Shown: piece after piece, positions 1-64,000 of the stretch
How positions within the stretch are numbered: the first letter of the stretch is position 1
Layout of the letters: the number at the start of each line of letters is the position of its first letter
Assembly: GCA_903858935.1 (NCBI GenBank)
Contig: CAIOKO010000138.1
Location: 1-64,000, forward strand
Length of the DNA stretch: 64,000 nucleotides
From: an uncultured Schlesneria sp.
GTDB lineage: Bacteria; Planctomycetota; Planctomycetia; Planctomycetales; Planctomycetaceae
Direction: 5' to 3'
Notes under the pieces: model-generated
The model's input: the letters and a program-made list of their open reading frames with translations, nothing else
What the model was told of the DNA's origin: nothing
Databases searched by the model: none
Program-made: the position numbers and the translations under genes

Positions 1-303
1 CTATCCGATCTCTCAATACCGAGGAATTTCTCCTACGTCGTCATATTCATCTCTCGCAAGTTCACAAAAACTGGATCTTGACGCCCTTTGCAAAGTTCAA
101 TATGGCCAAGAAACTCCGACGGAATTGCTGTTATGCACCCGGGCAACGGCATTTCAGGGATTGATCTTGAGCAGGATTTGCCGGTCCAGTACAACGCGCT
201 CTCACACCTCTGAAGGTCCGTCTGCGACATGCCGGTCGCCGACGACATTTTGGCATCTACTGGTTTTCGAACTTCCGATCGACTCGGCATGGAGGCCTCG
301 CCG
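1..303. other. no gene supported; upstream region of the SH3-domain gene
   Basis: I see no convincing gene here. Short open frames exist on both strands, but none has a recognisable product, a good ribosome binding site or a complete coding pattern. A weak sigma70-like pair lies at 78-83 (TTGACG) and 101-106 (TATGGC) with 17 bases between them and could drive the gene starting at 304. The region may hold the end of a gene lying outside the window. Confidence 0.3.
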
Positions 304-1665
304 ATGCGTTTACTGTTGTTAATTGCTGGTGCAGCGTTGTTTGCCAACGGATTGGTTGTTCTTGCAGAAGACCGTAAATTTCCGTACGAAGCGATCGTCG
401 AAGTTGAAGACGGTGAGAACGTCCGAAGCGGGCCTGGGCCAAAATACTATCCGACAGACAAATTGCAAAAGGGCGATCGCGTGTTGGTCCACCGGCACGA
501 TCCGGGTGGCTGGTGCATGATTTCGCCTCCACCAGGAAGCTTCAGCTGGATCCGCGCCGAACATGTGCAGAAAAGCGGTAAGGACAGCGGAGTTCTGAAA
601 ACAAATGGAGTCGTCGTTCATATCGGCAGCACGATCAACCCCGAGGAATTCACCACAGTTCAGGCAAATCTTTCCAAGAGCGACGCAGTTGAGATCCTCG
701 GCGAGAAAAACTTCCAATTCGATGACGGCCCCCGCCTGATGTACAAGATCAGTCCCGTAAAGCGGGAATGGCGCTGGATTCCTCGTAAATCGATCGTCGC
801 CGTGGACGCATTACGTTCTGACCCCTTTCCACCGGAACAACCACAACGAAAAAAACGCACCGGTCCGGTTGCGAACGCAGAAGACGATAGCTTTGCACAA
901 CCGATCTCGACTGGATCAAGTTCCCATGACGCGGTCGTGGATGCAACGGCTCGCACTGAAAAGCGAGCGCCAGACAACGCAGGTGTACGAAGGACCGGAC
1001 CCGATCCCGATCAGTTGGCTGTGGGCCGAACGAGGCTCGATGAAATTGATGAACATTTCCGTGGAATGATTCGACAAGAGCCCCCAACCTGGGATCTCGA
1101 CTCACTGGAAACCCTGTACAAGGAGCTTGACGAAGACATTGGAGTCGCATCAATGACTTCGACAATTGCACTCCGATTAGACGCGGTTAAGCGTTACCGG
1201 GGCATCCAAAAGAACTATTTGGAATTCTCGCAACTCTCAGCCGATACCAGGCAGCGCGATGCACAATTGATGGGAATACAAACGCAGGCAGGGGCGGGAC
1301 AGCAACCTGTTGTGGGTCCGAATTCGGCGCCGCAAACGGCTATGGCAACGACTCCGCCGACGATGCAACAACCACCAGCTGAGCGTCCTGCTCAGACTCA
1401 GGCACAAACGTCAGCACCGGCATTCGATGGTGCGGGAATCGTTCAGAAAATGGCAAAGACATTCCCCGGCGGTCCGCAGTTTGTTCTGATTGCTCCCGAT
1501 GGTCGCATGCTCTCTTTTCTGACACCATCGCCTGGGGTCGACTTGAATCGCCATATCGGTCGATCGATGGGTATCATTGGCCAACGAGTCCACCGAAATG
1601 ACTGGAACGCCGATACGATCACGGTTCAAAGCCTGCAACCGGTTCAGTTGAAGGGGTCCCGCTGA
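304..1665 (+). CDS. exported protein with two SH3-like domains
   Basis: A 453-residue protein of unknown role. The start at 304 is chosen over an in-frame ATG at 229 because GGAGG lies at 291-295, eight bases upstream, and translation from 304 opens directly with a signal peptide (hydrophobic residues 3-20, ending near LAEDRK). Residues about 30-95 look like a bacterial SH3 domain, with the typical phrase ENVRSGPGPKYYPTDKLQKG followed by a WIRAEHV strand. Residues about 105-170 resemble a second SH3-like unit. The rest is a low-complexity Pro/Gln/Ala linker (about 325-375) and a short folded C-terminus. Such proteins usually sit in the periplasm or on the envelope and bind wall polymers or protein partners, but nothing here identifies the ligand. 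The next gene is 110 bases downstream and need not be co-transcribed. Confidence 0.8.
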   Translation: MRLLLLIAGAALFANGLVVLAEDRKFPYEAIVEVEDGENVRSGPGPKYYPTDKLQKGDRVLVHRHDPGGWCMISPPPGSFSWIRAEHVQKSGKDSGVLKTNGVVVHIGSTINPEEFTTVQANLSKSDAVEILGEKNFQFDDGPRLMYKISPVKREWRWIPRKSIVAVDALRSDPFPPEQPQRKKRTGPVANAEDDSFAQPISTGSSSHDAVVDATARTEKRAPDNAGVRRTGPDPDQLAVGRTRLDEIDEHFRGMIRQEPPTWDLDSLETLYKELDEDIGVASMTSTIALRLDAVKRYRGIQKNYLEFSQLSADTRQRDAQLMGIQTQAGAGQQPVVGPNSAPQTAMATTPPTMQQPPAERPAQTQAQTSAPAFDGAGIVQKMAKTFPGGPQFVLIAPDGRMLSFLTPSPGVDLNRHIGRSMGIIGQRVHRNDWNADTITVQSLQPVQLKGSR

Positions 1666-1775
1666 TTCGTTTTGGATGGGTTTGAAGCTAAGTCCATGCG
1701 ATTTGGCCTTTCTTCCTGGCGATCCCGGCTTTAGTCTGTCATGTAGAACGGCAATATCATTTTAAGTAGCATTTC

Positions 1776-2738
1776 ATGGCAACTGATCCATTTATCCCGC
1801 GACATCCACGCGCTGCGGCAGTGCTTTCGCTGATCGGTAACACCGCACTCGTTCCATTACGGTTTGAGGCGGAAGGTTTAACGATTCATGCCAAGTGCGA
1901 ATTTCTTAATCCGAGCGGAAGCATCAAAGATCGCCTGGCAAAAACAGTTCTCGTGGATGCCGAGCGGCGAGGCCTGCTTCGACCTGATTCCGTAATCCTT
2001 GAATGTTCCAGTGGAAACACGGGGATCGCCTTATCGATGCTCGGTGCCGCAATGGGATATCAAGTGACAATCCTGATGTCGCAGGGGGCGAGTGTTGAGC
2101 GCCGGCACCTGATCCAGCAACTTGGGGCAAAGCTGATTTTGTTTGAAAGCGAGGGGCGATACCAAACCGGAATCACGATGTCGAGAGAAATGGCTGCGAA
2201 AGACGACAAGTACTTTTTACCCCGACAGTTTGAAAACGTCCTGAATGTTGAAGACCACCAATTGCATACCGGCCGCGAGATCATCGAGCAACTTGACGGA
2301 CCGGTCGACGCATTCGTAACGGGATATGGAACGGGCGGAACTTTGGCTGGGATTGGTCAGGCACTGAAGTCACGATATCGAGACGCGAAGATCTACGCGA
2401 TGGAACCATCTGAAGCTGCGTTGCTTCTTGGCGAAATGCCATGCTGCCACCAGATTGAGGGGATCGCGGACGGCTTCATTCCGCAACTGCTGAAGGATGC
2501 CCCGCTGGACGGTGAAGTCAAAGTCACCAGCCGAGATGCAATGGCAATGACGAAACGCCTGCACCGCGAATTCGGCTTGCTGGTCGGCACCTCCTCAGGC
2601 GCCAACGTCGCTGCGGCCCTTAAGCTGGCTCGCGAACTGGGACCAGAAAAACGGGTTGTGACACTTTTGTGCGATCGTGCCGAACGATATTTCAGCACAT
2701 CGCTATTCGACCATTCTCCAATTCAATCGCCGCAATAA
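1776..2738 (+). CDS. cysteine synthase family PLP enzyme
   Basis: A 320-residue fold-type II PLP enzyme of the CysK/CysM/cystathionine beta-synthase family. These enzymes replace the beta substituent of O-acetylserine, O-phosphoserine or serine with a sulfur or other nucleophile. The PLP lysine is K51 in NPSGSIKDR. The substrate-binding loop is SSGNTG at 78-83, and the glycine-rich phosphate loop GTGGTLAG lies near 186-193. The C-terminal motif GTSSGANVAA is also present. Length fits a simple cysteine synthase with no regulatory domain. I cannot separate CysK from CysM or from a beta-synthase by eye, so no symbol is given. The ATG start has no strong Shine-Dalgarno site. The gene stands alone, and a hairpin follows 100 bases downstream. 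Confidence 0.9.
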   Translation: MATDPFIPRHPRAAAVLSLIGNTALVPLRFEAEGLTIHAKCEFLNPSGSIKDRLAKTVLVDAERRGLLRPDSVILECSSGNTGIALSMLGAAMGYQVTILMSQGASVERRHLIQQLGAKLILFESEGRYQTGITMSREMAAKDDKYFLPRQFENVLNVEDHQLHTGREIIEQLDGPVDAFVTGYGTGGTLAGIGQALKSRYRDAKIYAMEPSEAALLLGEMPCCHQIEGIADGFIPQLLKDAPLDGEVKVTSRDAMAMTKRLHREFGLLVGTSSGANVAAALKLARELGPEKRVVTLLCDRAERYFSTSLFDHSPIQSPQ

Positions 2739-2838
2739 TTCGGATTTTTCATAAGCCCGATGCGCAACCAACGGTTTATTTCGCTCTCCGTCGCGTACGC
2801 GTACGGTGATCCGTTACGGGGTTTTCTAGAAACAAAAA

Positions 2839-2876
2839 AGCCCCGACCAGGTTCGCCGGGCGGGGCTCTTTTTGTT
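2839..2876. terminator. bidirectional intrinsic terminator between the cysteine synthase gene and clpX
   Basis: AGCCCCG at 2839-2845 pairs with CGGGGCT at 2861-2867. It is flanked by an A-run at 2834-2839 and by CTTTTTG after the stem, so it can stop transcription from both convergent genes. Confidence 0.85.
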
Positions 2877-2890
2877 TTTCCTTTTAGCGA

Positions 2891-4186
2891 TTACGCAGCT
2901 GTTGCGGAATCGTCGAGTGGTCGAAGCGATTTCTCGCCGCGAATCACTTCCGGAGTCAATACATACTTCTTGCCAGGAGCCTGGTCAGGGAGGTCGTACA
3001 TGACTTCGAACATTGACTCTTCGACAACGGACCGCAAACCGCGAGCACCGGTATCCTTTTCTTTCGCAATGCGAGCAATCTCACGCAACGCATCGGGAGT
3101 AAACTCCAGTTCGGCATTTTCCATCTGGAAAAATTTCTGATATTGCTTGACCAGAGAATTCTTCGGCTCGATCAGAATCTTGACAAGGTCTTCTTCCGCC
3201 AGAGGCAATAAGGCACTCACGACAGGAAGACGACCAACCAGTTCTGGAATCATTCCGTACTCGATGATGTCATCGGTACAGGCCTGACTCAGCAGTTTGC
3301 CGGATCGGGTTTTGTTGTCTTCCTGCTCAGCCTTATTGGACGCACCAAAACCGATGGTTCGTTTTCCCATCCGTTTGGCGATGATGTCTTCGAGTCCGAC
3401 GAACGTTCCGCCGCAGATGAACAGAATGTTGGTCGTATCGATCTGGATGTACTGCTGTTCGGGATGCTTGCGGCCCCCTTGTGGCGGCACATTGGCGACA
3501 GTCCCTTCGAGCATCTTCAGCAAAGCTTGTTGAACACCCTCGCCGGAAACGTCACGAGTGATCGAAACGTTCTGCGATGTTTTGCCGATCTTGTCGATTT
3601 CGTCGATGAAGACAATCCCTCGCTGAGCCGTTTCGATATCGAAATCTGCGGCGTGCAGCAGCTTGAGAAGAAGGTTTTCAACGTCTTCGCCAACATAACC
3701 CGCTTCGGTCAGTGTCGTGGCGTCTCCGATTGCAAACGGAACCTGCAAAAGGCGAGCAAGCGTTCTTGCCATCAGTGTTTTGCCTGATCCTGTCGGGCCG
3801 ATCAGAAGGATGTTCGACTTTTCGATTTCGACTTCGTTATCGACGTCGGCCGTTGCCATCAATCGCTTATAGTGATTGTGGACCGCCACAGACAGAATCT
3901 TTTTCGTCCGGTCCTGGCCGATCACGTATTGATTGAGATGTTCGGTAATCTCACGTGGGCTGGGAACACGGTTGAATAGTTTTGTGGAGCCACCACGGCG
4001 ACGCTTTTCCTGATCCAGAATATTCTGGCACAGTTCTATGCACTCGCCGCAGATGTAAACCTCGTCCGGTCCTTCGACGAGCGGACCGACTTCTCGGTAG
4101 CTCTTTCGACAGAACGAACAGTTTGCATTTTTTTTGCCGGTTGAGCCGCGCTTACCGGTTGACATGAAATCGCGTCCTGAGGCCAT
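2891..4186 (-). CDS. clpX: ATP-dependent Clp protease ATP-binding subunit ClpX
   Basis: A 431-residue AAA+ unfoldase that feeds substrates into ClpP in the cytoplasm. The N-terminal zinc-binding domain has cysteines at 23, 26, 46 and 49. The Walker A motif GPTGSGKT is at 130-137. The ClpX phrase [20 protein letters not shown] follows the Walker B motif IVFIDEID, and a GFG tripeptide occurs after KRTIG. The length is normal for ClpX. An internal ATG at residue 8 is an alternative start. No clpP or lon gene is adjacent: the upstream minus-strand gene is a small membrane protein 181 bases away, so clpX probably has its own promoter. The gene ends at the shared terminator at 2839-2876. Confidence 0.97.
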
Positions 4187-4367
4187 CAGCTATCCTTCAA
4201 CGCTGCCGATTGAACTTCTTCAGTGGGTGACACAGTGGTGAAAGCTGGCGGCGCGTCCATGGCCATTGTTCTGCAAGTGTATATTGCACGCTTATCCTTC
4301 GCTCGTCCATCATCCATGAGGACGTTCCATCGTCTTTTACAGTTACGTGTCTCTCTGGTATTTTTCG

Positions 4368-4706
4368 TCAGTTGTCTCGCTCTTCGTCAGTCTGTTTTGG
4401 AGCTTCAGTTTCGGCAGAAATTGCTTCTGCCTTTGACTTTCCCGCGAGTAACAGCTTTTGGGTGCGACTCGCTAACCGACTCCTGATTAATCGGAACTCG
4501 TCGTCCGAGAGGCCACCCTCCTGATGCAATTCGCGGAACTGTGAGAGCATTTCTAGTGTTCCATCGGCATTCTCGGAATCTTCGCGAAAGTACGACCTCA
4601 ACCAAAAAATCAACCAGATCGACGCAACGATCCCAACCACGACTATCCCCCATTGCCATGGAGACATCGCCTGCTGATAGAGATTCCATCGACCCCAGTC
4701 TACCAT
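4368..4706 (-). CDS. small single-pass membrane protein, unknown function
   Basis: A 112-residue protein with one strong transmembrane segment at about 18-36 (WGIVVVGIVASIWLIFWL) followed by a charged cytoplasmic tail. The section at about 50-85 (LEMLSQFRELHQEGGLSDDEFRLIRSRL, read as helices) resembles the short helical SHOCT-like modules that follow membrane anchors in many bacteria. The tail after 90 is acidic and looks disordered. I do not recognise a specific family. It lies upstream of clpX on the same strand, with 181 bases between, which argues against tight coupling. Confidence 0.65.
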   Translation of the reverse strand: MVDWGRWNLYQQAMSPWQWGIVVVGIVASIWLIFWLRSYFREDSENADGTLEMLSQFRELHQEGGLSDDEFRLIRSRLASRTQKLLLAGKSKAEAISAETEAPKQTDEERDN

Positions 4707-5059
4707 CGCTCCCCTCCCAGCCGTTTTCGCCGAATTCCTTTCGCTAACACGTCCTTAGACAATTCTCGAAACTTGACTGTCTTACCAACCACGCAATCTG
4801 GCTGCTTTCAACACAGGAAACGTAAAGCAAGAACTGTGCCAATCACCCATGCGGACCGAAACAGGCCATTCGACGACCGGCCTCGGCGGTTCCTGCCGCT
4901 GGCATTTGTACTGCTTACACGACACCTGGTTCAGAACCACCATTAAGTTGTAGATTTGGATCGCTCTCAGGTCCAGCCCTCATTGAGTCAGATGTCAGAT
5001 CTTCCGCGTGATGTTTTGAAATTCCCACAGATACGAGGTTCAAAGTTGTCAGCCAGCGG

Positions 5060-5251
5060 AATAGAATACCGAGCTGCGGAGAACTTGGGATTTCAAATTC
5101 ATCGCAGTAAATCGCGAACAACGACCGGAACAATACGTCTACAACAGAACAGCGCCGCCTGGCACATGCCGAATTGAATGATGTTTCGGTCGAAAGACTG
5201 AAACAGATAATCATGGACGCCTCCTTTAAGGCTGCGAGAAACAATCTATGA
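5060..5251 (+). pseudogene. possible frameshifted gene remnant upstream of 5248
   Basis: Two open frames together read like one coding stretch broken by a +1 shift. The first runs from about 5063 and includes the phrase DFKFIAVNREQRPEQYVY. The second covers 5111-5251 and includes AHAELNDVSVERLKQIIMD, and its TGA at 5249-5251 overlaps the next start codon as ATGA. Neither has a clear start. An ATGA overlap is typical of a translationally coupled pair, which is why the stretch is listed. It could equally be chance. The rest of 4707-5247 shows nothing else I can support. Confidence 0.25.
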
Positions 5252-5739
5252 ATTTTGATCAAAGACTTGAGCGAGCCATTGAACGCGGCCAGCGACAACG
5301 TGATGCCGAATCCCGTGAGCGAGCATTACAGGCATTGACCGAAGAGGAATGTCGTAATATTCATTCGAAATCCCGCCTTGAGCTCTCAGAGCATGTAGAG
5401 GCAGGGCTCCATAAGTTGGCCGACTATTTTCCCGGTTTCGACTACGAAACGTTGATGTCAGCCGACGGATGGGGAGCTCGAATTCGCCGCGATGACCTCG
5501 CCCCCGGTCCGACCGGGACAAAAGGCCTGGTTCACTATTACAGTCATATTGAAATGCTGGTCCGGCCGTATTCGCCGACGCGAATCGTGGAACTTGTTGC
5601 TCGCGGAGCGATCCGAAATAAAGAAGTCCTGAGCCGGTCACACTTTCAGCAATTGACCCAGGTCGACATTGATGGATTCCGTGACGTCGTTGATCAATGG
5701 ATTCTGGAATACGCCGAAAAATTTTCGGCCCGTGCATGA
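5248..5739 (+). CDS. conserved-looking hypothetical protein upstream of KDPG aldolase
   Basis: A 163-residue soluble protein with no signal peptide or membrane segment. The N-terminal third is charged and helical (residues 1-50, rich in Arg and Glu). The middle contains GFDYETLMSADGWGARIRRD (about 64-83), followed by LVHYYSHIEMLVRPY. I do not recognise the family or see a catalytic motif. The stop is 22 bases before the aldolase start, so the two are probably co-transcribed. The ATG overlaps the end of a possible gene remnant (ATGA), and its own Shine-Dalgarno site is weak. Confidence 0.65.
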   Translation: MNFDQRLERAIERGQRQRDAESRERALQALTEEECRNIHSKSRLELSEHVEAGLHKLADYFPGFDYETLMSADGWGARIRRDDLAPGPTGTKGLVHYYSHIEMLVRPYSPTRIVELVARGAIRNKEVLSRSHFQQLTQVDIDGFRDVVDQWILEYAEKFSARA

Positions 5740-5761
5740 ATATCATGGAAAGGTTTAACGA

Positions 5762-6406
5762 ATGAGTCGACACGATGATTTGCAACGAGTTTTGGATGGC
5801 GGCATCGTGGCCATCATTCGTGCCACCTCAGGCGAGCAGTTGGTTAATGTCGCCCGCGCACTTTATGAGGGTGGAATCGATATTATCGAGGTGACCTTCA
5901 CCACCCCGGGTGTTGTCGATGTCATTTCGGCAGTACGAAAAGAATTTGGCAGTAAGATTCTGCTCGGTGCCGGAACGGTCCTCGATCCGGAAACGGCACG
6001 AACGGCAATTCTGGCAGGAGCCGAATTTCTCGTCTCACCATGCGTCAATCTGGACATCATCAAGCTTGGACTAAGATACGACAAACTGGTGATGCCGGGG
6101 GCTTACACGCCGACCGAAATTGTCACCGCATGGGAAGCTGGCGCCGACGTCATTAAGCTTTTCCCCGCTGACATCGGTGGTGCTGCGTATCTCAAAGCAC
6201 TGAAAGGTCCGCTCCCACAAATCAGGTTAATGCCCACCGGCGGGGTCAACCGCGAGACATTAAAGGATTTTGTCAAAGCAGGTGCTTGTGCCGTTGGCCT
6301 CGGTGGGCAACTCGTCGAAAAAGAAGCGCTCGAACGAGGAAACTTTGAGCGGATTCGAGATCTTGCGGCGGAATACGTCCAACTTATGCGACAAGCCAGG
6401 TTGTAA
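5762..6406 (+). CDS. eda: 2-dehydro-3-deoxyphosphogluconate (KDPG/KHG) aldolase
   Basis: A 214-residue class I aldolase that splits KDPG to pyruvate and glyceraldehyde 3-phosphate, the last step of the Entner-Doudoroff route, and often also acts on 4-hydroxy-2-oxoglutarate. The Schiff-base lysine is K132 in VIKLFPA. The general-base glutamate is E43 in IEVTF, and the phosphate-binding GGV loop is in PTGGVN. Length is typical of the family. AAAGG lies nine bases before the ATG. No 6-phosphogluconate dehydratase (edd) gene is in the window, so the enzyme may serve sugar-acid breakdown in general rather than a complete local pathway. Confidence 0.93.
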   Translation: MSRHDDLQRVLDGGIVAIIRATSGEQLVNVARALYEGGIDIIEVTFTTPGVVDVISAVRKEFGSKILLGAGTVLDPETARTAILAGAEFLVSPCVNLDIIKLGLRYDKLVMPGAYTPTEIVTAWEAGADVIKLFPADIGGAAYLKALKGPLPQIRLMPTGGVNRETLKDFVKAGACAVGLGGQLVEKEALERGNFERIRDLAAEYVQLMRQARL

Positions 6407-7263
6407 TTGGCCCATTTGGTCGGGATATTCCGGATGTGAGAACCTGAGGGGGATACCGAGCCAACCCACGTAGTAACGCAACCCCGACCGGAAGGGGGGG
6501 GCAGGGTCTTTTTATCAGGATCGTCGCCAATTGGCGTGCGTGATTTCATCGCCAGATTGTGATTGTTGGGTTCGATCAGGAAACTCGTGGAGGTCCGTTC
6601 GGCTCATTTGCGTGACAGCAGAGGTGAGCTTGCTAAAGCCCAGGTAACGCATCTTTTTCAATTCAATGTTGAAAAGACTTCACTCAATGTAAGCAGCTTG
6701 TAGGCTGACAGAGTCACGAAGGCTCTCCGCCGACCCCGCGTGGTCTGAAGCAGACACCGGAAGCTATCGAACCGGTTTCTGGCGAGATAAGTTGTCGAAT
6801 CGTTTCGGCAGAAACCGCTCAAGGCTCAAATTGGTAGCCGGTATCTCGCGACGATATGCTCTAAAATTTCTGGCTGCCAATCCTCAAATCCAGCTTTGGT
6901 ATCGACTTTGCTGCGTACCCAGCCGTCCAACTTCTCGAAATTCTGCGTTTTTTGATTGTGCTGGGCCGTTGAATCTCGTCATCATGTCTGAGGGAAATTG
7001 TCAACTAAATACGTTAGATTAGGCGGTTTGGTCCGTACTGTAACGAATTTTGGACAGATAACAGTTTGCGGACTTTGCGGACTGTATATGGCGATAGCTG
7101 ATGTTTGTGCGAGTTTTTGTGATTTCAAAGATTTGATTAAAGCCTCTCTTTGACCTTCGGCTTATCATAATTGACGGAATCCCGGCAAATTGCCACACGT
7201 GGTTGCCGGACGAAAATTCAACGGAAATGGCTTGGAACCAGTTTTATTGAGGGGGGCTCAATT
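6407..7263. other. 857-base intergenic stretch, no confident gene
   Basis: No large gene is supported. On the minus strand 6515-6652 encodes a clean 45-residue frame (starting MRYLGFSKLTSAV, ending HANWRRS) with only a weak ribosome binding site; it may be a small gene, at low confidence. A C-rich/G-rich patch at 6482-6501 followed by CTTTTT near 6508 could act as a weak terminator for the aldolase gene. The final 100 bases should hold the promoter of the YTV gene; TTGACC near 7149 and AT-rich sequence near 7163 are possible but unconvincing elements. Confidence 0.3.
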
Positions 7264-8616
7264 ATGAAGAATGCGATGGTCAGTGCTTTTGCAGCGCTGG
7301 TGATCGCGGTTGCTGCATCACCAGGTACGGCTTTGGCCGGGTGCTATTGTGGTGCCGCAACTTACCGGTGTTGTCCAACGGCTGCGTGTCAGCAGTCGTG
7401 CTGTTACACGACTCACCGTGTTGAACGGCAGACATGTCAACGAACTGTCTACGAAACGATTCAGGAGCCGCAGACATACACGGTTAACCGAACCGTCTAC
7501 GAAACGGCGTACGAGGATGTGACGGAAACACATCAGCGGATGGTCAATGAAGTGGCCTATCGCGAACAGCAGTATCAGGTCGCAAGGCAGGTCTACGAAA
7601 CGGCTGATCGTGAAGAACGTTACACCGTCATGAAACCTGTCAGCGAAACGTTGTATCGCGATCAGACCTATACGACGCAAAAGCAAGTCTGGGAAGAATC
7701 GTGTCGCGAAGTAAGGCGATGCGTCCAACGCCCCGTCAGAGAGACTCTCGAACGGGAATGTCGACAGACCGTCATGCGTCAGCAGACAGAAGTGATTAAT
7801 CAGGAACGCTGTTACACGGTCATGCGACCGGTCACGACGTATCGCACGGAAAAACAGGATTGTGGCCAGTACACACAGCAACAGGTCTATCATCAAGGCC
7901 CCTGCTGTCCAAAAATGGTTTGCGGCCCTTGCGGTCCTCAGATCTGCATGGTTCAGATGCCTGGTTTCTACACCTGTAAACGAGTCTGGTGCCCGAACAT
8001 CGTCGAACGCCAGATCCCTTGCACAACGTACCAGCCACAAGTGGTGCGTCAGTCCTGTCCGGTGACTGTCTGTAAGATGGTTCCCGAAACCATTGTGACC
8101 AAGGTACCGTACACTGTCTGCCGCATGGTCACAGAACAGGTTGTCGAAAAGGTTCCTTACAAGACCTGTCGAATCGTCTGCGAACAGCACGTCCAGAAAG
8201 TGCCGTATCAGGTCTGCCGCATGGTCGCTGAAGAATGTGTTCGCAAGGTCCCACATCAGGTCTGCCGCACCGTTATGGAAACAAAGACCTGCCGAGTTCC
8301 TTACACCGTCTGCCGACAGGAGCCCTTCACGGTCACCAAACGAGTCGCTCGATGCGTACCCCGTGAAGTTCAGTCAACCTGTACACGCATGGTATCAAAG
8401 TGTGTGCCACGAGTGGAAAACTACGAAGTCTGCCGTCTCGTTCCAGAAACCGTCTGCCCATCAAGCTGTAATTCCTGCGGCTCGGGCGGCTGTGCATCCG
8501 GAAATTGCGGTGTCCCTAAGGACACTCAAGTCGATATGAAACCGATTCCCGAGGAATCCGTCCCTGCGTCAGGCAGCCCGATTTCCCACTTCACACGTCG
8601 CCGATTGAGTATCTGA
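7264..8616 (+). CDS. exported Cys-rich repeat protein of the planctomycete YTV type
   Basis: A 450-residue secreted protein. The start at 7264 is chosen over an in-frame upstream codon because a GAGGGGGG tract lies just before it and the product opens with a signal peptide (MKNAMVSAFAALVIAVAA, cut near ALAG). The mature protein is made of two kinds of degenerate repeat. The first (about 45-190) is a Tyr/Glu-rich unit, for example TVNRTVYETAYEDVTE. The second (about 255-420) is a Cys-containing unit of about 16 residues, for example VPYTVCRMVTEQVVEK and VPYQVCRMVAEECVRK. Cysteines are regularly spaced, which suggests disulfide cross-linking outside the cell. YTV-type repeats were described from planctomycete genomes and linked to their proteinaceous wall; a structural role here is inference. 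A strong terminator follows, so the gene is transcribed alone. Confidence 0.88.
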   Translation: MKNAMVSAFAALVIAVAASPGTALAGCYCGAATYRCCPTAACQQSCCYTTHRVERQTCQRTVYETIQEPQTYTVNRTVYETAYEDVTETHQRMVNEVAYREQQYQVARQVYETADREERYTVMKPVSETLYRDQTYTTQKQVWEESCREVRRCVQRPVRETLERECRQTVMRQQTEVINQERCYTVMRPVTTYRTEKQDCGQYTQQQVYHQGPCCPKMVCGPCGPQICMVQMPGFYTCKRVWCPNIVERQIPCTTYQPQVVRQSCPVTVCKMVPETIVTKVPYTVCRMVTEQVVEKVPYKTCRIVCEQHVQKVPYQVCRMVAEECVRKVPHQVCRTVMETKTCRVPYTVCRQEPFTVTKRVARCVPREVQSTCTRMVSKCVPRVENYEVCRLVPETVCPSSCNSCGSGGCASGNCGVPKDTQVDMKPIPEESVPASGSPISHFTRRRLSI

Positions 8617-8658
8617 TCGCCGAAGTGATTTCGGCCTTGAGAATCCCTCCCCGAACGA

Positions 8659-8693
8659 CGGGACGCAACCACCCGGTTTGCGTCCCGTTTTTG
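8659..8693 (+). terminator. intrinsic terminator of the YTV-type gene
   Basis: CGGGACGCAA at 8659-8668 pairs perfectly with TTGCGTCCCG at 8678-8687, followed by a T-run to 8692. Confidence 0.93.
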
Positions 8694-8757
8694 TTTGGTA
8701 GCCTTCATTCAACCAGTGGGGGGCCGTTAACACACGCATGATCAATTGATCCGAGAA

Positions 8758-9663
8758 TCAACGATCGCTGATCTTGATGTTCTCGTAATGCGAATCACAG
8801 GCTGGCACAGCCAAACCGCCAGGATTAAGCAGGGCTGCCCTTAACGTACGGACGAACTCGCCAGCCTGATATCCATTGACCAGACGGTGATCGAGTCGCA
8901 CAAACAGTGGTGCCACGCTGCGAATCACAATCGAATCCCCCTCGGCGACCGGGCGCATCTCAGCAGGTCCTAGCGTGACGCTTACTCCATACGAGTTCGT
9001 CGGAAGACTGCTTGGCTTAAATGAGATCATGGGCGGTGCGTTGGCAAATCCAAGGTGATTGACAAACGCCCCACTACCGTTGATCTCTTCCAGGGTTGTT
9101 GTCGGAAGCCTGAAGCGATTCGTCAGGAAGAACCCGACCTTTGCCATGCGATAAACCCATTGCGAACGGAACCATTTGTGCCAGCGGTATCTCCTGTTTT
9201 CAACAGAACTTCCGTTCTTCTGGAGGTTCGCTTCCGTCGCCGCACGGACAGCGACGTCGCGAGCTTTTCCCATGAGATAACGGGAAATCTCGACCAGCGA
9301 CATCCGCTCCGCATTCCGCAAATAGATGACGTTGACTTCACCCGTACGAGTTTCCAGCATCGGCATCGTGATGTGAATTCCATCATAGGGATAGATGCGC
9401 TGACCAACGACTCGACGATTGACCTTCGGGTGTCGGTACATCGCTTCGACGACCGCGCGAATCAGCACATGAGCGGTCGAAATAAATGCTCCGGTCTCTC
9501 GTTTCTGGTCAGCGACAAATTGTGACAACGCTTCGGTCTGGATCGATGTCCCCCAGATCATGGTCGGATCGCAATGAGCCGATGCGGTTGCCAGGTAAGT
9601 TGTATTGACCCAACCCAACTCTTCCAGCGGGACGGAACGGGATTCTGTCGGCCAGTAATACAC
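8758..9663 (-). CDS. free-standing acyltransferase of the 2-oxoacid dehydrogenase E2/CAT fold
   Basis: A 301-residue protein matching only the catalytic domain of dihydrolipoamide acyltransferases (E2) and chloramphenicol acetyltransferase. There is no lipoyl domain and no E1/E3-binding domain, and no pyruvate or 2-oxoglutarate dehydrogenase gene is nearby. The catalytic motif near the C-terminus is DHRLVNG with His259; the aspartate normally found at position 263 is asparagine. The start is GTG, supported by GAGGGGGAG a few bases upstream. It is the last gene of an operon with an acyl carrier protein (14 bases upstream) and an acyl-AMP ligase. The context suggests it takes an acyl group from the carrier protein to an unknown acceptor, as related condensation-fold enzymes do. 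A chloramphenicol-type detoxifying role cannot be excluded, but the carrier protein argues against it. Confidence 0.8.
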   Translation of the reverse strand: MYYWPTESRSVPLEELGWVNTTYLATASAHCDPTMIWGTSIQTEALSQFVADQKRETGAFISTAHVLIRAVVEAMYRHPKVNRRVVGQRIYPYDGIHITMPMLETRTGEVNVIYLRNAERMSLVEISRYLMGKARDVAVRAATEANLQKNGSSVENRRYRWHKWFRSQWVYRMAKVGFFLTNRFRLPTTTLEEINGSGAFVNHLGFANAPPMISFKPSSLPTNSYGVSVTLGPAEMRPVAEGDSIVIRSVAPLFVRLDHRLVNGYQAGEFVRTLRAALLNPGGLAVPACDSHYENIKISDR

Positions 9664-9677
9664 CTTGCAACTCCCCC

Positions 9678-9932
9678 TCAGTGATGCTGGCCTGCGATTC
9701 GATTCTCAATCAATCGCGAAATCGCGGCAGGTGTTTCGAAGACATCTGGCGTGATGTCTTCGAATTCAAGGCGTATTCCTAACTCGGTTTCGATGAACAC
9801 GAGCAAGTCCATCATCATCAACGAGTCAATAATGCCTGATTCCTGTAATTCTGTGTCACCGTCGATCGACGATTGTCCGGTCGCGGAAACCAGAAATCCA
9901 ACAATTTTCTGCTGTATCTCGGCGGCGTTCAT
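9678..9932 (-). CDS. acyl carrier protein
   Basis: An 84-residue carrier protein. The phosphopantetheine site is Ser37 in GIIDSLMMMDLL, followed by the acidic helix FIETELGIRLEFEDI that partners usually recognise. The start at 9932 is preferred over a longer in-frame form because the ATG overlaps the ligase stop as ATGA and AAAGAGGT lies just upstream; the longer form would overlap the ligase far more. It is not the fatty-acid-synthesis ACP by context (no fab genes around). It sits between the ligase that can load it and the acyltransferase that can unload it. A phosphopantetheinyl transferase is needed but not present in the window. Confidence 0.9.
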   Translation of the reverse strand: MNAAEIQQKIVGFLVSATGQSSIDGDTELQESGIIDSLMMMDLLVFIETELGIRLEFEDITPDVFETPAAISRLIENRIAGQHH

Positions 9933-11593
9933 GGACTGACCTCTTTCGTGATGGATGGGACTGAATCCGGCCATGTTCCTGGCACTGCTGATTCCTGTTC
10001 GGCGATTTGTGTTAACAGCGGGCGATCAATTTTTAATGAAGAATTCAAAGGTAATGAGTCCAACAGGCGGATGAAGCTCGGAACCATATGTCGTGGCAGT
10101 CCGTCACGGCATCGAGCGATGATTTCCGCATGTGTCAGGACATTCGTACTTTTTAAAAACAGGGCCAGGCGAGTGCCGACCTGCGGTGACTCGTAAGCGA
10201 CCGCAACAGCCTCGCTGGCGGATAACTGCCGGACGGCAAACTCCTCCAGGTCCGCCGGATGAACTCGAAATCCCGCAATTTTAACGATCGCGTTTTGGCG
10301 GCCTCGGTGATAGATCCATCCCTCATCATCAGTTTCCGCCAGGTCTCCTGTCAGCAGCCATCCATCCCGCATTTTCTCGGTGGTCGAGGCTTTATCCTGC
10401 CAATATCCCAGCATGATGTTGTCGCCGCGCGCTCGTAGCTCACCGATCGTTCCCGTCGCGACCGGTCTCCCATTTTCGTCGACGACTTCCAGGTTGACTC
10501 CAGGGACGGCTTGACCGATGCAGCCAGCCGGCAAGCACTGAAAACGTTCCGGAGGAACGTAGGCAAGCCGTGCCGTCGCTTCGGTCTGTCCGTACATGAG
10601 ATATAAGCGGGCAGGCGAAATCCGTTTAGCCACCTCGATTGCCAGGGTTTGCTGTAGCGCCCCTCCAGCGACGGCAAGATACCGCAACGATGGCAATTCG
10701 GTACGGCCCAGAGACGTCCGCTCAAGTAATACTCGTACAAGGTCTGGGACCGCGGAAAGGCTTGTCGCTTGATGGCATGTGATTGCGTTAATCAGTGTTT
10801 CAGGAAAGACCGTCGAACCGTCCAGAATCAACGTCGCACCAGCCAGAAGATGCGACTGCAGCACCGAGTTTCCAAATGCGTGGTAGAACGGCAGAACACA
10901 TAACGGCCGATCCTGCGAATTGATTTCAAGATAGTGTTGAATGGAACGGGCATTCGAAAGCAGGTTTCGATGGCTGAGCATGACTCCCTTGGGACCTCCC
11001 GTAGAGCCCGATGTGAAGAAAATTGCAGCCAGATCATTTCCGCCGCCGGAGGGTACTGGAAATGGGCGCGATGAACTGCTGAACGTTTCGTTGAACGTGA
11101 GTGACAAAGTGGGAATCTGCTCGCCGAAAGGAACAGAGCGTTTTGTCGAGGACGAAATCACTACGGTCGTTGCCTCGGTCGACTCGATGATTCGTTCTAG
11201 AGCCTTCGTTTCCATTCGAGGTGGGACAGGAACAACCACTGCGTCTGCCAGCAGTATCCCGAAGAAGGCGGCGATATATTCGAAACAGTTGGGAAGCATG
11301 ACCACAACACGAGCACCTGGTTTGAAGCCTGGACTGGCTTGCAGGGCGATCGAGGTCTCTATCGCGGCGATTGCCAAGTCGCTGTAAGACCAGTCCGATT
11401 CCTTCGTGATGATTGACGACAGATCAAGGTTGCGGCCTGCGGCGATCAAAAACTGCGATCCAAGGTGCGTGTCATGTCGCTCATGGAATTCGAACAACCC
11501 AGTCGGAAGTCTGGACGATCGGGTTTTGCCCGCCTTCAGGATCAGCAGATTGTTGGGAAGCCGACATTCGGTCGACATGTTCGGTAATTCCAT
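9929..11593 (-). CDS. acyl-AMP ligase / acyl-CoA synthetase-like adenylating enzyme
   Basis: A 554-residue ANL-superfamily enzyme that activates a carboxylic acid as acyl-AMP and passes it to a thiol. The P-loop TSGSTGGPKG is at 194-203, the A5 motif YGQTEAT at 334-340, TGD at 415-417, and the catalytic C-terminal lysine is K521 in SSLKIDR. The stop codon overlaps the carrier-protein start (ATGA), so the two are translationally coupled. That coupling makes the carrier protein the likely thiol acceptor, as in fatty acyl-AMP ligase/ACP pairs, including those seen in exosortase-associated clusters. The substrate cannot be read by eye: a medium- or long-chain fatty acid is the simplest guess, an aryl or amino acid is possible. 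The second ATG (residue 6) is an alternative start. The hydrolase gene ends 15 bases upstream. Confidence 0.9.
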   Translation of the reverse strand: MELPNMSTECRLPNNLLILKAGKTRSSRLPTGLFEFHERHDTHLGSQFLIAAGRNLDLSSIITKESDWSYSDLAIAAIETSIALQASPGFKPGARVVVMLPNCFEYIAAFFGILLADAVVVPVPPRMETKALERIIESTEATTVVISSSTKRSVPFGEQIPTLSLTFNETFSSSSRPFPVPSGGGNDLAAIFFTSGSTGGPKGVMLSHRNLLSNARSIQHYLEINSQDRPLCVLPFYHAFGNSVLQSHLLAGATLILDGSTVFPETLINAITCHQATSLSAVPDLVRVLLERTSLGRTELPSLRYLAVAGGALQQTLAIEVAKRISPARLYLMYGQTEATARLAYVPPERFQCLPAGCIGQAVPGVNLEVVDENGRPVATGTIGELRARGDNIMLGYWQDKASTTEKMRDGWLLTGDLAETDDEGWIYHRGRQNAIVKIAGFRVHPADLEEFAVRQLSASEAVAVAYESPQVGTRLALFLKSTNVLTHAEIIARCRDGLPRHMVPSFIRLLDSLPLNSSLKIDRPLLTQIAEQESAVPGTWPDSVPSITKEVSP

Positions 11594-11608
11594 CGATTTG
11601 ACAGAGAA

Positions 11609-12337
11609 CTACCTGAGCACTGGCAGAAGGGGGACGCTGCCGATGACTGCGGTATCGGGAGATGAAACATACGCAGGCTGACGCGATACAACAGCTCCGG
11701 TTGCCATCTCACGCATTGCACTCGTACTGCCAATCGCAAAGTGATTTCGCTTCAACTGACTGGCGAACTCGGGAAACTCTTTGACGTCGATATTATGGAT
11801 TATGGTACAGGGACTTTCGGCTTCGACTGGAATTCCGCGGAACATGGGAATCATGTCCAGCTTGCGTGACGCATAGTAGTTGATGCAATAGTCGACGTTG
11901 CCGGGGACCGGAGTCCCAAGCGTCGATTCGATCAGGACCATCGTCTTCACTCCGATGCCATAGGTTTCAAGTCGTTGGGCCAGTATGCAAGCCGCGTCAG
12001 CCCCGCTGCTGTATCCAACGATGATGACGCCGCCTGCCATTTTACATCGCTGATGGGCACAAGCAATTTTTCTAGCCGTTGCCCCCGCTTCCCAGCCGTA
12101 GATGATTGAGGGTGCATACCCCAGACAGCGAAATTCGTCGGCCAGGGCATTCGCCCCTGGCCAGTATCCAAGTCCACCCCGAATTAATATCACGTCCTGT
12201 CGCCCACAGCAGTCAGAATGACCGATCGTCCCTTGTGCCTGAGCACTCGAAGAAACACAAATCGCAAAAATGGCCGAAAACAGAAGTCGGTTAAACCAGC
12301 TTTCTGCTCGTAAAATTCGGCAAATCAATTCAGCCAT
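11609..12337 (-). CDS. exported alpha/beta hydrolase
   Basis: A 242-residue protein with a signal peptide (hydrophobic RLLFSAIFAICVSSSAQAQ, about 17-35). The start at 12337 is chosen because it gives a normal-length signal peptide; the longer open frame adds 46 unlikely residues. The nucleophile elbow is GYSSG in VGYSSGADAA, and the probable catalytic histidine lies in KRNHFAIGS near the C-terminus. Six mature-part cysteines suggest disulfides. Overall it resembles the single-hydrolase-domain proteins related to VirJ and small lipases. It is the first gene of the operon with the acyl-AMP ligase, carrier protein and acyltransferase. A role in releasing, trimming or recycling the acylated product outside the cytoplasm is plausible but only inferred. 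Confidence 0.75.
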   Translation of the reverse strand: MAELICRILRAESWFNRLLFSAIFAICVSSSAQAQGTIGHSDCCGRQDVILIRGGLGYWPGANALADEFRCLGYAPSIIYGWEAGATARKIACAHQRCKMAGGVIIVGYSSGADAACILAQRLETYGIGVKTMVLIESTLGTPVPGNVDYCINYYASRKLDMIPMFRGIPVEAESPCTIIHNIDVKEFPEFASQLKRNHFAIGSTSAMREMATGAVVSRQPAYVSSPDTAVIGSVPLLPVLR

Positions 12338-12972
12338 TTGTCTCAAACCTTTTTCAGCACTTTTTTCACTTTCGGTCGAATTTGCCGACCACCACCGGCG
12401 AAATCTGCTTATTCTCATCAATCTTGATGTCAGGGATTCACATGAGCACCAGTCGATGACCTGAAAACACCGCAAAAACCGAATATCCGGTATTAATAAT
12501 CATCGGCACTTTAAGCCCCTTGACGCGAGACTCATTGTCGCTGCAGACACCGCATCCCAAAAATTCGATTCAACTTCACTCTTATTCAGTCGGATCTGCG
12601 TATTCGGAATTGCAGGACAACCTGGAGTGTTTGCCGCAATGCGTACGACGCTTCGAGTTGTTTGATCAATTTCTGGCGGAGTAATTGATCCGGATTACCA
12701 GTTTCCGCAGAAATGAAGCGAGTTAATGAAGCGTACGCCCCTCCGCTGCAATACATTACGATTGTTGACGAACTTGAAATCGTCTCTTATTTAAGTCCGA
12801 AAAGTTTGGGTAGTACCGCACGCCCGATTTTGGACTCGCAGAACTTTTGGAACGGCGCATCAAAAAATAGAATCAGCAAGCCGATGGAAGGTACGGTTTC
12901 AGCGAACCACAGTGCTCTAACAAACGGCTGCCACAGTGTTTGCAACTTTCGGCAATTGACGAGGGATCAGGA
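12338..12972. other. 635-base divergent intergenic region
   Basis: It separates the minus-strand acyl-ligase operon from the plus-strand dioxygenase gene and must hold both promoters. An open frame from 12713 has an unlikely composition and overlaps the dioxygenase gene in another frame, so I reject it. A small inverted repeat, ACCGAATATCCGGT, lies near 12478-12491. I see no other structure. Confidence 0.3.
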
Positions 12973-13938
12973 ATGGAGATCAATGTTTCGACGCTCGAAG
13001 GATTCAACGAGCTTCCGCTGGTGGTACAACCGGTCGAGGCGGGGCGTTGTTCGGCGGAAGACCTTGTTGCTTTTATTTCGGGTCGCCACGACTGGTTGAA
13101 GTCGACCCTGCATCGGCACGGAGGAGTTCTCTTTCGAGGGTTCGCGATTCGCGAAATCGACGAGTTTCAACGGGTTTCCCAGGCTGCGGTGCCGGAACTC
13201 AAACCATACGTCGAAGGCCAATCCCCCAGAACAAAGGTTGCTGATAACGTTTACACCTCGACGGAATTTCCTCCGCAGTATCGGATTACGTTGCATAACG
13301 AACTGTCGTATGCAAAATCACCGCCGACAAGAATTGTATTTCACTGCCATGTCGAGCCTGTCGATCGAGGCGAAACGCCGATCGTCGATTGTCGTAAGGT
13401 TTACCAAAAGATGGATCGAGAACTGCGAGATCGATTCGAACGACTTGGTGTTAAATACGTCAAGACGATGCATGGTCAGGAACGAGGACTCGGGAAATCC
13501 TGGATGGACCATTTCGAGACCAATGACCGCTCTGTTGTTGAAGAATACCTGCACGAAAACGACATCAGATTCGAGTGGTCCGCTAACGCGGCATTGCGAA
13601 CCTGGTCAATCCGGCCAGCGGTTCAACGTCATCCTGTGACCGGCGAAATGCATTGGTTCAACCAGGCAAATTTATGGCACGTCACGAATCTCGACGAACG
13701 GCACCGTCGTCCACTGCTTGGCCGATGTGGCATCGAGAATCTGCCGACTCACGCGTATTACGGGGACGGCAGCGCAATACTTGACGAAGATCTGGATCGA
13801 GTCCGTGAAGTCCTTTGGAGTAATTCCGTGATGTTCCCATGGTATCAGGGCGACGTGCTTGTCCTCGACAATCACCTCGTCGCTCACGGTCGAAACGCTT
13901 ACTCCGGTCCTCGCAAGATTTTGGTAGCGATGGGTTGA
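12973..13938 (+). CDS. TauD/TfdA-family Fe(II)/2-oxoglutarate dioxygenase
   Basis: A 321-residue member of the TauD/TfdA family, which uses 2-oxoglutarate and oxygen to hydroxylate or otherwise oxidise small molecules. The iron ligands are His108 and Glu110 (HNE, in place of the commoner HxD) and the distal His305 in HLVAHGR; Arg314 should bind 2-oxoglutarate. The sequence is closest in feel to SyrP/clavaminate-synthase-like members that modify amino acids in secondary metabolism, but the substrate cannot be read. The ATG at 12973 is preferred over an upstream TTG because GAGGGATCAGGA precedes it directly. It faces away from the acyl-ligase operon across 635 bases, so a shared pathway is possible but not shown. 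Confidence 0.87.
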   Translation: MEINVSTLEGFNELPLVVQPVEAGRCSAEDLVAFISGRHDWLKSTLHRHGGVLFRGFAIREIDEFQRVSQAAVPELKPYVEGQSPRTKVADNVYTSTEFPPQYRITLHNELSYAKSPPTRIVFHCHVEPVDRGETPIVDCRKVYQKMDRELRDRFERLGVKYVKTMHGQERGLGKSWMDHFETNDRSVVEEYLHENDIRFEWSANAALRTWSIRPAVQRHPVTGEMHWFNQANLWHVTNLDERHRRPLLGRCGIENLPTHAYYGDGSAILDEDLDRVREVLWSNSVMFPWYQGDVLVLDNHLVAHGRNAYSGPRKILVAMG

Positions 13939-14037
13939 ACCGGTTTTGACGGAGTCGGCAATTGCTTCTTGATAAGATGATACGTAACGTTCACCAAGAA
14001 ATCCCCTCAACATAGAACTTTCGTACGCGGAGTTACC

Positions 14038-14769
14038 ATGCAACGCAGTTTACTTTCAGCAGTGGTTGCCGGATTGATGTTATTCGTTTGCGGAAAAAGC
14101 TTGATCGCACTGGAAGCTGACGAGCTTATGGAACGAGCCAAGGCCATTCGAAAAAAGGCTGCGGCGACGACGGAGCAAGCCAAAGAAGCATCAGCCAGGA
14201 TGCTTGAGGCAGCTGAACGCCTGGAGCACCAGGCAAAAGCGGGTGGCGAATCAGGTGAGCTTTCGGGACGGGAAAAAAAGGGACGCCAGCTTAAGGAACG
14301 CCTTCAGGATTTAATCGCAAAGTCGCGGCAACTGCGTGAAGCGAACGCACCTGATCAACAATTGGCTGACGTACAGGCAGAGATTTCAGAAATTGAGCAG
14401 AACCTTTGTACGATTCATGCAAAACATTCAGATCAAGCAAACCATCGTGAATATCAGGGTATTCCTGGCGAGTTTCGCCAACAGGCCGAGAAACTTGAAG
14501 CCGCTTCCCGCCGAATCCATCACATTCGCGTTGCTGCTGAAAATCTTAAACAGGCCGAGATTCACGACGTGGCTCACCAATTGATGGCAACCGCCGAAAA
14601 TATGGAGCAAGACGTCAGGCGATCCAAACAGCAGTTGGCAAAAGAAATGCACAATGCGGATGAACGACAGCGTGAACGCGGCCCTGATTCCACGCAGGAA
14701 CTTCAAGAAGAGAACGAACGACTGCGACAAATGATCAAAGAGTTGACCCAGAAAATCGAAAATCGCTGA
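14038..14769 (+). CDS. exported coiled-coil protein
   Basis: A 243-residue protein with a signal peptide (LLSAVVAGLMLFVCGKSLIA, about 5-24). The mature part is almost entirely predicted coiled coil, rich in Ala, Glu, Lys and Gln, broken near residues 72-80 and 135-150. The C-terminus (LQEENERLRQMIKELTQKI) is a clear leucine-heptad helix. No enzymatic motif is seen. Proteins of this kind are common in planctomycetes and are probably periplasmic or wall-associated scaffolds; that is inference. It converges with the next minus-strand gene, the stops being only 10 bases apart. Confidence 0.75.
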   Translation: MQRSLLSAVVAGLMLFVCGKSLIALEADELMERAKAIRKKAAATTEQAKEASARMLEAAERLEHQAKAGGESGELSGREKKGRQLKERLQDLIAKSRQLREANAPDQQLADVQAEISEIEQNLCTIHAKHSDQANHREYQGIPGEFRQQAEKLEAASRRIHHIRVAAENLKQAEIHDVAHQLMATAENMEQDVRRSKQQLAKEMHNADERQRERGPDSTQELQEENERLRQMIKELTQKIENR

Positions 14770-14779
14770 ATGGTGGTCC

Positions 14780-15193
14780 CTATTTTGGTTTCAAGGCAAG
14801 TAAGAATGATGAGAGCAGCGTTAGTGGGAAAATAAAGAACCAGTAGGGAACGGCGAATACGCTAAACGGAGATCCTTGTCCATCGCTTCTGCCGTAAAAA
14901 AGCCCCCATCTTTCCCAGTGAAGTTCTGATCGCGTTCGATCAAAGTAAGAGGAAACGTTAGTTAGCTGAATTGGCAACACGGCCCATTCAATGCGACCGT
15001 CCGAATAAATATCATGAGAGATCCAGACGATCCTCTCAGACGCCGAGCAAACAAAGACCTTTCCGTTCGGCTTTGGTAGGCCGATCATGTCAATTAGTAG
15101 CTGGCTGCGCATCCATCCGGCCACGAATCCCAGTGCCATCACCAGTGTTACGACGCCAAACTTTCGTCGCCACCCTTTAAAGAATTCTCGCAT
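14780..15193 (-). CDS. two-pass membrane protein, unknown function
   Basis: A 137-residue protein with transmembrane segments near the N-terminus (VVTLVMALGFVAGWM, about 13-28) and the C-terminus (WFFIFPLTLLSSFLLAL, about 117-133). About 85 residues between them should lie on one side of the membrane. The start at 15193 is preferred because it places the first membrane helix in a normal position after the basic MREFFKGWRRKFG; the longer frame adds 37 Cys/Pro-rich residues. I do not recognise the family. Small proteins of this layout (two helices around a soluble loop with an LHWERWGLFYG-like phrase) look typical of the lineage. Confidence 0.65.
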   Translation of the reverse strand: MREFFKGWRRKFGVVTLVMALGFVAGWMRSQLLIDMIGLPKPNGKVFVCSASERIVWISHDIYSDGRIEWAVLPIQLTNVSSYFDRTRSELHWERWGLFYGRSDGQGSPFSVFAVPYWFFIFPLTLLSSFLLALKPK

Positions 15194-15385
15194 AATTCCG
15201 TCTTTCTTGGGAGGATTGGAATGGATTGTTGACTGGTAATAACACCGTTTTCTTTCTTCGTACGTCGCGAAGATTTTACATCGGGAGGGAGGGGTGGCGG
15301 ACAATCTATTTCCAGGAAACAGACGGCGCGATCAGGCAATCGCGCATGAATGCTTTTTGCGCTCTTGTAAGCTATTTGGATTTTC

Positions 15386-15415
15386 TGATTAGTGTAAATT
15401 AGTGCTGATTAGCGT
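15386..15415. repeat. three near-copies of a 10-base unit
   Basis: The sequence reads TGATTAGTGT, AAATTAGTGC, TGATTAGCGT in tandem, between two minus-strand genes. Arrays of this TTAGTG type recur in intergenic DNA of many bacteria. The function is unknown. Confidence 0.6.
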
Positions 15416-15533
15416 TCCAACCTTTTCTTTGGTTGCGGTTGTCGGCGCGCCATTTGGTCCATAATTGTACCTGCTTCGCGGCCCGGCGGGAGCCTCGCTC
15501 TCCCAACGGATTGGTAGCGATTCACGCGCCGGG

Positions 15534-16088
15534 CTATTTCATTTGCAAATTGCAGCTCGTTTCCAAATCGCGTCGATCACTGATGGCGACGGCAACTAAT
15601 CTCGTGCTCTCATACGCCGCAGAGACGCCGAAGTCGAAGGTAAACCCTTTGCCGTTCTTTTCGATGAACCCACCGTTTAATTCCAATGGCTCGTGGTGGA
15701 CCGCTACGCCGAGCAACCGTTTTTCATCGTCAAATACAGCAATCGAAACCCAATAGTCGACGTCCTTGACGAATCTTAAGTCGGCATCAATCGACCCCGT
15801 CAATCTTTTCCCTCGACTGATTGTTAACACGCCCCAATTGAGGTGAATCGGGCTAATCATCTCACGATGTTCGGGGTTTGACTTCCCTCGTCCCAATCCG
15901 CTTTTTCGCCATTCCTCAGTGACATCAATCGGACTGGAATCCATCGACAGGTCGAACTGCTTACCAAGCGTCACGTCAATAAATTGCGATTGCTTTTCGG
16001 CTTTGTCCTGTGCCTCGGAACCTCGCCCAAGTGTAAAGCCAGTGAGCAATGTTCCCGCCAAACTCGTAAACAATGTTCGACGTTTCAT
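15534..16088 (-). CDS. exported protein, unknown function
   Basis: A 184-residue protein with an N-terminal export signal MKRRTLFTSLAGTLLTGFTLG. The twin arginines could direct Tat export, though the motif is incomplete. The start at 16088 is preferred over an upstream TTG because GGGAAGC lies just before it. The mature part is beta-rich with no cysteines, and has a phrase VKDVDYWVSIAVFDDEKRLLGVA that suggests an immunoglobulin-like or jelly-roll fold. I do not recognise a family. A partly inverted repeat (GCCCGGCG at 15480-15487, CGCCGGGC at 15527-15534) overlaps its 3' end. Confidence 0.6.
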   Translation of the reverse strand: MKRRTLFTSLAGTLLTGFTLGRGSEAQDKAEKQSQFIDVTLGKQFDLSMDSSPIDVTEEWRKSGLGRGKSNPEHREMISPIHLNWGVLTISRGKRLTGSIDADLRFVKDVDYWVSIAVFDDEKRLLGVAVHHEPLELNGGFIEKNGKGFTFDFGVSAAYESTRLVAVAISDRRDLETSCNLQMK

Positions 16089-16201
16089 GCTGCTTCCCAA
16101 TTCGAAAAGAGGAAAAAAGGAATCATCGCCCTCTGGATACTCGCCAACTTGTTGTTAAGCCTGCGAACATTAACCCTGTCCTGACGTATGAATATCTGCG
16201 A

Positions 16202-16576
16202 TTAATGGGATTGTTGGCTCGACGACTCAGTCGCTTGCGTTACTTCGAGTTTCTTGATTCGTTCGACCGCCCAAAGGTAGGTCACTCCGCTTGTTGTCGT
16301 GACGAGGACGTAGTTGGGGAAATACTGAACCCGAGTCGCATTGACGGTTGAGCCAATCGATTCCTCAGAATTCGTCGTTTTCGATGTGATGACATTGTAA
16401 GAAACCGAAAGCTTCCCGGTCACGTCAATCGCTCCCGGTGATTGCGCAGAAAAACGGTGACTGATTGCCGACGTATAGATCAGCCCGCCAATGGCTGCGA
16501 TGAGAGCCACGGACAGAGAGACAATCGAAAGTGACGATTCGCTGCAGGTCGAGCGGTTCAGCGATTCATCGACCAT
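16202..16576 (-). CDS. small membrane-anchored protein, unknown function
   Basis: A 124-residue protein with one transmembrane segment at about 17-36 (IVSLSVALIAAIGGLIYTSA) followed by a beta-rich domain and a Ser/Gln-rich tail. GGAG lies nine bases before the ATG. The phrase RVQYFPNYVLVTTTSGVTYLWAVERIKKLE suggests a compact beta domain. No family is recognised. It lies 86 bases downstream of the 16663-17142 gene on the same strand and may be in the same transcription unit. Confidence 0.6.
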   Translation of the reverse strand: MVDESLNRSTCSESSLSIVSLSVALIAAIGGLIYTSAISHRFSAQSPGAIDVTGKLSVSYNVITSKTTNSEESIGSTVNATRVQYFPNYVLVTTTSGVTYLWAVERIKKLEVTQATESSSQQSH

Positions 16577-16662
16577 GCTTGTTTCTCCGTTTTGACAAAA
16601 CGATAGTCAGGTGATTTGGCGCCCGTTGAATGTCATTCCGCTGGACTGATCATACTACTGAG

Positions 16663-17142
16663 TTACCGATTTTTTGGAACGGGTACAACCCGCAGGGTCG
16701 CCAGCAGGATTTCACGGTCTTCAGAACGAGGCAGTGCTGCAATCCGCGATGCCGCGTCATCATACAACGCTTGATGGCTGATGGCATCACCAGTACAGGC
16801 TGCGACGTTGGCTGCGATCGCGCGACACATTGCGACTTCCCATGCCTCGCACTTCCCGGAAGAAAAGAACTCACTGGAGCCTTGGAAATACTCGACAGCG
16901 CGCGTTGCGTCTCCGAGCAGCGCGGACACATGGGCGAGTAATTGTTCGGCATGAGCCTTGTTGCTCTCGTTACCGACGATAGACCACAAGTGCATGGCCG
17001 CATGCGCGGCATGCAACATTTCCTGGTCTTCGGCCTGCGTCCGATTCAGTTTTTCCGAGAGTTCCCATGCTTTGTTATTCGCTCGTGCTGCAATCCGGCG
17101 TTGCCATGTCGCGAATTCTTCAGGGCTGTGTTGTTGAGACAT
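16663..17142 (-). CDS. helical TPR-like protein downstream of larC
   Basis: A 159-residue soluble, Ala-rich all-helical protein. Phrases such as AHEQLLAHVSALLGDATRAVEY-like helix pairs point to a TPR-like solenoid, but no canonical TPR is complete. AGGA precedes the ATG by eight bases. It starts 58 bases after the larC stop on the same strand and is probably co-transcribed with larC. The function is unknown; a link to nickel-cofactor synthesis would be guesswork. Confidence 0.6.
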   Translation of the reverse strand: MSQQHSPEEFATWQRRIAARANNKAWELSEKLNRTQAEDQEMLHAAHAAMHLWSIVGNESNKAHAEQLLAHVSALLGDATRAVEYFQGSSEFFSSGKCEAWEVAMCRAIAANVAACTGDAISHQALYDDAASRIAALPRSEDREILLATLRVVPVPKNR

Positions 17143-17199
17143 GAATTTAATCCTCAGTTTTCATGCGTCAGCACCTGTCAGATTTGCTGCAGATAACCG

Positions 17200-18537
17200 T
17201 CAGTGGTCATGATCGTGGTCATGATCGTGGTCATGATCGTGGTCATGGTCGTGGTCATGATCATGATCGCGGGCACAATCGTGGTCGTGGTCATGTCCGC
17301 ACTCTTCGCCGTCATGATCGTGGTCATGATCATGATCATGCTCGTCATCGTCGTCATCTTCTTCTTCGAGATGGAACGCGAATTGGGCGGCCATGTAGAC
17401 GTCACGTAGAGGCAGGTCATGAGCTTTCGCGATTTCGACGCAATCGTCGTACTCGGGCTTGAAGACCGCTGGCTCTTCGTCTCGCCAGCCGACTTTCCCT
17501 TTGATCGGACCGAAATCGGTTTCAACCGTATAGCCCATTCGCTCGCGGATCGAGCGTTGGATTCGTTGCCGACGGATTCCAAACGTCTGCGTTTCGCTGA
17601 ACAGGATTGTCTCGAGCTTCCCGACGTCTTCAAGCTTGGCAATCACACTGAGCGTAATTGCCGGGCGATCCTTCTTCATTTGAATCGCGGTCGTAAAAAC
17701 ATCGAGTGCCCCGGCGGCAAGTAGCTTTCGCTTGGTGTAGCCCAGCACTTCGCCCGTGATATCGTCGAGATTCGTTTCCAACAGCATCACGGTGTCGGCA
17801 GAACCTTCAACGCCCGTCGTTTCTCCAATAATCAGCCGCAGGACGTTGGCTCGATCTTCGAGTTCACGCGTTCCAGCTCCGTAGCCAATCGTTTCGATGG
17901 TCATTTCAGGGAGAGAATCAACAAAGTTCGTGACCAGCGTTTTGACGATGGCCGCACCCGTTGGCGTTGTCAGTTCCGCGTCGATCGGAACGTTTGCCAG
18001 GGGGATACCCTTTAGTAGCTCGGCCGTTCCCGGTGTCGGGATCGCACAAACGCCGTGCGCGATCTTGACCTGTCCTCGGCCGGTCGGAATTCGGCTGCAA
18101 TACAACTCTTCCACGTCGAGCAAATCGAAACCGATGGCCGCAGCAACGATGTCAACGATCGAATCAATCGCTCCCACTTCATGAAAATGAACCTGATCGA
18201 CCGTCGAACCATGCACTTTCGCTTCAGCTTCTGCCACAACGTGGAAAATTCGCAGTGCCAGATCGCGCTGATTGTCGTTCAGCCCATCCGACCGATTGAT
18301 AATCTGGCGGATATCACTTAAGTGCCGATGAGCGTGTTGTTCGGGATGTTCAACGCGAAAATGTTTCGCACGGAATCCACCCCGGTCAACTTCTTTCACA
18401 TGCAATTTGACCCCGGGAAGATTGAGCGATTCAATACCAGCACGAAGAATATCCACGTCAAGTCCGGCATCAATCAGCGCGGCAACCGTCATGTCTCCGC
18501 TGATTCCTGAAGCACAATCTAAATAGGCGATTCGCAT
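17200..18537 (-). CDS. larC: LarC nickel-insertion protein with His/Asp-rich tail
   Basis: A 445-residue protein matching LarC (formerly DUF111), which inserts nickel into pyridinium-3,5-bisthiocarboxylic acid mononucleotide to make the nickel-pincer cofactor of lactate racemase and related enzymes. The N-terminus MRIAYLDCASGISGDMTVAA is the family hallmark; the start at 18537 is chosen for this and for AGGAAAC upstream. In Lactobacillus plantarum larC is split and read through by frameshifting, whereas here it is one continuous frame. The last ~57 residues are an acidic stretch followed by about 19 His in Asp-His repeats, a likely metal-binding tail. larA, larB and larE are not in the window. 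The gene is divergent from argJ across 280 bases. Confidence 0.92.
   Translation of the reverse strand: MRIAYLDCASGISGDMTVAALIDAGLDVDILRAGIESLNLPGVKLHVKEVDRGGFRAKHFRVEHPEQHAHRHLSDIRQIINRSDGLNDNQRDLALRIFHVVAEAEAKVHGSTVDQVHFHEVGAIDSIVDIVAAAIGFDLLDVEELYCSRIPTGRGQVKIAHGVCAIPTPGTAELLKGIPLANVPIDAELTTPTGAAIVKTLVTNFVDSLPEMTIETIGYGAGTRELEDRANVLRLIIGETTGVEGSADTVMLLETNLDDITGEVLGYTKRKLLAAGALDVFTTAIQMKKDRPAITLSVIAKLEDVGKLETILFSETQTFGIRRQRIQRSIRERMGYTVETDFGPIKGKVGWRDEEPAVFKPEYDDCVEIAKAHDLPLRDVYMAAQFAFHLEEEDDDDDEHDHDHDHDHDGEECGHDHDHDCARDHDHDHDHDHDHDHDHDHDHDH
17203..17262. repeat. 12-base tandem repeat coding for the larC His/Asp tail
   Basis: Five units of GTGGTCATGATC (one base changed in the fourth) lie inside the 3' end of larC. 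The unit is a multiple of three, so slippage would lengthen or shorten the tail without a frameshift. Confidence 0.85.
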
Positions 18538-18817
18538 ACGAAGTTTCCTGAGAAATAACATTCAGAGCGGCTGGCGTCTTTTGGGCCTGCCGCAGCGGTT
18601 GATCGGTCGAGTCGGAGCATTTTGAGTATTGATGCGGGCGGAGTCTATCAACCCGCCTGCGATTCGGTCGAGGGTCACGGTCACGAACTTTTTCACGTTC
18701 TTGTCGAAACGGTCGCGCACGATAGCCACGGACCCTCCCAAAACGGTATTTTTATTCGCTCGTACCTCCGCATTTCTGATAACAACTTCAATAACGTCGC
18801 AAGGAACGAACGCGATT

Positions 18818-20017
18818 ATGACCGATTTGATCCCTCTTCCCTCAGGTTTTTCTACTGCTGGCGTCCGGTGCGGCATCAAGAATAACGCACCGAAACTGGA
18901 TCTGGCGTTGTTTGTTTCCGACCGTCCCTGTGCCGCCGCCGGCGTCTTCACAACCAACCTGGTGTGCGGCGCTCCCGTAAAGGTGACCCGCGAACGACTT
19001 CCGCGATCGACGGCCCGAGCGGTCGTGATTAATTCAGGCAACTCGAACGCGGCAACAGGCGAACGTGGTATCGCTGATGCCAAGAAAATGACGGCAATAG
19101 TGGCCGATCAAATTGGGGCTGTCCCCGAAGACGTTCTCGTCGCTTCAACGGGAGTCATCGGTCGGTTCTTACCCATGGATGTGCTGGAAGCGGGAATTCC
19201 CGACGCAGCGAAACACCTGTCTCATACGCCGGAATCGTTTCGACATGCCGCTCAGGCGATGATGACGACCGACACGTTTCAGAAACAAGCGACGTCAACG
19301 CTCGCACTTCATGGTAAGGTGATCCGTATCAGTGGTGCGTGTAAAGGAGCAGCAATGATCGCTCCCAACATGGCAACCATGTTGTGCGTGATTATGACTG
19401 ATGCCAAACTGAGCCAGGACGACGCAGCGACCATGCTGCGACACAGCATTCAAGACTCATTCAATTGCATCAGCGTGGACGGACACGAGAGTACCAGTGA
19501 TTCTGTCATCCTGCTGGCAAACGGGGCGTCGGGAGTCACCATTACCACCGCCGAAGAGAGGCAGGCATTCCAGCACAAACTCGATGATGTCGCGATCAAG
19601 CTGGCAACAGACATCATCCGCGACGCGGAAGGGGCTCATCATTTCGTCGAATTGAATGTCACAGGAGCACGAACCCGTTTCGAGGCATTTAAAATTGCCA
19701 AGGCGATCGCAGACAGTCCGCTTGTCAAAACCGCGATCTGCGGTGCCGACCCAAACTGGGGCCGCATTGTATCGGCTGCCGGCTACGCTGGCGTGCCATT
19801 ACTGGAAACGGATATGTCGCTCGTTGTGAACGGCTTTCTGCTTTATCAGTCAGGAACGCCGGTGGACTTCGACGCGACTCAAGTGTCCACAAGTCTTCGC
19901 GACAACCGAAACGTGACCATCGACCTCAAGCTGACTCACGGTCATGAAAAAGTCCGGTTCTGGACGTGCGACCTGACGAAAGAATATGTCGAGTTGAACG
20001 CCGATTATACGACGTGA
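18818..20017 (+). CDS. argJ: ArgJ: glutamate N-acetyltransferase / amino-acid acetyltransferase
   Basis: A 399-residue ArgJ, which moves the acetyl group from N-acetylornithine to glutamate in the cyclic arginine pathway, and in bifunctional forms also acetylates glutamate from acetyl-CoA. The precursor cuts itself between Ala186 and Thr187 in IAPNMATML to give alpha and beta chains, Thr187 becoming the nucleophile. Other family motifs are present: TGVIGRFLPM, the KGAAMI loop, and GADPNWGRI. The start at 18818 is preferred over a frame beginning 189 bases upstream because AAGGA precedes it and homologues begin at this point (MTDLIPLPSGF). No other arg genes are nearby, as is common in planctomycetes. 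Confidence 0.95.
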   Translation: MTDLIPLPSGFSTAGVRCGIKNNAPKLDLALFVSDRPCAAAGVFTTNLVCGAPVKVTRERLPRSTARAVVINSGNSNAATGERGIADAKKMTAIVADQIGAVPEDVLVASTGVIGRFLPMDVLEAGIPDAAKHLSHTPESFRHAAQAMMTTDTFQKQATSTLALHGKVIRISGACKGAAMIAPNMATMLCVIMTDAKLSQDDAATMLRHSIQDSFNCISVDGHESTSDSVILLANGASGVTITTAEERQAFQHKLDDVAIKLATDIIRDAEGAHHFVELNVTGARTRFEAFKIAKAIADSPLVKTAICGADPNWGRIVSAAGYAGVPLLETDMSLVVNGFLLYQSGTPVDFDATQVSTSLRDNRNVTIDLKLTHGHEKVRFWTCDLTKEYVELNADYTT

Positions 20018-20180
20018 AAACAAAGACCGGCGCAGCCGGTTCACTCGCGTCGGACGATGGGTTCAGAATAGGAACATCGTTAGCGCGTTGACCAGGCGAG
20101 CCGGGAGGCGTAAGGATTCTTCTTCTTGATTTGTATTGTCGGCGAAACGCGTGCCGCATTTATTTTCATTGGGAGTCATG

Positions 20181-21116
20181 ATGAATCTGCATCGACTACG
20201 TTCGATTTGTGTTGGCCTTCTGACCGCCGGGATTTTAACGGGGGTTTCAGGGTTTGCATTGGGCTTGCTGGTCCCGACCGAAACAACGGTAACCGAACTC
20301 GCCCCCGGAGTTTATTTCCGGAAAGCTCAGTGGGAACCGCAATTTATCGGCTGTAATCAGGGCTGGATCGTCTTCGACGATTTCGTGCTCGTCATCGAAG
20401 CCAGCTTTCCGAATCAGGCCGAAGAATTGATTAAGGAAATCCGCAAGACAACTGACAAACCAATTAAATATGTTTTTGATACTCACTGGCACGGTGACCA
20501 CGCAGACGGAAATCCGGTTTTCATCGCCGATGGAGCCAGCGCGATCGCAGCCGAGTCGAGTCGCGAACAGTTTGTGAATAAGGGGATCGCTTCGTTCGAC
20601 AAGCAGAAACAGGAAAAGGCTGGAGAATACGGCAAGTTGAAATATGGCATCCCTTCGGTCTACTTTCCGAAGAAGATGATCATCGAAGATTCCAGGCAAC
20701 GAGTCGAACTGATCCACATTGGCCACGGCCACACTCCTGGCGATGCCGTCGCGTGGTTACCCAAACATGGGATTTTGTTTACTGGCGACAGTTGCGTGAA
20801 TGGGGCCTTCAACTATACAGGCGAAAGTAATACTTCGAGCTGGATCTCGGTTCTGACCGAAATGTCAAAAATGCCCATCAAGATGGTTTGCCCAGGTCAC
20901 GGCGAGCGAAGCGATTCAAAACTTGTCGAAACCCAAAGGCGGTACTTTGTCGAACTTCGTCAAGCAGTGCAGGAAGGGATCACGGCAGGAAAGAATCTCG
21001 ACGAAATCAAGAAATCGATCGATCTGCCGTGGTATAAGGAATGGGCAGGGGTTTCTGTTCGAGAACGAGCAGAGAATATCGAACATGTCTATAAAGAACT
21101 GACGGCCAAGACGTGA
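20181..21116 (+). CDS. exported metallo-beta-lactamase-fold hydrolase
   Basis: A 311-residue protein with an N-terminal signal or anchor (RSICVGLLTAGILTGVSGFALGLL, about 7-30). The metal-binding motif is THWHGDHADGN (His102, His104, Asp106, His107), with further ligands His184 in GHTPGD, Asp203 in FTGDS and His240 in CPGHGE. This set binds two metal ions. The His184-Thr-Pro-Gly arrangement matches cyclase/hydrolase and subclass B-like members, so the substrate may be a thioester, ester or lactam; antibiotic resistance is not implied. GGGAG lies five bases before the ATG at 20181, favouring it over the ATG three bases earlier and the TTG at 20136. It stands alone, downstream of argJ by about 160 bases. 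Confidence 0.85.
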   Translation: MNLHRLRSICVGLLTAGILTGVSGFALGLLVPTETTVTELAPGVYFRKAQWEPQFIGCNQGWIVFDDFVLVIEASFPNQAEELIKEIRKTTDKPIKYVFDTHWHGDHADGNPVFIADGASAIAAESSREQFVNKGIASFDKQKQEKAGEYGKLKYGIPSVYFPKKMIIEDSRQRVELIHIGHGHTPGDAVAWLPKHGILFTGDSCVNGAFNYTGESNTSSWISVLTEMSKMPIKMVCPGHGERSDSKLVETQRRYFVELRQAVQEGITAGKNLDEIKKSIDLPWYKEWAGVSVRERAENIEHVYKELTAKT

Positions 21117-21150
21117 TGTCCTGCTTGCCATATCAACTGAATTCACAAGA

Positions 21151-21290
21151 GTTTAGCCACAGATACACACAGAACCACATAGATAAAGAGGAACAAATTC
21201 CAAGAAAAACAGTTGAAAAACGCCTTTGCCAGTATTTTCCTCTTTTGCATTTATCCGTGTGAATCTGTGTTCATCTGTGGCAAATTCTCT
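21151..21290. repeat. imperfect long inverted repeat of the GCCACAGAT type
   Basis: The left arm (about 21151-21195, beginning GTTTAGCCACAGATACACA) and the reverse complement of the right arm (about 21238-21290, which reads TTTGCCACAGATGAACACAG) match closely, including a shared GATAAA and AAGAGGA at their inner ends. Together they could fold into a long hairpin or act as a transcription stop for the gene ending at 21116. It fills most of the 309-base gap 21117-21425, where I see no gene. Confidence 0.75.
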
Positions 21291-21425
21291 TCGTTTTCGC
21301 ATCCTCTACAGTGGATCGTTGACCGTTTCTTAGGTGAAGGAAAACTTGGGTCAAGACAAGGACCGTTAGCTTTGTCTATGTGAACGAATTGGCCGTTTGG
21401 GCCAAAAATTGGAATTGAGATTGCT

Positions 21426-22406
21426 ATGGCTGAAATACCTTCCGAACCGACAGATCCGAGTCATTCCATGACTTGCATGGAGATTTGGGGCGGTAATAAA
21501 GCCACCTTTCGAAATGTTACTTTGCCCGGCCTGGGTGCCTGGGTTTATAGTCGGCCTTATCAGCAGGCAGAGAGCGGCGGCGACGTTTACTACGTTTCCA
21601 ATTGCGCAACGGGACGGATTACCCGTTTGATGCTGGCGGATGTCAGCGGACACGGTTCGGCCGTAGCGAAGATCGCGAACGACCTGCGAATGCTGATGCG
21701 CCGTTACGTGAACCACATTCAACAGGTCAAATTCGTTTCGTCGATGAACAACGAATTTGCAACCCTGGCGAGTTCAGGAGGGTTCGCAACAGCTGTGGTA
21801 GCGACATTTCTAGCACCGACACGACGCTTAACCTTCAGTAATGCCGGTCACCCTCATCCATTGATTTATACCGCGAGAGATCGCCGCTGGAGATTGCTGG
21901 AAACCCTTCATGATGAAAAAGGCCACCTATGTGGCCCCAGTGACCTGCCTTTGGGGATCTTCGAAGACGGAGATTACGGCGAACTTGAATTAATGCTCGA
22001 CGTCGGTGATCTCGTGTTATTTCACACCGATGCCTTCATTGAGTCACGTGATTCGCAAGGCGAGCTGCTTGGTTCACAGGCGTTCCTTGACATCGTTTCC
22101 AAAATAGAGGGAGACCACCCCGAAACTTTGCTGGAAAAAATCGTCACCAAAGTCACATCACTTTGGCCCGGCAATCTGACGGACGACGACGTGACTTTGC
22201 TGCTGTTTCAGGCAACGGGAGAAGAGGCTCAGGTTCCCATCGGAAAACGGATTTTGGCCCCGTTTCGATTCCTCAAAGGAATGTCCGCCTCACTGCTGAA
22301 CGGAGGGCGCGGAATGCCTCTACCCGAATTCAGCCTGGCGAACCTGGGAGGCGCAATGTTCGAATCGCTAACCCATCGTGCGACGCGTATCCAGAAGCCG
22401 AAATAA
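21426..22406 (+). CDS. SpoIIE-type PP2C serine/threonine phosphatase
   Basis: A 326-residue protein with a single PPM/SpoIIE phosphatase domain at about 30-265. Metal-binding acids are in GGDVYY (51-56), in LADVSGHG (70-77), and in the C-terminal LTDDDVTLLL. There is no receiver, PAS, GAF or HAMP domain, so any signal must come from a partner protein. The extra C-terminal region (about 270-326) is of unknown fold. Such phosphatases usually dephosphorylate anti-sigma-factor antagonists or similar switch proteins, but no kinase or antagonist gene lies nearby. It ends 77 bases before the converging gene at 22483. Confidence 0.9.
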   Translation: MAEIPSEPTDPSHSMTCMEIWGGNKATFRNVTLPGLGAWVYSRPYQQAESGGDVYYVSNCATGRITRLMLADVSGHGSAVAKIANDLRMLMRRYVNHIQQVKFVSSMNNEFATLASSGGFATAVVATFLAPTRRLTFSNAGHPHPLIYTARDRRWRLLETLHDEKGHLCGPSDLPLGIFEDGDYGELELMLDVGDLVLFHTDAFIESRDSQGELLGSQAFLDIVSKIEGDHPETLLEKIVTKVTSLWPGNLTDDDVTLLLFQATGEEAQVPIGKRILAPFRFLKGMSASLLNGGRGMPLPEFSLANLGGAMFESLTHRATRIQKPK

Positions 22407-22482
22407 CGAGGCATTTTCGTCGTATTGGCTTCAGCCCATGCTACGCTAACACGCGCGCTACGCTCTTACGGCTTGTGGCGCG

Positions 22483-24435
22483 TCATTCAACCATCAGGAT
22501 CGGCTCGACGTCGCCGTTGGCGTCGAATTTGGCAATCACGGTTTCGTTGAACGTGTGGTGCCCCAGGCAGGCTCGTGAAAGGCCGGTTTTCTTGAGGATG
22601 CGTGAGATCATCAACTGGAAATCACCCAGCTTCAGTCGATAGCCAACACCCGCATCCGGGGCGACAACCTTGCCGTCTTCGGTGACTGTCAGCGTACGCC
22701 ATGTCGCATCAACGCGGGTCCGCTCCGGATGCCAGACGAATAACAGTGGAGCAAATAATCCTTCCCCTTCAGCGACCTGCTTTAAGACGATTTCGTTTCC
22801 TTCGACCGACAACTGGTGTGGTGTGCTTAATACCCGATCCTGTGGGATCGCAAGAGGAAACACCCGGGCCTTCATCCGGTGGCCGGTGATCTTTCCTTCG
22901 CGAGTGATCCCTTCGCATGAACCAACCATCCCTTCACACAGAGACAGACGGGATTCGTATTCAATCCGTTGACGGTTTGACTCGGCAGACTTCTTTGCCC
23001 CCGATGCGGCATCGGTTCCCGCCGAACGTGACTTCGGGGAGTTCGAAAGAAGAGGGACGCCACTGATTGAGTCGGCGACGAACAGGAATCGTTCTTTACG
23101 CGATAACATCACCAGTCGTTCGACACTTAATTTTCCCGGTCCCGCCATTTGAAGTTCGATGTAATCAGCATCGGGGTCAGATTGCCAGCAGACACAGGAC
23201 CATTCTTCCGCCAGTTCGACGGCGGCATCGCCAATCTTCAGCTTCAGATTCCAGTCGCCATGAATCAGCGCCCGTCCCAGTGCCGTGACATCAAGCTGGG
23301 GAAGGGGCTGATGATGAGTGATGGCCACGCTGTCCGCATCGACGCTCCAGTCGCTTCTCAGCAGTGCAAACCTCGCCCAATCTGACTGATTGGACGGCAT
23401 CGTGGCGATTTCATTTCGATTGCGCTTTGGTGGTTTTCCATCGACGGCTCGCTGGATCGCCTCGAGGTAGGCTCCCGTTGATCCGATGAGACCCAGACCG
23501 AATAAGTCGGCAGCAGCCGTCAGGATGGGAAGTGGATCGAGTTGAGATCCATTCGCTAATGCGGCGCGTCCGTCAGGACGGCACAAGAGAATGGCTCGAT
23601 CGACGACGTTTGTCAGTAACTGTCGCTGCTCGTCCGTCCAAAGATTCTCTTCGTAACGATCGCTGACGATGGTCGCTCGAATAAACGGGGCCAGCCACAG
23701 TGACAGCCTGGCCACAACATCGGCATGCGGAGTTCCATCTGTATCTGTCTTGTCGACGAGTTCCTTGGCCAGCAGCTTGCGGCCCGACCTGATCAGATTG
23801 GCCGAGCTCGCGATTTCGCGAAATACGAGGCCGCCAATGAATGGGATTTCGCCGTGTTCAAGGGTTGTCACGTCGGCAGGCACTGTTGGGTCAGAATGGA
23901 TGACCGTCGGCCACATCATCAGTTCTGAAAGTGTATGCCGCCAGAGCATAAAAAAGTGATCTGTCGAAAGGCGATGCCCTGACCGATCAAGAAATTCGAG
24001 TGCCGCCAACAATGCCAGCGGACGGACTTCCTCGGAACTGACCGCATGAGTCAGTTCCGTAACCAGCGGCTGAACTCGCTGAGTCCAGTTCACAGCCGGC
24101 TTGTTGACCGGTCGCCCGGCCTTTGAATTCAGTTTTTTCGCTGGCAGCCCAACGGCCTGAACAATGACTCGTACCAGTCCTGCCTCTTCCGGATAGGCGG
24201 TATGGGACCAGAGCGATCGTTCACCCAGACCTTCGCCAGCCTTTGCGGTCCCTTCGATGGTACGACGCGACGCCTGCCACGCTTTGCAGAAGGCTGCCAC
24301 GTTTCCGCTCGTTGCGGCTGACTTCAGCTCGTCCGGGGCTGACCGATCCCAGGTGAGCGCTTTAAGAAAATCCGAATTCGTATACCCCGGAAGGTCGGTA
24401 ATTTGATTGGCGAATGAAAGGGAGTGCATCGACAT
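22483..24435 (-). CDS. large protein of unknown function
   Basis: A 650-residue protein without a signal peptide or membrane segment. The first ~350 residues look all-helical, and the remaining ~300 are beta-rich and Ser/Val-rich, ending in LMISRILKKTGLSRACLGHHTFNE. This two-part plan (helical toroid plus beta sandwich) resembles that of heparinase II/III-type polysaccharide lyases, but I cannot find their catalytic residues with confidence, so the function is left open. A short Lys/Ser-rich insertion at about 475-500 looks disordered. It is not closely linked to its neighbours: 77 bases downstream lies a converging gene and 337 bases upstream lies the amidohydrolase. Confidence 0.7.
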   Translation of the reverse strand: MSMHSLSFANQITDLPGYTNSDFLKALTWDRSAPDELKSAATSGNVAAFCKAWQASRRTIEGTAKAGEGLGERSLWSHTAYPEEAGLVRVIVQAVGLPAKKLNSKAGRPVNKPAVNWTQRVQPLVTELTHAVSSEEVRPLALLAALEFLDRSGHRLSTDHFFMLWRHTLSELMMWPTVIHSDPTVPADVTTLEHGEIPFIGGLVFREIASSANLIRSGRKLLAKELVDKTDTDGTPHADVVARLSLWLAPFIRATIVSDRYEENLWTDEQRQLLTNVVDRAILLCRPDGRAALANGSQLDPLPILTAAADLFGLGLIGSTGAYLEAIQRAVDGKPPKRNRNEIATMPSNQSDWARFALLRSDWSVDADSVAITHHQPLPQLDVTALGRALIHGDWNLKLKIGDAAVELAEEWSCVCWQSDPDADYIELQMAGPGKLSVERLVMLSRKERFLFVADSISGVPLLSNSPKSRSAGTDAASGAKKSAESNRQRIEYESRLSLCEGMVGSCEGITREGKITGHRMKARVFPLAIPQDRVLSTPHQLSVEGNEIVLKQVAEGEGLFAPLLFVWHPERTRVDATWRTLTVTEDGKVVAPDAGVGYRLKLGDFQLMISRILKKTGLSRACLGHHTFNETVIAKFDANGDVEPILMVE

Positions 24436-24602
24436 GTTAGACCGTTCGAAAAAATGCGAAATTGTCGGTGAAGAAGATTAACCGAACCCATTTCAAATGC
24501 CTAACCTCGGCGGAGAAATCTCGCGCATTTTTCTGTGAACGCTGCGGGGAGCGAAGCCCGTATCGGCGTCATCCGACCTGACCCCATCGCCCCCGTGGCG
24601 AT

Positions 24603-24729
24603 GGTTAACGGGCCTTTGCACCAGCGCGAGCCGACATTCATCGAGACGTGAAATTTCAAATTTCTATCGCTTCTGCACGTAATGAGTGTGACAATAGTCA
24701 GGCGAGCCAGGGCAAAAGGCCCGTTAACC
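24603..24729. repeat. inverted-repeat element in a 337-base gap
   Basis: GGTTAACGGGCCTTTGC at 24603-24619 and the reverse complement of 24711-24729 (GGTTAACGGGCCTTTTGCC) form near-perfect ends of a 127-base unit with no coding sequence inside. The size and form fit a miniature inverted-repeat element. The rest of 24436-24772 shows no gene. Confidence 0.7.
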
Positions 24730-24772
24730 ACCGCCGCGGGGGGGGCTTCGTTTTTGCACCAGCCAAATTCCT

Positions 24773-25948
24773 TTAAGGCATCGCCCTCTCTGGCCTGGGC
24801 AGGACACCGAATTGTCGGCCTGATCGGAACACATGGGTCGGCTCAAGGTGCTGGCGACCGATTTCGACTCGGCCTTCGGAATCGACCAGAGGAAACTCGC
24901 CATCCTGAAGTTCGAGGATCGTGATGTCGGCGATTGCGCCGGGTTTCAGTGTCCCGAGCTCGTTTTCGTGTCCAAGAAACTTTGCGGGGATTTGTGTCGT
25001 GCGCCGGATCACCTCTGGAAGCGACATTCCAAGGTGCAGAAATTTATCCATAGTCGTGACCAGATCGAAAACCGGTCCGTGCAGATTGTAATAATGGATG
25101 TCACTGCTGATAAAATCAGGCAGAATTCCCTGATCAATCAGGCTTCTTGCCACATGGAAATCAAAGCTCGCAAAGCCGTGGCCGACGTCCAGTAGCACAC
25201 CTGTTTCCAGTTTCTTTCGAATTGCTGTACGGATGCGGTAATTGGCGTCGACCAGTCCGCAGTTTTTCCCGTGGTAACAGTGCGTCAGCACATCGCCTGG
25301 CTTCAGCCGATCGAGGATATGCTCCATCGTGAGTGTCGAATTCGGACTGTGGACAACGAGAGGTAAGCCGACGAGATCCGCTGCCTCACGTGCTCGCTCA
25401 AGCCCGCCCGCCTCGTTCCGGCCACCCTCGGCCAGATTCGCTGTCAATCGGATTTTGATCCCGGCGATCACATCGCGATGAGCGGCGACGACCCTTTGAA
25501 CCGTTTCAATGTCACAATAACGAAGATCATGCAATTCACCCAGCAGGGGTGGATTGCCGACGCTGCCGATCAATCCTTGACCAGCAATGTGAAGCAACGC
25601 CAGTACGCGGGTCTCGGCTTCGTCGATGACGAATCGGCGAAAGCCTTCGAAAATCAATCCGCCCGCCGTGCCGAAGTCAAGCACGGACGTGACACCGCGA
25701 GATAAACAGGTCGAATCAGGTTCGATTCCGAAATGACTGACGCCTGGAAAAACGTGGACATGAAAATCGATCAACCCCGGCACAACAAACTTTCCGCGCA
25801 CATCAATCACGCGCCGGGCTTCTGCGGGGGTTGTCGCAGGAGGCAGAATTGAAACAATTTTTCCATGACTGACGACGACATCGTACAGTCCGTTCAAGTT
25901 CTGGGACGGATCAATCACTTGCCCGCCGCGAATCACGAGATCATTCAT
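24773..25948 (-). CDS. amidohydrolase/deacetylase family metallohydrolase
   Basis: A 391-residue member of the amidohydrolase superfamily close to the amidohydrolase/deacetylase group related to dihydroorotases. Metal ligands are HVH in LIDFHVHVFPG, a probable carboxylated lysine in AGIKIRL, histidines in VVHSPN and LTHCYHG, and the aspartate in SSDIHYY. The N- and C-terminal beta strands (RGGQVIDP, GTLKPGAIADITIL) that frame the barrel are present. The start at 25948 (MNDLVIRGG) lies seven bases after the previous stop. It is preferred over a TTG that would overlap the upstream gene, although no Shine-Dalgarno site is seen, so it may rely on coupling. The substrate is unknown. It is the last gene of the putative five-gene unit that begins with pfaD. 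Confidence 0.85.
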   Translation of the reverse strand: MNDLVIRGGQVIDPSQNLNGLYDVVVSHGKIVSILPPATTPAEARRVIDVRGKFVVPGLIDFHVHVFPGVSHFGIEPDSTCLSRGVTSVLDFGTAGGLIFEGFRRFVIDEAETRVLALLHIAGQGLIGSVGNPPLLGELHDLRYCDIETVQRVVAAHRDVIAGIKIRLTANLAEGGRNEAGGLERAREAADLVGLPLVVHSPNSTLTMEHILDRLKPGDVLTHCYHGKNCGLVDANYRIRTAIRKKLETGVLLDVGHGFASFDFHVARSLIDQGILPDFISSDIHYYNLHGPVFDLVTTMDKFLHLGMSLPEVIRRTTQIPAKFLGHENELGTLKPGAIADITILELQDGEFPLVDSEGRVEIGRQHLEPTHVFRSGRQFGVLPRPERAMP

Positions 25949-25955
25949 GGCAAAT

Positions 25956-27302
25956 TCAAATTCGGACAAAAATTCGCTGACGGTAAAGCCAATACACGAA
26001 CAACCAGAAACAGATCAAAACCAGATTGGCCTCAACCATCGGTGCGTATTTACTGCCGAACATCTGGAATATGTCTGTATTGATGTGGCGTTTCAACAAT
26101 TCTGCCGTCCAGCCCCGTAGTAACTGACCTGACATATAAAGCACCATCGAATTCATGCCGGCGACAATCAGTGGAAACGACCACGCTTTCCACCCGAGAC
26201 CGTCAATGATGCCATAGAAACCGGCCAGCATCAGCAACGTCCAACCGGTGCTGAACAGAGTCCAACCTGGAGTCCAGATTCGTTTTACGAGAGGGCAATA
26301 GCCAAGTGCGTTCAAACCCCAACCGACACCAAGAAGAAGAATTCCCGAAATTACCAATGTTACAAACGTCTTTCGGCGATCAAGGCTTGCTCGTCGAATG
26401 AATTCGCCTGCCATCAACCCGAAGAGCATTGTCACAAACGCCGGAATGAAATTCGTTGTTTGATATCCGCCACTGTTGAAGACATAAGGTTCAGGACGAG
26501 TGACCAGTCGACGAGCAATTTGCCCGAGCCGTGTGATCCAATTGGGAGCTTCGGCTTCTTTGGGTTTGGCTTCATCCGCATCCGCTTGCGGCTTTGGCGG
26601 TACCGGAGTCTGGCCTTGAACGACAGGTGCAGGCGAAGCGGCAGGAAACAGGTTCAGCAGCCAGCGGTCAAAAGTGGCTGCCGGATTCGCGTTCTTCTGC
26701 CAATGAGCCTCGAACCCCTGTAACAGTTTCCAATCATCTGGCAGATTAATCTGTTTGGGATTCTCGACGACCGCGACAGGCGTCAGGGCAAACCACGCCC
26801 AATATCCCCCAAGGATAATTGCTGCGGCAGCGAGTTGGACGGCGAATTTTCGGTTTCTGAAAAGGAATAAGAATGGGTATCCAAGTCCGATTTGCGTCAA
26901 GACGTTCATAAACGCAAAGTTCGTCGTGGGCTTACCGCCAGAGGAGAGAAATATTCCCAGCAGGATCAGCACCAGCGATCGAAGCAATACATGCCGTGCC
27001 AGTTTGTCGGACGATTGCCCTTCAACTTCCCGGCGGCTGAACGAATAGGGAACAGCGACGCCAACAAGAAACATGAACGATGGCTGGATCAGATCCCAGA
27101 ACGCACAGCCGACCCAGGGGACATGTTCGAACTGATATCCGACAGCCTGCATGATCGAGCAATCAGGAAAATTTTTCGACGTTGCAGCGAGGCCAAATCC
27201 GTTTGCGGCCAGGCAGACCATCACAAACCCGCGATAAGCATCCATCGACGCCAGTCGGGGGTTTGGCGTTGCCACAGAACTCGCTGCTGTCGCCATCGTC
27301 AT
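25956..27302 (-). CDS. DUF5009/HGSNAT-like multi-pass membrane acyltransferase
   Basis: A 448-residue membrane protein with about ten hydrophobic helices and a Pro/Ala-rich soluble insertion at about 205-245. The N-terminal RLASMDAYRGFVMVCL and the following WDLIQPSFMFLVGVAVPYS are hallmarks of the family that includes lysosomal heparan-alpha-glucosaminide N-acetyltransferase, which carries acetyl groups across a membrane onto amino sugars. Bacterial members are widespread and mostly uncharacterised. The start at 27302 is chosen over a TTG at 27314 because it forms an ATGA overlap with the upstream DUF1080 gene and has GGAG just upstream. The tight overlap indicates translational coupling. 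A role in acylating an envelope sugar is plausible but not shown. Confidence 0.88.
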   Translation of the reverse strand: MTMATAASSVATPNPRLASMDAYRGFVMVCLAANGFGLAATSKNFPDCSIMQAVGYQFEHVPWVGCAFWDLIQPSFMFLVGVAVPYSFSRREVEGQSSDKLARHVLLRSLVLILLGIFLSSGGKPTTNFAFMNVLTQIGLGYPFLFLFRNRKFAVQLAAAAIILGGYWAWFALTPVAVVENPKQINLPDDWKLLQGFEAHWQKNANPAATFDRWLLNLFPAASPAPVVQGQTPVPPKPQADADEAKPKEAEAPNWITRLGQIARRLVTRPEPYVFNSGGYQTTNFIPAFVTMLFGLMAGEFIRRASLDRRKTFVTLVISGILLLGVGWGLNALGYCPLVKRIWTPGWTLFSTGWTLLMLAGFYGIIDGLGWKAWSFPLIVAGMNSMVLYMSGQLLRGWTAELLKRHINTDIFQMFGSKYAPMVEANLVLICFWLFVYWLYRQRIFVRI

Positions 27303-28318
27303 GGTTGTCTCCAACTCATTTCAGTTCGGTCGTGATCGATCAGCCAGATGTTACGGTAGTTGACCGGATTTCCATGATTTTGCAGCAGGATTGGTAAAGG
27401 ATTTGGACCTTCAGCACTGCCACCGCCGGTTTTATTTTCCAGTTCCAATCGATCCTGAATGACAACCCCATTATGTCGCACGGTGATTCGTGCTTTGGCA
27501 ATTCTCTTTCCGTCTTCAGAGAATTTGGGTGCTCTAAAATCGATATCGTACGTTTGCCATCGGAGTGGCGGAAAGCTCATGTTCATATCAGGTGCTTTGA
27601 ACTTATAGAGCGAACCGCAATCGTTGAATTGTGGTTCAAGCCCGAACGAATCAAGGACCTGCACTTCGTACCGTTTTTGCAGATAAAAGCCACTGTTACC
27701 ACGTGATTGCCCGCGTGCGAGTGGCATGTAGGGCGTACGAAATTCGCCATGCAGAGTGAAGTTCTGATAAGAGTTTGTCGTCTCGCAGCCAATTTCCAGA
27801 AGACCATCGGAGGTGATTTTCGCGTTTTTCAGCAGGTCAGTGTTCTTGCCATCAAACAGCACAATCGCATTCGCGGGTGGCTTGGCTCCAAGTGTGGTGC
27901 TGAGACGCTTTACCGGCTGAAGGCAGCTCAACCGCTGACCGGCGGTATTTGTTACGACGGCCGCGTACCCCGGTTGCAGGTAAATGACAAGATCTTCGCC
28001 ACCGAGAATGACTCGATTATCAGCCCAGCTTCCCGCAAGTTTCAGCCGCGGAGAACCATCAAAACCGTTTCCGGGGAGACCACCGCGATAAATGAGGGCA
28101 CTAAAATTCCCTTCACCCAGAGCGACAACTTGCAAACCGATCGGTCGACAAATTCCACACAGCGGGATCGAACCGACATATTCGCCCTGAACATGATAAT
28201 CGACATCGACCTGTGCGAGATCGGTAATACCCTTGGACAAATCCTCGCCGTAAACAGTCGCGGCACCAGCCAGCAGGCCAACGACGACGACCCAAAATTG
28301 AGACACAGAACGTAACAT
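27299..28318 (-). CDS. exported DUF1080 (3-keto-disaccharide hydrolase-like) protein
   Basis: A 339-residue secreted protein with a signal peptide (FWVVVVGLLAGAATVYGE, about 8-25). The C-terminal half (about 150-335) is a DUF1080 lectin-like jelly roll: IVLFDGKNTDLLKN, then GEFRTP, RGNSGFYLQKRYEVQVLDSFG, and the closing LPILLQNHGNPVNYRNIWL. Some members of this domain family hydrolyse 3-keto-glycosides, and it is greatly expanded in planctomycetes. The N-terminal half (about 30-145) is a separate beta domain of unknown role. Its stop overlaps the DUF5009 start (ATGA). It begins 95 bases after the pfaA-like stop. Whether it acts on the product of the synthase is unknown. Confidence 0.9.
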   Translation of the reverse strand: MLRSVSQFWVVVVGLLAGAATVYGEDLSKGITDLAQVDVDYHVQGEYVGSIPLCGICRPIGLQVVALGEGNFSALIYRGGLPGNGFDGSPRLKLAGSWADNRVILGGEDLVIYLQPGYAAVVTNTAGQRLSCLQPVKRLSTTLGAKPPANAIVLFDGKNTDLLKNAKITSDGLLEIGCETTNSYQNFTLHGEFRTPYMPLARGQSRGNSGFYLQKRYEVQVLDSFGLEPQFNDCGSLYKFKAPDMNMSFPPLRWQTYDIDFRAPKFSEDGKRIAKARITVRHNGVVIQDRLELENKTGGGSAEGPNPLPILLQNHGNPVNYRNIWLIDHDRTEMSWRQP

Positions 28319-28413
28319 CGTGAGTACTTCTTAAAGTGGGTTAGTAACCATCGTTCACTTTTTGCAATCTGACACAGCGTCCATTCGACCATGACGCTCA
28401 ACCGATGTCATGA

Positions 28414-31400
28414 TCACACTGGTAACATTTCAATCGTTTTTCTCTTAAAGGCGGCAGTCAGCGAAGCATCGGCGACACTTTCGCAGCCTTCCATTCGGGC
28501 CACAAGATTTCCTTGCAGGTCGATCATTTCGACATCGCACCGAATCAACTGTTCGGGGGTGTCTTGCATCCGGATGACGATCCGAACACCGTCTTTGGGG
28601 AATGTTCGGCGGTACTGCCGGTAGTTCGCAATCGCACACGGCAAGCACGGCTTCCCCCGGAATTCTTGCGACCAGAGGATGATCCCCTGCAAGGCCGAGT
28701 CGATGGCAAGAGGATCGGCGAGCCAGCTGCCGCGAGCAGGTTCAGACATCCATGACCACGGGCTCGGCGCGGAACGCGAAGTGACAACAATCCCCTCTGC
28801 CGAACACGCTTCGATTGCCGTAATTCCATGCAACATCGGACCGTGAAACAACCGTGTTTCGTAGGCGGCTGACAAGTTCATGGAATATCGACGATCTGCC
28901 ACATGCAGGCTTGACCCGGGAACCGTGGAATATGACGGAGCCAGTTCCACGAATCCACCGGCATGAAGAATATCACGTCCGTGGTTCGTTGAGACAAGTT
29001 GAACACGAGCCGTGAAACAGTCACCATTTCGTACAGGCTTTCCGGTCAGTACTTTCAGAAGAATCTGATCGTGACTTCCCAGTCGCACACCTTGGTAAAC
29101 CCGCAGGTCATTAAATCCTCGCAATTCCAGGCCGGGGTTTCGATGGATGGCACCATGGGACAGCCATTCCAGGATCATCGCGACCGGAAAAACGGCCTTA
29201 CCTCCAATGACGTGGGATTCGAGAAACGAATACTGGGGCACATCGAGGATTCGTTCGAACGCGACCTTGAGTTCGCCCACAGACTCAGGCTCGTGATTTG
29301 AATCGGTTACCGGAATAAAAACCTGTGGCGCCGTGACCGGATTGGCTTTTCCCTGATTTGATACCGGTACCGAGCTTCCATTGGCAGCATGCGTCTGGTT
29401 CGCTGAATGACCAGACGCTTTGCTCGTGGCCAGCACAAGCACTTCGACTGATCGGCTGCTGGCTTGTTCAAACTCCTGCACCAGCGTTTCCGCGCCGGCG
29501 TCGAGCGGAATTAAACCAACCCCCTCTGAGGCAAACAGTTTCTTCAGTCCGCCTTGAACCATTCCTCCATCCCACGGTCCCCAGTTGAATGATGCGACGC
29601 GGCATTGAGGGTGTTCGTTCGCGAACTGCTGCGCCTGTTTATTCAGGACTTCGTTAGCGATCGCATAATCCATTTGACCCACTCGACCGAATCTCGCCGT
29701 GTACGAAGAAAACAGTCCCAGGACTTTCAGTTGTGTCGGGTCGACACTGTCGAGCAGCGATTTCAGTCCAGAAATCTTGGTTTGATAGACACGTTCAAAT
29801 TGTTCCCGAGTCTTGTCTTCGATCTTCTGATCGGCCAGCACGCCCGCACCATGGATAATGCCACGGATCGGTCCATGTTCGCGTTGAATTGGAGCCAGCA
29901 GCGTTCGAACCGCGATGGAATTTCGCACATCGACCGAATGATAAGAAACGGAAATCCCCAAGGAGTAGAGTCGATAGAGTTGCCGGGCAATGTCTCGACC
30001 CGCTGTGATCTGCTCTAACTGGACGGCAATCGATTTCGGCGTCGTACCTGCCGGAGCCCGAGCGATCAATCCCTGCTTGATTTCAGCGTCCGTCGTCAGG
30101 CAGGACAGCCAGTCAGGTTCCGGGGAAGGTTCCGGACTACGCCCAAGTATGACCAGCCGAGGACGCCATGCTTTGGCGATGGCAAATGCCGCTTCGGCGG
30201 TGACGCCGCGTGCTCCGCCGGTAATGACAACCACGTCTCCAGGAACGATCGGAAGACTCCCTTGCTGTCCTTTCAGTGGAACTTCGATCGATTCCAGACA
30301 GGAATTACCACTTGGAGTGATCCCGACTTCAACAGGGCCTTGATGTAGAAGTTCTTCGACGAACATCGCAGCAGCCACGTGGTTTGCGGTCCAGTCAGGA
30401 CTGATGTCAAACGCTCTGGAAATGACATCTGGCCATTCGAGCGATGCGCATTTTGCCAGTCCCGCAAGTCCCCCTGAAACCGGGTCTTCCAAACTCCGGT
30501 TGGCTTCGAAGCCGAAGTATCCATCCAATCGAGAAACTGTTGCAAACAATGTCGCCATCGATTGACTGTTGCCACGCAGCGTCGGCCCAACTTTTTGCAG
30601 CCATTCAACCGATTTCCAGAGTTGTTGCTCGGACATTCCCTGTGCGGCCGCCACAATAATCAGCCCGGCCAACTTCGACGACACCTGTGGCGACACGGGG
30701 TCCGTGAGATTGACAATCTGCGCCCGAAAACCACGATCGGTTAATTGGTTTGCGATCTGCCGGGATAAATCCGAGCCATCCTCCGTAACCCAGATCTCGC
30801 TACCCGGCATCAGGCGAATCTTCACTCGGTTCGCGGAAACGGCGACCGGTGAGCAACGTACAATGCTGCGATTAATACGTGCATCCGTCGTTAGCGTACT
30901 GGCCGCTAACACGTTGATCACAGGCGTCGATGAACGCTTCAAAGTTTGTGGTTCGGAATTGGAAGAACAAGCTGCCGAAGCGCTTTGTGTTTTTGTCGTT
31001 CTGGCGTCTGCAAGCGTGACAACGTCTCGTAACGTATGAAGCGCACCCAATTCTTCCGGCTGAAAAGCAGGAAGGTCGGGAACTCTTTCCTGTAACGCCG
31101 ACAAGATCTCGACCCGTTTGATCGAATCGATCCCTAGGTCATGATCAAGACTCATGTCGAGATTCAGCATTTCCGTCGGGTAGCCGGTCTTTTCCGAGAC
31201 CACTTCCAGGACGACGGGCCCCAACTCACTGCGGCTCTGGCAGTCGGTTTGAGCCTGAATCTGAGCAGGAGCATTATTAGCGACAATGGCTGACACGTTA
31301 TTAGCGGTGGAGTGCGCCGCAGTAACGTGCGATGCTCCAGTGGAACGGGCATCCGCAAGAGTGACGACATCTCTCAGTGTATGTAGCGCACCCAGTTCTT

Positions 31401-34400
31401 CCGGTTGGAATGCTGGAAGGTTCGGAACACGTTCTTGAAGTGCGGACAGGATTTCAACACGCTTGATCGAATCGATCCCAAGATCGTGATCAAGACTCAT
31501 ATCAAGATTCAGCATTTCCGTCGGGTAGCCGGTCTTTTCGGAGACCACTTCAAGGACGACTGGCCCGAGCTGGCTACTGTTTTCACTGACGGAAGGAACC
31601 GGCATTGCTGGAGCAGGCTTCATGGCGGCCGGAGAAGCGATTTGAATCGATAGACTTTGAGGGGCAGTGTGAGCTCCCGCAGATCGGGCATCCGCCAAAG
31701 TCACCACGTCTTTCAGCGTGTGAAGCGAGCCAAGCTCGTCCGGTTGGAACGCAGGAAGATTTGGAACACGTTCTTGAAGTGCCGAAAGAATTTCAACGCG
31801 CTTGATCGAATCGATCCCGAGATCGTGGTCAAGGCTCATGTCGAGATTCAACATCTCGGTTGGATAACCTGTTTTCTCCGACACGACTTCGAGCACGATC
31901 GGACCCAGACGACTCACTTGGGGAACCGTCACTGCAGGACCCACCTGAGCCGCCGGTGCGACGGGGATCTCCGCAGCTGGCTTCGGAGTCATCGCGGGGC
32001 GAACCGACGACTCAGAAGTTAAGGAGCGGTTTGTTGTACGGGCATCCGCTAGCGACACCACGTCTTGCAGCGTATGTAACGAACCGAGTTCGTCCGGTTG
32101 GAACGCAGGAAGATCGGGTACTCGTTCCTGGAGAGCAGACAGGATTTCGACACGTTTGATTGAGTCGATTCCAAGATCATGATCGAGGCTCATTTCCAGA
32201 TTGAGCATTTCGGTCGGATAACCGGTCTTCTCGGAGACGACCGCGAGGACGATCGACGCGAGTGATGTGCGTGACGCCGTGATTTTCGCTTCCGGCGCCA
32301 GTACGGAAGTTGGTTGTTGGGATTGCGGAGGTGCGGCAGGAACAGGCGATTTGACAGGCGCATGGCCTTGAAGTGCAATCACCGATGGTGTCACGTTCAC
32401 CGGTGCGGGAGCAGGCATCGGCGCAGGCATCGCAACTGCTTTCTGTGCGAGCTGGGCTGCAGATGCTGGGACAACATCAGGTACCGTCGGTGGACGTTGA
32501 GGTTGCGGGCGAGGGGCCTCGTGGAATTGATGCGAGGCTGGGGGCATGACTGCAGGTGTGATTTTCACCTCAGGATTGGTCTGAGCCCGGGGCGCTGCAA
32601 GAAATGCACTTAACTGCGTGTCCGATGAATTCGGCCCCTCAATGGCGTCGGCGATCCCGATACCGAGTTGTCTTTCTGCGAGCCGTTCAAACGTTTTAAA
32701 TGCAGCTTCCTGTCCCTCAAGAAACTGCTGATGCAAGCGGGTTGTCTCGTGTTGCATCCGCTGTAATGCTGCCAATGTCTGGCGAATTGTTTCCGCCGTA
32801 TTGGAATCAAGTGTTCTGGCGGAGGCCACAATCGGTCGTGAATCGGGCTGAACTGCAGTTGTCGTCATCATCGGCCGAATATCTTCTAATTGCGTTGGAG
32901 TTGATGGAGCTACTGGTTTCGGCAAGCCGGGTTTGGCGAACAGCGATTCGTCGGAGTTCATCGTTTGTCGTTGATTCTGCGGGTCATTGGTGACGAAAGA
33001 CGCGTCAGTCGTCGTGGTTGTCGTGGTGGATGACGCGCTTGGCACTTTCGGCTTTTGAGCAGAACGGGGTGGAATCGGCGGACGCGGCTTCACATAGTTT
33101 GCGCCGCAAATCGGAATCCGCAACCGTTTATCTTCTGCTGTTGCAGAAGCACCGCTTGCGGGGTCCCATTGCGGCAACCGAACCGGATGGCCTGCCGCAG
33201 ATAACTGAGCGAACGCATTTGCAAGATCCGCCACACCACCTCGTTTGCCGCCGGACGAATCGACAGCAATCGCTCGATATTCTCGCCCATTCAGGATGGA
33301 ATTCACCAGACCGGTCAGAACGCCACTTGGCCCGACTTCGAGGAATGTTCTGACTCCATCCGCATACATTCGCTCGACTTCACTGACGAAATTAACAGGA
33401 CGTGCAAGCTGCGTCGCCAGAAGATCGCGAGCGGCTACCGGATCAGCGGGATATTCCGTCGCCGTGCTGTTTGCGTAAACCGGCATGCGTGACGGAGCGA
33501 ACTCAACCTCGTCCAGTACCGGACGGAAAGCACGGCTGGCCGTCGCGACCAGTGGACTGTGAAACGCTGCCGCAACGGCAAGTTTTTTACCTCGGATGTT
33601 GCGGCTGGCAAATAGTTCGGTTGCTCGATCGATTTCGGGAAGTCGGCCGGACAATACAACCTGTGTTGGACTATTGTGATTCGCAACCACGAGATCGACA
33701 GACAATTCTTTGATTGCAGCTTCGATTTGAGTGAGGGGAGCACCCAAGGCGAGCATGCCCCCTTCAACGTCTTGTGCGGCCGCCATCAATTGTCCGCGTA
33801 ACATCGACAATCTGTAAAGCACTCGCGGCGCGAATCGACGCGATGCGCACAGCGCCGTCAGTTCGCCATAGCTGTGTCCTGCGACCGCTTCTGGCTGAAC
33901 ACCGAATTGATCCAGCACTGCCAGAACCGCCAGACTGATTGCTCCGATCGCCGGTTGTGCGATCTGAGTTGCCCTCAATGTCGTTTCGTGCTGTGTCCGT
34001 ACTTCAGGCGAAAACGACGGGTGCGGATAGATGTAGTCACTCAATCGGTTTGGAACCGATTCGTTTCCGCCGGAGGTCATGGCGTTGGCGAAAACTTCGT
34101 TTGCCTCACCCAGCACATCGAGCATCACGGGGAATCGACAAGTCAGTTCGCGGAGCATACCCACGTATTGTGCTCCTTGACCCGGAAAGAGCACTCCCAA
34201 TTTTCCGTTCAGACCGCCGCGTCCGTAGTGGGCTCCGTCGGGCGTCGACCATGTCGACTTTTCCGGATACCGTTCGAACATCGTCAGCGCCCCGGCAACA
34301 AGTTTGCCAAGATCGGTTTTTTCTCGTTCGACAACCAGCAGCAGACGATGAGGGTGCTCAACACGGAACTCGTTTCGGCTGTGTACGGCGAAGCTCCGAA

Positions 34401-35946
34401 CATCGTTCCATGTCGACGTTGCCAGCGGGGTCAGTTTCGACCGAACGTCGCTGATCAGTTCGTTCAGCCCCAGCCCTGACAGCGAAACGATCTGGACGTC
34501 GCCATCCCAGTCAGGCTGATCAAACGACTGCGGCGACTCTTCCAGCACGCAATGGAAATTACTCCCTCCGAAACCGAAAGCGCTCACAGCAGCACGACGT
34601 GGATAGCCGTTCGGCTTCACCCAGGGCCTGGCTTCTGTATTCACATAGAAAGGTGAATCGTCAGCCAGCAGCGCAGCGGGAGGCCTGTTCACTTTAATGG
34701 TCGGGGGCAGAACGCGATGTTGAAGAGCAAGAATCGCTTTCAGAATCCCGGCAGCACCCGCTGCCGCTTTAGTATGACCGATCTGCGACTTGATCGATCC
34801 GACGGCGCACCATGCGCCCCGACGTCCCGTCGACTTGTAAACCTCCATCAAACCGGTGACTTCCGTCGCGTCACCAACCTTTGTTCCCGTTCCGTGCGCT
34901 TCGACCAGTTCAATCGTATCGGGCGTAACCCCGGCCACGCGATAGGCGTCGTTAAGACAACGAATTTGCCCTTCCGCCTTCGGTGCATAGACTGCGTTGC
35001 CTGCTCCATCACTGGATGTGCCAATCCCTTTCAGGATTGCGTAAATCTTGTCGCCATCGCGTTCGGCATCAGCCTGTCTTTTGAGGACAAGCATGCCGAC
35101 ACCTTCACCGAGAATCGTCCCATCCGCCTCGTTTGAAAATGGCCTAGAGTCTCCCGAAGCCGACAACGCCGGAGTCTTGCTGAAACACATGAACATGAAA
35201 ATGTCATTGAAGGTGTCGATCCCTCCGGTGACAACCATGTCACTACGTCCCGTCCAAAGCTCCAGAGCGGCAAGATGAATGGCCGATAGCGAACTGGCAC
35301 ATGCCGCATCGACAACGCAATTGGTGCCATGCAAATCGAGCCGATTAGCGATTCGTCCAGCCACGACGTTGCCGAGCAAACCCGGAAACGAATTTTCCTG
35401 CCAGGGGACATAACTTTCGGAGATACGATTCACAACATCGTCGGCCACATCGTCAGCAACCCCGGCATCCTTCAAGGCCTTTCGCCACTTGGGATGTCCG
35501 AGTCGGGCACCAAGCGGGATGACCATTTCGAGCGTCCCGGTCACACCGAGAATACATCCCACCCGCGAACGGTCAAACGAACGGCCCGCTCCGTAGCCTG
35601 CGTGCTCGAGAGCTCGCTTGGCACCGACCATTCCCAGCAATTGCGACGTATCAATCGCTTCCAGATTATTGGGAGAAATACCGAATTCGAGCGGATCAAA
35701 CGGGAGCGGTGAGAGAAAACCACCGCGACGTGCATACGTCATATCGGGGGTTTTCTGGTTCTGATCAAAGTAATCGTCCGGATTCCAATGTGACGCCGGA
35801 ACTTCTGTAATGGCGTCGACTCCACGTCGAATATTTGACCAGAACTCTTCGGTATTCGCGGCCTTGGGAAACAGGGCGCTGATTCCGACCACGGCCAACG
35901 GGGGCTGAGTGGTTGTTTTATCAGAGGATTGGTGTTGTGAGCTCAT
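28414..35946 (-). CDS. PfaA-like iterative polyketide/PUFA synthase, KS-AT-4xACP-KR-DH
   Basis: A 2510-residue multidomain synthase. The ketosynthase (about 16-470) has Cys216 in DAACASSL, His351 in EAHGTGT and His391 in IGHTKAA. The acyltransferase (about 583-880) has Ser692 in GHSYGE and His796 in AFHSP. After a Pro/Ala-rich linker with a coiled-coil patch (1045-1100) come four near-identical ACPs with the phosphopantetheine serines in GIDSIKR at 1262, 1380, 1493 and 1608. The ketoreductase (about 1690-2140) has TGGARGVTAEAA at 1909-1920, Ser2081, Tyr2094 and Asn2098. A C-terminal dehydratase hot-dog has HxxxGxxxxP starting at His2245 and DSALQ with Asp2416, so both catalytic residues are present. 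The order matches PfaA. There is no thioesterase, enoyl reductase or chain-length factor, and the enoyl reductase is probably the PfaD-like protein 71 bases upstream. The product is unknown. Confidence 0.95.
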   Translation of the reverse strand: MSSQHQSSDKTTTQPPLAVVGISALFPKAANTEEFWSNIRRGVDAITEVPASHWNPDDYFDQNQKTPDMTYARRGGFLSPLPFDPLEFGISPNNLEAIDTSQLLGMVGAKRALEHAGYGAGRSFDRSRVGCILGVTGTLEMVIPLGARLGHPKWRKALKDAGVADDVADDVVNRISESYVPWQENSFPGLLGNVVAGRIANRLDLHGTNCVVDAACASSLSAIHLAALELWTGRSDMVVTGGIDTFNDIFMFMCFSKTPALSASGDSRPFSNEADGTILGEGVGMLVLKRQADAERDGDKIYAILKGIGTSSDGAGNAVYAPKAEGQIRCLNDAYRVAGVTPDTIELVEAHGTGTKVGDATEVTGLMEVYKSTGRRGAWCAVGSIKSQIGHTKAAAGAAGILKAILALQHRVLPPTIKVNRPPAALLADDSPFYVNTEARPWVKPNGYPRRAAVSAFGFGGSNFHCVLEESPQSFDQPDWDGDVQIVSLSGLGLNELISDVRSKLTPLATSTWNDVRSFAVHSRNEFRVEHPHRLLLVVEREKTDLGKLVAGALTMFERYPEKSTWSTPDGAHYGRGGLNGKLGVLFPGQGAQYVGMLRELTCRFPVMLDVLGEANEVFANAMTSGGNESVPNRLSDYIYPHPSFSPEVRTQHETTLRATQIAQPAIGAISLAVLAVLDQFGVQPEAVAGHSYGELTALCASRRFAPRVLYRLSMLRGQLMAAAQDVEGGMLALGAPLTQIEAAIKELSVDLVVANHNSPTQVVLSGRLPEIDRATELFASRNIRGKKLAVAAAFHSPLVATASRAFRPVLDEVEFAPSRMPVYANSTATEYPADPVAARDLLATQLARPVNFVSEVERMYADGVRTFLEVGPSGVLTGLVNSILNGREYRAIAVDSSGGKRGGVADLANAFAQLSAAGHPVRLPQWDPASGASATAEDKRLRIPICGANYVKPRPPIPPRSAQKPKVPSASSTTTTTTTDASFVTNDPQNQRQTMNSDESLFAKPGLPKPVAPSTPTQLEDIRPMMTTTAVQPDSRPIVASARTLDSNTAETIRQTLAALQRMQHETTRLHQQFLEGQEAAFKTFERLAERQLGIGIADAIEGPNSSDTQLSAFLAAPRAQTNPEVKITPAVMPPASHQFHEAPRPQPQRPPTVPDVVPASAAQLAQKAVAMPAPMPAPAPVNVTPSVIALQGHAPVKSPVPAAPPQSQQPTSVLAPEAKITASRTSLASIVLAVVSEKTGYPTEMLNLEMSLDHDLGIDSIKRVEILSALQERVPDLPAFQPDELGSLHTLQDVVSLADARTTNRSLTSESSVRPAMTPKPAAEIPVAPAAQVGPAVTVPQVSRLGPIVLEVVSEKTGYPTEMLNLDMSLDHDLGIDSIKRVEILSALQERVPNLPAFQPDELGSLHTLKDVVTLADARSAGAHTAPQSLSIQIASPAAMKPAPAMPVPSVSENSSQLGPVVLEVVSEKTGYPTEMLNLDMSLDHDLGIDSIKRVEILSALQERVPNLPAFQPEELGALHTLRDVVTLADARSTGASHVTAAHSTANNVSAIVANNAPAQIQAQTDCQSRSELGPVVLEVVSEKTGYPTEMLNLDMSLDHDLGIDSIKRVEILSALQERVPDLPAFQPEELGALHTLRDVVTLADARTTKTQSASAACSSNSEPQTLKRSSTPVINVLAASTLTTDARINRSIVRCSPVAVSANRVKIRLMPGSEIWVTEDGSDLSRQIANQLTDRGFRAQIVNLTDPVSPQVSSKLAGLIIVAAAQGMSEQQLWKSVEWLQKVGPTLRGNSQSMATLFATVSRLDGYFGFEANRSLEDPVSGGLAGLAKCASLEWPDVISRAFDISPDWTANHVAAAMFVEELLHQGPVEVGITPSGNSCLESIEVPLKGQQGSLPIVPGDVVVITGGARGVTAEAAFAIAKAWRPRLVILGRSPEPSPEPDWLSCLTTDAEIKQGLIARAPAGTTPKSIAVQLEQITAGRDIARQLYRLYSLGISVSYHSVDVRNSIAVRTLLAPIQREHGPIRGIIHGAGVLADQKIEDKTREQFERVYQTKISGLKSLLDSVDPTQLKVLGLFSSYTARFGRVGQMDYAIANEVLNKQAQQFANEHPQCRVASFNWGPWDGGMVQGGLKKLFASEGVGLIPLDAGAETLVQEFEQASSRSVEVLVLATSKASGHSANQTHAANGSSVPVSNQGKANPVTAPQVFIPVTDSNHEPESVGELKVAFERILDVPQYSFLESHVIGGKAVFPVAMILEWLSHGAIHRNPGLELRGFNDLRVYQGVRLGSHDQILLKVLTGKPVRNGDCFTARVQLVSTNHGRDILHAGGFVELAPSYSTVPGSSLHVADRRYSMNLSAAYETRLFHGPMLHGITAIEACSAEGIVVTSRSAPSPWSWMSEPARGSWLADPLAIDSALQGIILWSQEFRGKPCLPCAIANYRQYRRTFPKDGVRIVIRMQDTPEQLIRCDVEMIDLQGNLVARMEGCESVADASLTAAFKRKTIEMLPV
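31060..32240 (-). repeat. four tandem ACP-coding repeats inside the pfaA-like gene
   Basis: The serine codons lie near 32163, 31809, 31470 and 31125, giving periods of about 354, 339 and 345 bases. The conserved ~75-residue cores are nearly identical (LDHDLGIDSIKRVEILSALQ in all four), while the Ala/Pro linkers between them differ. Confidence 0.9.
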
Positions 35947-36017
35947 GCGTTTTTATATGACTTGTAGGACTTAAGTAACTTCGAAAAATGTCCACAGGAA
36001 AGCAACAGACGTTGAAA

Positions 36018-37700
36018 TCACCTTTCAAACATCGAATGCATTGCCGCCGGTTCTAACGGAACAATCCGCCCCACTTCCACGGGGATCGGAAAGCCCTGGC
36101 TGCGTAGAATGTTCAGGCGCTGCATGACTGCTGCGCTGAAAAGTAAATTCTGCGCGACCGTAGCGACGCGACGGTTCTGCGGTTGCGCAAGAAATGTACC
36201 TTTCGTCCATTCGTTGAAGGCACCCATCGCTGGGCCACACCAGATTTGATAATCCAGCCTTCGCGACGGCTCGCCGGAATTGGCCCATCGAGACGATTGA
36301 CCAAGGTACCAGCGAAAAACCAGTGCCATCTGATGCTTCGGGTCCTTTTCACCCTTCTCGATCTGAGCAGGATCACGTGTCGAGAAATAATCGACGGTCT
36401 GTCGCCACACATCTTGCAGTGACGTCCGAAACAGATTCTTTTCCAGCCACTCTCGTTCTGCTGAAGGAATATTCTCGATTCCCTGATAATTCCTGTAAGT
36501 TTCGTACAGCTTGGCGGCACGCATGGGAAACATCGTCCCACGTTTCAGGACCTGAACTTTGACCCCCATTTCGAACATATCAGCACACGGACACATTGTG
36601 ACGTCAGCCTGTTCAGCCTCGGCCAGCATTTGCCTGACTGCGTCGCAAGTCCCGGATTCAAGACACGCTTGCTGAACCGAGCCAACCAGGATGTATGCCG
36701 CCCCCATGGCGAACGCCGCTGCTGCCGATTCCGGTGTGGCGATCCCACCCGCAGCCCCGACTCGTAACGGTTGAGCGAATCGATACTGTGCCGCCGCGCG
36801 GTCGCGAAGAGACATAATTGTCGGCAGCAGTGTCAGAGCAGGGCGGTTGTCAGTATGTCCACCAGAATCGGCCTCGGCCGTGATGTCCTGCGCAACGGGA
36901 ACTTGTTCGGCGAGTTTCGCCTGCTCGGCGGTAATTTCACCCCGCTCAACCAGATAGGAAAGAATCTTTGCGGGAGCGGGAGCGAAGAACTTCGAGCCGA
37001 CCTCGATACGGGAAACCTTCGCAATAATTCGATTCGGCGTCTGAATCGCGCCATCCGCACCGCGATGAATTCCATGCAGGCGATAGCGGACGACATGCGG
37101 AGTCAAATCAAGAAAAGCTGAGGCCTCGATCAGCCGCACACCGCGTCGCAAATACAAATCGACCACGGATCGCTCAAGCGACTGATCATTGGGGCTGTGG
37201 ATCAGATTAAATCCATAGGCAGGTGTCGTACGACCGCCATCCGGCGAACCCGGGATCGGATTGGCACCCTTGTCCAGCGCCTGAAGCCGATCAATCGCCG
37301 TTTCAACACGAGCAAGACTCAGTCCCGCAGCCCCAAAGATTCCCAGCATCCCCTGCTGAAACATCTCTTCGACAATTCGCTCAGAACCGATCCCGGCAGC
37401 CATCGCGCCCGAGACGTAACTGAAACGAAGCCCATGATCCTGACGAAATGATTGATCACCTAATTCCCCCATCCGAACTGGAGGAACGACACCCACGATG
37501 GGATACGATTGCGAATCATGGTCCGATGAACCGAGTGATCCTAATCCGCCACGCGCCAGGCCTAAACCTTGAGACGTATTGACGATCATCAGGGGAGACG
37601 CAATATCGCGCACCGCTTCGGCGATAGAAGTCGAATCAATCGACAGTGAACCGCCTGTCGCGGACCACCAACCGAGCAGCGTCTGGGTCGAAGAATTCAT
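36018..37700 (-). CDS. PfaD-like enoyl reductase of PUFA/polyketide synthesis
   Basis: A 560-residue flavin-dependent TIM-barrel protein of the PfaD family, related to nitronate monooxygenases. In PUFA synthases PfaD is the separate enoyl reductase acting on ACP-bound chains. Diagnostic motifs are AEADSGGHTDNRP at 275-287 and the FMN phosphate-binding part VGAAGGIATPESAAAAFAMG at 314-333, followed by ILVGSVQQ. The C-terminal ~150 residues contain FRWYLGQSSRWANSGE and CGPAMGAFNEW, both typical of the family. It comes first in the unit, 71 bases before the pfaA-like gene, an order and closeness that support a joint complex. The ATG has no clear Shine-Dalgarno site. The 243-base gap upstream (37701-37943) should hold the promoter of the unit. 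Confidence 0.94.
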   Translation of the reverse strand: MNSSTQTLLGWWSATGGSLSIDSTSIAEAVRDIASPLMIVNTSQGLGLARGGLGSLGSSDHDSQSYPIVGVVPPVRMGELGDQSFRQDHGLRFSYVSGAMAAGIGSERIVEEMFQQGMLGIFGAAGLSLARVETAIDRLQALDKGANPIPGSPDGGRTTPAYGFNLIHSPNDQSLERSVVDLYLRRGVRLIEASAFLDLTPHVVRYRLHGIHRGADGAIQTPNRIIAKVSRIEVGSKFFAPAPAKILSYLVERGEITAEQAKLAEQVPVAQDITAEADSGGHTDNRPALTLLPTIMSLRDRAAAQYRFAQPLRVGAAGGIATPESAAAAFAMGAAYILVGSVQQACLESGTCDAVRQMLAEAEQADVTMCPCADMFEMGVKVQVLKRGTMFPMRAAKLYETYRNYQGIENIPSAEREWLEKNLFRTSLQDVWRQTVDYFSTRDPAQIEKGEKDPKHQMALVFRWYLGQSSRWANSGEPSRRLDYQIWCGPAMGAFNEWTKGTFLAQPQNRRVATVAQNLLFSAAVMQRLNILRSQGFPIPVEVGRIVPLEPAAMHSMFER

Positions 37701-37943
37701 TGTGAAATCAAAAACCGTGAATGCGTTAACGTCTGAAATCGAAGATGCATAGTATAGAAGTGAACGTCAACGGTTGCACGCGGTGAACCATGAGAATCGA
37801 TCAGAGAACCCGCACGGTAGGCGGAGTTTGCGCCGGTAATGCCTTTGATGAGACTCAATTCGGCTGTTCCGCCGGTAAAATCACGCCGGCGATTCCCCAA
37901 ATCTCCCGAAAACTCTGCCCAATCCCTTTAACCGGAATTGTCG

Positions 37944-39224
37944 TCACTGTGCGATCGCCCACAAATGTTGGAACGACCGCAGGTAAATCACGCCGTTTGA
38001 GATCGCGGGAGACGCCGAAATATCTTCACCCAGCTCATTTTCAGCAACGATTTCGACTTTTTCCGAAGCTTTGACGACCGTGACCTTTCCGTCGCGAGCG
38101 GTCAAATAAATTCGCCCGTCAGCGTAGACCGGTGAAGCGCGGTGCCGTTGACGATGAGTTCGCTGATAATCGAGTTGTTCACCAGTCTTTGCACGCAGAA
38201 TCGCCAGATCGCCGTTTTCCATGCAGAGGTAAACCAGTTCGCTCAGAATCAGTGGCGAGGGAACGTCTGGCGTTTTGGGTGACGACCAGAAATGAAAGTC
38301 TTTATTCTGAGTGATGTCGCCACTTCCATTGGGCTTCAAAGCGATAATCGGCCCCTTTTTGGCGCTCGGAACAACGATTAACCCTTTGGCCACGGCGGGT
38401 GAAGCGACAAAACGGAGCGTTGGGTCGTAGTTCGATTTCTTGTTCAGTTCGCCACAACGCCAAAGTTCATGACCATCTTTCAGATCATGAGCGACGACAA
38501 AGTCGGCACCATGTGACAACAGGAATTTCCGCTCGCCGTCGTTATAGAGGACGGCGGATGCGTAAGAGGACTCGTTTTCGGAATGAGCGTCACTGGGACG
38601 GTCGACTTTCCAGATTTCTTTTCCTGTTTTCGCATCCAATGCGATGACGCAGGCTTCACGCGTTTTCGCATCCCCATCACCATGAATCAGTTGTTGATAG
38701 AGGACGCCTTGATCGAGTACAGGTGATGCCGTCAGGCCAAAGGCAATCTCCAGCTTGCCATAGCGGTCCTGGACATCAATTTTCCAGACTTCTTTGCCAT
38801 CGACCGTGTAACAGCCAAGTATTCCATTGGCAAAAAAGACCCAGACATGCTGGCCGTCGGTGACTGGTGAAGGAGAGGCCGAGTTTCCTTCGTCGCCACG
38901 AACATCCTTATTTCCCTGCGCCACGACTTGTCGCCAGGCTTCTTTGCCGTTCCGTCCCACAGCCATCAACAAAAGTTGGCCTTGGGAATTAGTCGACGTC
39001 AGAAAAATATGCTCGCCCCAGACAACAGGCGAGGCCCCCCCTGGACCAGGTAGTTCCAAGCTCCACGCCACGTTTTTGGTGCGACTCCATTCGACAGGCA
39101 GGTTCTTTTCCTGGCTGATTCCGTCACCAGTCGGTCCACGCCATGTCGGCCACTGATCGGCGATCAGAATGTTGCTAGAAACGCCCACCGACAATGCGAA
39201 GACGAAAACCAACGAGCGAAACAT
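37944..39224 (-). CDS. exported PQQ-type beta-propeller protein (BamB-like)
   Basis: A 426-residue secreted protein with a signal peptide (MFRSLVFVFALSVGVSS). The start at 39224 is preferred over a frame 66 bases longer because AGAGGA precedes it and the signal peptide then starts at residue 1. Repeated blades carry the PQQ-like motif, for example ALDAKTGKEIWKVDR and TVDGKEVWKIDV, and the opening WPTWRGPTGDGIS is typical of planctomycete members. These propellers usually bind partners or act as envelope scaffolds; true PQQ cofactor binding is not implied by the repeat alone. No dehydrogenase domain is present. It lies upstream of pfaD on the same strand but 243 bases away. Confidence 0.88.
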   Translation of the reverse strand: MFRSLVFVFALSVGVSSNILIADQWPTWRGPTGDGISQEKNLPVEWSRTKNVAWSLELPGPGGASPVVWGEHIFLTSTNSQGQLLLMAVGRNGKEAWRQVVAQGNKDVRGDEGNSASPSPVTDGQHVWVFFANGILGCYTVDGKEVWKIDVQDRYGKLEIAFGLTASPVLDQGVLYQQLIHGDGDAKTREACVIALDAKTGKEIWKVDRPSDAHSENESSYASAVLYNDGERKFLLSHGADFVVAHDLKDGHELWRCGELNKKSNYDPTLRFVASPAVAKGLIVVPSAKKGPIIALKPNGSGDITQNKDFHFWSSPKTPDVPSPLILSELVYLCMENGDLAILRAKTGEQLDYQRTHRQRHRASPVYADGRIYLTARDGKVTVVKASEKVEIVAENELGEDISASPAISNGVIYLRSFQHLWAIAQ

Positions 39225-39437
39225 TCCTCTGCCCTCTACACGATGACCGACCGCAGTATGAAATTCGAAATTCGATCGCAAGTTTGCCAACGGCGGGGGG
39301 AATCGTCAAACACTCGCCAGTAAAAAAGGGGGTAACGATTTCGGATTGATTCCCCGCCAAAATTGAATCGTGGGGCCAGGTTCAGTAGGATCTGAGCGAC
39401 TGAGAAAATTTCCTAAGCATTTTTGAATGGAGTAAGT

Positions 39438-40547
39438 ATGCGTCGTTTGTCTTTTCAACCGTTAGCCGCTTTGTTGGCGCTTCTGGCCTTTGCCCCCATG
39501 TCGTCGTTCGCACAAGATGCTACGAAGACGGAAGAAAAACCGGCGGAAACCAAACCCGCAGAAACAAAACCCGCAGAAACAAAACCTGCCGAGCCGACCC
39601 CGAAGGTTTTGATTATCCACCTCGACAACCCGTCTGGCGTGACCGTCCACCCCACAACCGGGCATGTATTTGTTTCATCGCGCCAAGGGATTTTCCGCTG
39701 GGCCCCAATCACACCGAACAAGGTCTATCTGGAAATCGAAGGGTTTCCAACCGACGTGTATGGTAAGGGACCAAAATACAACATCGGCCCCCTGGGGGTT
39801 TCGCTATGGGGAACCGACCGGCTGATCGTTCCAGACGGAAGTCAACCTGACGGCGAAGAACTTGTTCGTATCTACAAGATTGCCGATGACGTTCCCGCAA
39901 AACCTCGCAAAGCGACCGAAACGGAATTCGCATTGGGACCGATCAAGGGAAATCCTGAAGCCAATTACAAGGGAGAAGGAAACTACTACGCTTCGGTCGT
40001 CTGGAATGACACCATCTACGTGACGGCAAACGGCGACGACACCAAAGGCTGGATCGTGGGCACGAAGATCGTTGACGGAAAGCCAGGGGAACTCGCCGGT
40101 TTGATCGCCACTAAAGAAGCAACCCAGGTCGATGCCCCGGTCGCGATTACCGTTACACCTGACGGAAGCAGCCTGGTGGTTGGACAGATGGGTGAAGTCA
40201 ATGTTCCCGGCGATTCACTTCTGACCTACTACGACAAAGAAGGAAAGCTGACAAAAAACCTGAAGACCGGCCTGAATGACATTACTGGTCTGGCCTACAG
40301 TCCGAAGACAGGAAAACTGTATGCGACTGACTTCGCATGGGCTGAAGAAATCAAAGCAAATGGCGGATTGTTTGAGCTCGTGATCGAAGGTGACGAGGTC
40401 AAGCCGAAGAAGATCATCAGCCTGGACCGTCCGACGGCGCTTGCCTTCGACAAAGAAGGAGCCCTTTATCTCACCGTTTTCGGTACGGGCAAGGATACCG
40501 GCGAAAAGCCGAGCGGTGGCTTGATTCGGCTTGAACCAGGCCTGTAA
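39438..40547 (+). CDS. exported beta-propeller (NHL/SMP-30-like) protein
   Basis: A 369-residue secreted protein. The signal peptide is MRRLSFQPLAALLALLAFAP, cut near SFA. GGAG lies before the ATG at 39438, preferred over a TTG at 39423. A short tandem repeat PAETK (four copies, about 34-53) forms a flexible linker. The remainder has strand repeats of propeller type: GVTVHPTTGHVFVSSRQGIFRW, ITVTPDGSSLVVGQMG, GLAYSPKTGKLYATDFAW, ALAFDKEGALYLTVFGTG. No catalytic metal site is obvious, so it may be a structural or binding protein rather than a lactonase. A strong terminator follows, so it is transcribed alone. Confidence 0.82.
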   Translation: MRRLSFQPLAALLALLAFAPMSSFAQDATKTEEKPAETKPAETKPAETKPAEPTPKVLIIHLDNPSGVTVHPTTGHVFVSSRQGIFRWAPITPNKVYLEIEGFPTDVYGKGPKYNIGPLGVSLWGTDRLIVPDGSQPDGEELVRIYKIADDVPAKPRKATETEFALGPIKGNPEANYKGEGNYYASVVWNDTIYVTANGDDTKGWIVGTKIVDGKPGELAGLIATKEATQVDAPVAITVTPDGSSLVVGQMGEVNVPGDSLLTYYDKEGKLTKNLKTGLNDITGLAYSPKTGKLYATDFAWAEEIKANGGLFELVIEGDEVKPKKIISLDRPTALAFDKEGALYLTVFGTGKDTGEKPSGGLIRLEPGL

Positions 40548-40580
40548 TCGATCGGCCAAGTTCTCGGCAGTAACAGTCAA

Positions 40581-40617
40581 AGCCGCGACCTGGAAGTGCC
40601 AGGTTGCGGCTTTTTTT
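40581..40617 (+). terminator. intrinsic terminator of the 39438-40547 gene
   Basis: AGCCGCGACCTGG at 40581-40593 pairs with CCAGGTTGCGGCT at 40599-40611 (one G-T pair), followed by a run of seven T. Confidence 0.93.
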
Positions 40618-40803
40618 CGTAGCGGAGGCTTCCAGCCGCCGCGCATGGTTACATTTAATCCTATCGCTCAGTTCCGTGAAGCATTTTTCCTTGAGAAATC
40701 AGGAGTCCCGCGGAAAACCGTACCATTGCTTGGCGGTCTTCCGTCAAGTAGTGCCGAGCGACACAAGTACTTCGATTTCAAGACACTGCTTCTGCGGAGA
40801 CTC

Positions 40804-41049
40804 CGAAGAAGGTTTGCCTCAGACCAAAACAGCCCTCATCACTCCGCGTGATGAGCATTTTTCGAGAACCTACCGAATTCACATTCGCATGTTCTCGAAA
40901 AAGGAATTCAAACCAAGTATTTGTCCCGATGCTGAGGCAACGCTTGAGTCGTTTTCGACGCATGCTCATCACGCGGAGCGATGATGGCTACTTTGGAAGA
41001 AATCCTGAAACTTGACTCAATGAGTCAAGTTTCAGACGCGAAGAAGTCT
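40804..41049. repeat. palindromic repeat element, copy A
   Basis: A ~245-base non-coding unit whose sequence recurs at about 42709-42962. It contains inner inverted arms (40837-40857 with 40963-40987, one mismatch) and ends with a perfect palindrome with 15-base arms at 41005-41019 and 41021-41035. Bases 40949-41013 are identical to 42861-42925. It fills most of the 572-base gap 40548-41119; open frames crossing it are products of the repeat, not genes. Confidence 0.85.
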
Positions 41050-41119
41050 GACGCCGTGCCACATCAGGATCAAAGCGCGCGATCGACAATCCTATTCTGA
41101 ACCCGTCATCCGACGCGCA

Positions 41120-41917
41120 TTAACCGGCTGTGCCCGGGCCTTCCGGCTGAAGTCGATCGATGAAATCTGCTGTCATACCCGCTGCAATTCTCGGCTCCCG
41201 ATGGAAAACGTCGCCGACCGATTTATCGGGACGTAATGGCCAGTGCAGATGCTCAAGGTAAGCATCCCATTCAGATTGATCTGCGGGTTTTAGAATGCGC
41301 AGCCATTTCAGGCCGAATGCAACGTGGTGAATCTCGTCTTTATGGATGGCCTTCATGATCGCGGCACTTTTCGGGTCTCCGGCCTTTTCGAAATATTCCT
41401 CGAATTCCAGCGTGTGATCGAGGTTTCGCCCTTCAAACGTCAGGGGGATTCCCGCCAGGTAATCCAGCACAGATTGAAATTCCTGTGATTTTTTCCAGAT
41501 GTAACAGTTCACCGGCAACTCACCGAATCTAATCCCCATTGTTGCGGCATGATCAGCATGCATTTTCGTGTGCCTCTGTTCGTCAGCCATCACGTCAGCC
41601 AGTCCACGACGGAATTCGAACGGTGCATCGGGGAACGCCAGAAGTACCCAGGCCATGACCTCCAACGCCTGCAGTTCATGATTGGCCAGTATGTGATGAG
41701 CGATCGCCCGCTTGCGAGTCTCTGTGAAGGTTGATGGATGCGGCATGGACGGAGCCGATCGCCGTGGAGCGAACATCAGGTTGGCCGGGCGAACCGGTTC
41801 CATATACCGTCGCGCCTCACCCGGTTCGTTATCCGTGAACGATTCGTTCACTCGTTCAAGTTTGGTTTCCAACGATTCACTGAGTAGCACTCGTTCTGCA
41901 AAGACTCGCAGTTCCAT
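41120..41917 (-). CDS. DUF455 ferritin-like protein
   Basis: A 265-residue protein of the DUF455 group of ferritin-like di-iron proteins. Candidate metal ligands on four helices are Glu81/Glu86 (NHELQALE), Glu113/His116 (ADEQRH), Glu172/Glu173 (LEFEEYF) and Glu194/His197 (KDEIHH). Members are predicted di-iron oxidases or hydroxylases, and the fold is the same as in the tRNA hydroxylase MiaE. The substrate is unknown. The gene lies alone between copy A of the palindromic repeat and a divergent flavodoxin gene. A flavodoxin could in principle supply electrons to a di-iron enzyme, but this pairing is inference. The ribosome binding site is weak (GATGAGATG). Confidence 0.85.
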   Translation of the reverse strand: MELRVFAERVLLSESLETKLERVNESFTDNEPGEARRYMEPVRPANLMFAPRRSAPSMPHPSTFTETRKRAIAHHILANHELQALEVMAWVLLAFPDAPFEFRRGLADVMADEQRHTKMHADHAATMGIRFGELPVNCYIWKKSQEFQSVLDYLAGIPLTFEGRNLDHTLEFEEYFEKAGDPKSAAIMKAIHKDEIHHVAFGLKWLRILKPADQSEWDAYLEHLHWPLRPDKSVGDVFHREPRIAAGMTADFIDRLQPEGPGTAG

Positions 41918-42067
41918 ATTTCATCTCATCGCGTCGGAAAAAATTGATTGTTAACTCGGCGGAAGCATTCGCTGCAACCCAATTTCAAACGGAATTCAAT
42001 ATAATCGTTGCGGCACAACAAGCGCCAAATCTTCACAACATATATTCTCTCACTCAAAGACATCAGC

Positions 42068-42628
42068 ATGAACAAGATTCTCGTTCTCTTCGATTCCAAG
42101 ACCGGCCATACGGCAAAAATGGCGGCTCTTGTGGCTGAAGGAGCAAAGACCATCTCTGACACCGAAGTTCGATTGCGATCGGTGGAGGAAGCAACGGCGG
42201 AAGATGTGATCTGGTGCGATGGGCTGGCTGTCGGCAGCCCTACGAACATGGGGCTGCTGAGCTGGAAAATGAAGCGGTTCTGGGACGAAACCATGATACC
42301 GCAATGGGCCAAAGTCGACGGGAAGATTGCCTGTGCCTTCAGTTCATCAGGAGGGTGGGGCGGTGGCTCAGAACTGGTCTGTCAAAGCTTATTGACGGTG
42401 CTCATGAACTTCGGGTTTCTGGTATTCGGCGTTACCGATTACGTGAGCCGAGACTTAACCCTGCATTACGGCGCGATCGCCGCAAAAGAACCACGGGACG
42501 AAGAGACTCAGGCCGCCTGCCGTAAGCTCGGTCGTCGACTCGCCGAATGGACCGCCGTTTACGCTCATGGTCGACACAACGAACATCCTTTACGAAAAAT
42601 GTCCGAACGAATGATGCCGGAAGCATAG
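42068..42628 (+). CDS. flavodoxin-family (WrbA-like) protein
   Basis: A 186-residue flavodoxin-fold protein. The FMN phosphate loop is FDSKTGHTAKMA (8-19). The second FMN loop is GSPTNMGLLSWKMKRFWDE, as in WrbA-type quinone reductases, and the third is SSSGGWGGGSE. The start at 42068 is preferred because the beta strand KILVLFD must lie at the extreme N-terminus; the longer frame adds 20 unrelated residues. It is divergent from the DUF455 ferritin-like gene, with 150 bases between. It could act as an NAD(P)H:quinone reductase or as an electron carrier; the length is slightly below that of typical WrbA. Confidence 0.87.
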   Translation: MNKILVLFDSKTGHTAKMAALVAEGAKTISDTEVRLRSVEEATAEDVIWCDGLAVGSPTNMGLLSWKMKRFWDETMIPQWAKVDGKIACAFSSSGGWGGGSELVCQSLLTVLMNFGFLVFGVTDYVSRDLTLHYGAIAAKEPRDEETQAACRKLGRRLAEWTAVYAHGRHNEHPLRKMSERMMPEA

Positions 42629-42672
42629 AGCCGCAACGAACTGGGGTACCGCGGACTTGGACTTCCTCGGGT

Positions 42673-42962
42673 TCGAAACTTGACTCAATGAGTCGATTTT
42701 TGAGCTTGAAGAAGTCCAGTGAGGCTTTGCCTCAGACCAAAGTTGCCATCATCGCTCCGCGTGATGAGCATTGTTCGAGAAGCTGCCAAATTCCAATCCG
42801 CATGGTCTCAAATCAGAAATTCAAACGGATATCTGTCCCGATGCGTCGGCAACGTTTGAATCGTTTTCGACGCATGCTCATCACGCGGAGCGATGATGGC
42901 TACTTTGGAAGAAATCCTGAAACTTACCTTTATGAGTCAAGTTTCAGACCCGAAGAAGTCCA
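42673..42962. repeat. palindromic repeat element, copy B
   Basis: Second copy of the repeat, in the same orientation as copy A. Its inner arms at 42745-42770 and 42875-42900 are a perfect 26-base inverted repeat. GAAACTTGACTCAATGAGTC at 42675-42694 repeats the palindrome found at the end of copy A, and a degenerate version closes this copy at 42919-42945. The rest of the 625-base gap (to 43253) holds two copies of ACCGTGGCACCC (42966-42977 and 43053-43064) and no supported gene. Confidence 0.85.
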
Positions 42963-43253
42963 AGACCGTGGCACCCGTTTGGGGGCTTCGACAAGGGGGT
43001 GGCTTTATGGTTCCATCATGGGGCCAAAAAGCATGGCTTTACCGAAGACGGTAAAACCGTGGCACCCTTTTCTCGGCTTTGTGTTCCAAATGCACACCGA
43101 CCGCCGTAACGCACTCGTCCCATCTTCTGTTCACTTCCTGAGACCGTTGGCAGAACAAACCGCCTCTCTCCACGATCTTCCTTGTGTTCGGCCTGTTCGA
43201 GTTGTAGTTTCAAATTGGATCGATTCGTAACTCCCATCATTTGGAGAATCATC

Positions 43254-43670
43254 ATGAGATACGTCTTCGTGGCAATCACCGCACTCGCTGCTGGATTTCT
43301 GCTCGCTGCCGACGCTCCACAGGGGAACGCTGAAAAGAAATTGAGAGAGCTTCACAAAGAGCGGATCAGCACACTGAAAGAGATTACGGATCTTTACAAG
43401 GCCCAGATCGCAAATGGGTTTGTGACTCGTGAAGACATCATGCAGGCGAAGTTGCTGCTTCTGAAGGCTGAACTTGACGCGGCGAACACGGACCACGAAC
43501 GATCTATCGTACTTGAGACGATCGTGGAAACGATGAAAGACTTTGAGGATATGACGGCTCAAGTCGTGATGCACTCACATGTTGACCGGACGGTCTACCT
43601 CAAGGCGAAAGCCGAGCGACTGAGAGCCGAGATTGATTTTGAACGAGCGAAAAACGCCAGCCTGAAGTGA
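43254..43670 (+). CDS. small exported coiled-coil protein
   Basis: A 138-residue protein with a short signal peptide (MRYVFVAITALAAGFLLAAD). The mature part is one long charged helix region (LRELHKERISTLKEITDLYK and KAKAERLRAEIDFERAKN) resembling the helical hairpins of TolC-type efflux proteins, but far too short to be one. GGAG at 43242-43245 supports the ATG at 43254 over the longer frame. No family is recognised; similar small exported coiled-coil proteins are common in this type of genome. Confidence 0.72.
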   Translation: MRYVFVAITALAAGFLLAADAPQGNAEKKLRELHKERISTLKEITDLYKAQIANGFVTREDIMQAKLLLLKAELDAANTDHERSIVLETIVETMKDFEDMTAQVVMHSHVDRTVYLKAKAERLRAEIDFERAKNASLK

Positions 43671-43740
43671 TTCCAGCCCTTGTGGGGAATCGTACCGTTA
43701 GCCCGTCATTAGTGGCGTTGCGCGGTAACTCGCTCCGCAT

Positions 43741-43763
43741 GGCCGACGCTGGCAGCGTCGGCC
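43741..43763. repeat. perfect 10-base-pair hairpin
   Basis: GGCCGACGCT at 43741-43750 pairs with AGCGTCGGCC at 43754-43763. There is no T-run on either side, so it looks more like a repetitive extragenic palindrome than a standard terminator between the two converging genes. Confidence 0.7.
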
Positions 43764-43819
43764 ACGAAAAAATACCAGCGTCCGAAAAAAACCGAATAAT
43801 ATGCATACTGCCGAACAAG

Positions 43820-45304
43820 TCAGAGCGTTTTCAGGTATTCAAGAACCGCTCGCTTTTCAGGCTCAGTGAGACTCTCCGGAAACGAATGGCCAGCGGAACT
43901 TTTTCCCGGCAGGCTGGTGTCGAAGTAGCGACGACGTTGTGCCGGTGTGGTTATTGACTTCGGTACCTTGTCAAAATGTTCGATTTCCAGGCCGACTCGG
44001 TTCTGATCGTAGCCATCTTCCGTTCGCTTCCAGACAGCGGGACGTGACTCGCTGTGCATCAGGTGCCAGAGTGTGGGAACACTTCCATTGTGAAGGTAAG
44101 GCGCACTGGCCCAAATACCGTCCAGCGGCGGCGGGACATACCCGACCGGGTCGACTTCGACGTGGTCTTCCCCAAACCGGCTTAACCAGCCTTTTTTCAT
44201 CCACGTCCGATGCTCCGGCGTCAGTGACTTCATTCGCAGCGTGTCGGTACCGATTTCGTCGAGAGGGATTGTCGTCTGTTCGTACTTTCCCTCTGGCCCA
44301 TAAGTTCCATGGCAGCGCGCACAATTCTGGTTAAAAACTTGTTCACCCTTTGACGCCAAGTCGCGATTGATTTCGAAGGGATATTTGGGTGGCTCGACTG
44401 ACTCGATCCACGCCAGGATATCAGCAAATTCCGGTTCCCATTTGGTTAATTGCTCTGGAGTGACTTTGGGCAACAGGATGAACTGCATGATCGGGCGAGC
44501 TGTTTTTGGTGCGAAGCCATCGATATATAGCGAACTCTTCTTCCGAACGTTCCAGAACGGGGGTGCATCGACGTCATGATGCAGCAACGGAGGCAATCTG
44601 CGAGTCAGATCAACAGTCATGTCAGGGTTTCGATAGGCTCCCAGTACAATTCCAAACACAACGGCGTTGGTCGTGCCGTCGGACATGTTGAGTGGCGTTT
44701 GGATTGAGCCATAATCGAGATGGGAAAGAGCCTTACCGAGATTGAGCTTCACGGCTCGGATGTCTTCGCTGAAGGTTTGCAGCGCCGTGTGTGAGTTCGG
44801 CAGACCGGGAACGGTTTGACCTGCCACTTTTCCGCCATGGCAGGCGAGACAGTTCATAGACCAATTTCCGTCACGATCAACGACGTATCCAAGTGCAGGG
44901 CGGTTGCCGTCTACATCGCTGGGGTCAGGAATCACGCCGTAATACGAAAACGTCAGCCGTCGGCGAGTTGCGGCGTCACTTTTTTCTGCTTTTGATTTTT
45001 CAGGTTCCGGCCAGACGGTCCATAATGAATCAAAAACTTCGTTGTCGAAGTCGGGTGGAAGGTACTGATGCGTTCTTAGATTGTCATAACCCCGCGCCAC
45101 CGCCGTGGCAATTTCAGCTCCGTCAGCACTTGATGAGGTCGAACTTGCCAGCAGTAACAACAGGCTTCCAAGGAAAAATGCGCGTCGCCAATTTTCCGCG
45201 ATTTGAGACGGGTTTGACAGAACACCAGATCCCGCATATATCGCCCAAGCGAAGGTGGAGTCCCCTTGCACTTCGGTGGTTTGAACCCGATGGAACGTTC
45301 GCAT
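43820..45304 (-). CDS. exported di-heme c-type cytochrome
   Basis: A 494-residue protein with two heme-attachment motifs, CLACH at 152-156 and CARCH at 328-332, so it should carry two covalent c-type hemes outside the cytoplasm. The size and wide heme spacing resemble the RoxA/MauG-like di-heme group (peroxidases and oxygenases) rather than small electron carriers. Which member it is cannot be settled by eye. The hydrophobic export segment (RRAFFLGSLLLLLASSTSSS) only begins near residue 40, giving an unusually long N-region. The start is therefore uncertain: ATG at 45304 is used, an ATG at 45376 is longer, and no good start lies nearer the segment. It is divergent from the MFS transporter gene. 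Confidence 0.85.
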   Translation of the reverse strand: MRTFHRVQTTEVQGDSTFAWAIYAGSGVLSNPSQIAENWRRAFFLGSLLLLLASSTSSSADGAEIATAVARGYDNLRTHQYLPPDFDNEVFDSLWTVWPEPEKSKAEKSDAATRRRLTFSYYGVIPDPSDVDGNRPALGYVVDRDGNWSMNCLACHGGKVAGQTVPGLPNSHTALQTFSEDIRAVKLNLGKALSHLDYGSIQTPLNMSDGTTNAVVFGIVLGAYRNPDMTVDLTRRLPPLLHHDVDAPPFWNVRKKSSLYIDGFAPKTARPIMQFILLPKVTPEQLTKWEPEFADILAWIESVEPPKYPFEINRDLASKGEQVFNQNCARCHGTYGPEGKYEQTTIPLDEIGTDTLRMKSLTPEHRTWMKKGWLSRFGEDHVEVDPVGYVPPPLDGIWASAPYLHNGSVPTLWHLMHSESRPAVWKRTEDGYDQNRVGLEIEHFDKVPKSITTPAQRRRYFDTSLPGKSSAGHSFPESLTEPEKRAVLEYLKTL

Positions 45305-45454
45305 GGCCACTTTAATCACAGTCCCTTTTTCCTTAAGATTCAGCGGAGCATACACGTATCCGATGTCAAATGGCATCGATACAGGAGTTTATCACCATCG
45401 TCCATTCCGACTTTTGTGCTGCCGACGGTTGAAGGCTTTGCCTGAACATTCATT

Positions 45455-46861
45455 GTGGTGTTCGCAACCGGCAAAGAGCGTTCCCCAAACAACGGGGTGA
45501 AAAGGACTGGAACCGACTTGTTATTGCCGGCTCAAAACCCCAATCGCGATCAGGTCGCGAAACCACCGAACCCGAATCCTCTTTTGCCTCAGGAAAAGGC
45601 TCTCAAGCGGGATCTACGGTTAAGTATCGGTGACGGCACCGCTTATGGCGTGATGATCGGCGTTGGAGAAACGTATCTGCAGGCGTTTGTCCTGGAGATT
45701 GGAAAGGGAGAGATCTTTGCAGCGCTGATCGCAACCGTTCCGCAGTTGATCGGCAGTCTGCTTCAACTGATTTCCCCAACAGCCGTGCGATTGTTGGGAT
45801 CGCACAAGTGGTGGGTTGTCTTTTGTGCTGGCTTTCAAGGATTATGCTTTTTCCCGCTGATACTGGCAGCCTGGTTCGGCTCGATCTCGGAACCCGCCGT
45901 TTTACTCGTCGCATCCTTTTATTGGGCCACGAGTTTAGGGGCTGGACCGGCCTGGAATACGTGGCAAGGGACGATTATCCCTCGCGATATTCGGGCGCGA
46001 TTCTTTGCCAAACGGGCTCGACTATGTCAATTGGCAACACTTGCGGGGTTCCTGGGAGGTGGATTTGCACTGAAGGCAGCTCAGGCGGAAGGGAATGCTG
46101 TCCCTCTTTTCGCGATTTTGTTTGGCATTGCCATGGCCTGCCGGGCGATCTCGACACTTTGCCTGAGCCTTCAGAGTGAACCGTTTCCAATTCCTCCCAA
46201 GATGCGATTTCTTTCACTTGGTGAGCAATGGCATCGTTTCTCACGAGGATCGTCAGGTCGGCTGCTTGTGTTTGCGGTGGGAATGCAGGTTGGCGTGTAT
46301 ATCGCCGGGCCGTTTTTTGTGCCGTACATGTTCAAAGTACTGGGATTTAAATACCACCACTATGCAATGTTAATCGGAGCTTCGTTTGTCGCCAAATTCA
46401 TTTCGCTGCGATATTGGGGAAAGTTGGCACACCGAACAGGAGCACATCGATTACTGTGGATTGGTTCGCTTGGCCTTGTCCCACTGGCAGGCGGTTGGGT
46501 CGTGAGCGGCAATTACATCTGGCTGATGTCTCTGCAACTGGTGGCCGGCGCCGCATGGGGGGCGTATGAACTGGCTCTGGTTTTGTTATTCTTCGAAACG
46601 ATTCACGAATCGGAACGAACCAGCCTTTTGACGCTGTATAACGTCGCGAACAGTATTGCGCTAGCAGTGGGGTCGCTGATTGGGGCTGCGATTATCAATG
46701 GACTGGGAATCTCGGCCGCATCCTATTTATGGGTTTTTGCGGCGTCGACATTATTTCGTGCATTTGCCTTGCTGCTCCTCAGACGAGTTCGAGCGACACC
46801 AGTTGAAACTGCGACAACAAATCGCTCGGCAAGCACGTTGCCCGCCGGTCAATCGAGTTAA
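45455..46861 (+). CDS. MFS-type transporter
   Basis: A 468-residue protein with about twelve hydrophobic helices between residues 60 and 450, fitting a major facilitator superfamily transporter. The cytoplasmic loop phrase RDIRARFFAKRAR after helix 4 and RYWGKLAHRTGAHR between helices 8 and 9 are MFS-like. The N-terminal 55 residues are polar and Pro/Asn-rich, which may mean the true start lies downstream of the GTG at 45455; a TTG near 45518 is one alternative. The substrate cannot be inferred. It is divergent from the di-heme cytochrome gene. Confidence 0.82.
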   Translation: MVFATGKERSPNNGVKRTGTDLLLPAQNPNRDQVAKPPNPNPLLPQEKALKRDLRLSIGDGTAYGVMIGVGETYLQAFVLEIGKGEIFAALIATVPQLIGSLLQLISPTAVRLLGSHKWWVVFCAGFQGLCFFPLILAAWFGSISEPAVLLVASFYWATSLGAGPAWNTWQGTIIPRDIRARFFAKRARLCQLATLAGFLGGGFALKAAQAEGNAVPLFAILFGIAMACRAISTLCLSLQSEPFPIPPKMRFLSLGEQWHRFSRGSSGRLLVFAVGMQVGVYIAGPFFVPYMFKVLGFKYHHYAMLIGASFVAKFISLRYWGKLAHRTGAHRLLWIGSLGLVPLAGGWVVSGNYIWLMSLQLVAGAAWGAYELALVLLFFETIHESERTSLLTLYNVANSIALAVGSLIGAAIINGLGISAASYLWVFAASTLFRAFALLLLRRVRATPVETATTNRSASTLPAGQSS

Positions 46862-46862
46862 A

Positions 46863-46899
46863 AAAGAAACTCCTGCAAGAAGGGGGTTCCTGCAGGAGC
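46863..46899 (-). terminator. hairpin with minus-strand T-run
   Basis: CTCCTGCA at 46870-46877 pairs with TGCAGGAG at 46891-46898. Read on the minus strand the stem is followed by TTTCTTTTTT, so it would stop transcripts coming from the 47223-48131 gene, 325 bases away, and may also protect the MFS gene. Confidence 0.5.
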
Positions 46900-47222
46900 T
46901 CCATGCGTCTGGGATTGATAAAAAATGCCGGAACGACGAACCCTTGTATCAACGCATGGGAAGAAAATGCTCAACCAGCTTCAGAAATAAACGTGTATAA
47001 ATTGCCAGGTGAAACCACTCAGGCATCAGACATTAACGCATTTGCCGTGCCAGAGACTTCAGATTCAAAATTCTGAGAAATCCAGCCGAAAATCGAGTTA
47101 TTTGCAAGAAGACTTGCAAAGCACGAAACAAAAACCGCAGCATTCTAATCCATATGCTCGATCATGAGACTGTTGGAATGCGGATAACCGATTGAGCCGC
47201 AACCGGCGCCAAACGTCGATTG
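46900..47222. other. 323-base gap without a supported gene
   Basis: It is AT-richer than its surroundings and has a small hairpin near 47102-47118 (TTGCAAGAAGACTTGCAA). I see no coding sequence or other signal. Confidence 0.3.
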
Positions 47223-48131
47223 TCACGCACGTTGGTTCTGAGTACGGCTCGCTTCATCCATGCGGTAAAGTCTCCAAAGTGCCATGAAATACAGCACGAG
47301 AGTACTGATGACACCGTGTAACACGACGTAAACTCGCGTTGACAGAGTTGGCTCAACCAGACCGATCCATTCCATGGCTGCATACCATCGCAGCAAGCTG
47401 ATACCAAAGACAATGGGGATCGCAATCAGCCAGATGTAATGGTAAAGAAGTGGCCATTCCGATGTTCGAACAGGAAACAGCCATTGTCGCATTGAGAGGT
47501 GCGAACCACCCGTCGCCGCTTTGAGAAACTCGATCCAATTATTCGGAGAAGCGGCTGAGATCGTATCGACGATAATCTGTCGATGCCGCAGAAAGCCGAT
47601 CCACATCCCACAGAAAAGAGTGATATACAGCGACTGAGTAAACAGCGCATGGAGATAAACAAAAGGCAATGGGTGCTGTGAATCCAGCAGGATCCGGACG
47701 TAGGGATTCCCTTCCAGTTCCAGATCGGGGCTGTGAGCAACAGTCACCGCCATATCGAGAATTGCTCCACCAACAATAAATAATCCGCCGCAAACGGTAA
47801 TTCCCCAGGGTAATCGCGTCTTTCCCTGATTCACCAGTCGATCGAGCAGAACCAGGGCGACCAGCCCCAGTGCGGGAAGGGAATAAGCAGTATAGATGTG
47901 CAGGCGCCACGAATCGCCTGGCAACCACTCCACGAGATTTTGAGAGATTGGAAAGCCGATAAACCCTTCAATTTCTCGCCTGACATCAGATTCGAGACTT
48001 TCCTGATGAGCCAGCGAATGTAATCCGAGATCGCAGCCGATCCAGAGCAAAACAATGCTCGATGCAATCATAAATCGCCGTAATGTGACATTCTCGTTCC
48101 AGTAAACCACAGCTTCATCAGCTTGAGTCAC
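47223..48131 (-). CDS. multi-pass membrane protein, unknown function
   Basis: A 302-residue protein with about seven hydrophobic helices. The first is FMIASSIVLLWIGCDLGLH; others include LPALGLVALVLLDRL, ITVCGGLFIVGGAILDMAV, SLYITLFCGMWIGFL and IWLIAIPIVFGISLL. A soluble loop with GGSHLSMRQWLFPVR lies before the last helices. The GTG at 48131 is preferred because GGGGAG lies eight bases upstream and the alternative ATG at 48209 would overlap the previous gene by 50 bases. It starts 28 bases after the PQQ/TPR gene stop, so the two are probably one operon. The family is not recognised. Confidence 0.72.
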   Translation of the reverse strand: MTQADEAVVYWNENVTLRRFMIASSIVLLWIGCDLGLHSLAHQESLESDVRREIEGFIGFPISQNLVEWLPGDSWRLHIYTAYSLPALGLVALVLLDRLVNQGKTRLPWGITVCGGLFIVGGAILDMAVTVAHSPDLELEGNPYVRILLDSQHPLPFVYLHALFTQSLYITLFCGMWIGFLRHRQIIVDTISAASPNNWIEFLKAATGGSHLSMRQWLFPVRTSEWPLLYHYIWLIAIPIVFGISLLRWYAAMEWIGLVEPTLSTRVYVVLHGVISTLVLYFMALWRLYRMDEASRTQNQRA

Positions 48132-48159
48132 GATATTTCTCCCCGAGCCGTTTTGGTCA

Positions 48160-51100
48160 TCAGTCAGGAACCCGATCAGTTTTCGTTCGGTTTTCGTCGT
48201 CGACTGCATCAGCGGGACGGTCTGGAGCGTAGTTCATTCGAATTGTCTCCTGGGTCAATTTCAGTTCTAGAATGGCCTGTTGTGGGTCAGGGTTCAATAG
48301 GAAATAGGGAAGAACGTCGACATTTCGCCTTTCCATCAATGTTTTTCCGGTACGCTTGTCGATCACTCGCAACATCCCTTCGCTGGCAGCATTGTTTCCT
48401 TTGGGCAACAGTTTCCAGATCTGAACCAGCACTGGTGCGGCCCTTGATTGATCGAGCCCAAAAGGTTCATTCTGGAGGTCTCTCTTCCAGAGAATCTTGG
48501 GATGATGGCGATTCACTGCATAAAGCGGGCCATTGAGAAACTTCAGACGATAAGCCCCATTCGGCTGCGGCGCCTTAAGTGCACTTAAACGAGCGTTTGC
48601 ATTATTGGTTGGCAACAACTTTGAATCGGATTGTTTTGAAGCCAGTTTGTTAGCAGGAGTGACTCCAATCTCGGTTGTCAGAGCAAGATACCATCGTTCT
48701 GGATCATGCCACGCGACAATTCCTGTCATGGAATCGGCATCCACAGCCAGCGGCTCACAGATCGGAATTCCTGTTCGCGCCGCCAGCAAGTTCAGTTCGC
48801 CTTTGCGAGTCACAACCGCCAGCGTTTCGGGGTCGAGAACAGCGATCAACGAATCGGCGGGCTCAATCCGTGACCAAACCGATTGGCCATTTCGCAAATC
48901 GTGTAATTCCAGTCGAATGTTCTCTCCACGAGTCGCCGTCCAAACCAGTGAACCTCGATGATGAATCAGACTGTCGGGAGAAGAAACTCCAACCCCGTCC
49001 TCTAGTTTGCGACCATCGATCGCGCTAAGAATCTCCAGCTTGTCGCGGTCAATCCAGACAAACACATAATGATCATCCCCGAGTATCGTTGCATTGAATG
49101 GAATATCACGTCGATGCCACAACTCGCGGCCTGTCTCAGTTTCCACCGCAACAAGCATGGTTCCTTTTTGAAAACAAAGATAGGTCGGACGCACGGGACC
49201 GACTTTGCCTAAGGGGCGATTCGCAAGATCGGTAACTGTATGCAGTTTGTCGTGAACCCAAGATGGACCATCCTGAACTTTTGTTTCACCAAACGGCAAT
49301 TGCAAATCGATCGGATTAGCCCAGAGAAACTTTGAATTCGGTTCCCCCTGTTCGTCAAGCGGAGTGATGGCGAAAAGATCACTTCCCACCAATAACACAA
49401 CGATTCGCCCAACACCCCACGCCTCACGCAGCATGAAACCTGACGGGCCGCGAAATTGGGACGCCGATTTCGGCAGATCAAGTTTTCGTTCGTGGTCTTC
49501 GTCCTGACCACTTTGAAAGAAAGATTCCCCACGGAACACCACTTCGTTGCCAGTTCGATCGACAGCGACATCGATTCGTTCGGCCAGGCTTCCCGGCTCA
49601 GCATGCATCGGAACGAGCGGGCAGTAGACGCCAAAATTTCGTTCGTTTTTTGCATTGATTTCCGGGGACGTTTCAGGCCAGATCTCATTCGGCGCATTTG
49701 AGATACTATTGAGTATACTTGGATCATTCGCGATTCGCTCGGATTCAGTTTGACCGTCTGGAAACGTGGCCGAGGGAAGCTCAAGAAGAATTCGTTGTCT
49801 GACGGTTTGAGCATCCCGGGTTAGACCAAGATGATCAAAACGCCGTGCCAACCGCTCAAACGCTTCTAACGCGACGGTTGAGTCATTTGCCCCGGATGCA
49901 TCGAGCAGACGGAGTTCAACTTCGACAAACGAACTTTTCCGGAACGCCTTTTCTTCGTCAGAGACGGACAGTCGCCGACTCCAATCAAATCCTCGCCACC
50001 GATTAGCCAGCTGCTGAACAGCAAACCGATCGCGGCTTTTTCGAGCGAGCTTCAATCTGGAGAGGAATAGCTCATCAAGCCCCTCGTGCTCATTCGGCTT
50101 CGATCGACGGTATGCTTCTTCAATCAGGCCAAGTAACACGCGATCTTTCCGTACCGCCGTCGACGAGGTTTTTATCATTGAACCGTAAGGATCAAGTTCT
50201 GCAGACAAGCCTTCAAGAGAGGCTTCGACGGTCGCGACAAAATCGCCTACGGATAAAGCCGACGCGCCGATCGCTGCAGCCGCCACAAACTTATAGTCAG
50301 CGTTATCCGCCAGCTGCGTCAACTGACGAGCAAGATCTTTTCGATCAACGCCCGACCGATCCGCCTCCGTATTTGCCAGGGCCGCGATTAATGCCTGGCG
50401 ACGCAAATCGCGAGCGGGCGACGATGTCAGTCCCTCAAGGCGTTTGCGAGCGGACTCAATCTCGCCGGCTTGAAGGTCAAGTAACGCTGCCCGCACTCGA
50501 AAAGACTCGTTATTGGGGTCTCGCTCCAGTTCTTGATCGACATTTCGCCGAACATCTTCCAGTCTCGGCAGCAGCATGACCGCTTGCCGACTCGCTGCAA
50601 TCCAACCTCGTTCCGACTCGGTCAATGCTCCGAGTGGAGGTTCGCTTGACGACGATTCCGACAACAGACTTCCATCATTGGCAGCGAGTAAACTGGTACC
50701 TCCATAGCGATCGGGGACAAATAATACTGAACCGATAATCGCGGCTGGGCCACCGACTTCGGTGGTGACAGAGCGCCATCGTAAATGGCCGGTGTTAAGA
50801 TCATGTGCACGAACAGCGTCACCTTCGATGACGACGACCGTGTCTTCCGCAATTCCCGCGACAAATAGCCCTCCATTTCGCGGAACTTTCCAAAGCGGTT
50901 TGCCGTCGGGCAACTGAATCGCATGCAATTCTTCTGACTCCGGCGAAGCAAAAACGAAAATGGAGGTGCCCACCAGATCAGCGGCTTGCATCCTTTGATT
51001 AAAACGTGGATCTTTCTCAGGCAAATCAACAACTTCTGCGAATGGTTCACGCCATGATTCCCACCAGGCTTCGTGGCTGATGGAACTTCCGGCCTGACCT

Positions 51101-52788
51101 GGAACACGTACAAGATCGGATGCTGATACCGTCATTGCCGGATAACGGTATCCCCATACCAGAGTTCGAAGCAGGGGATCAATTGCCACAATGACACCGG
51201 CGCTGGTCGAGCATAACAGTAAACCATTGGACCAGACGATTGGGCAGGCGATACGTGATCGTTGCAGATCTTCTTCGATGGGAAGTGGTGCAGTCCCAAT
51301 AGCTATCGACCAGACAACCGTCCCGCGTTCCGGCTCAAGAACCAGCAGTTCCAGTTCTGTCTCCCGCTGTGCGACAACGTACAACTGGCAGTCCAGGACA
51401 AACGGGCATCCAAGAAAAAAACATCCGGTAAAGGTTCCACCAATTTCAACGGGGGCTTCCCCGACTTCCCATTCCAGCTGACCCGTCTTAACGCTGTAGC
51501 AACACAGTTTGTTGAACCTAGGTCCGGTTCGAAGACGGCTGCGCGGGGATTCACGTTCGATCCGGACCTCGCCTGATCGATCGGGCTCCTGGATCGCGAA
51601 TAACCGAGACCCATCGGCCGACATTCGACCAAAGATCGAATCGGCCTGTGCTCGCCGCTGAGCCCAGTCAGTGACGGCCGTTTGAAATGTATTATTCTCG
51701 AAACCCCGCTTTCCAATCTGTTGGAATTCAGCGTTGGCGATTTCCCATTGAGGGGTACCGGTATTCAAATCGAATGCTTTGATTTCGTCTAACGTCCGAA
51801 CAATGACTCGCTGTCCAATAACCATCGACCGAATCATCGGCGTGGGCCGAACCCCCTGGTCTCTCTGTTTTTGTTCAAGAGCATCCAGATTCGCTCGTTG
51901 AGGGACGTTAAACTCCTGTTTCCACTCGGGTAATAGTACAGGTCGATTTCGTCGCCATTCGTCAACGGACAAACGCCGCTGTGTTTGTTTATCGTCAGCT
52001 GCAGTATCGCCGTTGGGATGTTCGGTTAACCATTCGCCCAGGCGATGCGAGCGCCCGGCAACGACGACCGGCAGATTCGCATCCATACGGGAAAGCTGAC
52101 CTCTTGCAGCAACAAACTCAGGCAAGAATTTCCCGCTCTGGTGGGACTCAACGCATGCCATAAGCGCCATCACACGCTGTCGCTCGGTCGAATTGGGGTG
52201 CTTTGCAACCTTCAAAAAGGCGGCCGCTGCGTGAATATCTCTGTCGTGATCGCGCTCGTAGCAACCAATCCACCACCATGCATCAGTCGCCAACTTTGTG
52301 TCGGCAAACCGGGAAAGGAAGCCCTCGACTTCCGTAATTCCGGCAGTCCTCGCCTGTTCCCAAGCATTTTTGGCAGAAACCCGACGTTGTTCTTCAAATC
52401 GTTGACGTATTTCCACAGGCATCTGTTTCAAAAGTCGCCAGACTTCTTCGTGGGCTGAAACCTCCGTGGCACTGCTTGTCGGAACAAACGAATTCGGGCC
52501 GACCAAGACCTGATCGATCAGCGGAAGTACCCCGAGATACTCTTTCAATTCGATAGATTGTCTGATGATTTCGAGGCACTGGATAACGGACTGGTCCTGA
52601 ACAAGCTTGAGGGAGCTTGTCCGCCCCGCCTTTTCCGCCGCGGACACGGGGACAACCAGAGCTGGCCGATTAGGGTTTATGACCGCTTTCTTCGGAGGTT
52701 CAGCCCGAAGCGAGGTTAAAAAGCAGATGACGATCGCCACCGATGCGATTTGTCGAACCATCATCAATCGATATGAGTCGCCGTTCAC
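48160..52788 (-). CDS. large exported PQQ-propeller / TPR-like protein
   Basis: A 1542-residue secreted protein. The GTG start is supported by AGGAG seven bases upstream. It opens with a signal peptide (MVRQIASVAIVICFLTSLRA, about 10-29). Residues about 65-260 are TPR-like helices (EVWRLLKQMPVEIRQRF and a following tetratricopeptide-type array). Residues about 320-720 form a first PQQ-like propeller (AFDLNTGTPQWEIANAE, HDLNTGHLRWRSVTTE). Residues about 750-1000 are helical repeats. About 1080-1500 form a second propeller (AVETETGRELWHRRDIP). No catalytic motif is seen. Proteins with this mix are large envelope scaffolds or sensors in planctomycetes; the role is unknown. It is divergent from the ABC exporter across 236 bases and coupled to the membrane protein downstream. 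Confidence 0.88.
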   Translation of the reverse strand: MNGDSYRLMMVRQIASVAIVICFLTSLRAEPPKKAVINPNRPALVVPVSAAEKAGRTSSLKLVQDQSVIQCLEIIRQSIELKEYLGVLPLIDQVLVGPNSFVPTSSATEVSAHEEVWRLLKQMPVEIRQRFEEQRRVSAKNAWEQARTAGITEVEGFLSRFADTKLATDAWWWIGCYERDHDRDIHAAAAFLKVAKHPNSTERQRVMALMACVESHQSGKFLPEFVAARGQLSRMDANLPVVVAGRSHRLGEWLTEHPNGDTAADDKQTQRRLSVDEWRRNRPVLLPEWKQEFNVPQRANLDALEQKQRDQGVRPTPMIRSMVIGQRVIVRTLDEIKAFDLNTGTPQWEIANAEFQQIGKRGFENNTFQTAVTDWAQRRAQADSIFGRMSADGSRLFAIQEPDRSGEVRIERESPRSRLRTGPRFNKLCCYSVKTGQLEWEVGEAPVEIGGTFTGCFFLGCPFVLDCQLYVVAQRETELELLVLEPERGTVVWSIAIGTAPLPIEEDLQRSRIACPIVWSNGLLLCSTSAGVIVAIDPLLRTLVWGYRYPAMTVSASDLVRVPGQAGSSISHEAWWESWREPFAEVVDLPEKDPRFNQRMQAADLVGTSIFVFASPESEELHAIQLPDGKPLWKVPRNGGLFVAGIAEDTVVVIEGDAVRAHDLNTGHLRWRSVTTEVGGPAAIIGSVLFVPDRYGGTSLLAANDGSLLSESSSSEPPLGALTESERGWIAASRQAVMLLPRLEDVRRNVDQELERDPNNESFRVRAALLDLQAGEIESARKRLEGLTSSPARDLRRQALIAALANTEADRSGVDRKDLARQLTQLADNADYKFVAAAAIGASALSVGDFVATVEASLEGLSAELDPYGSMIKTSSTAVRKDRVLLGLIEEAYRRSKPNEHEGLDELFLSRLKLARKSRDRFAVQQLANRWRGFDWSRRLSVSDEEKAFRKSSFVEVELRLLDASGANDSTVALEAFERLARRFDHLGLTRDAQTVRQRILLELPSATFPDGQTESERIANDPSILNSISNAPNEIWPETSPEINAKNERNFGVYCPLVPMHAEPGSLAERIDVAVDRTGNEVVFRGESFFQSGQDEDHERKLDLPKSASQFRGPSGFMLREAWGVGRIVVLLVGSDLFAITPLDEQGEPNSKFLWANPIDLQLPFGETKVQDGPSWVHDKLHTVTDLANRPLGKVGPVRPTYLCFQKGTMLVAVETETGRELWHRRDIPFNATILGDDHYVFVWIDRDKLEILSAIDGRKLEDGVGVSSPDSLIHHRGSLVWTATRGENIRLELHDLRNGQSVWSRIEPADSLIAVLDPETLAVVTRKGELNLLAARTGIPICEPLAVDADSMTGIVAWHDPERWYLALTTEIGVTPANKLASKQSDSKLLPTNNANARLSALKAPQPNGAYRLKFLNGPLYAVNRHHPKILWKRDLQNEPFGLDQSRAAPVLVQIWKLLPKGNNAASEGMLRVIDKRTGKTLMERRNVDVLPYFLLNPDPQQAILELKLTQETIRMNYAPDRPADAVDDENRTKTDRVPD

Positions 52789-53024
52789 AACTCGCTCCTG
52801 AATAGCACTTTATGATTCTCCCGGCACCGCCGTTTTTCCGCAACTGCAGCGAGGCAAATTTTGCCCTTGATTCGGATCGCCGTAACCAAGTCCTACCCAA
52901 CTTTCTGAAATCGTTTCAATTCCAGTCTGGACGGATATCGCGCTTTGTTCTGTAATACCCGTAATCCGTTCTGAAGTGTTACTCACACAAATATTGCGTT
53001 GTTATTGGCAGGGATGCGGAACCC

Positions 53025-55070
53025 GTGAAGACATGGAGTCGACTGGGATTACTTGTTTGGCCGTACCGGCGAAAGCTGATTCTGTCGGCTTCTTTCGGCG
53101 TGATCGCCGCACTGCTCTGGAGCTTCGAATTACTGCTAACGTTCCCGATCACGATCATGTTCGGAGAACATCACACGCTTGCAGACTATTCTCACCACGA
53201 AATGGTGAAGACCAGCAACGCGATTGAATTTCGAAATACCAGACTCGCTCAGTTGGATGAACAACTCCGTCTGATTCCAGAAAATGGCGAGCGTCGTCGA
53301 GCTTCTGAGCGGGTTGAGGTCATTGAAGATCAACAGCGACTTCGGATGGAAGTCGACGTTTATACGTCAAAACTATGGACGCTAAGCTGGGTTGAATCCA
53401 AGATCATTCGCAATCTGCCAACCGACCAGTTTCAGATGTTTGCACTTCTTTTCGCGTTTATTTTATTGGTGACATTCGCGAAAGGACTAGCCGGATACTG
53501 TCAGGATGTGTTGGCCGGAAGTGTCGCTGAATCGGTCGTCATCGACCTTCGGCAACGCTTGTTCCGAAGCGCATTGCGTCTCGATCCACAAACGTTATCA
53601 CTCGAGGGAACTTCTGTCTGGTTAACTGATTTTACGTACTCGTTGCAGAACCTGGCGAACGCGATGACCGAAATGGGTGGTCGCGTTGTGCGCGAACCTT
53701 TAAAAGCGGTCGCGTGTCTCGCTGCTTTGCTCTACTTCAACTGGAAACTGACTCTTGTTTTTCTGTTGTTCATGCCGGTGCTCGGCGGACTGTTTCATTG
53801 GTTAGGACTGCGGCTGAAGCGAGCGGCGAATCGAACGGTGGATAGCATGAGTCGTATCTACAAAAGGCTGGAAGAAACCTTTAATAATGTGAAAGCGGTC
53901 ATTGCATTTGATCGGGCAGGACGACACCGACGAGAGTTTCATCGAGAAAATAAAAACTTCTATCAGCAAGCAATGAAGCTGGTACAAATTGATGCCATGA
54001 GCGGGCCGGCGGCGGAGCTGTTGGGGATGTTAGCCGCGAGTGCCGTCCTCTTGCCCGCCGCATTCCTCGTACTGCGCAGTCAAACCACGATCTGGGGCAT
54101 TCCATTGGCCCCGTCACCACCAACGTTCCCCGACCTGGCTCTCTTCTATGTACTGCTGGCAGGTGTGCTTGAGCCGGTTCGAAAATTCTCCAAATTCTAT
54201 AACACGATCCGGCAATCGACCGCGATTGCAGAAAGATTGTTTGCGCGAATGGACACAGCCTCTCTGATCGCTCCGCCGGCTGTGTCGCAGTTCATGCCAG
54301 TTCTCAGCCAGTCAATCGAATTCCGCGACGTCACGTTTCAATATGCAAAACATGTCAACGATGTCACGGAACGAGCATTCGTATTGAATGGCTTTGATCT
54401 CACGATTAATGCGGGAGAAACAGTTGCCGTGGTGGGGCCGAACGGTTCGGGCAAATCGACATTAGTCAATCTCTTACCACGATTCTATGACCCTGATCGT
54501 GGAGACGTTTTTTTCGACGGCGTTAATTTGAAAGATGCAAAATTACGTGACATTCGCGAACAAATTGCGCTTGTCCCTCAAGAAACGCTTCTCTTCGATG
54601 ACACAATTATCGAAAACATTCGTTACGGACGTCCCGACGCATCTGACGATGAAGTCCACGATGCAGCGCGCAGGGCACATGTCCTCGCATTTACCGATGC
54701 GATGTCGTTGGGACTACTAACCCCCGTGGGCGAGCACGGAAAACAACTCTCCGGCGGACAAAGGCAGCGAATTGCGCTCGCTCGTGCAATCTTACGAAAC
54801 CCTCACCTTTTAATTCTTGATGAACCAACTTCTGCCGTCGATGCTCAGAGTGAGCAATTGATTCATGCGTCATTGCGAGACTTTGTAAAAGGCCGAACGA
54901 CGATTTTGATTACTCACTGTTTGACGCCAACGCTCCTGGAATTCTTGAATCGTATTGTCGTCGTAGACCGTGGTCGAGTTGTCGCAACGGGTTGCCATCC
55001 AGAATTACTCGCAACGTGTCAGGTCTACCAGCGGCTATGGGATGCTCAAACTCAACGAGCAGCCGCCTGA
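53025..55070 (+). CDS. ABC-type exporter, fused membrane and ATPase domains
   Basis: A 681-residue half-transporter of the MsbA/lipid-and-multidrug exporter type that should work as a homodimer. The membrane domain spans about 15-400. The ATPase domain has Walker A VGPNGSGKST near 470-479, the signature LSGGQRQRIALARA near 574-587, Walker B LLILDEPTSAVD near 597-608, and the switch histidine in LITHC. Between the first and second membrane helices there is an unusually long charged, coiled-coil-like insertion (about 50-125, LAQLDEQLRLIPENGERRRAS), probably extracytoplasmic. The start is GTG with GGGATGCGG upstream. A PQQ-propeller gene follows 131 bases downstream and another is divergent upstream. 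The substrate (lipid, lipopeptide or drug) is unknown. Confidence 0.93.
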   Translation: MKTWSRLGLLVWPYRRKLILSASFGVIAALLWSFELLLTFPITIMFGEHHTLADYSHHEMVKTSNAIEFRNTRLAQLDEQLRLIPENGERRRASERVEVIEDQQRLRMEVDVYTSKLWTLSWVESKIIRNLPTDQFQMFALLFAFILLVTFAKGLAGYCQDVLAGSVAESVVIDLRQRLFRSALRLDPQTLSLEGTSVWLTDFTYSLQNLANAMTEMGGRVVREPLKAVACLAALLYFNWKLTLVFLLFMPVLGGLFHWLGLRLKRAANRTVDSMSRIYKRLEETFNNVKAVIAFDRAGRHRREFHRENKNFYQQAMKLVQIDAMSGPAAELLGMLAASAVLLPAAFLVLRSQTTIWGIPLAPSPPTFPDLALFYVLLAGVLEPVRKFSKFYNTIRQSTAIAERLFARMDTASLIAPPAVSQFMPVLSQSIEFRDVTFQYAKHVNDVTERAFVLNGFDLTINAGETVAVVGPNGSGKSTLVNLLPRFYDPDRGDVFFDGVNLKDAKLRDIREQIALVPQETLLFDDTIIENIRYGRPDASDDEVHDAARRAHVLAFTDAMSLGLLTPVGEHGKQLSGGQRQRIALARAILRNPHLLILDEPTSAVDAQSEQLIHASLRDFVKGRTTILITHCLTPTLLEFLNRIVVVDRGRVVATGCHPELLATCQVYQRLWDAQTQRAAA

Positions 55071-55201
55071 CCTGAATCCATCGATTCGACATCGAGTCGG
55101 ATTATAGAGGCTGTGATCAAAATACTGATCCGGGAAGTCGTGTCGTGCCGAAACCGTCCGGTGACAAACCTGCTTCTTCGGAAGTTATTTGAAGAGATTC
55201 A

Positions 55202-56572
55202 TTGGATCCGATTGTGTTGGTGAAATGTGTGAACTTGCGAACATGTCTTGTGATCGGTGTAATCGCAATTTGGGCGATGACACGGATCACCGGTTCCGGC
55301 ACGCCCGAAGTTCATAAAGCCGATACAGCATTGAACTTCGTGCTGGTCGACCCACGCCCTTCAGTTGATGACTGGCCCTGGTGGCAGGGGACTGATCACC
55401 GGAACGTTTCTAATACTAAAAATTTCCCAACCCAATGGGCGTCAAGTGACCACGAAGGTTGGCAGGTTCCACTTCCTGGTCACGGAAATGCGTCCCCTTG
55501 CTTGTGGGGCAACCAGCTGTTTTTGCCAGTCGTCGACACAGATTATCAGCGCTTTTCGTTGCTGTGCCTGCAACGAGAAACTGGCAGAATCGCATGGCGA
55601 ACCGTGTTGCACCAGGGGCGTTCTTTAAAATCAATTGACAAAGCATCACGCGCTTTGTCATCTCCTGCCTGCGATGGAAAAAATGTTTTTACGGTTTCCA
55701 GCGACCAGGCAAAGCTTTGGATCACTGCCGTCGAAATGTCAGGCCGAGTTGCCTGGCAACGAGAACTCGGACCATATCAATCCAGTGAAGCCTATCAGTC
55801 TTCGCCAGTACTTTTTAAATCATTGGTCATCGTCAGCGCGGATCAACCACACGGCAGCTTCTTAGCGGCCATCCATCGGCAAACGGGTGAGATCATCTGG
55901 CGAATCAAACGGCCGAACGGCGCCAGCCATGGCACGCCAATCATTGCCATGATTTCCGAGAGGCCGCAATTGGTTATTGGCGGAACAGGGAACGTTACCA
56001 GTTACGACCCGGCAAACGGGAAAGTCATCTGGACATGCAAAACTTCTGCCGAAAAACTGGCCAACACAATCGCCTTCGATCAGGACCATGTGTTCGTAAC
56101 GTGGACACGGCCCAACCCTGAAGTGGTCTGTATCTCTGCAAGCGGAAATGGCGATGTTACAAAGTCCCATATTTCCTGGCGGCTGCCGAAACATGGTAGC
56201 AATCGCCCGAGCCCTGTTTTTTACGATGGCTTGTTATACGTTCTCGCAGACGATGGTCGTCTGTCATGTATTCAATCTGCGACGGGAAAGATTGAATGGA
56301 CCAGGCAGCTGGAAGGAACCTTCTCGGCTTCCCCCGTGATTGCTGGCCCATTTCTTTTCTGTGCGAATGAAACAGGATCAACGTACCTCCTGCATACGGG
56401 AGAGACGAGTACTGCTGTGGTTGCAAATGCGCTGCCGGACGGAATTGTTGCCACACCAATCATTGTTGGTGACTCGATTTTCTTTCGTACGAACAGCCAG
56501 CTTCATCGGGTGATCGCTCCAGATCCCCAACCCGTTGTTGAACGTCCAAGCGATGCCAGGCGAAGGTACTGA
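55202..56572 (+). CDS. exported PQQ-type beta-propeller protein
   Basis: A 456-residue protein with an N-terminal hydrophobic segment (CLVIGVIAIWAMTRITG, about 15-31), either a signal peptide or an anchor. The propeller motifs include WPWWQGTDHRNVSNTKNFP (the usual opening of these proteins), CLQRETGRIAWRTVL, AIHRQTGEIIWRIKRP, SYDPANGKVIWTCKT and CIQSATGKIEWTRQLEG. There is no catalytic domain. The start is uncertain: TTG at 55202 has GAAGAG upstream, while GTG codons at 55214, 55220 and 55229 are alternatives that keep the hydrophobic segment. It follows the ABC exporter gene and may share its transcript. Confidence 0.84.
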   Translation: MDPIVLVKCVNLRTCLVIGVIAIWAMTRITGSGTPEVHKADTALNFVLVDPRPSVDDWPWWQGTDHRNVSNTKNFPTQWASSDHEGWQVPLPGHGNASPCLWGNQLFLPVVDTDYQRFSLLCLQRETGRIAWRTVLHQGRSLKSIDKASRALSSPACDGKNVFTVSSDQAKLWITAVEMSGRVAWQRELGPYQSSEAYQSSPVLFKSLVIVSADQPHGSFLAAIHRQTGEIIWRIKRPNGASHGTPIIAMISERPQLVIGGTGNVTSYDPANGKVIWTCKTSAEKLANTIAFDQDHVFVTWTRPNPEVVCISASGNGDVTKSHISWRLPKHGSNRPSPVFYDGLLYVLADDGRLSCIQSATGKIEWTRQLEGTFSASPVIAGPFLFCANETGSTYLLHTGETSTAVVANALPDGIVATPIIVGDSIFFRTNSQLHRVIAPDPQPVVERPSDARRRY

Positions 56573-56708
56573 GCTGAGGTTGCTGCGCGGGAAACCCCAA
56601 GGGCCGGTGAATGTGTCTGGGATCGATCTGATATGTCTTAAAGAACATTTCGGTTGTCACTGACGAAGACATTTTTCTGCCAATTACGCCCTCCGGATAT
56701 CGTGCCCG

Positions 56709-57710
56709 TCATCGCACCAGGCCTGAAATCTTTTGACCATTCAATAACAGGCAGACTGGTGTTTCTGGATGGCAAGAAGGTCGTTTGACCACCCCCAAGG
56801 CAATGACCGAATTGGATGCTTGCGACATGTCGCCTTTCATTTCAATCGCAGCGGAAGTAATCACTCCGACTTCGGCTGCCCCAGCCTGATCGTAAATAAC
56901 GGTTCCCTGAACTGGTACGACTGATGATTCGAATCGAAGTCGCCGCAATTCGCGATTGGTATGCCCCAACGCATCGAGTCGGGCAATCGTTTCCTGGCCC
57001 AGATAGCATCCTTTATTGAACGAGACACACTGTTTTGTCCGAGCGACTTCCTGGGCAAGGTAATCGTCAGTGATATCGACACCATATAATGGATATCCTG
57101 CATCGATCCTCAAGTATTCGAACAGCTCGCGCGTCCCCTCTGCGACGCCCAGGCCGCACAGACTCAGCTTGACCACTTCGATTTGCTGACGCGGGACCGA
57201 TAGCAGAAATCCTGGCGGCCCCAAGAGATCGACACGGCGTATGTGTATAGACAAGCTCTCTGTATCTCGTTGAATCGTTGTTCCAATTACGGTCCCCTGG
57301 TCCAGTTGCAGCAATTGAGCCGCTAACGGTCCGGTAACAAACAACTCACCTCTTTCGTCACTTCGTAGAATTAATTGCACATCGTCGATCAGTACGAACT
57401 TTCCAAGATGACCGATGATCGCCTCCTGTTGACCAGGAGCTCCGTCCAGCCAGAGCGACTTCTCACCACAGAACACAAACACGTGGGCGGCGACCTTGCC
57501 TTTCAGATTGGTTACTAAGGCTTCACAACCTTGCCCTGGTTTCAAACCTTTGATGTCATTTGACGTGAAGCTATGCAGAAAACGAACTCGATCCGCACCC
57601 GTGATTTCGATCTGGGTCCGATCGCTCACATCGAAAACAGCCACACTTGTTCGAGCCGCATTCAGGGCTTCGGAAACAGTCTTTGGTGAGGTACTGGAAA
57701 CAGTAGACAT
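56709..57710 (-). CDS. ygfZ: YgfZ/GcvT-family folate-binding protein
   Basis: A 333-residue member of the YgfZ (COG0354) family. These proteins bind folate and help make or repair certain iron-sulfur proteins. The family signature is KGCYLGQETIAR, with Cys235, followed by HTNRELRRL. An N-terminal aminomethyltransferase-like domain (VFDVSDRTQIEITGADRVRFLHSF) is complete. It starts 12 bases after the MurJ stop on the same strand, with GAAGG overlapping that stop, so the two genes are co-transcribed. No glycine-cleavage genes are nearby, which supports YgfZ rather than GcvT. Confidence 0.92.
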   Translation of the reverse strand: MSTVSSTSPKTVSEALNAARTSVAVFDVSDRTQIEITGADRVRFLHSFTSNDIKGLKPGQGCEALVTNLKGKVAAHVFVFCGEKSLWLDGAPGQQEAIIGHLGKFVLIDDVQLILRSDERGELFVTGPLAAQLLQLDQGTVIGTTIQRDTESLSIHIRRVDLLGPPGFLLSVPRQQIEVVKLSLCGLGVAEGTRELFEYLRIDAGYPLYGVDITDDYLAQEVARTKQCVSFNKGCYLGQETIARLDALGHTNRELRRLRFESSVVPVQGTVIYDQAGAAEVGVITSAAIEMKGDMSQASNSVIALGVVKRPSCHPETPVCLLLNGQKISGLVR

Positions 57711-57722
57711 CTTTTAAGGCCT

Positions 57723-59348
57723 TCAGCTTTCGAGATTCGGGACTGGGCTTCGCTTTCCCGCGATGACAAGCCACGGTTCAACTAAACCTAACAGACGAGC
57801 ACTCAACAGAAAGGCAATCCCCCCTGCGGTCAACGGGACACCCAATCGAATTGCGCGCCCGAAAAGAAGCCCGGGAGAATCGAGCAAATTGAGCAATATC
57901 TGGCAGGTCACTGACATGACCACTGTCGCCAGAATCGTTTTCAGCGTTGTCCATCCGATCTCGCCCCAAAGCAAACGCCCGACATAACGTTGTAAAACCA
58001 GGGCCGTTGCGGCACATTGTCCCGCCGCAACAAGCGCCGTCGCCAGCGCGAGACCACGGCCTCCCAGCGGCCAGATCAGCGTCAGATTCAAAATCAAGTT
58101 TGCAAACATGGCCGCCAGGCCGATGTACATCGGTGTCAGCCGGTCACCAATTGCATAAAAGCCCCGCTGCAGGATCAACAGGCCGCAGTAGGCCCACACG
58201 CCCGACCCGTATGCGGCAATCATATCACCCGTTTGTCGTGCGTCGTCCGCGTTGAATTTCCCGTACTCGAAAAAGAGTGTTGCCAGCGGGTGGCCGATTA
58301 AAATCAGACCGACACTCGCCGGAACACCTATCGCGATCACTAACCGAACCCCTAACGACAAGTCGGCTCGCAACTTATCGGTCTCGCCTCGCTGGGCATG
58401 CGAGGTCAGCAGGGGAAACAACACCGTTCCCAACGCCACACCAAACACGCCGAGCGGAAACTGATACAGGCGTTGCCCAAGATAAAGGGCAGTAGCCGTT
58501 CCTGCCAGCAACGGATATTTGGGCGATCCAGGCAGGGGCATTAACAAACTTAGATCAGCCGGCTGGGTAAATCCCCAGGCGATAAAACTATCCAGCACGG
58601 CATTCAGTTGCGTGATCGACATCCCAATGATTACTGGCAACATGTCAGTGGCGATCTTCCAGACGCGCCCAATCGCCAGCCTCCAGTCCGATCGAAATCC
58701 AAACCCGTTCGAATAAAGAATGAACAAAGGAAATAGTAACTGCAATCCCCCGCCAATCAGCACACAGACTCCGACCACATAGGCCTGATTCACCTCATCC
58801 TGCCAGAGTGGCGCAAGCAACCACAAGCTGAGTAACCAGACCAGGTTCAGGATCGATGGAACCAAAGCGGGCCAGACAAACTTTCCCAATGCGTTCAGTA
58901 CGGCTCCTAATTGAGCCGCTAAACAAATCAGTACGACGTAGGGCATCAGCAGCGCGGAAAGGTTTCGGAGCAACGTTGCTTCCGGGCTAAGTTGCGTCAC
59001 CAAACCCAGGGACCAGACCGCCCCCTCAAATAAAACAATCATGGAACACAAAAACGCGGCCAGCGACAAAAAGACGGCCCACGTCACTCGTGCAGCCGAT
59101 TCACTTCCACGTTCACGAAGATCCGAGACGAATACCGGCAAAAATGCCGTTGTTAAAGCCCCTTCACCGAGCAGGACCCGGGCCAGATTTGGGAGCCGAA
59201 AAGCGACCGTAAACGCATCCATGACGGGCCCCGCTCCGAAAAGCACACCCATCGCCTGATCACGCATCAACCCCAATATGCGGCTACCGATCGTGCAAAG
59301 ACTGACGATCCGCAGATTTTTTGAGACGTTTTGTAATGACTCGTTCAA
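57723..59348 (-). CDS. murJ: MurJ-type lipid II flippase
   Basis: A 541-residue polytopic protein of the MurJ/MviN family, which flips lipid II across the cytoplasmic membrane for peptidoglycan synthesis. About fourteen hydrophobic helices are visible. The hallmark N-terminal region is SRILGLMRDQAMGVLFGAG followed by MDAFTVAFRLPNLARVLLGEGALTTAFLPVF (read as helix 2 and its loop). The start is TTG at 59348; the next ATG would remove the first membrane helix. Its presence fits current evidence that planctomycetes make peptidoglycan. It is followed 12 bases later by ygfZ. Confidence 0.93.
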   Translation of the reverse strand: MNESLQNVSKNLRIVSLCTIGSRILGLMRDQAMGVLFGAGPVMDAFTVAFRLPNLARVLLGEGALTTAFLPVFVSDLRERGSESAARVTWAVFLSLAAFLCSMIVLFEGAVWSLGLVTQLSPEATLLRNLSALLMPYVVLICLAAQLGAVLNALGKFVWPALVPSILNLVWLLSLWLLAPLWQDEVNQAYVVGVCVLIGGGLQLLFPLFILYSNGFGFRSDWRLAIGRVWKIATDMLPVIIGMSITQLNAVLDSFIAWGFTQPADLSLLMPLPGSPKYPLLAGTATALYLGQRLYQFPLGVFGVALGTVLFPLLTSHAQRGETDKLRADLSLGVRLVIAIGVPASVGLILIGHPLATLFFEYGKFNADDARQTGDMIAAYGSGVWAYCGLLILQRGFYAIGDRLTPMYIGLAAMFANLILNLTLIWPLGGRGLALATALVAAGQCAATALVLQRYVGRLLWGEIGWTTLKTILATVVMSVTCQILLNLLDSPGLLFGRAIRLGVPLTAGGIAFLLSARLLGLVEPWLVIAGKRSPVPNLES

Positions 59349-59459
59349 GGAGAAATCCGTTTCTTACAGCCAATAACCTATACGATGTCGCAAGCAAGTT
59401 AGGCGATTGACGATGTCAATTCCACTGAACCGTAACTGCCGCCTTAAAAAGAATCTCGT

Positions 59460-59636
59460 TTGCTATTCTGAGGAAATGTCGTAGTATCAGCCCCGAAGAT
59501 CGCGGCCAAAAACCGCCTCTGAATGTTAAGCGGAAGACTGATTAGAATGCAGCTCGGCAAATGCCGGGTGGCTGGATAAGTAAGTAAGCCGACGTGGAAG
59601 ACGACCTTGTGGACGTCTTCCACGTCGGCTTTTTTG
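59460..59636 (+). ncRNA. possible small RNA ending at an orphan terminator
   Basis: The terminator at 59586-59636 points along the plus strand, but no plus-strand gene lies upstream for over 2.5 kb (the MurJ gene runs away on the other strand). The sequence just upstream contains hairpins such as CGGCAAATGCCG at 59556-59567 and GCGGCCAAAAACCGC at 59501-59515. The 5' end is a guess; no clear promoter is seen. I do not recognise 6S, SRP, RNase P or tmRNA features. The rest of the 476-base gap 59349-59824 shows no gene. Confidence 0.4.
59586..59636 (+). terminator. very strong orphan intrinsic terminator
   Basis: An 18-base perfect stem: 59586-59603 (AAGCCGACGTGGAAGACG) with 59614-59631, a 10-base loop, then a T-run. 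It is one of the best terminators in the window. Confidence 0.95.
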
Positions 59637-59824
59637 TTTTCTGATACCGCAAGCCAACCGTGGAATGATAGCAAATGTGATGACTGTCAATTGAGGTGAC
59701 TCACGACCGCAACAAGTTCGACCGTGGTGGCGACAACGTGACATTGGCCCCCTCTGGCTTCACAAACCGTGTTGCCGACAAGTGATGTCTCTAACGTAAA
59801 GTAATAAGCTCTGGAGACTTTTAG

Positions 59825-60772
59825 ATGAGATTTCGTGGATTAACCGCGACAGGTATCATTGGCGCAGTTATCTTCGGATACTGTCTGTTCCAGGGATCAC
59901 ACCAAACCGCTGTTCCGCAAGATTCGATTCCGTTATTTGCTGGCGCAAAAAAGATAATCATCCCCCCCGAAATAGACGTTGCCCATTCTGGCCCCGATAT
60001 CGCATCATCTAACGACAACCATTCAGAACCTGAGTGCCAAGAGGCAATGGCTTCGAGTCCTGAGGCGAGATTGCAATATAAAATCGCGTTGCTGGATCGA
60101 GGTCGGCACGCACTGGGGCTCATCAAATGCTATACAGCCCAACTGCGTAAGCAAGAGGTTGTCAGGGGTGAGTTGCTCGATGAACAAGTGATGTCGCTCA
60201 AGTGCCGTCATCACCCATTCAGTGTTTACCTGGTTTGGCAGATCGGCGATGTGGGCAGGGAAGCGATCTATGTCGAAGGGAAAAACAACGGCAAACTGAT
60301 CGCCCATGATGGTGGCTGGAAGTCGCGCCTTCCCGCATTTTCAATGTTGACCGATGGCTCGCTGGCGATGAAGGATGCTCGCTGCCCAATTACAACGGCA
60401 GGTTTGCTGGCTCTGACCGAGGCCATGACGGCGACTCATCTGAATGACCTGACATATTCGACCTTCGAATCCTGCGAAATCGACCCGCATCAACGGTTCG
60501 ATGGGCGACCATGCCTGATGTTTACAACGAGATACAAGTCAGCAGAGATTTCTCCCACCTACCGCAAATCAATCACACTGATCGATCACGAATGGAACCT
60601 GCCCGTCCAAACTCAACATTTCGAATGGTGCATCACAGGAAAAACAATGAGTGACAAAGAACTCGATCGGGCGACCATCATTGAATCCTACTCATTTACT
60701 GACATTAAATTGGGCTGCCAATTGACGGATCGCGACTTTGAGCGAACCAATCAGGAATATCATTTCCATTGA
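59825..60772 (+). CDS. exported DUF1571 protein
   Basis: A 315-residue protein with an N-terminal signal or anchor (LTATGIIGAVIFGYCLF, about 6-22). The body (about 85-310) matches the DUF1571 pattern: a helix with CYTAQLRKQEVVRGELLDEQ, then MSLKCRHHPFSVYLVW, GREAIYVEGKNNGKLIAHDGGW and a closing strand set with YRKSITLIDHEWNLPVQTQHFEW. The fold resembles LolA-type lipoprotein carriers and other envelope proteins, but its role is unknown. Members are characteristic of planctomycetes. A low-complexity acidic/Ser linker lies at about 50-80. It stands alone before the kdp region. Confidence 0.82.
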   Translation: MRFRGLTATGIIGAVIFGYCLFQGSHQTAVPQDSIPLFAGAKKIIIPPEIDVAHSGPDIASSNDNHSEPECQEAMASSPEARLQYKIALLDRGRHALGLIKCYTAQLRKQEVVRGELLDEQVMSLKCRHHPFSVYLVWQIGDVGREAIYVEGKNNGKLIAHDGGWKSRLPAFSMLTDGSLAMKDARCPITTAGLLALTEAMTATHLNDLTYSTFESCEIDPHQRFDGRPCLMFTTRYKSAEISPTYRKSITLIDHEWNLPVQTQHFEWCITGKTMSDKELDRATIIESYSFTDIKLGCQLTDRDFERTNQEYHFH

Positions 60773-61070
60773 CCTCAAATCTTCGCGTCAAAGACCTGCG
60801 GCCGGTGTCGTCAGTGCTGGGATTTCTGATCCGTGATTGAAATTTGATTTCGCCCAGTTCATGCAGTCACCGCACCTCTTCAGCATCAGCGGGCGCAAAG
60901 TATCTCCATGTACGGCTGCAGTAAATCGCGTTGCGACGTTCGATCAACGATCCACGCGATATTTACAATTTCTTTATGCCGACTGGCTGACTACTTACCC
61001 CAATCTTATTCGATCAGGGATAGGATATCCGACGTAGCCTGTTGAGGACCTGGTTCGAATTTGAGGTGAA
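60773..61070. other. 298-base intergenic region before the kdp operon
   Basis: No gene is supported. It should contain the kdp promoter, which in many bacteria is controlled by KdpDE; I cannot point to a convincing binding site or promoter. Confidence 0.3.
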
Positions 61071-61154
61071 ATGATGGATGGTATTTTTCTGGCTGTGATC
61101 GTTGGTGCTTTTGCAGTCACATGCTTGATGGTTGAGGGGTGCCGTCGACTGTAG
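61071..61154 (+). CDS. small membrane ORF at the head of the kdp operon
   Basis: A 27-residue ORF: a single hydrophobic helix (FLAVIVGAFAVTCLMV) ending in EGCRRL. GAGGTGAA at 61063-61070 precedes two consecutive ATG codons, and the second (61074) has the better spacing. Short membrane proteins ending in GCxRL are often found just before kdpF or kdpA in other bacteria, which supports a real gene. Its role is unknown. A 237-base gap follows before kdpF, with no other gene seen. Confidence 0.6.
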   Translation: MMDGIFLAVIVGAFAVTCLMVEGCRRL

Positions 61155-61391
61155 CCCCTGCCAAAACACGGCTCAAAAGCGCAGAGAATAGCCCCAAAGC
61201 GATCGATGCGACGTGTCAGCCTTATGCGTACCGACCCCTTGGCGAATCGGTTTTTGTTTTTACGACGAGTTAACCGCATTGGTTGCTCAGGCGCTTCGCA
61301 CTTGAAGGAAGCCTCTAACGGAAACTGCATATGCATCTCGAGTTGTGGCAACGAATCGCCCGGCGAGCGGTTACAAAACTTTGTTTGAAGA

Positions 61392-61496
61392 ATGGATAAA
61401 TTCATGGACCCAATGCATTTACTGACGGCGATCATCGCAGTAGGCCTGTTTGCCTACTTGCTGTTTGCCATGCTCTGCCCGGAGAAGTTCTCATGA
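61392..61496 (+). CDS. kdpF: KdpF, small subunit of the potassium-transporting ATPase
   Basis: A 34-residue single-helix protein (LLTAIIAVGLFAYLLFAMLC ending PEKFS), the standard form of KdpF, which stabilises the KdpFABC complex. Its TGA overlaps the kdpA start as ATGA. An internal ATG at 61404 (residue 5) is an alternative start. It is shorter than common gene-finding limits and easily missed. Confidence 0.9.
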   Translation: MDKFMDPMHLLTAIIAVGLFAYLLFAMLCPEKFS

Positions 61497-63241
61497 CAAC
61501 ATCAGCCTGGATGGAAATTGGACTTTACCTGGTCGTATTACTGGCGTTGGTCAGGCCGCTCGGCTGGTACATGGCACGAGTCTACACTGGACAACCATGC
61601 GGACTGGACCGAATCATTGGCCCGGCTGAGCGGTTGATCTACCGCCTTTGTGGTATTCGCCCTGAAACGGAAATGAATTGGCCGACGTACGCCATTGCAA
61701 TGCTCGTCTTCAACGGTCTCGGCGTCGTCTCCGTCTACGTGCTGCTACGAGCCCAAGTCTGGCTGCCACTCAATCCTCAACACTTGCCGGAGGTTTCTCC
61801 GGACCTCGCGTTCAACACCGCGATCAGCTTCGCCACGAATACGAACTGGCAAGCTTACAGTGGCGAAAGCGCCTTAAGCTACTTGACCCAGATGCTGGGA
61901 CTATCTGTGCAAAACTTTCTCTCGGCAGCATCTGGCATGGCGGTACTCATCGCCTTGATACGAGGAATCACTCGGCGGCTGACAGAAACGATTGGAAACT
62001 TTTGGGTCGATGTGACGCGAAGTACGCTGTATGTCCTGCTTCCGCTCTCACTATTGCTGGCGGTCGTTCTCACGTCGCAGGGGGTCGTCCAGACGTTTTC
62101 CCCTGCGATTGAAGTGACGTTGGTGGAATCGACCACTGACGCTGAAGGAAAGCCCGTCACGACACAGACCATTCCCATGGGGCCTGCAGCATCACAAATC
62201 GCAATTAAGCAATTAGGAACGAACGGCGGCGGATTTTTCGGAGTCAATTCGGCACATCCGCTTGAAAACACGACACCGCTGAGTAATTTCCTTCAAGCTA
62301 TTTCAATTCTGCTGATCGCAGCCGCACTGTGTTATACGTTCGGCGAAATGGTCGGTGATCGGCGTCAGGGGTGGGCAATCCTGGCCGCCATGCTATTAGT
62401 TTTTGTCCCAATGTTATCGCTATGTCTCTGGGCCGAGCAGGCTGGAAATCCGCGATTGACTGAACTTGGCGTCGATCAATCAGCCAACGACTTTCAGAGC
62501 GGCGGTAACATGGAAGGGAAAGAGGTTCGATTCGGTGTTCCCGCGTCGTCCCTTTGGGCGACTGCCACCACCGCAGCATCCAATGGAAGCGTCAACGCGA
62601 TGCACGATTCGTTTACTCCGCTGGGCGGGCTCGTCCCACTGGTCATGATGCAGCTTGGAGAGGTGGTCTTTGGCGGCGTTGGCAGTGGACTTTACGGGAT
62701 GTTGATCTTCGCCATCCTCTCCGTATTCATCGCTGGATTGATGGTCGGTCGGACACCCGAATTTCTCGGCAAAAAGATCGAAGCCTACGAAATGAAAATG
62801 GCATCGCTTGTGGTTCTGATTCCACCGATACTCGTTCTCGGAGGAACGGCCATTGCCGTCTCATTGGATCTCGGGCGGGTTGGTGTTTCCAATCCTGGAC
62901 CGCACGGATTCACCCAGATTCTGTATGCACTGTCGTCAGCAGGTAACAACAATGGTAGCGCCTTTGCCGGATTGAGTGTAAATACACCGTTCTATAACTG
63001 CCTGCTCGGGGCCGCGATGCTGATCTCGCGATACTGGCTGATGATCCCGGTCCTGGCAATCGCTGGTTCTCTGGCGAAAAAGAAGTATACGCCGCCATCT
63101 GCCGGAACCCTGCCAACACACACGCCGTTATTCATCGTTCTGCTGGCGGGAATGGTCATGCTCGTTGGAGCACTAACATTTGTTCCCGCATTGGCATTGG
63201 GCCCGGTGATCGAACACTTACAACTCACGGCCACTCGTTAA
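61493..63241 (+). CDS. kdpA: KdpA, potassium-binding and translocating subunit
   Basis: A 582-residue channel-like subunit of the KdpFABC high-affinity potassium pump in the cytoplasmic membrane. It has about ten membrane helices and four pore-loop regions, including TNTNWQAYSGE, GTNGGGFFGVNSAHPLENTTP, and SSAGNNNGSAFAG. The start overlaps kdpF (ATGA). Length is normal. kdpB follows after 72 bases. The operon normally switches on under potassium limitation through KdpDE, whose genes are not in the window. Confidence 0.97.
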   Translation: MTTSAWMEIGLYLVVLLALVRPLGWYMARVYTGQPCGLDRIIGPAERLIYRLCGIRPETEMNWPTYAIAMLVFNGLGVVSVYVLLRAQVWLPLNPQHLPEVSPDLAFNTAISFATNTNWQAYSGESALSYLTQMLGLSVQNFLSAASGMAVLIALIRGITRRLTETIGNFWVDVTRSTLYVLLPLSLLLAVVLTSQGVVQTFSPAIEVTLVESTTDAEGKPVTTQTIPMGPAASQIAIKQLGTNGGGFFGVNSAHPLENTTPLSNFLQAISILLIAAALCYTFGEMVGDRRQGWAILAAMLLVFVPMLSLCLWAEQAGNPRLTELGVDQSANDFQSGGNMEGKEVRFGVPASSLWATATTAASNGSVNAMHDSFTPLGGLVPLVMMQLGEVVFGGVGSGLYGMLIFAILSVFIAGLMVGRTPEFLGKKIEAYEMKMASLVVLIPPILVLGGTAIAVSLDLGRVGVSNPGPHGFTQILYALSSAGNNNGSAFAGLSVNTPFYNCLLGAAMLISRYWLMIPVLAIAGSLAKKKYTPPSAGTLPTHTPLFIVLLAGMVMLVGALTFVPALALGPVIEHLQLTATR

Positions 63242-63313
63242 GTACCGCCATTTCTGTGACGTCGTACGCCACGAATTGTGCTGCTACACGATTGTGTCCA
63301 AAGGAGAAATGAT

Positions 63314-64000
63314 ATGTCTTCAAGAACGTCCTGTCCGCTATTCGATGTTCCGATCGTCAAGAGAGCGATCTGGGAGGCGATTAGTAAACTTTCGCCACGA
63401 CATCAGCTTCGCAATCCCGTGATGTTTACAGTCTTCCTCGCCAGTATCCTGACCACGATTTTTGCATTCCGCGCGCTGTCGTTTCCAGGTACTGAGTCAC
63501 CTGCCTTCGTCGGTGGGATTGCAGCATGGCTTTGGTTTACGCTGCTGTTTGCAAACTTTGCAGAAGCAATGGCCGAGGGTCGCGGCAAAGCACAAGCCGA
63601 CGCCCTGCGCAAATCGCGCCAAGAGGTGATGGCCTGCCGGGTCGTCGGTCATCGCTTTGAGAACGTTACTTCATCCCAATTGAAAAAAGGAGACGTAATC
63701 CTTGTCAAAGCGGGTGAATTAATACCGATTGACGGCGAAGTGATCGAAGGAGTCGCGTCGGTCGACGAAAGCGCAATAACTGGCGAAAGTGCTCCCGTCA
63801 TTCGCGAGAGCGGTGGTGATCGAAGCGCTGTCACAGGAGGGACTCGAGTGATTTCTGATTCACTGACGATTCGCGCGACCTCCAGTCCAGGAGAGAGCTT
63901 CCTTGATCGCATGATCAGCATGGTAGAAGGGGCCAAACGACAGAAAACCCCGAACGAAATTGCCCTCGATATTCTTCTCGCCGCGATGACGATTGTCTTT
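63314..64000 (+). CDS. kdpB: KdpB, ATPase subunit (cut by the window end)
   Basis: The first 229 residues of the P-type ATPase KdpB. AAGGAG lies eight bases before the ATG. Visible features are the first membrane helices ([15 protein letters not shown] and [18 protein letters not shown]), the [20 protein letters not shown] motif, and the actuator domain with the dephosphorylation motif [11 protein letters not shown]. The phosphorylated aspartate in DKTGT lies beyond the window. The frame is open to the last base with no interruption. Confidence 0.97.

Follow-up and report, generated by a model that had tools for sequence, protein, structure and literature searches.

A planctomycete gene cassette of acid ligase, free carrier protein and E2-fold acyltransferase as a candidate route for carrier-bound acyl tailoring and transfer

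Background

What is made by a locus in which the gene of an acid ligase overlaps that of a free carrier protein and is accompanied by the gene of an E2-type acyltransferase? This question is raised by contig CAIOKO010000138.1 of an uncultured Schlesneria sp., of which positions 1 to 64,000 were analyzed (a stretch of 64,000 nucleotides, hereafter the window). Acyl transfer by true E2 enzymes involves lipoamide and CoA. A sequence-only reading of the window had proposed that four same-strand genes, for an exported hydrolase, a ligase, an acyl carrier protein (ACP) and an acyltransferase, form a small pathway that activates an acid, holds it on the ACP and transfers it, with the hydrolase acting on the product. 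Genomic comparison retains the ligase/ACP/acyltransferase unit of that proposal, removes the hydrolase as a regular member, and adds a TauD-type dioxygenase and a methyltransferase that had been overlooked. We regard it as an evenly balanced proposition that the cassette, known here from genomics alone, is a pathway for tailoring and transferring carrier-bound acyl groups.

Methods

Proteins were compared with Pfam and NCBIfam profiles, with 170 genomes of the order and with plasmid records. The roles of ANL ligase motifs were taken as general background. The E2-fold residue set has 29 rows, i.e., the 30 called open reading frames (ORFs) minus the truncated L055; L061, whose ORF was uncalled, is missing, and L063, which lies outside the family, is included. 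The ligase set holds 26 of 27 called ORFs, the L062 fragment having been left out and L056 being cut at its N-terminus. The ACP set has 24 rows, from which the later-found ACPs of L039, L043, L054 and L059 were left out, and the dioxygenase set has 19 rows, made up of 17 locus copies, L079 and the more distant L081.

Results

All four genes of the earlier proposal exist where it had placed them (Table 1), and the gaps that it gave between the hydrolase, ligase, ACP and E2-fold genes (15, -4 and 14 bases) were recovered, the ACP start overlapping the ligase stop in an ATGA. Against three close genomes (L004-L006), dN/dS was 0.07-0.10 for the hydrolase, 0.15-0.20 for the ligase, 0.05-0.09 for the ACP, 0.09-0.11 for the E2-fold protein and 0.04-0.06 for the dioxygenase.

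Table 1. Features of the cassette region in the window
Feature	Coordinates	Strand	Remarks
ANL-superfamily acid:carrier ligase (AMP-forming)	9929..11593	-	554 aa; core
Free-standing acyl/peptidyl carrier protein (ACP), DSL serine	9678..9932	-	84 aa; core
Stand-alone E2/CAT-fold acyltransferase, without lipoyl domain	8758..9663	-	301 aa, GTG start; core
Predicted exported alpha/beta hydrolase (thioesterase-like)	11609..12337	-	242 aa; lineage-specific accessory, not core
TauD/TfdA-type Fe(II)/2-oxoglutarate dioxygenase	12973..13938	+	tailoring partner, divergent from triad
Divergent intergenic region, hydrolase/dioxygenase	12338..12972	.	635 bp; presumed promoter region, by position only

The sequence-only reading had named unconserved gene order as an outcome that would speak against it. 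For three of the genes this outcome is not seen: at 26 of 30 loci, spread over nine genera, the ligase, ACP and E2-fold genes stand in the same order on one strand, whereas the exported hydrolase accompanies them at only five of the 30. E2 orthologs occur in 28 of the 170 genomes of the order (10 of 58 genera), and conservation of the triad exceeds chance. Ligase homologues are likewise found in 28 of the 170 genomes at E<=1e-110, with 72-78% identity in the three close genomes and 46-58% in the others. Counted across the 170 genomes with kinship ignored, the ligase is present in 26 of the 28 E2 genomes, the dioxygenase in 18 (18 of the 20 genomes with the dioxygenase carry E2) and the methyltransferase in 20 (20 of 21 carry E2). 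A TauD match at E<=1e-40 is absent in 10 of the E2 genomes and a methyltransferase match at E<=1e-25 in eight, some of the assemblies being incomplete. Because the triad is kept also at loci without an adjacent TauD or methyltransferase gene, we consider ligase, ACP and E2 to be the minimal unit. Beyond the family, distant E2-like proteins were found in five of 392 genomes of the phylum, with at most five candidates scored per genome. The called ORFs around these proteins included no ligase, ACP, TauD or methyltransferase, a negative limited by a greedy ORF caller, which hid the E2 ORF in L103 and L104, and by the mere 4 kb of L105. The window's E2-fold protein had no match at E<=1e-5 among plasmid records.

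The hydrolase matched nothing in Pfam or NCBIfam at E<=0.01, and its relative in L054 scores 26.0 bits against the PF00975 cut-off of 26.4. The nucleophile elbow GYSSGAD (S110), D184 and H199 are invariant in nine rows, and export is predicted from a signal peptide, read by eye, that ends in AQA followed by QG. The gene lies directly beside the triad at four loci (the window, L064, L065 and L066), and in L054 a methyltransferase gene stands in between. Altogether 23 matches were found in 22 genomes, 18 of them away from cassette loci: seven on other contigs of E2-bearing genomes and 11 in genomes without a cassette E2. Despite co-occurring with E2 above chance (11 genomes with both, one-sided Fisher p 7.7e-5, kinship ignored), the hydrolase is too seldom linked to be a regular member, and is predicted to be an optional extracytoplasmic add-on of the window's clade.

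The ligase matches PF00501 (E 1.4e-73) and PF13193 (E 4.6e-5) and no other Pfam family. Its TSGSTGGPKG-type motif, YGQTE and K521 are conserved in 26 rows, where T194, G196, S197, G199, P201, K202, Y334-G335-Q336-T337-E338, D417 and K521 are invariant; these matches and residues bear out its description as an ANL ligase with the core motifs and the C-terminal catalytic Lys. In alpha-amino-acid adenylation domains the position of PheA Asp235 is typically occupied by Asp; in an alignment to LgrA the ligase has G241 there, invariant in the 26 rows, and this Gly in place of Asp speaks against an alpha-amino-acid adenylation domain. The best NCBIfam match, ligase_PEP_1 of the exosortase A system (TIGR03098), was also set aside, since its 294.4 bits lie below the curated cut-off of 592.35. 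Plasmid records yielded one match at E<=1e-60, whose gene overlaps an ACP gene in an exopolysaccharide/exosortase-type locus; the ACP of this relative is 33% identical to the window ACP over 55 residues. It is improbable, in our view, that the protein is instead a CoA ligase of fatty- or aromatic-acid metabolism, with the E2-fold protein as an acyl-CoA-dependent acyltransferase and the ACP serving elsewhere. Most of its best NCBIfam matches are acyl-CoA ligases, and Asp is missing from the amino-acid position in its stretch PFYHAFGN; the ACP gene, however, is located between ligase and E2 at the same 26 of 30 loci, the stop/start overlap is shared by the window's close relatives, and an overlap with an ACP gene recurs in the ligase's closest named-replicon relative.

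The ACP scores 28.4 bits against PF00550 (cut-off 20.8), and D50 S51 L52 (98-residue ORF numbering) is invariant in 24 rows, in agreement with the earlier call of an 84-residue carrier with a DSL serine. Two matches to the phosphopantetheinyl transferase family PF01648 occur in the window's genome. DltC is the best NCBIfam match of the window ACP (E 2.6e-8), which favors a rather unlikely alternative: acylation of envelope polysaccharide or lipid like that by dltABCD or almEFG, in which the ACP-bound acid would pass straight onto a lipid or sugar and the exported hydrolase would finish or trim the product outside. Those systems likewise pair a ligase and a free carrier with an acyltransferase (portions of PMC12930378 and PMC3783018). 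The ligase/ACP relative, in Paludibaculum, is surrounded by genes for acyltransferases, a flippase and an EpsI-type protein, and the distant E2-like protein of L105 adjoins a hexapeptide transferase and a glycosyltransferase. At 11 of the 30 loci there is, moreover, a gene for a soluble protein resembling the C-terminal domain of MprF (lipid aminoacyl transferase family), directly following E2 in nine of these, two of them partial; its family, however, occurs in 48 of the 170 genomes and is cassette-linked in only 11. The DltC score is 33.8 bits against a cut-off of 68, the MBOAT, LPLAT and DltD families were absent among the Pfam-scanned neighbors (part of all neighbors), and no glycosyltransferase was found among the scanned conserved neighbors. 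No membrane segment was seen by eye in the E2-fold protein, which also argues against envelope acylation of this kind.

The E2-fold protein matches PF00198 at 60.5 bits (cut-off 23), and no further family reached E<=0.01; as this is the sole Pfam match in its 301 residues, a lipoyl domain is absent, as first proposed. Its DHR motif with a catalytic-type His (H259) is invariant in 29 rows. The His motif reads H-x-x-x-N-G in 22 of the 29 rows, including that of the window, and the complete H-x-x-x-D-G motif of E2 enzymes is confined to L050 and L063. The oxyanion-type Ser, which we take to be a feature of E2 enzymes, seems to be replaced by Asn202; given this Asn and the N-G motif, catalytic activity could be altered. 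A structure model from four rows (window, L004, L005 and L006) reached a mean pLDDT of 36.8 and a pTM of 0.36, and because of this low confidence the E2 fold is assigned from sequence families. From gene order alone, we propose that this protein interacts with the ACP. It is very improbable that the cassette is a 2-oxoacid dehydrogenase complex in remnant or variant form. The PF00198 catalytic domain with its active-site His (H259) is shared with the E2 of such complexes, and a thiamine-diphosphate enzyme gene lies a few kb upstream at nine loci of genus g10 (PF02776/PF00205/PF02775 in L037), though it is of the decarboxylase type and not E1. Unlike a dehydrogenase E2, the cassette protein is linked to ligase and ACP and has no lipoyl domain; the E1 and E3 families were absent among scanned neighbors, and its closest counterpart elsewhere in the genome shares only 29% identity over 116 residues. 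Small stand-alone E2-annotated proteins are also known from haloarchaea.

The dioxygenase matches PF02668 (E 2.6e-42), and its iron-binding triad H119, E121 and H316 (numbering from the TTG at 12940) is invariant in 19 rows. Its gene adjoins the ligase/ACP/E2 triad at 18 of 30 loci. Most clades have it upstream in divergent orientation, and L049, L051 and L052 carry it downstream, on the strand of the triad; the linkage survives rearrangement. At all nine annotated loci of ten opened, selected among the top 25 of 81 plasmid records, plasmid-borne relatives (40-46% identity) either form fusions with NRPS modules or adjoin NRPS, adenylation or free-carrier genes. This NRPS-type context points to a carrier-bound substrate and, along with the iron-binding residues, agrees with a SyrP-like TauD protein. 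The TauD-adjacent methyltransferase of Trichormus and the TauD-adjacent carrier of Streptomyces NBC_00963 have no detectable similarity to their cassette counterparts, and these loci are therefore regarded as parallels and not as the same cassette.

A SAM methyltransferase gene adjoins 15 of the 30 loci. It is present but unlinked in the window's genome (G000:C236), and in G102 it is found on a separate contig beside an MprF-C-like gene. Against PF12147 (Methyltransf_20, cut-off 21) the L037 protein scores 52 bits and the copy of the window's genome a marginal 21.6 bits, for which reason we use the name SAM methyltransferase only; a PF12147 scan of that whole genome gave no match at E<=0.001. 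With the overlooked dioxygenase and methyltransferase included, the likely chemistry becomes oxidation of an acyl group on its carrier and subsequent transfer, in place of acyl transfer only.

Discussion

It is hypothesized that the ligase adenylates a carboxylic acid, probably no ordinary alpha-amino acid, and loads it onto the phosphopantetheine arm of the ACP, a step suggested by the protein families and the overlapping genes. The TauD-type dioxygenase, in most members, would then hydroxylate or otherwise oxidize the ACP-bound acid, as the NRPS association of its relatives suggests. The methyltransferase may methylate the ACP-bound acid or the final product, which is the weakest step of the scheme. 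Finally, the E2-fold acyltransferase, by means of its invariant His, would transfer the acyl group, bound to the ACP as a thioester, to an amine, hydroxyl or thiol acceptor, more likely belonging to a lipid or a cell-envelope saccharide. More tentatively, we suggest that an E2-fold acyltransferase has been recruited for release and transfer in a minimal assembly line of discrete proteins (ligase, free carrier, carrier-acting dioxygenase and methyltransferase), a previously undescribed planctomycete pathway that would place a hydroxylated, possibly methoxylated acyl group on a lipid or envelope polymer.

If the scheme is right, an E2-type acyltransferase stands in for a condensation domain or membrane acyltransferase, and receives its substrate from a carrier protein rather than from lipoamide. 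With its four or five predicted soluble proteins, the cassette would also be a short and clonable route to a planctomycete product. Its presence, partial loss and rearrangement within one family mean that comparative metabolomics gives a direct test.

Among the papers listed in searches of CC-licensed PMC full text, no described system matched the cassette. The RfbK/RfbL/RfbO tetronate system of V. cholerae is a further system that invites comparison. The stieleriacine-type (N-acyl tyrosine) pathway was rejected, as it starts from tyrosine and lauryl-ACP and the main-text portion of PMC7293339 does not contain the word 'ligase'. The OlsH/OlsI ornithine-lipid pathway of planctomycetes also has adjacent genes for activating an acid, transferring an acyl group and methylating, but its OlsH resembles GH3 and its OlsI is an alpha/beta hydrolase (from part of PMC12493201). 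A relation was considered because the OlsHI ACP family is the best NCBIfam match of the L037 ACP; it was rejected, since the window and L037 ACPs score 22.6 and 36.9 against that profile's cut-off of 130 and the ligase has only PF00501 and PF13193.

A parallel is seen in DltABCD, which D-alanylates teichoic acids and likewise has an ANL ligase, a free carrier and a transfer step; in the cassette, however, no DltB or DltD was found, the ACP falls below the DltC cut-off and the ligase is not of the amino-acid type. AlmEFG, for lipid A glycylation, is likewise a three-gene set of ligase, carrier and acyltransferase (excerpt of PMC12930378), but AlmG is an LPLAT-domain protein (excerpt of PMC3783018), whereas the cassette acyltransferase is E2-fold (PF00198) and has a dioxygenase partner. 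In cystobactamid biosynthesis, according to sections of PMC7966384, the SyrP-like CysJ hydroxylates asparagine that is attached to a carrier but not the free amino acid, and O-methylation by CysQ follows. The formation of this linker (CysH, CysJ, CysQ and CysB) and SyrP-type NRPS tailoring thus share with the cassette an adenylating enzyme with a carrier, a SyrP-like dioxygenase, a methyltransferase and then a protein that moves the unit. Unlike them, the cassette has a separate ligase and carrier, an E2-fold transfer enzyme and, in the ligase, Gly at the position of the Asp of amino-acid A domains, and no NRPS gene was found beside cassette loci. On our best reading, the cassette works in a manner similar to the Dlt and Alm carrier systems and to cystobactamid linker tailoring, yet belongs to none of these systems by their defining families. 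Its parts are of known kinds, and what appears to be new is their combination, in which an acyltransferase of the pyruvate-dehydrogenase type is used.

Results

The window locus

Four same-strand genes separated by gaps of 15, -4 and 14 bases had been described in a sequence-only reading, and they were recovered at those coordinates (see table). Pfam found no lipoyl domain in the E2-fold protein, a PF00198 member that had been proposed as a lipoyl-less acyltransferase. Against three close genomes, dN/dS was 0.04 to 0.20 for these genes and the neighboring dioxygenase, and their G+C content (0.48-0.54) resembles that of the window (0.527). The Cys-rich protein encoded convergently to them is 97-98% identical in two of the close genomes (L005 and L006).

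Genes of the window locus and a convergent neighbor
Feature	Coordinates	Strand	Match
Hydrolase	12337-11609	-	no Pfam or NCBIfam match
Ligase	11593-9929	-	AMP-binding PF00501 (E 1.4e-73) and C-terminal domain (Pfam)
ACP	9932-9678	-	PP-binding family (Pfam)
E2-fold protein	9663-8758	-	2-oxoacid dehydrogenase acyltransferase catalytic family PF00198 (Pfam)
TauD-type dioxygenase	12973-13938	divergent from cassette genes	
Cys-rich protein	7171-8616	+	five YTV stretches (PF07639)

Spread and gene order

With the window protein as query, E2-fold matches (E ≤ 1e-15) were found in 28 of the 170 genomes of the order Planctomycetales, all from the window's own family and from 10 of the order's 58 genera. 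The 30 loci of these genomes were translated in all six frames and scanned with profiles made from their own member proteins. Gene order was checked in this way: ligase, ACP and E2 follow one another on one strand at 26 of the 30 loci, in nine genera. This count takes in L062 (ligase cut by a contig end), L059 (opposite-strand ORFs between ACP and E2) and L055 (truncated E2). Outside it are L050 and L061, which are cut by contig ends, L054, where the order is E2, ligase, ACP, and L060, which carries an additional E2 copy that lacks ligase and ACP.

An apparent deletion in L055 (7793-8644; genome G029) joins the E2-fold gene to the MprF-C-like gene behind it, leaving one 283-aa ORF; ligase, ACP, TauD and methyltransferase stay, and either the intact E2 has apparently been lost or the assembly is in error. 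Genomes G026 and G027 keep a ligase whose closest cassette counterpart is 84% identical (L083:8567-10165 in G027, L082:8824-10422 in G026), and the 19 kb fetched at these loci held no profile matches to ACP, E2, TauD or methyltransferase; here either the cassette was partly lost or the ligase was put to other use. Most genus g10 loci share a constant set of neighbors around the cassette: a TPP enzyme, a 4HBT thioesterase, an FAD-NAD(P) oxidoreductase, a DNA methylase and a ceramidase-like protein (L037:886-4683, 11470-15187).

Phylum-wide, a single-protein search found the E2-fold protein in at least 8 of 392 genomes and a profile search (E ≤ 1e-15) in at least 12, at least five of them outside the family; searches of this size score few candidates in each genome. 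No cassette partners were seen among the called ORFs beside the distant E2-like proteins, in a call set that misses the E2 ORF itself in L103 and L104 and covers just 4 kb of L105. The gene for one of these proteins (L105:2675-3592; G254) shares its strand with genes for a hexapeptide-repeat transferase and a glycosyltransferase, which suggests E2-like enzymes in polysaccharide loci.

Partner genes

Neighbor clustering revealed two recurrent partners that the earlier four-gene list had left out, a TauD-type dioxygenase and a methyltransferase. TauD lies beside 18 of the 30 loci, mostly divergently (L049, L051 and L052 carry it downstream in the cassette's own direction; L043 has only a fragment at a contig end), and the methyltransferase beside 15 (partial match in L060). 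The window locus has no methyltransferase, but the window's genome has a copy elsewhere (G000:C236:333-1181), 48% identical to that of L037; that of G102 is on another contig, adjoining an MprF-C-like gene. In G103, one methyltransferase copy stands on each flank of the cassette (L048:550-1456 and 6323-7229). E2 shares 18 of the 170 genomes with TauD (present in 20) and 20 with the methyltransferase (present in 21), with one-sided Fisher p of 2.5e-15 and 1.2e-18, respectively; these values ignore common descent and are descriptive only.

A soluble protein resembling the C-terminal domain of MprF (PF09924, E 5.8e-42) occurs at 11 of the 30 loci, in nine directly after E2 (two of these partial). 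Its family is present in 48 of the 170 genomes, and 27 of these 48 lack this E2, so its link to the cassette is looser. Contig C20 of G135, a genome of the window's genus, encodes four MprF-C-like proteins in four places.

The predicted exported hydrolase had been proposed as a pathway member acting on the product. It adjoins the triad directly at four loci (the window, L064, L065, L066), and at L054 a methyltransferase gene separates the two (5/30 loci in all). Its 23 matches in 22 genomes include 18 on contigs without E2, seven of these in genomes that carry E2 on a different contig and 11 in genomes lacking it; no cassette gene was seen beside off-locus hydrolases at the four loci opened. 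Hydrolase and E2 occur together in 11 genomes (p 7.7e-5, common descent ignored). The Ser-Asp-His set is kept, and two relatives match the Thioesterase model marginally (26.0 bits vs a cut-off of 26.4; E 0.0023). We regard the hydrolase as a clade-specific accessory.

Active sites

The core ANL motifs ascribed to the ligase held up, with the phosphate-loop motif, YGQTE and K521 invariant in 26 rows. G241, equally invariant, occupies the position of the amino-acid-binding Asp in NRPS adenylation domains, so that an ordinary alpha-amino acid would be an unlikely substrate; the almost unchanged stretch PFxHAxGNSVxQxH suggests one substrate class. The DSL serine recognized earlier in the ACP is invariant (24 rows), and the window's genome has two PF01648 matches. 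In E2, DHR with H259 is invariant (29 rows), while the motif H-x-x-x-N-G is present in 22 rows and otherwise different in seven. H-x-E...H of TauD is invariant (19 rows); among solved structures, TauD is related to At3g21360 (1y0z, E 4.8e-41) and 9yut (E 4.2e-33).

Relatives outside the family

A plasmid collection contained 81 records with TauD relatives (E ≤ 1e-20; best 46% identity), and 10 loci from the best 25 of these 81 were inspected, nine annotated and one with no annotation. The relative lies within an NRPS protein in Leptolyngbya, adjoins NRPS genes in Janthinobacterium, Vibrio, Methylomagnum, Azospirillum and Methylosinus, and is near an adenylation-domain protein in Streptomyces NBC_01361. 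In Trichormus it forms one protein with a condensation domain and has genes for a free carrier and a methyltransferase beside it, and in Streptomyces NBC_00963 it adjoins a free carrier and an AMP-binding protein. Sequence comparison detected no similarity of the Trichormus methyltransferase or the Streptomyces NBC_00963 carrier to cassette proteins, and the ligase of that Streptomyces is 25% identical to the cassette's, which makes both loci parallels. The ligase had one plasmid match (E ≤ 1e-60; 33.7% identity), a Paludibaculum gene whose reading frame overlaps that of an ACP gene; its locus also includes genes for acyltransferases, a flippase, a nucleotide-sugar dehydrogenase and an exosortase-associated protein of EpsI type. 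By gene context, tailoring on a carrier is indicated for the dioxygenase and acylation of the envelope for the ligase/ACP pair.

Haloarchaea also have small E2-annotated proteins that lack the cassette partners, so it is not remarkable as such that an E2-like gene stands alone. On five haloarchaeal plasmids (L117-L121) these measure 259-299 aa by coordinates; the genes listed within 5 kb, in an incomplete gene table, include no E1, E3, ligase or ACP, and three of the five are followed, on the opposite strand, by a gene for a CAAX/CPBP-type protease.

Discussion

The minimal unit is ligase-ACP-E2, with the dioxygenase and methyltransferase as usual tailoring partners, and the cassette is restricted to one family, patchy and reshuffled. 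The sequence-only reading was right in its observation and half right in its interpretation: the ligase-ACP-E2 unit stands and the hydrolase drops out as a core member. Gene content, order, co-occurrence, conserved residues and selection were observed directly; we infer a route in which an acid would be loaded on the ACP, its acyl group oxidized there, methylation would take place, and the E2-fold enzyme would carry out transfer. The core parts all belong to known families. Full-text searches, which see only part of the literature, found neither their combination nor an E2-fold enzyme in such a set.

Identity with cystobactamid tailoring, Dlt, Alm or OlsH/OlsI was rejected on membership tests. 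The planctomycete OlsH/OlsI system has a different chemistry from the cassette (PMC12493201). For reactions that take place on a carrier, the closest precedent that has been worked out is cystobactamid, where CysJ hydroxylates CysH-bound, not free, asparagine, CysQ adds an O-methyl group and CysB passes the unit on (PMC7966384). For a ligase with a free carrier and an acyltransferase, the nearest precedents are Dlt and Alm (PMC3783018, PMC12930378).
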